From: Exiguobacterium sp.
Lineage (GTDB): Bacteria; Bacillota; Bacilli; Exiguobacteriales; Exiguobacteriaceae
Length of the DNA: 40,235 nucleotides
NCBI RefSeq assembly: GCF_020832205.1
Contig: NZ_JAFIFD010000010.1
Coordinates: forward strand, 1 to 40,235
Direction of reading: 5' to 3'
Shown here: in pieces, positions 1 to 40,235 of the stretch
How positions within the stretch are numbered: the first letter of the stretch is position 1
Layout: each line of letters opens with the position of its first letter
The notes under the pieces: model-generated
Database searches by the model: none
Seen by the model: the letters and a program-made list of their open reading frames with translations, nothing else
Told to the model about the DNA's origin: nothing
Position numbers and translations under genes: made by a program

Positions 1-235
1 GTCATCCATCACGCTCACATATTAAATTTCACAGGTGACAGTTATCGTGTCACGCATGCGTTGTCGAAACACTAAAACCTAGCTGGCAAAGTTCTGTACT
101 TTTCGTTGCATTATTGTGCACATTTGTATTGCAAAATACAATTTGAGCCTCTATGATTTTCTTTCAGGTATAATTTTCTGCTTGCATCATACATAATACA
201 CTCAGTTTTTGTTCAATCGAGTACCGACTTCTCGC
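1..235. other. AT-rich non-coding left edge
   Basis: No convincing gene is visible in this stretch. It contains two short inverted repeats: GTGACA/TGTCAC (35-40 and 48-53) and TTGTATT/AATACAA (124-130 and 135-141, four-base loop), plus an isolated TATAAT-like hexamer near 170 without a well spaced -35. It continues the AT-rich composition of the neighbouring membrane-protein gene, so it is probably part of the same accessory segment, whose far end lies outside the window. Confidence 0.5.
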
Positions 236-297
236 CATAAAAACACTCTCGAATAGATAAACAGATTTGTTATTTCATCTGTCTATCTATTCGAGAG
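236..297 (-). terminator. Long hairpin terminator after the Panacea/membrane-protein pair
   Basis: Two 21-base arms (246-266 and 277-297) are complementary except for one position that can form a G-U pair, separated by a 10-base loop. Read on the minus strand the hairpin is followed by a T-rich run (TGTTTTTATGG). It lies just past the stop codon of the membrane protein gene at 305, so it is the natural end of that two-gene operon. The stem is longer than other terminators in this window. Confidence 0.75.
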
Positions 298-304
298 CAT
301 ATCA

Positions 305-2191
305 TTATATAAAACCTATTTTATTTTCCTTTTTCTCTTTTAAATTATCTAATTTATTTCCCTTAATGCATGACATATTGTATTCCTTATGCTTATCTTG
401 TAAGGTTTCAAGAATATCTGCTTTATACTCTATATTAATAATATTGCGATACTCTTCAAAAATTTCAGATTTGTTAGCATAAGATTGTAGAAATAATAAA
501 ATTTTAGTTTTGTTAAAACAGTATTTTAGTGAATACTCATTTAAGCTTATTTTTGAAAGATGTAACTCTCTATACCCATTGTCATATATACTCCCCTCAA
601 GCACATCTAAATTTTTTAATATTTCAGATATACTTAAATGATTACACAATCTCTTGATTAAATAGCCTACAGCTTTATAATTTTCTATTTCATTAGCCTT
701 TATTATTCCAATAATTATATAACTAATAGTTTTATCATTTAAGGTTACTTTTGGTAGTTCATCATTAATAGCTTCTGCGTCTTCAATAGCTTGTAAAAAC
801 TTGGACTCTTGTATTAAATCTTGTTTTTCTCTGATTCCTTCTATAGCATTTCCTAAATCCTCAAAAACCCCGGCAGTTACTGACGATAGAGAATCAGTTT
901 TAATTTCATTAGTATTAGTTTCCTGTTGAACTTTAAAAAGTAATGATAAAACTACTGGTAGATCTACATTATTATTTTTATTAATTATGTTAAATAACAT
1001 TCCAATTAATAAATCTTCCATATAATTATTTTTATCATTAATTTCTAAATTTGCTTTTTCACTAATAAATTTTGACTGATTAACTGTAGAACCCAAAAAG
1101 TCAATTCCATTATTAGAAGACATTTTTTGAAGTATATCGCTGCTTTTTTGGTTTCTATACAAATATTCAATTATTTTATTTAACTCTGTATAGCAAGTTT
1201 TAGATAATAAATCGTAATTTTCAGTATAATTAGTTTGAATTTCTTTTATTTTTTCTTCCTTTATGTTTTTTATGCTTTTTTCTTCAAGTTCAAAAAGAGG
1301 AATACTATTGAAAATTCCTTTCAGTAAAATTTCATGATAACGACTCAAAGTAATATTATCTGAAGTTTCGACTATTAATTTATTTGTAAGTTCTAAAGTT
1401 TTGTCATACAGTTTTTTATGAGTTATAGAATCTTTTATTGGTGAATGAAATATCCTCTCTTGCGTATTACTCACCGCATCTATCCATTTAAGTATATATT
1501 TTTCTGTTAATTTTTCATTATTCAAAGTTAATAGATACAGTAAATTTTGATTAAAAATATTTAAGTTCTTCTCCAATAATACTAGTTCTTTTTCTAAAAA
1601 CGGCTCTATTATGTACTGTTTATTTTGTTTATTTTGTTTTTCTTTAATTCCACAAATTTTCGCAACTGCAATATAATTTTTTTTTAATATAGCATCTATA
1701 TTAAATGAAGAAATAAATCTTATTAAAGTAATTACAAAAACAGTTGTTGCAATAAGAAAAGATATAATATTTAACAAACCTAAAAACATTTGCCAATTCC
1801 AAGTTGAATTAAGTATTAGTTTAATATAATCCTGAAAAAAAGGTAGTGGATAATATAATTTACTGGGTAATGTAATCATTGAAAGAAATGAGAAGATTAC
1901 ACCAATACCCATCATTAAAGAAGTAACCGGTGAAGCAAATTGAATTGTGGACATACTATAAGTCTTCGTATAAATATATACACTCATAGTAACAATAGAT
2001 CCTAAATAAAATATCGGTATTCTAGATACTATAATTATATATGTATCAGTATTTTCTGATAAAGCTGTCGACAAATATGCCTTAACAATAAATAAGCAGA
2101 TAAGTAATATAGCTAAGACTATTGATATATGACCAACAGTCTTAGCTATAATATGATTTAAAATCTCATTTTTTTTGTATTTCTGGAACAT
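305..2191 (-). CDS. Four-helix membrane protein of unknown family, putative toxin/effector partner of the Panacea gene
   Basis: I do not recognise the family. The 628-residue product has four hydrophobic segments near residues 20-40, 51-75, 86-107 and 134-161, then about 460 residues of hydrophilic, Lys/Glu/Asn-rich, mostly helical-looking sequence with no catalytic motif that I can name. The topology suggests an N-terminal membrane anchor with a large cytoplasmic domain. The ATG starts on the base right after the stop codon of the upstream Panacea gene, and its Shine-Dalgarno (GGAGGT) lies inside that gene's 3' end, so the two are almost certainly translated together. Known Panacea antitoxins neutralise varied toxins, some with transmembrane segments, so a membrane-active toxin is a reasonable inference, not a demonstration. 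Codon use is strongly AT-biased compared with the wal operon, which points to horizontal acquisition. An alternative is a phage-defence effector. Confidence 0.8.
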   Translation of the reverse strand: MFQKYKKNEILNHIIAKTVGHISIVLAILLICLFIVKAYLSTALSENTDTYIIIVSRIPIFYLGSIVTMSVYIYTKTYSMSTIQFASPVTSLMMGIGVIFSFLSMITLPSKLYYPLPFFQDYIKLILNSTWNWQMFLGLLNIISFLIATTVFVITLIRFISSFNIDAILKKNYIAVAKICGIKEKQNKQNKQYIIEPFLEKELVLLEKNLNIFNQNLLYLLTLNNEKLTEKYILKWIDAVSNTQERIFHSPIKDSITHKKLYDKTLELTNKLIVETSDNITLSRYHEILLKGIFNSIPLFELEEKSIKNIKEEKIKEIQTNYTENYDLLSKTCYTELNKIIEYLYRNQKSSDILQKMSSNNGIDFLGSTVNQSKFISEKANLEINDKNNYMEDLLIGMLFNIINKNNNVDLPVVLSLLFKVQQETNTNEIKTDSLSSVTAGVFEDLGNAIEGIREKQDLIQESKFLQAIEDAEAINDELPKVTLNDKTISYIIIGIIKANEIENYKAVGYLIKRLCNHLSISEILKNLDVLEGSIYDNGYRELHLSKISLNEYSLKYCFNKTKILLFLQSYANKSEIFEEYRNIINIEYKADILETLQDKHKEYNMSCIKGNKLDNLKEKKENKIGFI

Positions 2192-2650
2192 CTATCTGTG
2201 ACCTCCGAAATAGTTTACTATCTGCTCATGTTGAATAACATTATCACTATCATTGTAATATACATTATGCCATGGCCCCTCCGAGACGTGGCTTGCTTCT
2301 ACCAAATCAAAAGCACTTCTTTGTTTTAAATTATTCCATACATTTTGTATTACAATAATTTCATCAGGTTGTAATCCGATAAAGTTATCTAATTCTATTT
2401 GTGGTATATCATTTTGCCCGTACGAATTAAATCTGAAATACACAGAAGGTATTACTGGTCCATAACGCCATGCCTCAAAATTTTCATCGACAATCAATCG
2501 CCTTCCTTGGTGTACAGCAGAGAAAATTCCATGGCAAAAGTAAAGCAACTTTTGCAACTTTAAATTACTTAAAGAGTAATACTTACCTGCTTCCATGTCA
2601 TTATCTCTTAGGTTAAGTAAAAAGTCCGTCACTTGTTGAACAGTTGCCAT
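2192..2650 (-). CDS. Panacea-domain (DUF4065/SocA-like) antitoxin
   Basis: The 152-residue protein carries the Panacea/DUF4065 pattern: LKLQKLLYF at about 30-38, a Trp-Arg-Tyr-Gly-Pro-Val core (WRYGPVIP, about 61-68) and a following aromatic-rich YFRFNSYG stretch. This family includes SocA-type proteolytic adaptors, GepA of phages and the PanA antitoxins of toxin-antitoxin pairs. The domain fills the whole protein; there is no added DNA-binding domain. I chose the ATG at 2650 because GGAG lies eight bases upstream of it, while the GTG at 2659 overlaps the Shine-Dalgarno. It is first in a two-gene operon, with its stop codon directly touching the start of the membrane protein gene. Antitoxin function is inferred from family and arrangement. 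Confidence 0.85.
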   Translation of the reverse strand: MATVQQVTDFLLNLRDNDMEAGKYYSLSNLKLQKLLYFCHGIFSAVHQGRRLIVDENFEAWRYGPVIPSVYFRFNSYGQNDIPQIELDNFIGLQPDEIIVIQNVWNNLKQRSAFDLVEASHVSEGPWHNVYYNDSDNVIQHEQIVNYFGGHR

Positions 2651-2716
2651 AGTTTTCACTCCTTCATTTGAGTTTCTTTACTTATATTTTAGTCTATACA
2701 TCCAGGTTTAGAAAGA

Positions 2717-2740
2717 AAAAAGAAAACGTTTGTTCTTTTT
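2717..2740. repeat. AT-rich imperfect palindrome between rlmH and the Panacea gene
   Basis: Arms AAAAAGAA and TTCTTTTT flank AACGTTTG. It could be a weak terminator for the rlmH transcript or an operator for the Panacea operon; the sequence does not decide between them. Confidence 0.35.
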
Positions 2741-2758
2741 ATATTTTAAAAACCTCAT

Positions 2759-3238
2759 TTATTTATGGTAAGGTTCATTCCGATTGATCCGATACGCCCG
2801 GTAGATTTGCTCGCATAAGACGAGTTTCATCACTTGGTGCGGGAACGTCATCTTCGAGAACGAGATCGTATCGTTTGCCCGTTTCATGACGTCTTCGGAC
2901 AATCCGAGCGAGCCACCGATGACGAAGGCGATTTTACTTTTGCCATACGTGGCGAGTTGGTCGAGTTCACGCGCGAACTCTTCACTTGTGCGCTGCTTGG
3001 CGTTGATCGCCAGCGCGATGACGTGCGTGTCCGGACTGATTTTCGCTAAAATCCGTTCGCCTTCTTTTTGCTTTACTAGAATCATATCCGCCTCACTCAA
3101 ATGCTCGGGCGCTTTCTCGTCCGCGACCTCGATTTCCTGCACTTTTGCATAAGCAGATAACCGTTTCGTATACTCGGCGATTCCTAGTTTCAAATACTTC
3201 TCTTTCAGTTTGCCAACCGTGATAATTGAAATATTCAT
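2759..3238 (-). CDS. rlmH: 23S rRNA (pseudouridine-1915-N3)-methyltransferase RlmH
   Basis: RlmH is a SPOUT-class methyltransferase that methylates pseudouridine 1915 of helix 69 in 23S rRNA on the assembled ribosome. The 159-residue length and the sequence are typical: N-terminal [15 protein letters not shown], the SAM-binding knot segment [14 protein letters not shown] (about 104-117), and a C-terminus ending in YHK. The ATG has a GGAAG Shine-Dalgarno. It follows the CxxH/CxxC gene across an 83-base gap filled with DnaA boxes. In staphylococci this gene (orfX) is the SCC integration site and the cassette enters at its 3' end; here the AT-rich Panacea segment begins at the same place. Confidence 0.97.
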
Positions 3239-3250
3239 CCAATTCTTCCT

Positions 3251-3312
3251 TTTTCCACAGATTTTTTGGAGTTATCCATAGGGTTATCCACAGAGTTATC
3301 CACAAATCCACA
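3251..3312. promoter_or_regulatory. DnaA-box cluster upstream of rlmH
   Basis: Boxes lie at 3272-3280 (TTATCCATA, one mismatch), 3284-3292 and 3296-3304 (both perfect TTATCCACA), exactly 12 bases apart and all in the same orientation. Weaker matches flank them at 3251-3259 and 3304-3312, and TGTGGATAG at 3389-3397 lies inside the next gene. B. subtilis has a DnaA-box cluster at the orthologous yydA locus, recalled as one of a few clusters outside oriC that affect initiation control. Confidence 0.8.
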
Positions 3313-3321
3313 TGTTGATAA

Positions 3322-3525
3322 TCATTTTTTACTTGACACAACATATGTTGCGTCGGCGTCACAGAACTCACATGTCACTTGTCCACTTGTGGATAGTTCC
3401 TCGAGCAACGGGTATTCGCCCGTCTCATCGACAATGATATCTAAAGCGATTTCAACATGTTCCTTGCATACTTTTTTTTCCACAGGTTTTTCCTCCTTAA
3501 AAAAGAAGCGTCGCCGCTTCTTCAT
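3322..3525 (-). CDS. CxxH/CxxC small protein (YyzF/BA_5709 family)
   Basis: A 67-residue protein with paired metal-binding motifs: CKEH at 20-23 and CEFC at 52-55. These match the small CxxH/CxxC family found between the HtrA-like protease and rlmH in many Bacillales. A single zinc site is likely; the cellular role is unknown. Its ATG overlaps the stop codon of the upstream protease gene by four bases (ATGA), so it is translationally coupled to the wal operon tail. The basic N-terminus (KKRRRFFFK) is notable for such a small protein. Confidence 0.85.
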   Translation of the reverse strand: MKKRRRFFFKEEKPVEKKVCKEHVEIALDIIVDETGEYPLLEELSTSGQVTCEFCDADATYVVSSKK

Positions 3526-4787
3526 GTCGCTTCTGTTAACGTGGCTTCTGTTTTGTTCAGTTGGCCGCGCCTTGTATATTCGATCGATACCGTGTCGCCG
3601 ACCGTCGAGTCGCGGTAAAGCGCATCCCGTAAATCGACGTATCGCTTGATCTCTCGGTCGCCGATTTTCACGATGACGTCACCGATCCGAAGCCCCGCCT
3701 GTTCGGCCGGGCTTCCTGGCGTGATCTCTTCGACGAAGACGCCGTCCTCGTTGTCAAAACTGATTCCGTACTCTTCCCGCACGTTTCCGGGCACGGCGAT
3801 GACTTCTTGGATCGTGACGCCAAGCTGAGCTCTCGTCACACGTCCGTCGCGCTCGAGCATGTCAATGACCGGCAGCGCCACGTTGACGGGAATCGAGAAA
3901 CCGACCCCTTCGACGCTCGCTTCGGCGATTTTCATCGAGTTGATGCCGACGAGTTCGCCGCGGATGTTGATGAGCGCCCCGCCAGAGTTACCTGGGTTGA
4001 TGGCCGCATCGGTCTGGATGACCTCGGCGTTGTAGTCCATGAGCCCGTCACTGTTCGTGTCGACCGGCACCGTCCGTTCGACACCACTGACGATACCACG
4101 GGTGACCGAGTTTGAAAAGACGCCGAGCGGATTGCCGATCGCCATAACCGTCTCTCCGGCTTGTAACGTGTTCGAATCACCAAGGACAATCGGCGTCGCC
4201 TCGATGTTGTCCGGCAACTCGACGGCCGCGACCGCCAAATCGTTGAGCGGATCTTCGCCTAAAATGGTCGCCGTCGCCACTTGTCCGTCCGAAAAGGCGA
4301 CGCTGATCTCATCGGCTTGCTCGATCACGTGAAAGTTCGTGACGATGTACGCCGTGTCTCCATCGACCTTATAGATGACACCAGAGCCCGCTCCCGCCTC
4401 CCACTGCGAATCGGACGTGAAGGCGCGCTGGATATTTGTGATGCTGACGACAGACGTCTTTGCGCCCGTCACGGCTGTCGTGATGTCGGACTCGGTGAAG
4501 GTGACGGCCTGTTCGGTCCGGATCAGTTCATTCGTCACAAAACGAGAGGTCGGGGAATCCCAGAGCATCATCGCCAAAAAGAACAAAGCCGCTCCTAAGA
4601 ATCCGCCAACCCCTCCGAGTAACAACGGTTTTATATTCATCCGCGGCTTGTGGCGCACGCGTTCCTCGCTTTTTGGACGCCAGTCGCTGCGAGATGGATA
4701 AGTCGATTGATCGTTCATCGTATCTGCTTCGTGCGTTAAAGGTTCGACGTCTTGAGGCTCATACTCATGGTGTCTCTCTTCATTCAC
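3522..4787 (-). CDS. HtrA/DegP-like membrane-anchored serine protease
   Basis: A trypsin-like quality-control protease of the HtrA family, located outside the membrane. With the start chosen here (421 residues) the order is: acidic cytoplasmic N-tail, one transmembrane helix at about 53-75, protease domain with the triad His153 (TNFHVI), Asp183 (NDLAV) and Ser268 (GNSGG), then one PDZ domain at about 305-400. The longest open frame starts at 4907, inside walJ, and is unlikely. A GTG at 4787 has GGGGGG six bases upstream, leaves a 50-base gap to walJ and gives the usual family length. The gene is the last large member of the wal operon, as in other Bacillales (YycK/HtrC position). It may belong to the WalR regulon, but I see no clear WalR box here. 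Confidence 0.93.
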   Translation of the reverse strand: MNEERHHEYEPQDVEPLTHEADTMNDQSTYPSRSDWRPKSEERVRHKPRMNIKPLLLGGVGGFLGAALFFLAMMLWDSPTSRFVTNELIRTEQAVTFTESDITTAVTGAKTSVVSITNIQRAFTSDSQWEAGAGSGVIYKVDGDTAYIVTNFHVIEQADEISVAFSDGQVATATILGEDPLNDLAVAAVELPDNIEATPIVLGDSNTLQAGETVMAIGNPLGVFSNSVTRGIVSGVERTVPVDTNSDGLMDYNAEVIQTDAAINPGNSGGALINIRGELVGINSMKIAEASVEGVGFSIPVNVALPVIDMLERDGRVTRAQLGVTIQEVIAVPGNVREEYGISFDNEDGVFVEEITPGSPAEQAGLRIGDVIVKIGDREIKRYVDLRDALYRDSTVGDTVSIEYTRRGQLNKTEATLTEAT

Positions 4788-4836
4788 GACGCGTCCCCCC
4801 TTCAAGACATTGTTATCTGTCTTTTCCCAACTTCTC

Positions 4837-5628
4837 TTATAAAGAAACGAGCGAAGTTGGGACGGATGGGTCGGTATCGCACAATTTGATGCGGCCGAGG
4901 TCGACATCGCGCATGTCGAGTGTCTGTGAGACGCTCATTTGCGCCAGTTCTTTCATGTTGTTGTCTTTGCTGAGGTGGGCCAAATAAATCCGTTTCGTCC
5001 GATCGCCGATGACCTCGCTCATGGCGATGGCCGCATCCTCGTTCGAGACGTGTCCATAGTCACCGAGAATACGCCGCTTGACGCTCCATGGATAACGCCC
5101 CATCTGTAGCATCGACACGTCGTGGTTCGATTCGAAGATGAAGTCGTCGGCTCCGCGGATGAGTCCCTTCATCCGATCCGACACGTAACCGGTGTCGGTG
5201 ATGTGGGCGAGCCGCTTGCCGTCATGGGCGAACTGATAGAACATCGGGTCGGCCGCGTCATGGCTGACGTTGAACGACTCGAGCTCAATGTCACCAAACT
5301 GCTTGATCTCCCCCACCTCGAAGTGAAACTTTAAGGACGGATCGATTTTTCCAATCTTCTCTTCCATCGCTTCCCACGTTTTCGCGTTCGCATAGATCGG
5401 CAAATGGTATTTTCGGGCCAAGATTCCGATCCCTTTAATATGGTCGGAGTGCTCATGGGTGACGAGCAGTGCGTCGACCCCTTCAAACGACCGGCCAATC
5501 TCTGTGATGCGTTGCTGCATCGCCTTGCCGGTCAATCCGGCGTCGACGAGCAATTTCGTCCGGTCCGTCTCAATGTAGAGGGCGTTTCCGGTCGAACCGC
5601 TCGCGAGCACACTATAGCGTAAAGTCAC
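4837..5628 (-). CDS. walJ: WalJ, metallo-beta-lactamase-fold hydrolase
   Basis: A 263-residue MBL-fold protein of the WalJ/YycJ family with the metal motif THEHSDH at 57-63 (HxHxDH), N-terminal [14 protein letters not shown], and further metal ligands in SHDAADP and ESNHD. YycJ enzymes have been described as single-strand DNA exonucleases linked to mismatch repair, and the gene is a constant member of the walRKHIJ operon. The start is a GTG at 5628 with GGAAAGGAG seven bases upstream. It lies 18 bases after walI. Confidence 0.95.
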
Positions 5629-5646
5629 TCGATCACTCCTTTCCTT

Positions 5647-6471
5647 TCAGTCTACTGTGTGAAACTCAACCCGCTCGACCGTCCCGTCAATCGCGTTGAC
5701 GAAATAGACGTTCTCGTCGATCGCGATCGACCAGAGCGGCGGCATAATGATCAAACTGCCCGAGCTGTCGAGCGGGAGGCTGTAAAAGCCGGTGTTGATA
5801 GCTCGCATCTCTTGGTTCGGTTGGAAATACTTCCGCGCCGCAAGCTGGGAAATCGCTTCGCTTGCCGTCAAGACGAGGTCGTCTTGCGACTTCGACGACA
5901 AGTTCGTCAAATGACGCTGTTTGTAATCCGTGACTTCATAGTCCTCGTTTAATTGGAGCAACAACAAGGAAGGGCCGATGTATGTCTCGGTATCGGCCTC
6001 GATTTCCGGATTCGAGAAAATCTTATTGTTTTCATACGTCTGCACGAAAGCGATTTGACGCGTCTCCTGATCGAAACGCCAATACGCATACTCGGAACCG
6101 AACGGGACGTAGTCGGTGACGAACGTCGCCGCTGTCGTCCGTAAATCGGCCTCGTCGAGCGGGACCGGGTCTTTCAGCTCGACTTCGAGCTGCATGTTGT
6201 CGAGTGTGGTCGCCAGTTGCGCCTCACGATTTTTCGTGATCATCGACGCCGACATCTGCTCAGACGATCCGGTCAAATAACCGATGTCACGCCCCATCCG
6301 TGGTAATTTCGAGGCGTCGACATCACGCTGGTCCAAGATTTGGGCGATCGACGTGTTATCGTTCGAGACGACTTCAGTCGCCCACGTCTCGGTCAAGAGC
6401 TGGAACAACAGGTAGATGTTCAGCGCGAGGAAGGCGAAGAGCAGAATCGTTTTCGCTTTACTCCAATCCAC
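5647..6471 (-). CDS. walI: WalI (YycI), regulator of the WalK kinase
   Basis: A 274-residue membrane-anchored extracytoplasmic protein with one N-terminal transmembrane helix (about 7-25) and a YycH/YycI-type beta-rich domain. With WalH it contacts WalK in the membrane: inhibitory in B. subtilis, activating in S. aureus. The GTG start at 6471 lies inside the end of walH (14-base overlap) with an AAAGGATG Shine-Dalgarno upstream, which implies coupled synthesis with its partner. Confidence 0.93.
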   Translation of the reverse strand: MDWSKAKTILLFAFLALNIYLLFQLLTETWATEVVSNDNTSIAQILDQRDVDASKLPRMGRDIGYLTGSSEQMSASMITKNREAQLATTLDNMQLEVELKDPVPLDEADLRTTAATFVTDYVPFGSEYAYWRFDQETRQIAFVQTYENNKIFSNPEIEADTETYIGPSLLLLQLNEDYEVTDYKQRHLTNLSSKSQDDLVLTASEAISQLAARKYFQPNQEMRAINTGFYSLPLDSSGSLIIMPPLWSIAIDENVYFVNAIDGTVERVEFHTVD

Positions 6472-7843
6472 GATACATCATCCTTTCCGTCCAATCTCCT
6501 GGTTTATCATACGGCACCCAACGTCCCGCTTCCCGGACGAACCAGTTTGGCGAGAACGTGACGTACCGGCTCGTGTCTTCATTGTATTCAATTTCATACC
6601 CGAGGCGGATCTCGGTGACGTTCTCGAATCGGCCCGTGTTGACGAGCGTGTCGAGGACGTCTTGGCCGCCCGCAAGCTGTGTCGTCCCTACAGAGATCAA
6701 CCGATCGATCTCAAGGTGATGCCGCGTGATCGACCGGACTTGCGCTCCGTCGTTTTCGACGCGCAATGTCGATAAGTCGACCGCATCGTTGTTGATGAAC
6801 GCCTCGCGTTGGCTGAACACGGGGAAACCGTTCACGTGAAACCGGAAGACGGTCGTCTCAAACCCTTTGTTCGCTGGCGTGATGGCATCAAACCGGAGCG
6901 ACAACCCTTGGCTCTCTGACGTCTCATCGACCCATCCTCCGTGAAAGTTGACGAAGTCGACGATCGTGTCGAGACCGATTGCGGATTCACGCTCGCTGCT
7001 GTTACGTGACAAGTTGCGGTATCGGCTCGCATTCAATTTCGCGTCGTACTCAGCGACGCTGATGCCGTTCGTGAGAGCTCCGACCGAACTGGCCGGGTCG
7101 ACTTCCTGCACGTTCGGATCACCGGGGAAGAACGTGTCGCGCATCCAATCGAGACGGGCCGAGATTTGAATTTGAGACACGTCGTATGCGAACAGCTCGT
7201 TCATTTCCGGACCGACGACGGGAATGTAGTTGACGCGGTCCTCGGCGTAAGTGACACGTTGCATCGCCCGGCTCGAGTCTTTTAAGAACAGACTGTTGAC
7301 GTCGCCCGTACCGACTTTGGCCAAACGACCTTCCCAAATCGATTGGTCGCTCATAATGGCCCGAATCTTCCAAACGTCTCCGTCTATAAACAAGAGGGCC
7401 CGTTGCGGAACTTTTCCGGACAAACTGTACGAGCCCGGCACGATGTATCCGAGCGTGTCCGCATAGTACGGCTCCGGTAAGACCAGTTCGAGCGCCTCGT
7501 TCACACCGGAGTAAAAACTTGGCACGTTTTTCGCGGCGAGCGGTTTGAACTCGTTCGCCTCGAACGTATCACGAATGACCCGGGCGATTTGTTTCGGTGT
7601 GTTCTTCGTCGCGAAGACGGCGTTGTTCTCGTGCACAACCGTTTGGGCCGGGACGATGACTTGACTCGCCCGGCGTTGGAGCGACGTGTCGACCGTCGCG
7701 ACTTGCGTCTCCGACTGGACCGATTGATACTTCGGATGATAGTCCCATAGGATGATCGTTTGGACGATGGACGTGACGATCAAGGTGAGCAAGACGAGCG
7801 ATTTCACTAGTTCTGGCTTCGCCCAGAAACGTTTTCGTTCCAT
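6458..7843 (-). CDS. walH: WalH (YycH), regulator of the WalK kinase
   Basis: A 461-residue protein with one N-terminal transmembrane helix (about 15-33) and a large extracytoplasmic YycH domain. It forms a complex with WalI and the transmembrane helices of WalK. The ATG shares one base with the walK stop codon (TGATG), so translation is coupled. The C-terminus overlaps walI. Position, length and topology agree with the family; sequence conservation in YycH proteins is low, so the call rests partly on context. Confidence 0.93.
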   Translation of the reverse strand: MERKRFWAKPELVKSLVLLTLIVTSIVQTIILWDYHPKYQSVQSETQVATVDTSLQRRASQVIVPAQTVVHENNAVFATKNTPKQIARVIRDTFEANEFKPLAAKNVPSFYSGVNEALELVLPEPYYADTLGYIVPGSYSLSGKVPQRALLFIDGDVWKIRAIMSDQSIWEGRLAKVGTGDVNSLFLKDSSRAMQRVTYAEDRVNYIPVVGPEMNELFAYDVSQIQISARLDWMRDTFFPGDPNVQEVDPASSVGALTNGISVAEYDAKLNASRYRNLSRNSSERESAIGLDTIVDFVNFHGGWVDETSESQGLSLRFDAITPANKGFETTVFRFHVNGFPVFSQREAFINNDAVDLSTLRVENDGAQVRSITRHHLEIDRLISVGTTQLAGGQDVLDTLVNTGRFENVTEIRLGYEIEYNEDTSRYVTFSPNWFVREAGRWVPYDKPGDWTERMMYRGLE

Positions 7844-9684
7844 CAGTCATTCACCTCCACGATCGTATCGAACGGGATGGTGAAATAAATCGTCGTCCCG
7901 CGGCCGAACTCACTTTCCGCCCAAATATCACCACCATGCGCCGACACGACTTCTTTGGCGATCGACAATCCGAGTCCGGTCCCGCCGATATTACGGGCCC
8001 GTGCTTTGTCGACCCGATAGAAGCGCTCAAAGATTTTCTTCAAGTTCGATTTCGGAATGCCGACCCCTTCGTCTTTAATGCCGACGACGAGTCGTTTCGC
8101 CCGTAGCATCGTCCGGAACGTGATCGTACCGCCTTCCGGCGAGAATTTGATCGCGTTCGTGATGATGTTGTCAATCACTTGCGTCATCTTGTCCTGATCG
8201 GCATGCACGTAGACGCGACGCTTCATAAGCTTGCGCCGGAACTCGATGGTTTCACCTTTCGTCATCTCGTGACGGTCGATGATGTCGTTAAAGAACTGAA
8301 TGAAGTCGAACTTCACTTTCTGCATCGTATACTCTTTACTGTCCATTTTCGACAGTTGCAACAAATCGTTGACGAGGCGAATCATCCGCTCCGTCTCGTT
8401 TTGCGTCGTCTCTAAGAAACGCGGCGCGAGCTCATCGTCTTTATACGCCCCTTCGGCGAGCACTTCGAGGTAGCTTCGCATCGTCGTCAATGGCGTTCGG
8501 AGCTCGTGGCTCACGTTCGCGACGAACTCACGGCGATCCTGCTCGACTTGCTCCTGCTCGGTCACGTCATGTAAGACGACGATGAGGCCGGTGATCGGCC
8601 CGCTATGCTTTTGAATCGGAGAGAAGTAAGCGCGGACGAGGAACAGTTCTTCATCGGTGCTCAAATCAATCAATTTCGGCGGCATCGTCCCGTCTTCCGG
8701 GATGACGATGTCGTCATCGAATTCGAGCAAGCTCTGAAGGTTCGCCCCCATCGCCTCTTCTTCTTCCACTCCGATCATATCGCGGGCTTGATCGTTCATC
8801 AGGATGACGCGTAGTGAACGGTCGGTCGCGACGACCCCGTCTGACATGTTTTCTAACACACTCGTCAAACGGCGGCGCTCGGCTTCCGTCGTGGCGTTCG
8901 CTTCCATGAGCTCATCAGTCAATTCGTTAAAGGCGTAGGCCAGTTGACCGACCTCATCGTCGGAATAGACTTTAACTTTCCGCGAGAAGTTCCCTTTTCG
9001 CATCTCGACGGCTTGACGACGCATGTCCGCAATCGGCCGCGTGATCGTCCGGGATAGCAAGATGCCGAGAATCGACGTGATAATCAAGGCGATGAGCGTC
9101 CCCGTCGCGAGGATGCGCGTCACTTGTTCCATCTGGTTGTAGATGGACTGCATCGACGCCTCGATATATATCATGCCCGTCGTCGTCCCGTCGACCTCGG
9201 ATTTGATCGGTACGGCGACGACGCGCATCCGTTCGTTCGAGTCTTCATAGACGACCGTTTCCTGGGCGCCGCTCGTGGCGAACGATTTTTGGATGAACGT
9301 GCTCGCCGTCCGTTGTCCGACGAGACTTTGGTTGTTCGGGTTCGACGTTGCCCGTACGACACTGTTCGTATCGATGATTTGGACTTCGCGAATGTCGTCA
9401 GCTAGCGTCGTGCTCTCCGTAAACTCAGACAGCAGCTGATCCAGTACCTGGTTCAACTGCTGATCCGTTGGCGAGTCACCGCCGTTCGATGCGATCCCTT
9501 GACTGACGTTATAGCTCAGAAGGTTGGCACGATCGACGAGCGACTGCGAAAAGTTGTTGATGTATTGCCGTTCAAGGGAACGTACGAAGTACACCCCGAT
9601 GACTTGCATCGCAACAAGAATGAGCAGCGCATAGATGACGACGAGCTTCCACTGGATAGATTTAAAGAAGTTCGTCCGTTTCAT
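7843..9684 (-). CDS. walK: WalK sensor histidine kinase
   Basis: The sensor of the essential WalRK system, which matches peptidoglycan hydrolase activity to growth. Over 613 residues: transmembrane helix 1 (about 13-34), an extracellular sensor domain, transmembrane helix 2 (about 189-211), HAMP (about 211-265), PAS (about 270-375), HisKA with the phospho-acceptor His393 in FVANVSHELRTPLT, and a HATPase domain with an N-box (DNIITNAIKFSPEGG), DEGVGIP and GGTGLGLSIAK. The size and domain order match B. subtilis WalK. The gene lies three bases after walR and one base into walH. Confidence 0.97.
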   Translation of the reverse strand: MKRTNFFKSIQWKLVVIYALLILVAMQVIGVYFVRSLERQYINNFSQSLVDRANLLSYNVSQGIASNGGDSPTDQQLNQVLDQLLSEFTESTTLADDIREVQIIDTNSVVRATSNPNNQSLVGQRTASTFIQKSFATSGAQETVVYEDSNERMRVVAVPIKSEVDGTTTGMIYIEASMQSIYNQMEQVTRILATGTLIALIITSILGILLSRTITRPIADMRRQAVEMRKGNFSRKVKVYSDDEVGQLAYAFNELTDELMEANATTEAERRRLTSVLENMSDGVVATDRSLRVILMNDQARDMIGVEEEEAMGANLQSLLEFDDDIVIPEDGTMPPKLIDLSTDEELFLVRAYFSPIQKHSGPITGLIVVLHDVTEQEQVEQDRREFVANVSHELRTPLTTMRSYLEVLAEGAYKDDELAPRFLETTQNETERMIRLVNDLLQLSKMDSKEYTMQKVKFDFIQFFNDIIDRHEMTKGETIEFRRKLMKRRVYVHADQDKMTQVIDNIITNAIKFSPEGGTITFRTMLRAKRLVVGIKDEGVGIPKSNLKKIFERFYRVDKARARNIGGTGLGLSIAKEVVSAHGGDIWAESEFGRGTTIYFTIPFDTIVEVND

Positions 9685-9687
9685 CGT

Positions 9688-10398
9688 TTAGTCTTCTTCT
9701 CCTGCTTTTAAATAGTAGCCGACACCGCGACGTGTGATGATATACGTCGGCGTCGACGGGTTGTCTTCGACTTTCTCACGCAGACGGCGCACTGTCACGT
9801 CGACCGTGCGGACGTCGCCAAAGTAATCGTAACCCCACACCGTCTGCAGCAAATGCTCGCGTGTCATCACTTGCCCGATGTTTTGGGCGAGGTAATGGAT
9901 GAGCTCGAACTCACGGTGCGTCAGTTCGATTTTCTCTTCGCGCTTCGTCACCATGTACGAGTCCGGGTGAATCGTCAAGTCACCGATGACGATATCGTTC
10001 GCATTGGCGCCTTTCGCTTCTGGTGCCGGGGCCGTCGCATGACGGCGCATGTTCGCTTTGACGCGGGCTAACAGCTCACGCGAGCTGAACGGCTTCGTCA
10101 CATAGTCGTCGGCGCCGAGTTCGAGGCCGAGTACTTTATCGATCTCTGAGTCTTTCGCCGTCAACATGATGATCGGCATGTCGTATTTCTTTCGTACTTC
10201 ACGGCACACTTCCATGCCGTCTTTAAGCGGGAGCATGATGTCGAGCAAAATCAAATCCGGCTTGACTTCTTCGACTTTCACGAGCGCCTCTTCCCCGTCG
10301 TAGGCGACGTGGACTTGGTAACCTTCTTTTTCAAGTTTAAACTTCAATATATCAGCAATTGGTTGTTCGTCATCTACCACTAAAATCGTACGATCCAT
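9688..10398 (-). CDS. walR: WalR response regulator (OmpR family)
   Basis: The DNA-binding response regulator of the WalRK pair. The 236 residues comprise a receiver domain with the acidic pocket Asp9-Asp10, phospho-acceptor Asp53 (LLLDIMLP) and Lys102, and a C-terminal winged helix (about 130-232). Thr101, next to Lys102, corresponds to the residue phosphorylated by PrkC in B. subtilis. It is the first gene of the operon; the 120-base gap to purA holds the purA terminator and a perfect palindrome (see separate entries). A possible -10 (TACAAT) lies upstream, but its -35 is weak. Confidence 0.98.
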
Positions 10399-10471
10399 TC
10401 AGTGAGTCCTCCTCTATCATTAAACGTACACGTCCTATTGTAACTCTTTTTCTATAGGTTAGAAAGCGTGG

Positions 10472-10491
10472 TTCATTTCCACGGAAATGAA
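10472..10491. promoter_or_regulatory. Perfect 20-bp palindrome upstream of walR
   Basis: TTCATTTCCACGGAAATGAA has two perfect nine-base arms around AC. It lies about 75 bases upstream of the walR start, just past the purA terminator. Its inner 14 bases match the Noc-binding consensus ATTTCCCGGGAAAT at 12 of 14 positions; only the two central bases differ. It is either a diverged Noc site or an operator for walR. Confidence 0.5.
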
Positions 10492-10515
10492 AAAAGAGAG
10501 CCGCGCGGGCTCTCT
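10490..10515 (-). terminator. purA terminator
   Basis: AGAGAGCC (10495-10502) pairs with GGCTCTCT (10508-10515); on the minus strand the stem runs into six T residues just after the purA stop. Confidence 0.9.
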
Positions 10516-10518
10516 GTC

Positions 10519-11808
10519 TTATGCTTCGTAAATGTCACGCAAGATGACCGTCTGTTCACGCGCCGGTCCGACCGAGAACGTCAACAGTTCGATTCCCGTC
10601 AACGCTTCGATGCGCTTGACGTAGTTCTGGGCGTTCACCGGCAAGTCTTCGAACTTGCGGACACTTGTGATGTCTTCTGTCCAACCTGGAAGTTCTTCAT
10701 ACACCGGTACACACTTCTCAAGGACACGGAAGTTCGGCGGGTACTCATCGAGCAGTTTCCCTTCGTACTCATACGCTGTGCAAATCTTGAGCGTCTCAAG
10801 ACCTGTCAACACGTCGATCGAGTTGAGGCAGAGGTCTGTGATCCCGCTGACACGGCGCGAGTGACGAACGACGACCGAGTCGAACCAACCGACACGACGC
10901 GGACGGCCTGTCGTCGTCCCGTACTCTTTCCCGACCTCACGAATCGTATGGCCAATCTCATCATCGAGCTGTGTCGGGAACGGGCCGTCGCCGACACGTG
11001 ACGTGTACGCCTTACAGACGCCGACGACGTGATGAATCTTCGATGGACCGATACCGGCACCGCTCGACACACCGCCTGACGCCGCGTTCGATGACGTGAC
11101 GAACGGGTACGTGCCGTGGTCGATATCGAGAAGAACGCCTTGTGCCCCTTCAAACAGGACTTTCTCTTCTTCGTCGAGGGCATTGTTCAAGACGACCGAC
11201 GTATCGCATACGTACTTGGCGAACTGTTGGCCGTAGGCGTAGTATTCCTCGAAGATGTCATCGAACTCGACCGCATCGACTTCGTACATCTTCACGAACA
11301 TGCGGTTTTTAATCGCAAGCACCGTCTTCAACTTCTCGGCGAACACTTCTTTGTCGAGCAAATCAGCGATGCGAATCCCGATGCGCGCTGCTTTGTCCAT
11401 GTAGCAAGGACCGATTCCTTTGAGCGTCGTCCCGACTTTGGCGTCGCCTTTCGCGTCTTCTTCGAGCTTGTCTTGCAGTTGGTGGTACGGCAAGATGACG
11501 TGCGCCCGGTTCGAGATGCGGAGGTTATCCGTGCTCACACCGCGCTCATGCAAGTAAGCGAGTTCTGTAACGAGTGACTTCGGGTTGACGACCATCCCGT
11601 TACCGATGACACACGTTTTGTCCGAATAGAAAATGCCTGATGGAATCAGATGAAGCTTATATTTCGTATCATTGAAGACGATTGTATGACCAGCGTTGTC
11701 TCCCCCTTGATAACGCGCGACGACGTCGGCTTGTTTTGACAAGAAATCGGTGATTTTCCCTTTTCCTTCATCGCCCCACTGCGTTCCCACTACGACTACT
11801 GATGACAT
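10519..11808 (-). CDS. purA: Adenylosuccinate synthetase
   Basis: PurA joins aspartate to IMP with GTP to form adenylosuccinate, the first step committed to AMP. The 429-residue product begins [18 protein letters not shown], which contains the GTP-binding GDEGKGK loop, followed by NAGHT, the GIGP motif, TTTGRPRR and a C-terminal VGPAREQTV. The open frame extends upstream to 11862, but the ATG at 11808 has AAGGAGG seven bases upstream and matches the family N-terminus. It is monocistronic here, with its own terminator and an upstream PurR-type operator. Confidence 0.97.
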
Positions 11809-11885
11809 AATGAATCCTCCTTGTAAATAAACGTTCTGTTCAAACCATCCGTAAGTGTACACCTGCCACTGCAGAAAGTCAACCT

Positions 11886-11929
11886 AATACCGAACGATAC
11901 TTTTATACTGTAACCTTTCGTTCGTTATT
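11886..11929 (-). promoter_or_regulatory. Paired PurBoxes (PurR operator) upstream of purA
   Basis: The plus strand has AATACCGAACGAT (11886-11898), matching the PurBox consensus AWWWCCGAACWWT at 12 of 13 positions. A second box in opposite orientation (TTCGTTCGTTATT, 11917-11929) matches at 10 of 13, 18 bases away. Convergent PurBoxes with similar spacing bind PurR at B. subtilis pur operons. A minus-strand TATAAA lies between them. PurR control of purA by PRPP level is inferred. Confidence 0.7.
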
Positions 11930-11999
11930 GACTCGTATTCTCGTTGCAGTTCTACGTATTCCTTAAATCTGGCGAGTGATTAGGCATAAAGACCGATAT

Positions 12000-12036
12000 A
12001 AAAAGGAGCGGCGCCGCATCGGCACCACTCCTTTTT
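12000..12036 (-). terminator. dnaB terminator
   Basis: A GC-rich stem (AGGAGYGGYGCCG with its complement around an ATG loop) is flanked by five A and five T residues, just past the dnaB stop. The symmetric flanks could also stop plus-strand transcription. Confidence 0.85.
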
Positions 12037-12047
12037 GTCGCATCGTC

Positions 12048-13400
12048 TCACATCGGAGGCGCGAACGCTTGCGTCTCCATATTGACGAACTTGTTATACT
12101 CTTTTCGAAACGAGAGTTTGACCATGCCGGTCGGACCGTTACGCTGTTTGGCGATGATGATTTCGATCGTATTGGCGTCTTCACTCTCTTTGTCATAATA
12201 ATCGTCCCGATACAAGAACGCGACGATATCCGCATCTTGCTCGATCGCACCGGATTCCCGGATATCGGACATCATCGGCCGCTTATCTTGCCGGCTCTCA
12301 ACGCCACGGGAGAGCTGTGACAAGGCGATGACCGGCACTTGGAGCTCACGCGCGATCGCTTTGAGCGTCCGGGAGATCTCCGATACTTCTTGTTGCCGGT
12401 TCTCGCCCGGTTTGCCGTTCCCGACGATGAGTTGCAAATAGTCAATCATGATCATGCCGAGGCCGTGCTCTTGCTTCAAGCGACGGCATTTGGCGCGAAT
12501 CTCGTTGACGCGAAGCCCAGGGGTGTCATCGATGTAAATCCCGGCTTGCGAGAGCGATGACATGGCGAGCGAGAGCCGCCCCCAGTCTTCGGCTTCGAGC
12601 CTGCCGGTCCGGAGCCGCTGGGCGTCGATGTTCCCTTCCGCACAGAGCATCCGCATGACGAGTTGTTCCGCACCCATCTCCAAACTGAAGATGGCGACGT
12701 TCTCACCCGTCCGGACAGCGACGTTTTGCGAGATGTTCAGTGCGAACGCCGTCTTACCGACGGAAGGACGAGCCGCGACGATGATTAAATCGTTTCGTTG
12801 GAAACCGGCCGTCATCTTATCCAAATCGGTGAACCCGGTCGCAATCCCGGTGATTTCACCGCTCGATTGGTGTAACTTCTCGATCGTCGAATAAGCGTCA
12901 GACAGAACCGACCCGATCGGGTGGAAGCTCGACTGTCCTTTTCGTTGCGATACTTTTAAAATGTTCCGTTCCGCATCGGACAGGACAGCATCAACTTCGT
13001 CTTGACGTTCATAGCCGTCCGAGACGATATTCGTCGCCGTTCGGATGAGCCGCCGCAGCGCCGCTTTTTGATCGACAACGTTCAAGTAGTACCCGATGTT
13101 GCCGATGGCCGGGACCGACTCAGCGATTTCCGCCAAATAGTTCAAGCCGCCGATCTCATCGAGAATGCCTTGGGCTTGTAGCTCAGAACTGAGCGTGACC
13201 AAGTCGACAAGTTCGCCACGGTCGTTGATTTTCAACATGGCTTCAAAGATCCGCTGGTGGCTGACACGATAAAAGTCATCCGGGTCGACCCGTTCCGAGG
13301 CCGTGATGAGACGGTCCGAGTCGAGGATGACGGCCCCTAGGACGGCTTGTTCTGCCTCGACGCTATGTGGCGGGGTATTGACTTGAATCGCATCACTCAT
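12048..13400 (-). CDS. dnaB: Replicative DNA helicase DnaB (DnaC in B. subtilis)
   Basis: The hexameric 5'-3' helicase that unwinds DNA at the replication fork. The 450-residue protein has the N-terminal DnaB domain (TPPHSVEAEQAVLGAVI), a linker, and a RecA-like ATPase with Walker A ARPSVGKTAFAL (about 209-220), Walker B MIMIDYLQL and the arginine finger region near the C-terminus. It lies 17 bases after rplI in the gdpP-rplI-dnaB operon, the same order as B. subtilis yybT-rplI-dnaC. Confidence 0.97.
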   Translation of the reverse strand: MSDAIQVNTPPHSVEAEQAVLGAVILDSDRLITASERVDPDDFYRVSHQRIFEAMLKINDRGELVDLVTLSSELQAQGILDEIGGLNYLAEIAESVPAIGNIGYYLNVVDQKAALRRLIRTATNIVSDGYERQDEVDAVLSDAERNILKVSQRKGQSSFHPIGSVLSDAYSTIEKLHQSSGEITGIATGFTDLDKMTAGFQRNDLIIVAARPSVGKTAFALNISQNVAVRTGENVAIFSLEMGAEQLVMRMLCAEGNIDAQRLRTGRLEAEDWGRLSLAMSSLSQAGIYIDDTPGLRVNEIRAKCRRLKQEHGLGMIMIDYLQLIVGNGKPGENRQQEVSEISRTLKAIARELQVPVIALSQLSRGVESRQDKRPMMSDIRESGAIEQDADIVAFLYRDDYYDKESEDANTIEIIIAKQRNGPTGMVKLSFRKEYNKFVNMETQAFAPPM

Positions 13401-13417
13401 CCGTCTCTACCTCACCT

Positions 13418-13861
13418 TCACGCTTCTTGAACATGAACGTTTAACATGGCCGTGACGTCATGGTGCAACTTCACCGGCACTTTTGTGAATCCGAGCGCTT
13501 TGATCGGATGTTCGAGCTCGATCTTACGTTTGTCGATCTTATAGCCCATTCCTTTGAGCGCCTCACCGATTTGTTTGCTCGTGACCGAACCGAAGACGCG
13601 GCCGCCTTCGCCTGACTTCGTCTTGACGACGATCGTCTCTTTCTCGATTTTGTCTTTGAGGGCTTGGGCCGCTTTCAACTCTTCTGCTGCTGCTTCCTCG
13701 GCACGACGTTCTTTCGCCGCGAACGCCTTTAAGTTACCTGGTGTCGCTTCGACAGCCAAGTTCTTCTTAAAGAGCACGTTTTTCGCATATGCATCGGCGA
13801 CATCTTTCACTTCGCCTGCTTTCCCTTGTCCTTTTACATCCACTTTTAAAATGACTTTCAT
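13418..13861 (-). CDS. rplI: Ribosomal protein bL9
   Basis: A 147-residue bL9 of normal length: N-terminal [20 protein letters not shown] with the conserved GKAGE loop, a long connecting helix rich in Ala/Glu/Lys, and a C-terminal RNA-binding domain (about 80-147). It binds 23S rRNA near the L1 stalk and reaches to the neighbouring ribosome. The ATG overlaps the gdpP stop codon by four bases, so the two genes are translationally coupled. Confidence 0.97.
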
Positions 13862-15849
13862 TCCGTTTCCTCTCCTTCGGTTTCATCTGTCATATAATGA
13901 TCAATCGCTTCTTTCAACATCGTTTTTGCCTGATCGCGACCAACGTTCAGTTGTGTCGCCGCGTTCGTCAAGTGACCGCCTCCGTCGAGCATTTCCATGA
14001 CGACTTGGACGTTGACGTCGCCGAGCGAACGGGCGCTGATGCCGGTCCGTCCGTCCGGCAAGACGGCGATGACGAATGAGGCTTTGACCCCTTCCATGTT
14101 GAGCAGCTGATCCGCCGACTGGGCGATGAGCACTTGATGGTGCGGCTCATCATCCGGGGCGACGGCAATCGCCATCCCACCCGAGTAAATCTCGGTACTC
14201 TCTAAAATGTGGGATTGCTCGATATACGAATCGAGATCTTGGCGCATGAAGTGTTGGACGAGCACGGTGTCCGCCCCTTGGATCCGGAGAAACGAGGCGG
14301 CGTCAAACGTCCGCGATCCGGTCCGCAGCGTGAATCCTTTCGTGTCGACCATGATGCCGGCTAGAAGCGAGGTCGCCTCTAAAATCGACAGTTTACGCGT
14401 TCCGGCCTGATACTCGATCAGTTCCGTCACGAGCTCACACGTCGAAGACGCATACGGCTCCATATAGACGAGCACGGGGTCCTCGATGAACTCCTCGCCG
14501 CGGCGATGGTGGTCGATGACGACGACCCGCTCGGCCCGGTCGAGAATCTCACGTGAGATGACGAGCGAGGGGCGGTGCGTGTCGACGATCACGAGCAGCG
14601 TCTGTTCATCGATGAGCGGTTGCGCCTCAAACTCGGTCAAGAAGCGGCTGTACAGTTCTTCGTCGTTCTCGACTTCATGGACGAGCCGCTGGATGCCGAC
14701 ACTCGTCTCGCCGGCCGGGATGACAACGTACGCCTCACGCCCGACAAATTCAGCGAGTTTCATAATCCCGATTGAAGCGCCGAGCGAATCCATGTCGGGG
14801 TTTTTATGTCCCATAATGAGCACGCGGCTTGATTCTTTAATCAAGTCACGCATCGAGTTCGAGATGACGCGGGCCCGCACGCGGGTCCGTTTTTCAGTCG
14901 GGTTCGTCTTGCCTCCGAAGAAGCGGACTTTTCCGTTATGCCGCTTGACGACAACTTGGTCGCCGCCGCGGCCGAGTCCTAAATCAAGGCTCGATTGCGA
15001 TAAGTTGCCGAGCTCGGTCAACGTCGTCTCGCCGCACCCGATCCCGATCGATAGCGTGAGCGGGATTTTATGCTCTTTCGTCGCCTCACGGACTTCATCG
15101 AGAATGGAGAAGCGATTGTTCTCGAGCTCCGATAGCGTCCGCTCGTTCATGACGAGGAAGAAGCGGTCGGCGGCCGTCCGGCGCATATAAATATGGTGCT
15201 TCTGTGCCCATTGGTTGAGGAGCACGGTCACACGCCGATTGATCTCACTGCGGACTTGTTCATCGACCCCGGTCGACATCTCGTCGTAGTTGTCCAAATA
15301 CAACACACCGATGACGGTTTGCGTTTCCGAATACTTCTGTTCGATCTCTGCCTCGTCCGTCATATCGAACAAGTAGAGCGTCTGATAATCTTTGTTGTAT
15401 AAGACCCGATAGACGCGGTCTCCGACTTCAATCGTCGCTTCGTCTTCTTCTTCCTCAATCAACTCGGTGAACGCCGAGTGGATCAAATCGAGCGAAATGC
15501 CGAGCTCCATCTCGAGTTCGAAAATGAGGCGGGACTGTTCGTTGAACCAACTGATGCGACGGTTTTCGTCAAACACCAAGATTCCGATCGGCATGCCGGT
15601 CAATGCTTCTTTCCCGACATCCTCGATGCGGTGCGACAGCGAGTGAACGTACTGTTCCCATGCTTTCCGTTCGCGCCGGATCGTCACTTGTTGATACATG
15701 AAGAAGATTAGCGTGCCGACGAACAGGGTGATCGCTGCCACGATGCTGTAGAACGCCAATCCGAACGAGACGATCACTCCGATCAGATACGGAAGCGCGT
15801 ATCGCCTATATTGGTTCTTCACGGATGTTATTGCTTCACCACTGTGCAT
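13858..15849 (-). CDS. gdpP: Cyclic-di-AMP phosphodiesterase GdpP
   Basis: GdpP hydrolyses c-di-AMP and so affects potassium balance, cell-wall stress and beta-lactam tolerance. The 663 residues show two transmembrane helices (about 17-52), a PAS domain (about 80-165, haem-binding in homologues), a degenerate GGDEF domain (about 175-305, no intact GGDEF motif) and a DHH/DHHA1 phosphodiesterase with HKNPDMDS (348-355), DHH at 446-448 and a C-terminal GGGH motif. The ATG has AGGAGG five bases upstream. It is the first gene of the operon with rplI and dnaB. Confidence 0.97.
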
Positions 15850-15949
15850 GTATGCCTCCTAAAATGAGTATGAAAGACTCATGATGTCGAAATGGTTTCT
15901 GCTTTATCATACCATATCCGTCTATTTGACTTACACTCCGACGGTAAAC

Positions 15950-15981
15950 AAAAAAACGACCTACCCCGAAGGATAAGTCGT
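15950..15981 (-). terminator. rpsF-ssb-rpsR operon terminator
   Basis: On the minus strand ACGACTTATCC and GGGTAGGTCGT flank a TTCG tetraloop, with two mismatches in the stem, followed by seven T. It starts 10 bases after the rpsR stop. Confidence 0.9.
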
Positions 15982-15990
15982 GCGCCAAGA

Positions 15991-16221
15991 TTACTCTGCA
16001 ACGTATGGAAGCAAAGCCATTTGACGTGAGCGCTTGATAGCGACAGTAAGTGGACGTTGGTATTTCGCTGAAGTACCAGTCACACGACGTGGAAGAATTT
16101 TACCACGCTCCGAAACGAAGCGCTTGAGCAATTCTACGTCTTTATAATCGATATGAGTGATGTTGTTCGACGTAAAGAAACATACTTTACGACGACGACG
16201 ACCTCCTGGACGACGTGCCAT
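15991..16221 (-). CDS. rpsR: Ribosomal protein bS18
   Basis: A 76-residue bS18 with the basic start [16 protein letters not shown], the central [19 protein letters not shown] and the conserved [12 protein letters not shown] segment that binds 16S rRNA with bS6. It has a single Cys in the N-terminal region rather than the zinc-binding set of the C+ form. AGGAGG precedes the ATG. Last gene of the rpsF-ssb-rpsR operon. Confidence 0.97.
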
Positions 16222-16261
16222 GTGAAGACCTCCTTTTTAGGTTAGTTTTAAATCGGTACGA

Positions 16262-16771
16262 TCAGAATGGCAGATCGTCATCCGATAAGTCGATTTTTCC
16301 GCCGCCCGAGAACGGGTCGGCCTCAAAACCTTTGTTTGAGTTCGAGGACTGAGATGAAGTCGAAGAAGCGGCTGCGCCCCATCCTGATCCACTTGACTCA
16401 CCACCACCGAATACATCTCCGGCCGGTGCTGTATCACGTTGCGTTGAAGCACCGCGTGGTTCAAGGAAGCGTACGCTATCGGCTACGACTTCTGCCCGGT
16501 AACGACGTTGGCCATCTTGACCTTCGTAACTACTGATTTGAAGGCGACCGTCTACGCCGGCCATGCTGCCTTTTTTCAAATATTGTGCCACGTTCTCTGC
16601 TTGTTTGCGCCATACGACACAATCAATAAAGTCCGCCTCGCGCTTCCCATCTTGTCCAGTGAATGGACGATCGCAAGCGAGAGTGAAGCGAGTTACGGCG
16701 ATGCCGCTCTGCGTGTAACGCATTTCCGGATCGCGAGTCAATCGACCAACTAACACAACTCGGTTAATCAT
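16262..16771 (-). CDS. ssb: Single-stranded DNA-binding protein
   Basis: The essential SSB that coats single-stranded DNA during replication and repair. It has 169 residues from the ATG at 16771: an OB fold ([20 protein letters not shown] through about 105), a Gly/Ser-rich flexible linker, and the acidic tip DLSDDDLPF that recruits partner proteins. An in-frame ATG lies upstream at 16792, but the GGGGAG Shine-Dalgarno and the family N-terminus favour 16771. It sits between rpsF and rpsR as in B. subtilis ssbA. Confidence 0.97.
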
Positions 16772-16808
16772 CTCAAAGCTCCCCTTTCGCAATATGAAGC
16801 GTCAAGAA

Positions 16809-17096
16809 TCAACGCTCGTCTTTAGTTGTCATTTGACGGACAACGTCGTCAGAGATCTTCATGAGACGCTCTGTTTCTTGGATCGCTTTCGGCTCAGCAG
16901 TGATGTTGAGAAGAACGTAGTGTCCTTCGCGCATCTTGTTGATTTCGTAAGCGAGACGACGTTTACCCATGTCTGTTGTTTTTTCAACAGTACCACCGTT
17001 TTCAGTGATGACGTTGTTGAAGCGTTCGATCAAAGCTTTCTTCGCTTCCTCATCAACTGATGGACGGATAATGTAAAGAAGTTCGTATTTACGCAT
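16809..17096 (-). CDS. rpsF: Ribosomal protein bS6
   Basis: A 95-residue bS6 starting MRKYELLYIIRPSVDEE, with the conserved GKRRLAYEINK segment (about 45-55) and GHYVLLNI. It pairs with bS18 in the small-subunit platform. First gene of the operon; AGGAGGTGAAAGATA precedes the ATG. A structured leader that may bind the S6:S18 dimer lies upstream. Confidence 0.97.
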   Translation of the reverse strand: MRKYELLYIIRPSVDEEAKKALIERFNNVITENGGTVEKTTDMGKRRLAYEINKMREGHYVLLNITAEPKAIQETERLMKISDDVVRQMTTKDER

Positions 17097-17104
17097 TATC
17101 TTTC

Positions 17105-17155
17105 ACCTCCTCTTGGACTAACGGCTCCTACCGGTTGTAGGAGCAAGGAGCAAAC
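17105..17155 (-). promoter_or_regulatory. Candidate S6:S18-binding leader of rpsF
   Basis: On the minus strand GCTCCTAC and GTAGGAGC (17144-17137 and 17131-17124) form an eight-base-pair stem with loop AACCG, followed by CGTTAG, about 30 bases before rpsF. A preceding copy of GCTCC offers an alternative pairing. Bacterial rpsF leaders often carry a hairpin with an exposed CCG that binds the S6:S18 dimer for autoregulation. Assignment is by resemblance and position. Confidence 0.5.
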
Positions 17156-17178
17156 AATTGTTTTACTCACGTCATAAT

Positions 17179-17207
17179 ATACTATCAAACTTCTCTTCAT
17201 TTTACAA
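17179..17207 (-). promoter_or_regulatory. Candidate rpsF promoter
   Basis: On the minus strand a TTGTAA (17207-17202) is followed after 17 bases by TAGTAT (17184-17179), in the short gap between ychF and rpsF. Confidence 0.45.
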
Positions 17208-17226
17208 CACGTTTCAGCAAAATGAC

Positions 17227-18327
17227 TTAAACGTTGAAGCGGAACGTGACGACGTCGCCATCTTGGAAGACGTACTCTTTCCCTTCCGACCGAAGCTTAC
17301 CTTGTTCTTTAACTGTCGTCATGTTGCCTGCTGTCGACAAATCTTCGTACGACACGACTTCGGCACGGATGAAACCGCGTTCGAAGTCAGAGTGGATGAC
17401 ACCTGCACATTGCGGCGCCTTCATCCCTTGCTTGAACGTCCAAGCCCGAACTTCTTTCTCACCGGCCGTGAAGTATGTCGCGAGGCCAAGCGTCGAGTAA
17501 GCGGCACGAATCAACTGGTCGAGACCAGACTCTTCAATACCAAGGTCTTGCAAGAATTCTAGGCGCTCTTCCGGCTCGAGTTCTGAAATCTCTTCCTCGA
17601 TGCGGGCACAGATGACGATGACTTGCGCATCTTCAGTCGCCGCGTGCTCACGCACCGCCTGGACGTACGGGTTGTTGTCCGAATCCGCGACTTCATCTTC
17701 GCTCACGTTCGCGACGTAAAGCATCGGCTTCATCGTGAGCAACTGGAAGTGTTTGACGATGGCGAGTTGGTCTTCTGTCAACTCAGCGACGCGAGCTGGG
17801 CGCTCCGATTCGAGGACGGCTTGAACGATTTCAAGTGCTTCAAGTTCTTGAGGTGCACCCTTATCTTTCGATTTGACCATCTTTTGGACGCGTGTGATGC
17901 GTTTCTCGACCAACTCGAGGTCCGCTAAAATGAGTTCGAGGTTGATCGTCGTGATGTCGTCGATCGGTGACACTTTACCTGCCACGTGCGTGATGTTGTC
18001 GTCTTCGAAACAACGGACGACTTGGCAAATCGCATCGACTTCGCGGATGTTGGCCAAGAATTTGTTCCCAAGCCCTTCGCCTTTAGACGCACCTTTGACG
18101 ATTCCGGCGATGTCTGTGAATTCAAACGCTGTCGGCACCGTCTTTTTCGGTTTGACGAGCTCTGTCAATCGATCGAGCCGCGCATCCGGCACTTCAACGA
18201 CCCCAACGTTCGGGTCGATCGTGGCGAACGGATAGTTGGCCGCTTCCACACCTGCTTGCGTAATTGCGTTAAATAGTGTCGATTTTCCGACGTTCGGTAA
18301 ACCGACGATTCCTGCTGTTAATCCCAC
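17227..18327 (-). CDS. ychF: Redox-regulated ATPase YchF (Obg-family)
   Basis: A 366-residue TRAFAC-class NTPase that binds the ribosome and prefers ATP. It has G1 GLPNVGKST (about 8-16), the DIAG segment (about 69-72) and a C-terminal TGS domain ending VTFRFNV. B. subtilis carries it in the same place (yyaF/engD). The start is GTG at 18327 with GAGGAGG eight bases upstream. A Noc-type site lies 22 bases before the start. Confidence 0.96.
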   Translation of the reverse strand: MGLTAGIVGLPNVGKSTLFNAITQAGVEAANYPFATIDPNVGVVEVPDARLDRLTELVKPKKTVPTAFEFTDIAGIVKGASKGEGLGNKFLANIREVDAICQVVRCFEDDNITHVAGKVSPIDDITTINLELILADLELVEKRITRVQKMVKSKDKGAPQELEALEIVQAVLESERPARVAELTEDQLAIVKHFQLLTMKPMLYVANVSEDEVADSDNNPYVQAVREHAATEDAQVIVICARIEEEISELEPEERLEFLQDLGIEESGLDQLIRAAYSTLGLATYFTAGEKEVRAWTFKQGMKAPQCAGVIHSDFERGFIRAEVVSYEDLSTAGNMTTVKEQGKLRSEGKEYVFQDGDVVTFRFNV

Positions 18328-18348
18328 TTGTATGTCCTCCTCATCCGG

Positions 18349-18362
18349 CTTTCCCGGGAAAT
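18349..18362. promoter_or_regulatory. Noc-binding site (NBS) upstream of ychF
   Basis: CTTTCCCGGGAAAT matches the B. subtilis Noc consensus ATTTCCCGGGAAAT at 13 of 14 positions. A noc gene is present in this window. Noc bound at such sites spreads on DNA, attaches to the membrane and blocks FtsZ ring assembly over the nucleoid. Confidence 0.75.
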
Positions 18363-18468
18363 GTTAATCCGTCTGTGGAGTGGGTACATGTAGTACACCA
18401 CACCGTCACATCCTTCACAATTATAGTTAGTCCGCGATTAAACCGCAACTCAACGTATGAACATATAG

Positions 18469-18492
18469 AAAAACGCCACTTATTCAGCGGCG
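18469..18492 (-). terminator. Terminator overlapping the end of the DUF951 gene
   Basis: A seven-base-pair stem (minus strand CGCCGCT / AGTGGCG, one G-U pair) with loop GAATA is followed by five T. The stop codon of the DUF951 gene lies inside the loop. Confidence 0.75.
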
Positions 18493-18683
18493 CTATCTTC
18501 TTTAAGCACTTTCTTCAATCGTTTGTCAAAGTCACGACGTGGCATGAGGACGCTTGCTCCGCAGCCTTGGCACTTGATCCGGACATCCATCCCGACCCGC
18601 GTCACTTGCCAACGATTCGTCTTACAAGCATGTGGTTTCTTCATCTCAACGTAGTCATGTAATTCGTACGATTTAGCTTGCAT
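18480..18683 (-). CDS. DUF951 small zinc-ribbon protein (YyzM-like)
   Basis: A 67-residue protein of the DUF951 family, with Cys20 and a CQGC motif at 38-41 in VRIKCQGCGASVLMPR, which suggests a small metal-binding ribbon. Function is unknown. It overlaps the end of the MscS-like gene by 11 bases and is followed by a terminator. The same partnership with ychF and a channel gene occurs near the origin in other Bacillales. Confidence 0.88.
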   Translation of the reverse strand: MQAKSYELHDYVEMKKPHACKTNRWQVTRVGMDVRIKCQGCGASVLMPRRDFDKRLKKVLKEDSAAE

Positions 18684-19614
18684 CTCCGGGTGCTCCTTTA
18701 GTCGATGTGTTCGGGGACATCATGACGGTGCGAGGATACGGAATTTCGATTCCACGCTCATCGAGCCCCGCTTTCAATTCTTTGTGTAAGATGCGGCCAG
18801 CCGCGAAGTGTTGCGTCGGTGGTACCTCGGCCATGAGGCGATAGACGACTTCTGACGGTCCGAGCGACTGAACGCCCGCGAGTGTAATCGGTTCGATGAA
18901 CAAGTCATGGTACTTTTCTTCGACCGCTTTCGCAATCTCTTTCAACGCTTTTTCGACGTTTACCATGTCTTCTTCATAGGCGACACCGATATCGACGACC
19001 GCGACACTGTTTTCAAGTGAGTAGTTCGTCACTTGCATGATTTGTCCGTTCGGGATGATCGTCACTTGCCCGTTCAACCCTTTCAACTTCGTCGTCCGAA
19101 TCCCGACTTCAATGACCGTCCCGTCGACTTGCTGGTTCAACTTGACGTAATCACCGTTCTTATATTGGTTTTCAAAGATGATGAACGCGCCCGTGATGAC
19201 GTCTTTCACCAAGTTTTGCGCCCCGAACGAGATGGCGAGACCGGCGACCCCGGCCGATGCGATCAAACCGGCGATGTTGACCCCGAACTGTCCGAGCACC
19301 GTCAAAATCATGACGAGTCCGAGCACGTATCGAATCGTATTTTGCGCCAGTTTCAACAGCGTTTCATTTTGCCGTTGGGCGACGATGTTATCTTCATGGA
19401 TTTTGCGCAATGTGAAGACGCGCTGTACCATCGACGTCAAAATACGCGACGCCACGTATAGCGCCAAAATGATCAAAGCGACCCCGGCCAATTTAAAGCC
19501 AAAGCCGATCCACATCTCTGTGTTTTGGAAATAAGCGACGAACCGGTTGACGTTCTCAATCGTCTGATCAGCCACCGTCGTCAAATCAGTTGGTTCTGTA
19601 TTTTGTGAAGCCAT
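18673..19614 (-). CDS. MscS-family small-conductance mechanosensitive channel
   Basis: A 313-residue channel with transmembrane segments near 34-60, 90-110 and 115-140, a pore-lining helix rich in Gly/Ala (GLIASAGVAGLAISFGAQN), and a cytoplasmic MscS beta domain (GTVIEVGIRTTKLKGLNGQVTIIPN marks its start). Such channels release solutes on hypo-osmotic shock. The N-terminus is shorter than in E. coli MscK-type proteins and resembles YkuT. The gene heads the leftward unit mscS-DUF951 and diverges from yyaC. Confidence 0.93.
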   Translation of the reverse strand: MASQNTEPTDLTTVADQTIENVNRFVAYFQNTEMWIGFGFKLAGVALIILALYVASRILTSMVQRVFTLRKIHEDNIVAQRQNETLLKLAQNTIRYVLGLVMILTVLGQFGVNIAGLIASAGVAGLAISFGAQNLVKDVITGAFIIFENQYKNGDYVKLNQQVDGTVIEVGIRTTKLKGLNGQVTIIPNGQIMQVTNYSLENSVAVVDIGVAYEEDMVNVEKALKEIAKAVEEKYHDLFIEPITLAGVQSLGPSEVVYRLMAEVPPTQHFAAGRILHKELKAGLDERGIEIPYPRTVMMSPNTSTKGAPGDAS

Positions 19615-19785
19615 ATTTTCACCTCGTAAAGTCGTAGATTCTAACCCATCAAACCATAGTTCACGACTTTTCTCAAACCCTACATCTAGACGTTATAAGT
19701 TTCATTGTTTTGGGAATGGATTAATACGGTATCTTTCCAACAAGACAACTAGACACCCTGCAGCTCAGAAGAGAGGATGAGATTC

Positions 19786-20412
19786 ATGCCGTTTCGCCTA
19801 AAACCTCATAAACCGTACTCCTTCTTCATCGAACATACCGAACGGAATGGATCTAGCCTGTTTGCCGACCAACTCCACGATCAGTTGGCGAACGAGGCGC
19901 ATCGTCCGATCGTCCTCGTCTGTATCGGATCCGACCGCTCGACCGGAGACTCACTCGGTCCCCTCGTCGGTACGTTTCTTGAAGAACGGGCAGTCCGCAA
20001 CTTATACGTTTACGGAACATTGACCAAACCGGTTCACGCGTTGAACTTGGTCGAAACGCTTCATGAAATCCAAACAAGGTTCCATCGTCCTTTAATTATC
20101 GCAATCGACGCGTGCCTCGGCCGCTTATCGAGCGTCGGTTACGTCTTTTTCTCAGAAGGTCCGCTCGCACCCGGTGCCGGCGTACAAAAAGAGTTGCCTT
20201 CGGTCGGCGAGTACAATATTAAAGCCGTCGTCAACGTGAGTGGTTTCATGGAAATGATGATTCTGCAAAATACCCGCCTTCACCTCGTCTATGAGCTCGC
20301 TCGTTTCATTACGGAAGGGTTCGCCGAGTTTGACGCCCGCGTCAACCGCCTGCATCATGAAGAGGCCGCCATCACGAGGCTTCGTCAGTCACGTGACGAG
20401 TCGAAATCTTGA
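19786..20412 (+). CDS. yyaC: YyaC (DUF1256), Gpr-like sporulation-associated protein
   Basis: A 208-residue protein of the YyaC/DUF1256 family, related to the spore protease and hydrogenase maturase fold. Conserved stretches are VCIGSDRSTGDSLGPLVG (about 42-59), LIIAIDACLG and the GAGVQKELPSVGEYNIKAVVNVSGF region. In B. subtilis the gene is expressed in the forespore under SigF. I chose the ATG at 19786, nine bases after GAGAGG, rather than the ATG at 19777 that abuts it. It is on the plus strand, opposite to all neighbours and head-on to the leftward fork, and its 3' end overlaps parB by 28 bases. Its presence in a lineage thought not to sporulate is odd. Confidence 0.9.
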   Translation: MPFRLKPHKPYSFFIEHTERNGSSLFADQLHDQLANEAHRPIVLVCIGSDRSTGDSLGPLVGTFLEERAVRNLYVYGTLTKPVHALNLVETLHEIQTRFHRPLIIAIDACLGRLSSVGYVFFSEGPLAPGAGVQKELPSVGEYNIKAVVNVSGFMEMMILQNTRLHLVYELARFITEGFAEFDARVNRLHHEEAAITRLRQSRDESKS

Positions 20413-21167
20413 GGTGACAACAAGGTGAGCAGCTGCTCAAGGTCATCTTGCGAGAAATATTTCAACTCGAGGACGCCGCCTTTACGACGCGGCCGGATCG
20501 AGACATCCATTTGGAGACGTTCTGCTAGTACCGCCTCGACGGCTTCAACGTCGGCGTTCGAGCGCTTGAGCGTCTTTTTTGCTGTGCGCTCTTTTTGTAA
20601 GAAACGCTCGAGGCGTCGAACCGTCCACTGCTCGGCGATAACTCGTCTGGCAATTTGCTCCATCGCCTGCTCGGACTTCATCCCTGTAATCGCGCGGGCA
20701 TGTCCCATCGTCAACTCCCCGACCATGACGGCGTGCTGAACGGCACTCGGCAACCGGAGGAGGCGCAAACTGTTCGTCACGTGGCTTCGGCTTTTCCCGA
20801 CACGTTCCGCCAACTGTTGTTGCGTCAGGCCGAGTGTCTGCATGAGCTGTTCATAGGCGAGCGCTTCTTCGATCGCGTTCAAATCTGCACGCTGAATGTT
20901 CTCGATGAGGGCAAGCTCCATGACCCGGTCCGAATCCGCCGTCACGATGAGCGCCGGGATATCTGACTTCCCTGCCAATTGCGCCGCTTGATAACGACGT
21001 TCACCGGCGATGATCTCATAAAATCCGCTCGCTTTTCGAACGACGATCGGTTGCAACACCCCGTATCGTTCAATTGACTGACGCAATTCATCTAGTTTCT
21101 CTGGCTCGAATTGTTTTCGGGGCTGATTCGGGTTCGGACGAATGAACTTGATCGGTAGCCGTTCCAT
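20385..21167 (-). CDS. parB: Chromosome-partitioning protein ParB (Spo0J)
   Basis: A CTP-dependent DNA clamp that loads at parS and recruits SMC. The 260 residues contain the N-terminal CTPase motifs (PNPNQPRKQF at 11-20, AGERRYQA at 54-61, ALIENIQR), a helix-turn-helix (about 120-145, GKSRSHVTNSLRLLRLP) and a C-terminal dimer domain. It lacks the extra N-terminal residues that contact Soj in many Spo0J proteins: the sequence begins almost directly at the parS-loading domain. No soj/parA gene is adjacent: the 44 bases between parB and noc hold only the noc terminator and a Shine-Dalgarno (AAGGAGG). ParB with no ParA next to it is also seen in streptococci. Confidence 0.95.
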   Translation of the reverse strand: MERLPIKFIRPNPNQPRKQFEPEKLDELRQSIERYGVLQPIVVRKASGFYEIIAGERRYQAAQLAGKSDIPALIVTADSDRVMELALIENIQRADLNAIEEALAYEQLMQTLGLTQQQLAERVGKSRSHVTNSLRLLRLPSAVQHAVMVGELTMGHARAITGMKSEQAMEQIARRVIAEQWTVRRLERFLQKERTAKKTLKRSNADVEAVEAVLAERLQMDVSIRPRRKGGVLELKYFSQDDLEQLLTLLSPQDFDSSRD

Positions 21168-21196
21168 ATGCGTTCCTCCTTATTCGTACAACGATT

Positions 21197-21232
21197 GAAA
21201 AAAGCACGGGCTCACTTTTGTGGCCGTGCTTT
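21197..21232 (-). terminator. Terminator at the noc 3' end
   Basis: AAAGCACGGC and GCCCGTGCTTT pair on the minus strand around a 10-base loop and run into TTT. The noc stop codon lies in the loop. It would reduce read-through from noc into parB. Confidence 0.8.
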
Positions 21233-22090
21233 AGGGATTCGAATTCGAATCTCGACGAACCCGTCTTCTTCGACTTCTTCAGTTTCGACTTCAATACCTG
21301 TCTTGCCGATCAGTTCGACCGAGTCACGAATCGTGTTGATGGCGATCCGTGTATCCCGAGCGAAACTTTTCGTCCGGCGATGCCGTTTCTTCGGCTTCCG
21401 CTTTTCTTCTTCGATCGGTGACAACAACAGTTCGACTCGCGCTTCCGTCTCTTTGACGTTGTACTCTTGTTCGATGATCTCGACGAGCACCTCAAGCTGC
21501 AGATGCGGATCTTTGAGCGGCAACAAGGCGCGCGCATGACGTTCGTTGATTTGACGATCCCGCAGACATTGCTTCACATCTTCGGGAAGTTTCAACAGGC
21601 GCAGCTTGTTCGCGATCGTCGATTGACTCTTGCCGAGACTTTTGGCGAGTGCGGCTTGCGTTAAACCGTTCATAGCCAAGAGACGTTCATACGCCTCTGC
21701 TTCTTCAATCGGACTGAGCTGTTCTCGTTGCAAGTTCTCGATGAGCGCGAGCGCTGCGGTCGTATCGTCATCCATATCACGGACGATGGCAGGAATCGAC
21801 GACCATCCGAGCGATTTGGCCGCACGGAAGCGCCGTTCCCCGGCGATGATCTCGTAGCGGTCGAGTTCTACCCGCCTGACGACGATCGGTTGGAGCAAAC
21901 CGTGCTCTTGAATCGTCACGGCCAATTCTTCAATCTTGGCCGGCTCGAACACTTTACGCGGTTGATAGCGGTTCGGAAGCAAGAGCGATAATTGAATCTC
22001 TTCGACTTGATCGTGCGGTCTGACTTGTGCCATTTCCGTAACGGCCACTTCTTGTCGATTTCCAAACCACTTGGCAAATGTTTTCTTCAA
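21212..22090 (-). CDS. noc: Nucleoid occlusion protein Noc
   Basis: A ParB paralogue that binds NBS sites and prevents division over the nucleoid. It has the Noc-specific amphipathic membrane-targeting helix at the N-terminus (MKKTFAKWFGN), the ParB-type CTPase motifs (LPNRYQPRKVFEP, AGERRFRAAK, ALIENLQREQL), a helix-turn-helix (LGKSQSTIANKLRLLKLP) and a C-terminal IRIPK segment. The overall match is to B. subtilis Noc rather than Spo0J. A TTG at 22090 lies eight bases after AAGGGG and gives exactly the B. subtilis-type N-terminus (292 residues); the GTG at 22099 overlaps the Shine-Dalgarno. Confidence 0.93.
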   Translation of the reverse strand: MKKTFAKWFGNRQEVAVTEMAQVRPHDQVEEIQLSLLLPNRYQPRKVFEPAKIEELAVTIQEHGLLQPIVVRRVELDRYEIIAGERRFRAAKSLGWSSIPAIVRDMDDDTTAALALIENLQREQLSPIEEAEAYERLLAMNGLTQAALAKSLGKSQSTIANKLRLLKLPEDVKQCLRDRQINERHARALLPLKDPHLQLEVLVEIIEQEYNVKETEARVELLLSPIEEEKRKPKKRHRRTKSFARDTRIAINTIRDSVELIGKTGIEVETEEVEEDGFVEIRIRIPKARPQK

Positions 22091-22108
22091 CGTCGGCACC
22101 CCTTATGT

Positions 22109-22142
22109 AAAAAAATAAGCAGACTCCCACTGGAATCTGCTT
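22109..22142 (-). terminator. mnmE-mnmG-rsmG operon terminator
   Basis: AAGCAGATTCC and GGAGTCTGCTT pair on the minus strand around AGTG, followed by ATTTTTTT. It lies between rsmG and noc, next to a parS site. Confidence 0.88.
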
Positions 22143-22144
22143 TT

Positions 22145-22160
22145 AGTTTCACGTGAAACA
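22145..22160. promoter_or_regulatory. parS site between rsmG and noc
   Basis: AGTTTCACGTGAAACA matches the B. subtilis parS palindrome TGTTTCACGTGAAACA at 15 of 16 positions. It lies about 1 kb from parB and just upstream of noc. Confidence 0.9.
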
Positions 22161-22167
22161 CTATTAC

Positions 22168-22884
22168 TCAGATTAGTGGCTCTTTCGCCGGTGTCCCCGC
22201 CTTACGCGGATATTTCCCGGGCGTTTTTCGTAATTTATCTACAATTACGATATTACGCTCACTCATCTCTCCTGGCAATAGGAACTGGTGTGTCGCTTTT
22301 ACTTCTCCACCGAGCACGGCCAAGGCGTTTTTCGCATCGACCAGTTCGTCGGATACTTTCGCCGCTTTGAGCGCTACGAACGTTCCGCCGACTTTTGCGA
22401 GCGGCAAACAGTACTCGGCGAGCACCGTCATCCGGGCAACGGCACGAGCTGTCACGACATCAAATTGCTCACGAAACTTTTTATTTTTTCCGAACTCTTC
22501 GGCGCGTCCATGATGGAAAGCGACCCCCTCGAGCTCAAGGGCGAGTGCGAGCTCATTCAAAAACGTGATGCGCTTGTTGAGCGAGTCGACAATCGTCACG
22601 TGTAGATGGGGGAACAAAATTTTGAGCGGTAAGCTCGGGAACCCCGCACCAGCGCCGACGTCGCATACCGTGTCGACGTTCGTGAAGTCAAAATGAAACG
22701 CCGCGCTGAGCGAATCATAAAAATGCTTCAAGTAAACTTCTTCTTTGTCCGTGATCGCCGTCAAATTCATCTTCTCGTTCCATTCGACGAGCATCTCGAA
22801 ATAACGTTCGAACTGAGCAAGTTGCTTCTCGCTCAATTCGAACCCTTTTTCCTGTAACGCCTCAATAAATTGGGATTCGTTCAT
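22168..22884 (-). CDS. rsmG: 16S rRNA (guanine-527-N7)-methyltransferase RsmG
   Basis: Methylates G527 of 16S rRNA; loss gives low-level streptomycin resistance in several bacteria. The 238 residues show the SAM-binding motif [16 protein letters not shown] (about 70-85) and the GidB signature [10 protein letters not shown]. The frame is open to 22929, but the ATG at 22884 has GGTGGAG upstream and gives the family length. It starts four bases after the mnmG stop. Confidence 0.95.
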
Positions 22885-22888
22885 CGTC

Positions 22889-24775
22889 TCACTCCACCGT
22901 CGCGTATTGTCCTTGCTCGATGTAGACAAGAAGGATCGACACGTCGGCCGGGTTTACCCCGGAAATACGTGACGCTTGTCCAATCGAGAGCGGACGAACT
23001 TGTTTCAATTTTTGTTTCGCTTCTGTTGCCAAACCGCCGATCGCATCGTAATCGAGGTTTTCTGGGATGCGTTTTTCTTCCATCCGGCGCATCTTCTCCA
23101 CTTGTTCAAGCTGTTTTGAGATATAGCCCTCATACTTCACTTGAATCTCGACTTGTTCGGCCACGTCTATTGGCAATTCCGCCGGGGCCGGCACGACCGT
23201 CATGAGCGCCTCATACGTGACTTCTGGACGCTTCAACAAGATGTTCGCATGCGTCGCCTCTTTCAACGGGTTGGCACCGAGCGTCTCGAGCATCGCGTTC
23301 ACTTCCGGCGTCGGTTTGACGACGAGCGACTCCAATCGTTTCACTTCTTTCACGATCGCTTCTCGCTTCTCGTTCAGTTGGGTGTGGCGCTCTTCCGACA
23401 GAAGACCGATTTCATGACCGATGTCACTTAGACGCAAGTCAGCGTTGTCGTGGCGCAAGAGCAGACGGTACTCGGCCCGTGACGTGAGCAGACGATACGG
23501 TTCGTTCGTCCCTTTCGTCACGAGATCGTCGATCAAGACGCCGATATACGCTTGCGACCGGTCCAGGATAACCGGATCTTTCCCGAGCACTTTGCACGCC
23601 GCATTAATCCCGGCCATGACACCTTGTCCGGCCGCCTCTTCGTATCCGCTCGTCCCGTTGATTTGACCGGCCGTAAACAGACCTTCAATCGCTTTCGTCT
23701 CAAGCGTCGGCCACAGTTGCGTCGGGACGACTGCATCGTACTCAATCGCATATCCCGGACGCATCATTTCCGAGTTCTCAAGTCCCGGGATGGTGCGTAA
23801 CATTTGATGCTGGACGTCTTCTGGCATACTCGTCGAGAAACCTTGAACGTAAATCTCTTCCGTATCGCGTCCTTCCGGCTCAAGGAAGATTTGGTGACGC
23901 GGCTTGTCGTTGAAGCGCACGACTTTATCTTCAATCGACGGACAATAACGCGGTCCCGTTCCTTTGATCGCACCCGAGTACATCGGCGAGCGATGCAAGT
24001 TCTCATCGATCAACTGATGCGTCCGCTCGCTCGTGTACGTGAGCCAGCATGGAATCTGTTCGATCGGGTCAAGCCCTTTTGACGTGTATGAGAACAACGT
24101 CGGGTTGTCGTCGCCCGGTTGAATCTCTGTCTTCGTGTAATCGATCGTCTTGCCGTCGATGCGCGGTGGCGTCCCTGTCTTGAAACGAACGAGTTCGATG
24201 CCGAGTTCTTCTAAATGCTTCGATAGCTCGACCGATGGCATTTGGTTGTTCGGACCGCTCTCATACGACAGTTCTCCGATGATGATTTGACCGCGCATGA
24301 ACGTGCCGGTCGTGACGATGACCGCTGGGGCTCGATATTCAGAGCCTGTGTTCGTGACAACACCGGCCACTTTCCCATCTTCAATAATGAAGCGTTCGAC
24401 GAGCGCTTGCCGAAGCAACAAGTTCGGTTCGTCCTCGAGCACTTTCTTCATGTGATTTTGATATTGGAACTTGTCCGCCTGCGCCCGTAATGCACGCACT
24501 GCTGGACCTTTCGACGTGTTGAGCATCTTCATTTGAATGTACGTCGCGTCAATCGCTTTCGCCATCTCGCCGCCGAGGGCATCGATTTCGCGCACGACGA
24601 TTCCTTTTGCCGGGCCACCGATCGATGGGTTGCAGTACATGAACCCGACCATGTCCGGGTTCATCGTCAACATCGCCGTTTTCGCGCCCATGCGCGCCGA
24701 CGCGAGTGCCGCCTCGATCCCCGCGTGACCGGCTCCGATGACGATAACGTCAAACTCGCCTGCCGTATAAGCCAT
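22889..24775 (-). CDS. mnmG: tRNA uridine-5-carboxymethylaminomethyl modification enzyme MnmG (GidA)
   Basis: The FAD-binding subunit that, with MnmE, modifies wobble uridine 34 of certain tRNAs. The 628 residues start with the Rossmann motif [16 protein letters not shown] (about 10-25), include [18 protein letters not shown], the GTPPRI segment and C-terminal helices that contact MnmE ([18 protein letters not shown]). GGAGG precedes the ATG. It lies 15 bases after mnmE and four before rsmG. Confidence 0.97.
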
Positions 24776-24790
24776 ATTATTTCCTCCTTC

Positions 24791-26173
24791 TTATTTACCA
24801 AGACAAAACTGTGAAAAGAGTTGGTCGATCAAACTCTCTTGAACCGTGTCCCCATTGATTTCACCAAGTGTATCCCACGCCCGGCGTAAATCGATTTGGA
24901 CCATATCGATCGGCATATTCATAAGAGCGCTTCCGAGCGCCTCATCAATTTGTTCGATCGTTCGTTTAATGAGTTGAATGTGTCGTGCATTCGAAATGTA
25001 TGTCATATCTTGCGATTCGACACCTTTAGCGAAGAACAAGTTCGAAATCGCCTTCTCGAGCGCGTCAATTCCTTCCTCGAGCAAGAGCGAAGTCGCGACA
25101 ATCGGACGTCCGGTCGCTAGTTTCTCTAGCTTAGAAGAATCCATGTTTTGTGGCAAGTCCGTCTTGTTGATGATGATGATCGCATTCATTCCGGCAATCG
25201 CTTCAAACAATGCCTCGTCCTCGACCGTCAAGCCTTCGTGACCGTTCAAGACGAGCAAAATCAAATCCGCGCCCGCGAGTGCTTTTCGTGATTTCTCCAC
25301 ACCGATCCGTTCAACGATGTCTTCCGTTTCACGAATACCGGCCGTATCAATCAGCTTAAGGGGCACACCTTTCACGTTCACGTACTCTTCAATCGTATCA
25401 CGCGTCGTTCCGGCAATTTCGGTGACAATCGCTTTCGCCTCTTGGACGAGCGTGTTCATAAGCGACGATTTCCCAACGTTCGGGCGTCCGATAATCGCTG
25501 TCGCGAGACCTTCCCGTAAGATCTTACCTTGGCGTGCCGTCTCGAGCAGTTGCTCGAGCACGCGTTTCACGTCGCCTGCCTTCTCTTCGACGATCGCTTG
25601 CGTCATCTCTTCGGCATCATACTCTGGATAATCGATATTCACTTCGACGGCTGCAATCGTTTCAAGCAGCTGTTGGCGCAAATCGCGCACGAGGCGAGAT
25701 AAACGCCCTTCCATTTGCGACATGGCCACGTTCATGGCCCGATCGGTCTTTGCCCGAATCAGATCCATGACCGCCTCGGCTTGAGATAAGTCGATGCGTC
25801 CGTTTAAAAAGGCGCGTTTCGTGAACTCACCCGGTTCTGCTAATCGAATGTTCGGTTGTTCAAGGATCAACTCGAGGACACGATTGACCGCGACAATCCC
25901 ACCGTGGCAGTTGATTTCGACGACGTCTTCTCGTGTGAACGTCTTCGGTGCCCGCATGACGCTGACCATCACTTCATCGACGACCTCGTCGCTGTCAGGT
26001 CGCTTCAATTTGCCGTAATGGATCGTATGTGACTCGACTTCCGTCAAGTTTTTCCCAGAAAATACGCGCGCCACCGTCTCGACGGCCTGGTCACCGGACA
26101 AGCGGACGATTCCGATTGCCCCTTCGCCCATCGGAGTCGAGATGGCTGTAATCGTGTCAAACTCTAGCATCAT
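24791..26173 (-). CDS. mnmE: tRNA modification GTPase MnmE (TrmE)
   Basis: A potassium-activated GTPase that works with MnmG on tRNA wobble uridine. The 460 residues have a tetrahydrofolate-binding N-domain ([22 protein letters not shown]), a helical domain, an inserted G domain with [17 protein letters not shown] and NKTD, and the C-terminal CLGK whose Cys takes part in catalysis. Two adjacent ATGs (26173, 26170) follow GGAGGG; I list the first. The frame extends to 26221 but without a Shine-Dalgarno. First gene of the mnmE-mnmG-rsmG operon. Confidence 0.96.
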
Positions 26174-26339
26174 TCTTTCCCTCCAAACTTCATCCATTCC
26201 TTCATCATATGCATAACGCACCTACTATACACGATATTCGACTGGAACGAAAGCGTCCGACCTTTCCTAAATTCATTGCGTTTTACTCATTCACTTTTGT
26301 ACAATAAAGTAATATATTTCCAAAAGGGAGTTGAAAAGG

Positions 26340-27095
26340 ATGCGTCAGCACGAGGCAATTCACGTCTTGACTGAGACGTTACGTCATGATGAAGCGGTCC
26401 GCGCTATTTTCTTGAAAGGCTCGTTCGGTCGCAAAGAAGGTGACGAACATTCCGATGTCGATTTATATGCGATGGTGCCTGAAGATGAGCTCGATGCGTT
26501 CTTAACACGACGACGCGCACATCTCGCCGCGTACCGCCCGATATTATTAGAAGATGAGATTCATATCATCGCTCCGCAACTGATCGTCGTCTATGATAAT
26601 TTCCTGCACGTCGATTTATTCACGGTGACGGAAGCTAGGTTGTACACCCAGGACGAGATCGTCACACTATACGATCCAGACGAGCTGCTCCGCCACCATC
26701 CGCGCACGCTGACGCTAACGGACCACGATCTATTCGAACACGCGTTTGATGCGATTTGGTTCTTCTTTCAATATACGAAAGCACGGGACCGTGGAAACGA
26801 CGTCTGGGCGGTCGACATGCTTCGTCAAGGAATGATTCATTTTGCCTATGTACTTGCCGCGCATCATGACCCTTCCCGTGCCGCGCTCGGATTAAAAGAC
26901 GCGGCCGTCCGGGACGTGATCCCGCTCCGTGAGTGGTATGAAGCGCTGACACCTTCACGCCATCCGATCGCTGCCAAACGCTACATCGCTTGGCTCGAGG
27001 AAGAGCAGGTGTTTTTCGAGACGATGTCCGGGTTCAATCGCCTCCGTCTATTTTATGATCAGTTGATTCAGCGTGAAAAAAGCCGCCCTCATTGA
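26340..27095 (+). CDS. Nucleotidyltransferase-domain protein of unknown substrate
   Basis: A 251-residue protein with the DNA-polymerase-beta-type nucleotidyltransferase motif GSFGRKEGDEHSDVDLY near residues 26-42, where the two Asp of SDVDL bind metal; a third acidic residue is probable in FLHVDLFTV (about 90-98). The rest is helical. The layout recalls aminoglycoside or lincosamide adenylyltransferases, but I cannot name a substrate, and no resistance should be assumed. I chose the ATG at 26340, nine bases after AAGGGAG; a TTG lies at 26331. It is a plus-strand gene between leftward mnmE and yidC, at or near the place where jag (khpB) normally lies, so it is a likely insertion. Confidence 0.85.
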   Translation: MRQHEAIHVLTETLRHDEAVRAIFLKGSFGRKEGDEHSDVDLYAMVPEDELDAFLTRRRAHLAAYRPILLEDEIHIIAPQLIVVYDNFLHVDLFTVTEARLYTQDEIVTLYDPDELLRHHPRTLTLTDHDLFEHAFDAIWFFFQYTKARDRGNDVWAVDMLRQGMIHFAYVLAAHHDPSRAALGLKDAAVRDVIPLREWYEALTPSRHPIAAKRYIAWLEEEQVFFETMSGFNRLRLFYDQLIQREKSRPH

Positions 27096-27109
27096 GGCGG
27101 CTCGTTTTT
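27076..27109. terminator. Bidirectional terminator between convergent genes
   Basis: AGCCGC and GCGGCT with an inner CTC/GAG pairing and loop ATT; A-rich on the left and CGTTTTT on the right. It covers the stop codon of the nucleotidyltransferase gene and ends at the 3' end of the DUF308 gene. Confidence 0.85.
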
Positions 27110-27650
27110 ACATGGCTTCTCGTCTCGTGCGCCGCAGTGTGAAATAGAGCACCAACTCGATGAGTCCTACGGCGATTAAAAATCCGCCGAACAATTGGAA
27201 CAAGACGAGCAAGCTGCTGAACGGATTCGTCAACATGAGAAGGCCGATGCCAATCCAAAGCAGGCTCGTCACGAAGAAGAAGACCCATCGGTTCGCCATC
27301 GTCCGCCGGTAACCGACGGCTTGGATCAGGCGAATGATGCCTCCGAAGACGAATAATAGACCGATGAAGATCGGCAACAGACTTGCGAGCGTCTCGGCAA
27401 AGAAAAAGACGATGAGCGCTAACAACAAATAGACGATCCCCATAAAGAACGACGGGGGAAGACCATCCCGTTTCTGACGCAACCCTTGAAAGACGGCCCA
27501 CAACCCCAGGACCACCAAATAACCGGCGGCGACGTAAACGATGACGTCAAAGAAAAAACGCGGATTCAACAAAATCAACAGCCCGATCAAAAAATAGATG
27601 CCTGCTTGCAAAAGTGTCGACCGTTCCAACCGTTTGATGAGCATCTCCAT
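27108..27650 (-). CDS. DUF308/HdeD-family membrane protein
   Basis: A 180-residue integral membrane protein with about six hydrophobic helices in three pairs, separated by short basic loops, as in the HdeD/DUF308 family. In E. coli HdeD is linked to acid resistance at high cell density; the role here is unknown. The ATG at 27650 lies eight bases after AAAGGAG; an ATG at 27656 is too close. It lies between the nucleotidyltransferase gene and yidC, a position not occupied by such a gene in B. subtilis. Confidence 0.85.
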   Translation of the reverse strand: MEMLIKRLERSTLLQAGIYFLIGLLILLNPRFFFDVIVYVAAGYLVVLGLWAVFQGLRQKRDGLPPSFFMGIVYLLLALIVFFFAETLASLLPIFIGLLFVFGGIIRLIQAVGYRRTMANRWVFFFVTSLLWIGIGLLMLTNPFSSLLVLFQLFGGFLIAVGLIELVLYFTLRRTRREAM

Positions 27651-27729
27651 TGCCATGACTCCTTTCTACATATGCGTTAAACCCGTCCTTCTCCTATTCC
27701 CGACTTTCTGCAATGTTACATCCAGACAG

Positions 27730-27764
27730 AAAAAAGGCTGTGAATGTTGGATTCACAGCCTTTT
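27730..27764 (-). terminator. yidC terminator
   Basis: GGCTGTGAAT (27736-27745) pairs perfectly with ATTCACAGCC (27751-27760) around a five-base loop, with six T after it on the minus strand. It starts just past the yidC stop. Confidence 0.92.
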
Positions 27765-27768
27765 GGCA

Positions 27769-28629
27769 TTACTTACGTTTTTTCTTTTTGTTCTTTTTCT
27801 CTTCTTCCACGAGGGCGGCACGTTCTGCTTCTTTCGCCGCGATTTTCGCTTCAGCTTGTACTTTCATCTTCTCACGCATCGGGAGCATGATCGCCATCGT
27901 CACGATGATCGAGATGATATAACCGACGACCCAGTACATCGAGAGGGCTGCCGGTAGCGTGATCGACATGACGAAGATCATGACCGGGAAGATGTAGAGC
28001 ATCATTTTCAATTGCGGGTTTTGTTCTTGACCTGCCATTGAAATCTTTTGTTGCGCATAAGTCAAAATCGCAGCAAGAATCGGCAAGATAAACGTCGGAT
28101 CTGGTGCCCCGAGATCGAACCAGAGGAAACGAGCTTCGAAGATTTCCGGTGTCCGGCGGATTGCATCGTAGAACGCAAAGAGGATTGGCATTTGAATCAA
28201 GATTGGCAAACAACCTGCGAGCGGGTTGATTTGATACTCTTGATACATTTTCATCATTTCTTCTTGTAGCTTACGCTGTGTCTCTTGGTCTTTCGAGCTG
28301 TACTTCTCACGAAGTTTCAACATTTCCGGTTGCAATACTTGCATCGCACCCATACTCTTCGTCTGTTTGATCATGAGCGGCAAAATTAACAGACGGACAA
28401 TGATCGTCGCGACGATAATCGAATACCCATACTGCCATGTACCACCAATTAAGTACGCAGCTTCTTTCAATAACCATGCAAGGGGCCAAACAAAATATTT
28501 TGCCCAAAAGCCTTCTGTCTCAGCCGTGATCGGCTCTCCTTGGATCGTCGAAGGGTCGACACAACCAGCCATTAACAAAATGGCACCAGTCATAACGGCT
28601 AACAATCCTAATTTCAGCTGTTTGCTCAT
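27769..28629 (-). CDS. yidC: Membrane protein insertase YidC (SpoIIIJ/OxaA lipoprotein)
   Basis: Inserts membrane proteins alone or with SecYEG. The 286-residue product starts MSKQLKLGLLAVMTGAILLMAGC, a lipoprotein signal with lipobox Cys23, followed by five membrane segments (WQYGYSIIVATIIVRLLILPL holds the conserved hydrophilic-groove Arg) and a Lys-rich C-tail (about 270-286) that can contact the ribosome. The frame is open to 28689, but AGGAGG lies four bases before the ATG at 28629. It follows rnpA as in most bacteria; jag, usually just downstream, is absent. Confidence 0.96.
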   Translation of the reverse strand: MSKQLKLGLLAVMTGAILLMAGCVDPSTIQGEPITAETEGFWAKYFVWPLAWLLKEAAYLIGGTWQYGYSIIVATIIVRLLILPLMIKQTKSMGAMQVLQPEMLKLREKYSSKDQETQRKLQEEMMKMYQEYQINPLAGCLPILIQMPILFAFYDAIRRTPEIFEARFLWFDLGAPDPTFILPILAAILTYAQQKISMAGQEQNPQLKMMLYIFPVMIFVMSITLPAALSMYWVVGYIISIIVTMAIMLPMREKMKVQAEAKIAAKEAERAALVEEEKKNKKKKRK

Positions 28630-28748
28630 AGTTCCTCCTACACTTTCTGTATCGATTCTTTTTTGTATCATCTCACGTCTATCGGTCAATCCTGGTTAGT
28701 TTACGTTATATATGAAAGAACGAGTCCGGATTGCAGTGGACGTTCGAC

Positions 28749-29087
28749 TTATCTTGACTTCCAAACTTTCGCTCGCTTAAAGGCATGCTTCAAGCTTTCC
28801 GTCACTTCATCTTGCGACAAAGCCGTTGCCGGTTTACGTGCAATGATGACGTATTGATACGGTGCCACGTTCGGTTCAAGTAGGCGAAGCGACTCACGCA
28901 TCAACCGTTTCATTCGATTTCGTTCTACGGCGTTTCCTAACTTCTTGCTGACAGAAAGTCCGACCCGAAAATGCGCTTGATCCGCTTTGAGCGTGTAGAC
29001 GACAAACTGACGATTGGCCACGGAGCGTCCTTCGCGAAACACCGCTTGGAACTCTTCATTCTTTTGCAAACGGTATTCTTTTTTCAA
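28749..29087 (-). CDS. rnpA: Ribonuclease P protein component
   Basis: The protein subunit of RNase P, needed for tRNA 5' maturation. It has the RNR motif AVERNRMKRLMRE and the family segments NEEFQAVFREGRSVANRQFVVY, RVGLSVSKKLGNAV and YVIIARKPA. I propose a TTG start at 29087 (112 residues, reading MKKEYRLQKNEEF), eight bases after GGATGGAG, because it matches the B. subtilis N-terminus. Longer starts at 29096 (GTG) or 29123 are possible. A terminator lies between rpmH and this gene. Confidence 0.92.
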   Translation of the reverse strand: MKKEYRLQKNEEFQAVFREGRSVANRQFVVYTLKADQAHFRVGLSVSKKLGNAVERNRMKRLMRESLRLLEPNVAPYQYVIIARKPATALSQDEVTESLKHAFKRAKVWKSR

Positions 29088-29191
29088 AATTCTCACTCCA
29101 TCCTTCGGTTCAAAAATCGTCAACTAACATCATACCATATCCCATTCGTTTCAACGAGGGCGAATCAGCTTTTTCAATTTGATTGTGTGAC

Positions 29192-29231
29192 AAAAAAAAG
29201 ATTGCCCAAGGATCAATCCCCAGGCAATCTT
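29192..29231 (-). terminator. Terminator between rpmH and rnpA
   Basis: AAGATTGCC (29198-29206) pairs with GGCAATCTT (29223-29231); on the minus strand it is followed by eight T. It lies after rpmH and before rnpA, so it may act as an attenuator that makes RpmH far more abundant than RnpA. Confidence 0.88.
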
Positions 29232-29241
29232 GTGATCGTTA

Positions 29242-29376
29242 TTAGACAGTCAAGGCTTTGCGGCCTTTACGACGGCGAGCTGCAAGAATGTTGCGGCCGT
29301 TTTTCGTCGCCATACGCGCACGGAATCCGTGAACTTTTTTACGCTTACGGTTGTTTGGGTTAAACGTTGGTTTCAT
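29242..29376 (-). CDS. rpmH: Ribosomal protein bL34
   Basis: A 44-residue, very basic protein that reads [20 protein letters not shown] and ends GRKALTV: the universal bL34 sequence. GAGGAGG precedes the ATG. It is the first leftward gene beside oriC and has a consensus promoter about 70 bases upstream. Confidence 0.98.
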
Positions 29377-29641
29377 GGTTAAGCACCTCCTCAAGGTTAA
29401 CGCTCTATTAGCAAGTTATGGTTTCATTTAAGGCAGTCTTTAAGATTATATAAACTGTGTCTTCGATTGTCAATCCATTTTCAGCAGGTTTTCCTGATCC
29501 CCCGCAATCGTCATCCCGATTGACCACTTGAGTAGGGGAGGGGAACGATTGCCACCATTTGCTTAAGTTGGCAGCAGAAACTTGACACGATGTTTACATC
29601 AACGCTCGTACTATCTTTACAAATAGCATAGCTAAGCCATT
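29377..29641. other. rpmH-side intergenic region of oriC
   Basis: Apart from the rpmH promoter and Shine-Dalgarno, this stretch holds no gene and no clear DnaA box. It may contain a distal dnaA promoter (TTGACA near 29582 on the plus strand), but no well spaced -10 is evident. Confidence 0.5.
29445..29473 (-). promoter_or_regulatory. rpmH promoter, full consensus
   Basis: On the minus strand TTGACA (29473-29468), a 17-base spacer and TATAAT (29450-29445): a perfect SigA promoter about 70 bases before rpmH. Confidence 0.92.
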
Positions 29642-30074
29642 TTATCCACATGATTTGCTAGTTATCCACACTTATATGTGAATAACTCCTCTTTTTTCAA
29701 CAAAGTTATCCTCTTATTTTTTAAAATATCGTTTTCCTCTCTTACAAAAATGTTATTCACATTTCTTTCTTCCTCTTTTGTGCATAACTTTTTACCTCGA
29801 GTATTCCTCTTATCTCGTTTATCCACAACATATCCACAGTTTATCCACACTATACACAGCATGTGGATAAGTGCCTGTGGATTGTTTTCGCAGTCTGTGG
29901 ATAAATATCAAAAAGCGTTGCCACGTCTATTTTATTTTGATAAACTGAATGTGCACAAACTTGTGGATGAACTTTCAGTCATAACAAGATATACACAGGC
30001 TGTGGATAACTGTTATCCCCACCATCAACACCGTGTGGATAACTTTATCCACAGTTTTTGTTCTCTGTGGATAA
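29642..30074. other. oriC: oriC, upstream DnaA-box cluster
   Basis: Ten perfect DnaA boxes are visible. Plus orientation (TTATCCACA): 29642, 29662, 29819, 29841, 30045. Minus orientation (TGTGGATAA): 29862, 29896, 30001, 30034, 30066. Single-mismatch boxes include 29677, 29753, 29779, 29830, 29962 and 30013. A very AT-rich, box-poor stretch lies at 29690-29815. This corresponds to the incA/incB part of the B. subtilis origin, upstream of dnaA. The boxes closest to dnaA probably also regulate its transcription. Confidence 0.95.
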
Positions 30075-30156
30075 TCCTAGTATGTACTATAGAATAGTGA
30101 TTGTGTATATCGTGTGAATAAGTTTCGCCAACATAAACGGTAAAGGAGGTCTTTCA

Positions 30157-31536
30157 TTGAAAAATGCTCAAGAGATTTGGAGAAACGTTCTGTCTTTGAT
30201 CGAAGAAGAAGAACGTACACCAAAAGCAAGTTTTGACATGTGGTTGAAGTCGACAGAAGGTATTTCATTGATGGGGACGACACTCGTCGTATCTGCGCCA
30301 GCCAGTTTCATCGTGACTTGGCTCGAGCGTCAATACTTATCCTTGTTGCAAGACACGGTCGAAGAAGTGACGAACAATAAGCTTGAGATTCATTTTATTG
30401 AGGAGTCACAAGCACACAAGTATGCACCTGCTGACGGATTGCCCTCGAAAGAAACGATTGCTGTCACGGAAACGAAAGAACAGCCCGTTCCAGTCCTATC
30501 AAAAGAGGAAGCAAGTCTCGGACAATTGAACGATAAGTACATCTTTGAGACGTTTGTCATTGGTTCGGGCAACCGCTTTGCCCATGCGGCATCGCTCGCT
30601 GTCGCTGAAGCACCGGCTCGAGCGTACAACCCGCTCTTTATTTATGGAGGCGTCGGGTTAGGCAAAACCCACCTCATGCATGCCATCGGTCACTACGTGA
30701 AAGGGCAGAAACCAGGAGCCCGAATCGCTTACGTTTCCTCTGAGAAGTTCACGAATGAATTCATCAATTCAATTCGGGATAACAAGACAGAGGAGTTCCG
30801 CAACCGCTATCGCAATATTGACGTGTTATTAATCGATGACATTCAGTTCTTAGCGGGGAAAGAACAGACACAAGAAGAGTTCTTCCACACGTTCAATGCG
30901 CTCCACAATGACCAGAAACAAATCGTCATCTCGAGCGATCGACCACCGAAAGAAATACCGACATTAGAAGACCGTCTCCGTTCACGCTTCGAATGGGGGC
31001 TCATCACGGATATCACGCCGCCTGACTTAGAAACACGAATCGCGATTTTACGTAAAAAAGCGACAGCCGAAGGACTCGACATCCCCAACGAAGTCATGCT
31101 ATATATCGCCAACCAAATCGATACGAACATTCGTGAGTTAGAAGGAGCGTTGACACGCGTCGTCGCTTACGCAAAACTCGTCGCCCGTCCAATCGATCCC
31201 GATGTAGCCGCAGAAGCGCTGCATAACATCATGCCCGTCCAAGAAGCGAAGAAAATCGTCATTCGGGACATCCAAGAAATCGTCGGACGTCACTTTAATA
31301 TAGAAGTCGATGAACTAAAGGCGAAAAAACGAACGAAAACGCTCGCTTTCCCTCGACAAATCGCAATGTACTTGTCACGTGAGATGACAGAGAGTTCATT
31401 ACCGAAAATTGGGGAAGAGTTCGGAGGACGGGATCATACGACAGTAATCCACGCTCATGAGAAGATCAGCACGTTGTTGAAACATGATCCTGAAATGCAA
31501 GAGACGATTCAAACGTTGAAAAAGGCGTTGTCTTAA
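30157..31536 (+). CDS. dnaA: Chromosomal replication initiator DnaA
   Basis: Binds DnaA boxes, melts the origin and loads the helicase. The 459 residues include domain I (about 1-80, WLKSTEG region), a linker, the AAA+ domain with Walker A GGVGLGKT (164-171) and Walker [10 protein letters not shown] (about 225-233), and the domain IV DnaA signature in [15 protein letters not shown] (about 427-441). The start is TTG at 30157, seven bases after AAAGGAGG. The gene lies between two DnaA-box clusters, which implies autoregulation. Confidence 0.98.
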
Positions 31537-31554
31537 AATACAGCCTGAAATCTA

Positions 31555-31710
31555 TGTGGATAACCTGTGGATAAACACCCTCACTTATCCACAGGTTATT
31601 CACAGGCAAAATGGCTCAACACGAGTGGTTAAAGGCACTTATCCCCACTATCCACAGCCCTTATTACTATTATGACTTAAATAATACTATTATTATTAAC
31701 TACTACGACT
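31555..31710. other. oriC: oriC, dnaA-dnaN part with unwinding element
   Basis: Perfect boxes lie at 31555-31563 and 31566-31574 (TGTGGATAA) and 31585-31593 (TTATCCACA), with one-mismatch boxes at 31596, 31639 (TTATCCCCA) and 31648 (CTATCCACA). Next come three C and then TTATTACTATTATGA (31661-31675), whose complement reads 3'-AAT AAT GAT AAT ACT-5', i.e. DnaA-trio-like triplets, followed by an AT-rich run (31676-31700). This is the arrangement of the B. subtilis basal unwinding system, so this is the probable melting site. Confidence 0.88.
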
Positions 31711-31736
31711 CATTTCACTTAGGAGGAATTATCCAC

Positions 31737-32876
31737 ATGCATTTAACGATTCAGCGAGATGTATTCATGCAAGCCGTACAAGATGTATCAAAAGCTGTCG
31801 CTTCACGAACAACGATTCCAATTCTTACAGGATTGAAACTTGAAGCACATGCGGATGGTTTGACCCTTACAGGCAGCGATACTGAGATTTCGATTGAACG
31901 TTTGATTCCTGTCGAAGAAGGCGGTATCGAGCTCATCCAAATCCAACGGGCCGGCAGTGTCGTCTTAAACGCTCGTTTCCTTGGAGAAATCGTCAAGAAG
32001 CTTCCGACGAACGAAGTGACGCTCGAAGTGTCCCCGAACTTTATGACGCGTATCGAATCAGGACAAGCCGAGTTTCATTTGAACGGACTCGACCCTGACG
32101 AATATCCGCGCCTCCCGGAACTCGCAAGCGACCGCCGCTTCTATTTGCCGGCTGATTTGTTAAAGACGATCATTCGTCAAACGAGCTTCGCTGTTTCGTC
32201 ACAAGAAACACGACCAGTTCTGACGGGTGTGAATTTCTCGGCTGAAAAAGGGTTCCTCACATGTGTGGCAACGGATAGTCACCGCTTGGCACTTCGTCGT
32301 GCCCGTTTTGAGACGGATAATGATTTGACGTTCCAAAACGTTGTCGTTCCAGGACGCTCGCTTAACGAACTCGCCAAGCTGCTCGATCGTGAAGAGTTGC
32401 CAATCGAAATCGTCTTGACGGACCAACAGATCTTGTTCCGCATGAAAAATATCTCGTTCTTCTCGCGTCTCTTAGACGGAGCTTATCCAGACACGTCGCG
32501 CTTGATCCCGGAAGAGTACCGGACTGCAGTCCGTCTGAACGCGAAAGACTTCTTGCAGGCGATTGATCGCGCCTCACTTCTCGCACGTGCTGATCGCAAC
32601 AACGTCATCAAGTTTGTCGCTGAAGAAGCGACGACAGTCGAAGTGAGCTCACATTCTCCGGAAGTCGGAAAAGTGTCAGAGCGCGTGAGCATTCTATCGC
32701 TCGAAGGGGAAGAACTCAAAATCTCATTCAACTCGAAATTCGTCATGGATGCACTCCGCGCCCTTGATGCTTCTGAGATCGAGATTCAATTCACTGGTTC
32801 TATGCGTCCGTTCATTTTGCGTCCGGTCGAACAAGATAGTGTCCTCCAGTTGATTTTGCCAGTTCGTACATCGTGA
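31737..32876 (+). CDS. dnaN: DNA polymerase III beta subunit (sliding clamp)
   Basis: The ring-shaped processivity clamp. From the ATG at 31737 the product has 379 residues, close to B. subtilis DnaN, starting MHLTIQRDVFMQAVQDVSKA, with three repeated clamp domains and the C-terminal FILRPVEQDSVLQLILPVRT. AGGAGG lies 10 bases upstream. The open frame extends back to 31611 through the origin repeats, but those 42 residues (low complexity, Tyr/Asn/Ile-rich) are the unwinding element read as protein, not real coding sequence. Confidence 0.98.
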   Translation: MHLTIQRDVFMQAVQDVSKAVASRTTIPILTGLKLEAHADGLTLTGSDTEISIERLIPVEEGGIELIQIQRAGSVVLNARFLGEIVKKLPTNEVTLEVSPNFMTRIESGQAEFHLNGLDPDEYPRLPELASDRRFYLPADLLKTIIRQTSFAVSSQETRPVLTGVNFSAEKGFLTCVATDSHRLALRRARFETDNDLTFQNVVVPGRSLNELAKLLDREELPIEIVLTDQQILFRMKNISFFSRLLDGAYPDTSRLIPEEYRTAVRLNAKDFLQAIDRASLLARADRNNVIKFVAEEATTVEVSSHSPEVGKVSERVSILSLEGEELKISFNSKFVMDALRALDASEIEIQFTGSMRPFILRPVEQDSVLQLILPVRTS

Positions 32877-32891
32877 CAGTGACGAGCCGGA

Positions 32892-32932
32892 ATGGGGATG
32901 ATAAGGTACTTTGCCTTATCATCCCCATTTTT
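32892..32932 (+). terminator. dnaN terminator
   Basis: ATGGGGATGATAAGG (32892-32906) pairs perfectly with CCTTATCATCCCCAT (32914-32928) around a seven-base loop, followed by five T. Confidence 0.93.
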
Positions 32933-33010
32933 GCCTTATTCGACGTTTTTCGATAAACTAATAAGTATGGCGATTTTTTGTAATTAGTATGAAAGAAAGG
33001 GAGTGACGAC

Positions 33011-33226
33011 ATGAACAAAGTGTCGATTACAACCGAGTATGTAACACTCGGACAATTTTTAAAGTTGGCGGATATTATCTCAAGCGGAGGCCAAGCAAAG
33101 TTTTTCTTGGAAGACGTGCAAATTAAAGTGAACGGTGAAGTGGATCAACGTCGCGGACGTAAGCTCCGTGACGGAGATAAGATCGAAGTCGAAGGCTTCG
33201 GAGATTTCCAAATCGAGGGCAACTAA
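33011..33226 (+). CDS. yaaA: S4-domain RNA-binding protein YaaA (RlbA)
   Basis: A 71-residue S4-like protein: [46 protein letters not shown] holds the S4 fold. It is encoded between dnaN and recF in most Bacillales; the precise role is unknown, with a proposed link to ribosome assembly. GGGAG precedes the ATG. It lies after the dnaN terminator and one base before recF, so it starts a new unit with recF. Confidence 0.95.
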
Positions 33227-33227
33227 C

Positions 33228-34346
33228 GTGCGTCTAATGTCGATCCGATTGCAAAACTACCGCAACTACGAAACCCTCGAGCTTGATTTCTCAGATCAGA
33301 CGAACGTTCTCATCGGTGAGAACGCCCAGGGGAAAACGAATCTGCTCGAATCGATTTACGTACTTGCGCTGGCCAAATCGCATCGGACGACACAAGATCG
33401 CGAGTTGATTGGATGGGAGTCCGATGCCGCATTCATCGAGGGGCGGATCCATAAACGGACAGGTGAGACGGTCCAGTCCCTCACGTTCTCCTCAAAAGGC
33501 AAAAAAGCGAAGCTGAATCATCTGGAACAACGGCGACTTAGCGATTATGTCGGCGCATTCAACGTCGTCTTGTTCGCTCCAGAAGACCTTGCGATCGTCA
33601 AAGGTAGCCCGCAAGGCCGCAGACGATTTTTAGACATGGAAATCGGTCAAGTCAGTCCAGTGTACTTGCACGACTTGAATCAATATTTGAAAACGTTGAA
33701 GCAACGGAACGCTTTGTTAAAGCAGCTATCGATTAAAGGTGGGGACGAGACATTGCTCGAAGTCCTGACCGACCAGTTGATTGAAGTCGCTGTGAAAATC
33801 GTTTCAAGACGGCACCACTTTATCGATCAGCTAGAGAAATGGGCGGGACCCATTCATGCAGGGATCACGCGAAACCTAGAGACGCTGACGATTCAGTACG
33901 TATCGGACACGTTCCAAAAAGAACGTCACACGAAAGAACAGATGTTTGAAACGTATCGACAAAAGTTTGATAAAATAAGAGAGAACGAACGAAGACGAGG
34001 AGTGACCTTATTCGGTCCTCATCGCGACGACTTCGAATTGTACGTGAACGATCGAAACGTCCAAACGTTCGGTTCACAAGGTCAGCAACGCACGGCGGCC
34101 TTGTCTTTGAAACTAGCGGAGATTGAACTGATTCATGAAGAAGTCGGGGAGTACCCGCTCTTGTTGTTAGACGACGTTTTGTCAGAACTCGATGACCATC
34201 GCCAAACCCATCTGCTCGACACGATGGGAAAAAAAGTTCAAACGATCCTTACGACGACGAATATCGATGGGATTGCCCACGAAACGATTCAACAAGCTAA
34301 AGTGTTTCACGTGAAACAAGGAGAAGTTGAATCCGAATCTGTATAA
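33228..34346 (+). CDS. recF: DNA replication and repair protein RecF
   Basis: An SMC-like ATPase that helps load RecA at gaps. The 372 residues have Walker A GENAQGKT (30-37), the signature [16 protein letters not shown], and Walker [14 protein letters not shown] chose the GTG at 33228, eight bases after GAGGG, since it puts exactly ten residues before YRNY as in B. subtilis RecF; the ATG at 33237 is the alternative. The frame is open back into yaaA. The 3' end contains a perfect parS palindrome, translated as part of VFHVKQ. Confidence 0.95.
34303..34318. promoter_or_regulatory. Perfect parS site inside the recF 3' end
   Basis: TGTTTCACGTGAAACA is identical to the B. subtilis parS palindrome. 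It lies about 4 kb to the right of the origin, within recF codons 359-364. Confidence 0.95.
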
Positions 34347-34391
34347 CGTAAAGCCAGTCAAGACGAACACCAATTCATGTATAGTAGGTGA

Positions 34392-36329
<1,938 letters not shown>

Positions 36330-36351
36330 ACAGAAGGGTAGGCAATAACGA

Positions 36352-38922
36352 ATGGCAGAACAAGAAAATATCAAGGATATAAATATTAGCCAAGAGATGC
36401 GGACGTCGTTCATGGACTATGCGATGAGCGTTATCGTGTCACGTGCCCTTCCAGACGTAAGGGACGGTTTAAAGCCGGTCCACCGTCGTATTCTCTATGC
36501 AATGAACGAGCTCGGTATTCGGGCTGATAAACCGCATAAGAAATCGGCTCGTGTCGTCGGTGACGTCATCGGTAAGTATCACCCGCACGGTGACTCGGCC
36601 GTTTACGAGACGATGGTGCGCATGGCTCAAGATTTCAGCTATCGTTACGAACTTGTCGACGGACACGGAAACTTCGGGTCTGTCGACGGGGACTCAGCGG
36701 CCGCGATGCGTTATACGGAAGCCCGAATGTCTAAAATTGCGATGGAACTCGTACGCGACATCGGTAAAAACACGATTGATTACCAAGCGAACTTCGACGG
36801 TGAGGAAAAAGAACCGGTCGTCATGCCAGCTCGGTTCCCGAACTTCCTCGTCAACGGGACGAGCGGAATCGCTGTCGGGATGGCGACGAACGTACCGCCG
36901 CATAACTTGAACGAGGTGATTGACGGAGTGCTCGCACTTACGCACAACCCTGACATTACTATCGCTGAATTGATGCAACATATTCCGGGCCCAGACTTCC
37001 CGACATCAGGGGAGATTTTAGGCCGGAGCGGTATCCGTCGCGCCTATGAAACAGGCCGTGGCTCAATTACGATGCGTGCAAAAGCAGAGATCGAAGTGTT
37101 GAAAAATGGCCGCGAACGTATTCTCGTCCATGAAATCCCTTATCAAGTGAACAAAGCGCGTCTTGTTGAGAAGATTGCCGATTTGGTGCGGGATAAGAAA
37201 ATCGAAGGCATCACTGACTTACGCGATGAATCCGACCGCAACGGTATGCGTGTCGTCATCGAAGTTCGACGCGATGCCAACGCGAGTGTCATTTTGAACA
37301 ACTTGTACAAGCAGACACCGATGCAGACGACGTTTGGGGTAAACATGCTCGCGCTCGTCGGCGGCCGTCCGAAGACACTCAACTTGAAACAAGCGATTTA
37401 CTATTACATCGAACACCAAAAAGAAGTCGTCCGTCGCCGGACTCAATTCGACCTCGATAAGGCTGAGGCGCGGGCACATATTCTTGAAGGATTGCGCGTT
37501 GCCCTCGATCATCTCGACGAAGTTATCGCTCTCATCCGGAGCACACGCACTGGAGATGAGGCGCGTGAGAAATTGATTGCCCGTTTCGGTCTTTCTACGG
37601 AACAAACGCAAGCGATTTTGGATATGCGTCTTCAACGATTGACAGGGTTGGAGCGGGAGAAAATCGAAGGCGAGTATCGTGAAGTTCAAGCGTTGATCGA
37701 AGAACTTCGTGCCATCCTCGGTGATGAAGAGCTTCTTCTCGATATCATCCGCAACGAACTGACTGAAATCAAAGAACGTTACGGTGATGCACGCCGCACC
37801 GTGATTCGCACAGACATCGTCGAACTCGAAGATGAAGATTTGATTCCAGTACGTGACATGATGATCACGCTCACGAGTGAAGGCTACATCAAGTCGATCC
37901 CGACCGACTCGTACCGGACGCAACGACGTGGTGGTCGCGGGAAACAAGGGATGGGGACGAACGATGAAGACTTCGTACTTCGTCTACTGTCGGCCTCGAC
38001 GCACGATACGATCTTGTTCTTCACGAACTTCGGACGTGTTTTCCGTTTGAAAGGATACGAGATTCCGGAGATGAGTCGAACGGCGAAAGGAATGCCGATC
38101 ATCAACTTGCTTCAAGTCGATAAAGGCGAAAAAGTCGAAACGATGATTCCGGTTGACTTTAACAGTTATTTGGCTGATAAAGCGATCACGGAAGAGGTAA
38201 GTGAAGACTCGGAAGCGGAAGTGGCAGATGAACAATTGTCGCTCGTCTTCATTACGAAACAAGGTCTCGTGAAGCGTTCGCCGCTTTCTGCTTACGCTCG
38301 GATCAATAAAAACGGCTTGCGCGCCATCAGCTTGAATGAAACGGATGAACTCGTTACGGTTCGTCTCGCGAAGAGTGACGATGAGATGTTGATTGTGACC
38401 CGTGAAGGGATGTCGATTCGTTTCCCACTCGAAGGAGAAGTACGTTCAATGGGCCGTACGGCTCGAGGTGTACGTGCGATTCGATTGAAAAAAGACGACG
38501 ATCAAGTCGTATCGATGGAAATCGTCCGGTCAACGCAAGACGTTCTCATTATTACGGAAAAAGGATATGGCAAACGTACCGCCATGGAGCAATTCCGTAC
38601 GCAAGGACGAGGCGGTTCGGGAATCATCGGTATTAAGACCGATCGAGGAACGGTCGTCGGGATGCGCGTCGTCGATGAGGATGACGATATCATGCTCATG
38701 ACCGAGCTCGGTGTCGCAATTCGGATTGACTCACAGACCATTTCACAAATGGGACGCAGCACGCGCGGTGTGAAAGTGATGAACATCGAAGACGGTGATC
38801 GTCTGGCAACCATCGCGAAATTGAAAAAAGATGAGCTAGAAGAGGAATCGGCAGTCGATATGGAGAATGGATTTGTTGGTGAAGCACCGGAAATCGGCCC
38901 ATCGTCTGAAGAGACCGAGTAA
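36352..38922 (+). CDS. gyrA: DNA gyrase subunit A
   Basis: The DNA cleavage subunit of gyrase. Of 856 residues, the N-terminal breakage-reunion domain has active Tyr121 ([10 protein letters not shown]), and the quinolone region reads [17 protein letters not shown] with Ser82 and Glu86, the usual susceptible residues. The C-terminal beta-pinwheel (from about 500) carries the GyrA box [10 protein letters not shown], which marks gyrase rather than topoisomerase IV. A Glu-rich tail ends the protein. A strong terminator follows. Confidence 0.98.
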
Positions 38923-38927
38923 GGCGA

Positions 38928-38961
38928 AAAGGTCGAACGGAGCTTCCGTTCGACCTTTTTT
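38928..38961 (+). terminator. gyrBA terminator
   Basis: AAAGGTCGAACGGA (38928-38941) pairs with TCCGTTCGACCTTT around GCT and ends in six T. Confidence 0.93.
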
Positions 38962-38975
38962 ATGTAGGAGGAGGA

Positions 38976-39971
38976 ATGAGCATGCGGTTAGCCATTTCGA
39001 ACGTGCACGTCGGGATGACGTTAAAGACGTCGGTATCCTCGTTAGAAGCGGGAATCAAACTGACAAACGAACATTTACGCTTGCTCCGGTTTTTGAAAGT
39101 TGAAGCGATAGAAGTGGATCCTGTCGAACGTCGCCGATTTACTCGTAACGAGGAACAAGAGGTCTGTTCTAAAATTGTTCAATACGAACGGCATTATAAT
39201 CAGTGGGAAGAACGAATTGCTTTGAACCCGTATGAAGCTTTAGAGTTTGTCCATCAACTGTTTCAAACGGATTATCCGTTGTCAGCCATCGTCGCGTTTT
39301 TTACAGACCAACCTCTCCGTAAAAATCACGTAATCCATCATGCCATCTATCGCGCATTGATTGCAAAGTCGCTTTCGAAGTATCGAGGGGATGAGCATCG
39401 TCTGCAATTTGATTATGGAATCGCGTCTTACTTTGCAGATGCAAGCTATGCCAAAATCCGCAAATGGTCGCACATGCGATACTTTACAAAAATGGAGCGG
39501 GAACTATTATACCAACATCCTCTCGTATCTGCGTCGATGCTCCCTGAAGATGAAACGTTGCGTCCCCGAGTCGTCAAATTGATCACGGAACATCATGAGC
39601 GGTTAGACGGTTCAGGGTTCCCAAATCGACTCGAGGAGCGTGAACTTCATCCGGCGTCTCCACTCTTTATTGTCGCTGACCGGTTTTGTCAATTGACGGC
39701 GCCTCGCACGTTCCGTAACGCGTTGACTCCTGAAGAAGCTTACTTTTATATGTGGCAAAACGAAGCGTACGATGAAGAGGCGCTGACGCTGTTGGCTACT
39801 TTGCTTGGTTTTTTCGAAGTCGGACGCAACGTGTTGCTCAGTAGCGGCGTACGCGGAACGATTCAACATTACACCCCACGCGTGGAACAACCGATTGTCA
39901 TCTCGGAACCGACACAAGAAACATATGATTTAACTCGGTTGAACGAAGTTCGGATTGTAGCTTTTCAATAA
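38976..39971 (+). CDS. Degenerate HD-GYP domain protein
   Basis: A 331-residue protein with an N-terminal segment typical of Gram-positive HD-GYP proteins (LAISNVHVGMTLKTSV) and an HD-GYP-like domain at about 115-290. The signature HHERLDGSGFP (206-216) and the distal Asp235 (IVADRFCQL) are present, as is His181-Pro182. However, the HD dyad that should read His-Asp is Ala154-Asp155, and the following Gly-Lys is lost (ADASYAKI), so one metal ligand is missing. It is probably not a standard c-di-GMP phosphodiesterase and may be a binding or scaffolding protein. AGGAGGAGG precedes the ATG; an ATG two codons later is also possible. It lies between gyrA and the rRNA operon, with its own terminator. 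Confidence 0.88.
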   Translation: MSMRLAISNVHVGMTLKTSVSSLEAGIKLTNEHLRLLRFLKVEAIEVDPVERRRFTRNEEQEVCSKIVQYERHYNQWEERIALNPYEALEFVHQLFQTDYPLSAIVAFFTDQPLRKNHVIHHAIYRALIAKSLSKYRGDEHRLQFDYGIASYFADASYAKIRKWSHMRYFTKMERELLYQHPLVSASMLPEDETLRPRVVKLITEHHERLDGSGFPNRLEERELHPASPLFIVADRFCQLTAPRTFRNALTPEEAYFYMWQNEAYDEEALTLLATLLGFFEVGRNVLLSSGVRGTIQHYTPRVEQPIVISEPTQETYDLTRLNEVRIVAFQ

Positions 39972-39977
39972 GGTATG

Positions 39978-40025
39978 CGACGTGTTCCTTCTATATATGC
40001 GATAGAAGGAGACACGTCGTTTTTT
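39978..40025 (+). terminator. Terminator after the HD-GYP gene
   Basis: CGACGTGT (39978-39985) pairs with ACACGTCG (40012-40019), with an inner CTTCTAT/ATAGAAG stem, followed by six T. It insulates the rRNA promoter. Confidence 0.93.
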
Positions 40026-40053
40026 ATTATTTTTAAATATTTTATTTTTATAG

Positions 40054-40082
40054 TTGACGAATAGATTAACAGATGCTATTAT
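40054..40082 (+). promoter_or_regulatory. rRNA operon promoter
   Basis: TTGACG (40054-40059), a 17-base spacer and TATTAT (40077-40082), preceded by an A/T-only tract (about 40020-40052) that would act as an UP element. The leader contains CTTTGAAAACTGAAC (40111-40125), typical of Bacillales rrn leaders, and a GAAGC-GCAA-GCTTC hairpin (40159-40172). Confidence 0.9.
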
Positions 40083-40196
40083 AAATGAGTCGCTAAGAGC
40101 GACAGACGAACTTTGAAAACTGAACGATGAGGCAAAAAAAGTTTTACAAGTTTTGATTGAAGCGCAAGCTTCGTCATTTTCAAGAGCTATATCAAA

Positions 40197-40235
40197 TTCT
40201 TTGGAGAGTTTGATCCTGGCTCAGGACGAACGCTG
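40197..40235 (+). rRNA. rrs: 16S rRNA, 5' end only
   Basis: GAGAGTTTGATCCTGGCTCA and the following GGACGAACGCTG are the conserved start of bacterial 16S rRNA. The mature 5' end is placed about six bases before GGAGAG by analogy to B. subtilis. The gene runs off the right edge of the window. Confidence 0.97.

Follow-up and report, generated by a model that had tools for sequence, protein, structure and literature searches.

In Bacilli that encode Soj, soj sits between noc and parB. What, then, does ParB do in a chromosome in which noc and parB are direct neighbours, and what has become of the part of ParB that contacts ParA? The question is raised by a stretch of 40,235 nucleotides from Exiguobacterium sp. 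(NCBI RefSeq assembly GCF_020832205.1, contig NZ_JAFIFD010000010.1), the whole of which is here called the window. Its minus strand carries, in order, mnmE, an ORF that we take to be mnmG from gene position alone, rsmG, noc and parB; an MscS-type channel gene and then ychF come next. The central features are:

20385–21167, minus strand: parB (spo0J), 260 amino acids, protein start MERLPIKFIRPNPNQPRK, without the N-terminal ParA-binding peptide.
21168–21211, minus strand: noc–parB spacer of 44 bp, holding the parB Shine–Dalgarno sequence AAGGAGG and an in-frame TAA.
21212–22099, minus strand: noc, nucleoid occlusion protein, starting at GTG 22099 or TTG 22090.

The identities of the two paralogues are readily told apart. 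The product of parB matches Pfam ParB_N, HTH_ParB and ParB_C, so that the CTPase, DNA-binding and C-terminal dimerisation domains are all present; it passes the NCBIfam model parB_part (196 bits, cut-off 58.45) and falls below the cut-off of nucleoid_noc (235.1 bits, cut-off 315). Noc has the ParB_N and HTH_ParB domains, passes nucleoid_noc with 355.3 bits and carries the Q-K-K-R DNA-specificity residues (GKSQ..NKLRLLK..ERHAR) at the positions defined in the available text of PMC7383237. Of its two candidate starts, TTG 22090, adopted in a preliminary description of this DNA, has the seemingly better Shine–Dalgarno spacing and would give Noc an N-terminus resembling MKK.F...FG, as in other Noc proteins. 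No third ParB_N protein was found in the genome.

ParB itself is intact from the CTP-binding domain onwards and lacks everything before it. Its start, MERLPIKFIRPNPNQPRK, marks the onset of that domain, and in an alignment its residue 1 falls opposite residue 24 of a ParB that has a Soj partner; the ParA-binding motif LG[K/R]GL, as defined in the available text of PMC9712426, is absent. The CTPase and helix–turn–helix residues GERR, ENxQR and GKSR were invariant in a nine-row alignment that included this ParB. Upstream of the ATG lie the AAGGAGG ribosome site and, at 12 nt, an in-frame TAA, which together exclude an alternative upstream start and hence a hidden N-terminal extension. The preliminary description had noted 44 bases between the genes and a ParB beginning near its CTPase motif without an extension; both observations hold, there is no soj in the spacer, and the upstream start that it had raised against itself is excluded by the stop codon.

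Other features of the window stand apart from this question. A yyaC-type spore protease gene (19777–20412) is convergent to parB, the last 28 bp of which it overlaps, and beside mnmE the plus-strand ORF 26331–27095 gives a weak match to polymerase-beta-type nucleotidyltransferases (24.4 bits, cut-off 26.9). At 2192–2659 a 155-amino-acid protein with likeness to SocA-type antitoxins (89.4 bits, cut-off 190) is abutted by a 628-amino-acid protein (305–2191) lacking any NCBIfam match at 1e-10; the two are possibly a toxin–antitoxin or defence pair.

A whole-genome search with Pfam AAA_31, the ParA family, returned seven matches in six proteins, none of which is Soj and none of which is on the window's contig, in agreement with the earlier remark that the window encodes no ParA-type ATPase. 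Four of the six scored above NCBIfam cut-offs, as MinD, two EPS tyrosine autokinases and ArsA; below the cut-offs were an ApbC/Mrp-type protein and a MinD-like protein adjoining FlhF, which we read as FlhG. When B. subtilis Soj was used as the query, the best match in the genome was MinD, at 24% identity, and there was no Soj match at E≤1e-20. With both searches in hand, the idea that a family search had overlooked soj was rejected, and the soj elsewhere in the genome that the preliminary description had proposed looking for was not found. Two marks of a ParABS system, a cognate ParA/Soj and the LG[K/R]GL motif of ParB, are therefore missing here, and the marks of a ParA-less ParB–parS–SMC system (no ParA, a peptide-less ParB and an encoded SMC) are present.

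The arrangement is general in the window's order. Both parB and noc were present and adjacent in all 38 order genomes, and in each of the 30 loci measured the distance from the noc stop codon to the ParB core was 69–82 nt, too short for soj. The LG[K/R]G motif is missing from all 30 order ParBs that were read, 23 of which were judged by eye and the other seven used in the tree described below, and none of the 12 order members of our class sample had a Soj match at E≤1e-40. At E≤1e-20, 24 of the 38 order genomes did have Soj-like matches, all at 28–35% identity. The three such ParA loci examined (L015, L020 and L022) lie away from noc–parB, on contigs that are smaller or secondary; their ParAs share 29–35% identity with Soj, and the gene next to ParA in L020 and L022 is of ribbon–helix–helix type by Pfam, not ParB. 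A Soj orthologue in order relatives was rejected on the identities and on the positions of these three loci, and we take the 28–35% identical ParAs for plasmid partition genes. On a smaller contig, in L022 (1492–3733), two parA genes stand in tandem: the ribbon–helix–helix-type gene follows one of them, and the gene after the other has no Pfam match. The same parA–ribbon–helix–helix pair recurs at 1486–2954 of L020.

Soj and the ParB peptide are absent together across the class. Of 161 class genomes, 131 had a Soj match at E≤1e-40. ParB was recovered from 159; G156 and G157, in which neither ParB nor Noc was found, were left out, G156 having no Soj match and G157 only a 39% identical ParA match at 7e-43. 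The 159 comprise 130 genomes with an orthologous Soj (65–95% identity) and 29 without: 12 of the window's order, nine of genus g11 in family f10, seven of family f26 and one of family f42. (Thirty of the 161 genomes had no Soj match, and ten of these were identified by subtraction.) The comparison of ParB N-termini that the preliminary description had suggested separates the two groups completely: alignment to a Soj-partnered ParB begins at residue 1–6 in 130/130 genomes with Soj and at residue 9–24 in 29/29 without it, the lone start at 9 (G003) belonging to an alignment that crosses a stop codon, at a locus (L037) without the motif. In a tree set of 65 ParB cores (seven of the 30 loci from the order, plus the 58 class loci, among 159 class genomes, for which ParB had been fetched), the strict motif LG[K/R]G was present in 41/41 ParBs from Soj-encoding genomes and 0/24 of the others. 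The earlier claim that loss of Soj was accompanied by loss of its contact region on ParB is supported to this extent, that absence of the one goes with absence of the other.

How many independent events underlie this pattern is a separate matter. The association of Soj with the peptide gave a Fisher p of 2e-32 over the 159 genomes, a value that ignores kinship; on the tree only three changes were needed, two of them on starred branches, and an independent-pairs sign test had two pairs (p 0.5), too few events to reach significance. Family f10 is informative: genus g11 lacked Soj in 9/9 genomes, and genus g53 had Soj and the motif in 2/2, with soj between noc and parB in both members. Because g53 keeps soj and the motif within f10, g11 and the window's order seem to have undergone separate losses. 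In g11, parB lies apart from noc, and its open leader has roughly the usual length but no motif. ParB is reduced to its core at all seven f26 loci, and the Noc search found a single ParB-family match in each of these seven genomes. We read g11 as Staphylococcus-like and f26 as Streptococcus-like, judging by the genes that they contain and by published reports that such bacteria lack ParA. Faster evolution of the whole ParB was also considered as a source of the divergent N-terminus: comparison of the order with Soj-encoding genomes gave 0.50 for ParB and 0.60 for Noc, as against 0.58 and 0.64 among pairs of Soj-encoding genomes. This candidate was rejected, the excess divergence being modest to weak and absent in G185.

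A further case came from named ParB loci across bacteria, of which the best 80 of at least 595 were inspected. Among these 80, 77 had ParA in the fetched flanks. The three that did not were L215, with a 49% identical ParA elsewhere in its genome, L236, where a contig edge falls at the locus, and L183 from Lysinibacillus alkalisoli, whose genome has no Soj orthologue. The L. alkalisoli gene order is mnmG–rsmG–noc–parB–MscS–ychF without soj (MscS being below its cut-off), and its ParB leader is of normal length and scrambled, with MDKLTTGANAFF in place of the MAKGLGKGIGALF of L. fusiformis. The best genome-wide Soj match was 38% identical in L. alkalisoli (assembly completeness not stated), compared with 78% in L. 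fusiformis, and the gene for this 38% identical ParA is followed by one with a ParB_N domain. L. alkalisoli stands outside the tree of 65 ParB cores. In three of these best 80 of at least 595 loci (L172, L178 and L184), a ParA accompanies a ParB whose motif deviates, so that a ParB with a Soj partner need not carry the motif in its strict form; in L205 and L233, LGRGL was found further upstream, so that the motif is present.

Sites of the parS, Noc-binding and DnaA-box types are also in the window:

22145–22160, plus strand: parS AGTTTCACGTGAAACA, one mismatch, between noc and rsmG.
34303–34318, plus strand: parS TGTTTCACGTGAAACA, perfect, near the 3' end of ORF 33135–34346.
18349–18362, plus strand: candidate Noc-binding site CTTTCCCGGGAAAT, one mismatch to ATTTCCCGGGAAAT.
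29642–30121, no strand assigned: oriC-type DnaA-box cluster, between the two parS sites.

ORF 33135–34346 is presumably recF, to judge from its position. The two parS sites, which flank oriC, are the only matches within three mismatches in the window (0.30 expected; at least two in 5/100 shuffles), a third parS-type site with one mismatch lies elsewhere in the genome, and, of 12 order loci scanned, 11 have a parS-like site with at most two mismatches in the vicinity of noc. The Noc-binding pattern had seven matches within three mismatches in the window (2.4 expected; seven reached in 1/100 shuffles), one of them a 14-mer with a single mismatch, and the genome as a whole held three such sites at one mismatch to a 16-base pattern that is perhaps too strict. 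With the whole parS/NBS pattern, 14 forward sites were found in the genome, against one for the backward control. SMC is encoded as a 1,194-amino-acid open frame with a hinge and an N-terminal ATPase domain. Inside the window's parB there is no parS within three mismatches; parS does occur inside parB in a number of Soj-encoding loci (L087 at 2792, L088 at 2742 and L090 at 3000). A second DnaA-box cluster, with seven boxes within one mismatch of which two are perfect, lies at 3251–3484, about 26 kb from oriC and directly upstream of rlmH, which we take to be yydA; near rlmH, a cluster of at least five DnaA boxes was seen in six of eight order genomes fetched. DnaA of B. subtilis binds upstream of yydA (PMC4447404, available text).

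We consider it highly probable that the locus is a ParA-less chromosomal ParB–parS centromere from which soj was lost, and that its peptide-less ParB binds parS, clamps and loads SMC while Noc provides nucleoid occlusion. From the ancestral order noc–soj–parB, the usual one in the class, soj would have been lost, and parB in the window's lineage would have lost about its first 24 codons, encoding the ParA-binding peptide LG[K/R]GL, leaving a truncated protein that starts at the CTP-binding domain. This ParB would bind parS on either side of oriC, close as a CTP clamp and load SMC, feeding no ParA, and Noc would carry out nucleoid occlusion. Since SMC and parS are retained, SMC loading is, as judged from gene content, the likely remaining role of ParB, and the peptide was presumably dispensable once Soj had gone. 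The preliminary description inferred that partitioning relies on ParB–SMC loading alone; this may be so, SMC and parS being present, but MinD is encoded as well.

The route to this state may have been shorter. A single deletion could have taken soj and the first parB codons together, the coupled loss then being one accident and not a stepwise relaxation, an account that we regard as entirely possible, if a little short of probable. In a B. subtilis-like locus the two genes overlap (G102: soj match 17681–18439, parB match from 18435), and the short interval between noc and the ParB core in all 30 order loci is what a clean deletion would leave. However, in L. alkalisoli and the Staphylococcus-like genomes (with putative start codons in the latter) ParB has an open leader whose length is near normal and from which the motif is gone, so stepwise erosion seems to occur; for the window's order no intermediate was found. 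A more sweeping proposal goes beyond the ParA-less centromere described above: that Soj was lost for good in the order, that Noc, whose gene directly precedes parB close to oriC, came to restrain DnaA as its counterpart in S. aureus does, that ParB is an SMC loader only, and that in general the N-terminal peptide serves ParA alone and decays whenever Soj is lost. We think it unlikely that this holds as a whole.

Substitution of Soj by another ParA-family ATPase, whether MinD, the FlhG-like protein or, in some relatives, a plasmid ParA, is more doubtful still. The genome does encode MinD and the FlhG-like protein, and other ParAs occur in 24 of the 38 order genomes, but the known ParA contact is missing from every order ParB read, the extra ParAs examined are distant from Soj and lie on smaller or secondary contigs (with the ribbon–helix–helix-type neighbour in L020 and L022), and the window's own genome has no Soj match at E≤1e-20. 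That soj is present and was missed by the assembly, a draft of 57 contigs, can practically be dismissed, given a completeness of 100, a contiguous noc–parB locus without soj and the lack of any match above 35% identity in 38 order genomes, several of them in one to three contigs.

The ParA-less centromere that we favour has partial counterparts in known systems. With B. subtilis the window shares the rsmG–noc–(soj)–parB neighbourhood, the type of parS and the Noc specificity residues, but it lacks Soj, the ParB peptide and a parS inside parB, which the B. subtilis-like locus L087 has. S. pneumoniae likewise retains ParB and parS without parA (PMC7022226, available text), and ParB is cut to its core in the f26 loci taken for Streptococcus; the window's genome differs in having Noc. 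S. aureus has ParB and Noc and no ParA, and its Noc has a role in restraining initiation (PMC5540599, available text); by analogy, Noc may be what controls DnaA in the window's genome, where Soj is missing, and the change in initiation control supposed in the preliminary description would follow the same analogy. The available text of PMC9712426 describes staphylococcal and streptococcal ParBs as lacking the N-terminal peptide in bacteria that lack ParA. The Staphylococcus-like genus g11, with parB away from noc and a leader kept without the motif, differs from the window, where the genes are adjacent and the leader is gone. The ParB of Borrelia burgdorferi, also without the peptide and kept for SMC recruitment (PMC9712426, available text), belongs to a genome that retains ParA, with control moved to ParZ, whereas in the window's genome ParA is gone. 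Paired loss of Soj and peptide was thus already known for staphylococci and streptococci from the available text of PMC9712426, to which the window's order and L. alkalisoli are additions: neither Exiguobacterium nor Lysinibacillus occurs in its main text, and among the papers listed by searches of the available literature that included Exiguobacterium, none described a ParA-less ParB in the window's group.

Together, these genomes amount to natural Soj deletions caught in several states, with the ParB leader cut in the window's order, eroded at full length in L. alkalisoli and replaced in the Staphylococcus-like genomes, and some of them have close relatives that keep Soj. Because the peptide is absent in 29/29 genomes without Soj and present, by alignment start, in 130/130 with it, these cases suggest that it has little selected function besides contact with ParA. 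In organisms such as this Exiguobacterium, the ParB–SMC function and the control of DnaA are open to study without Soj.
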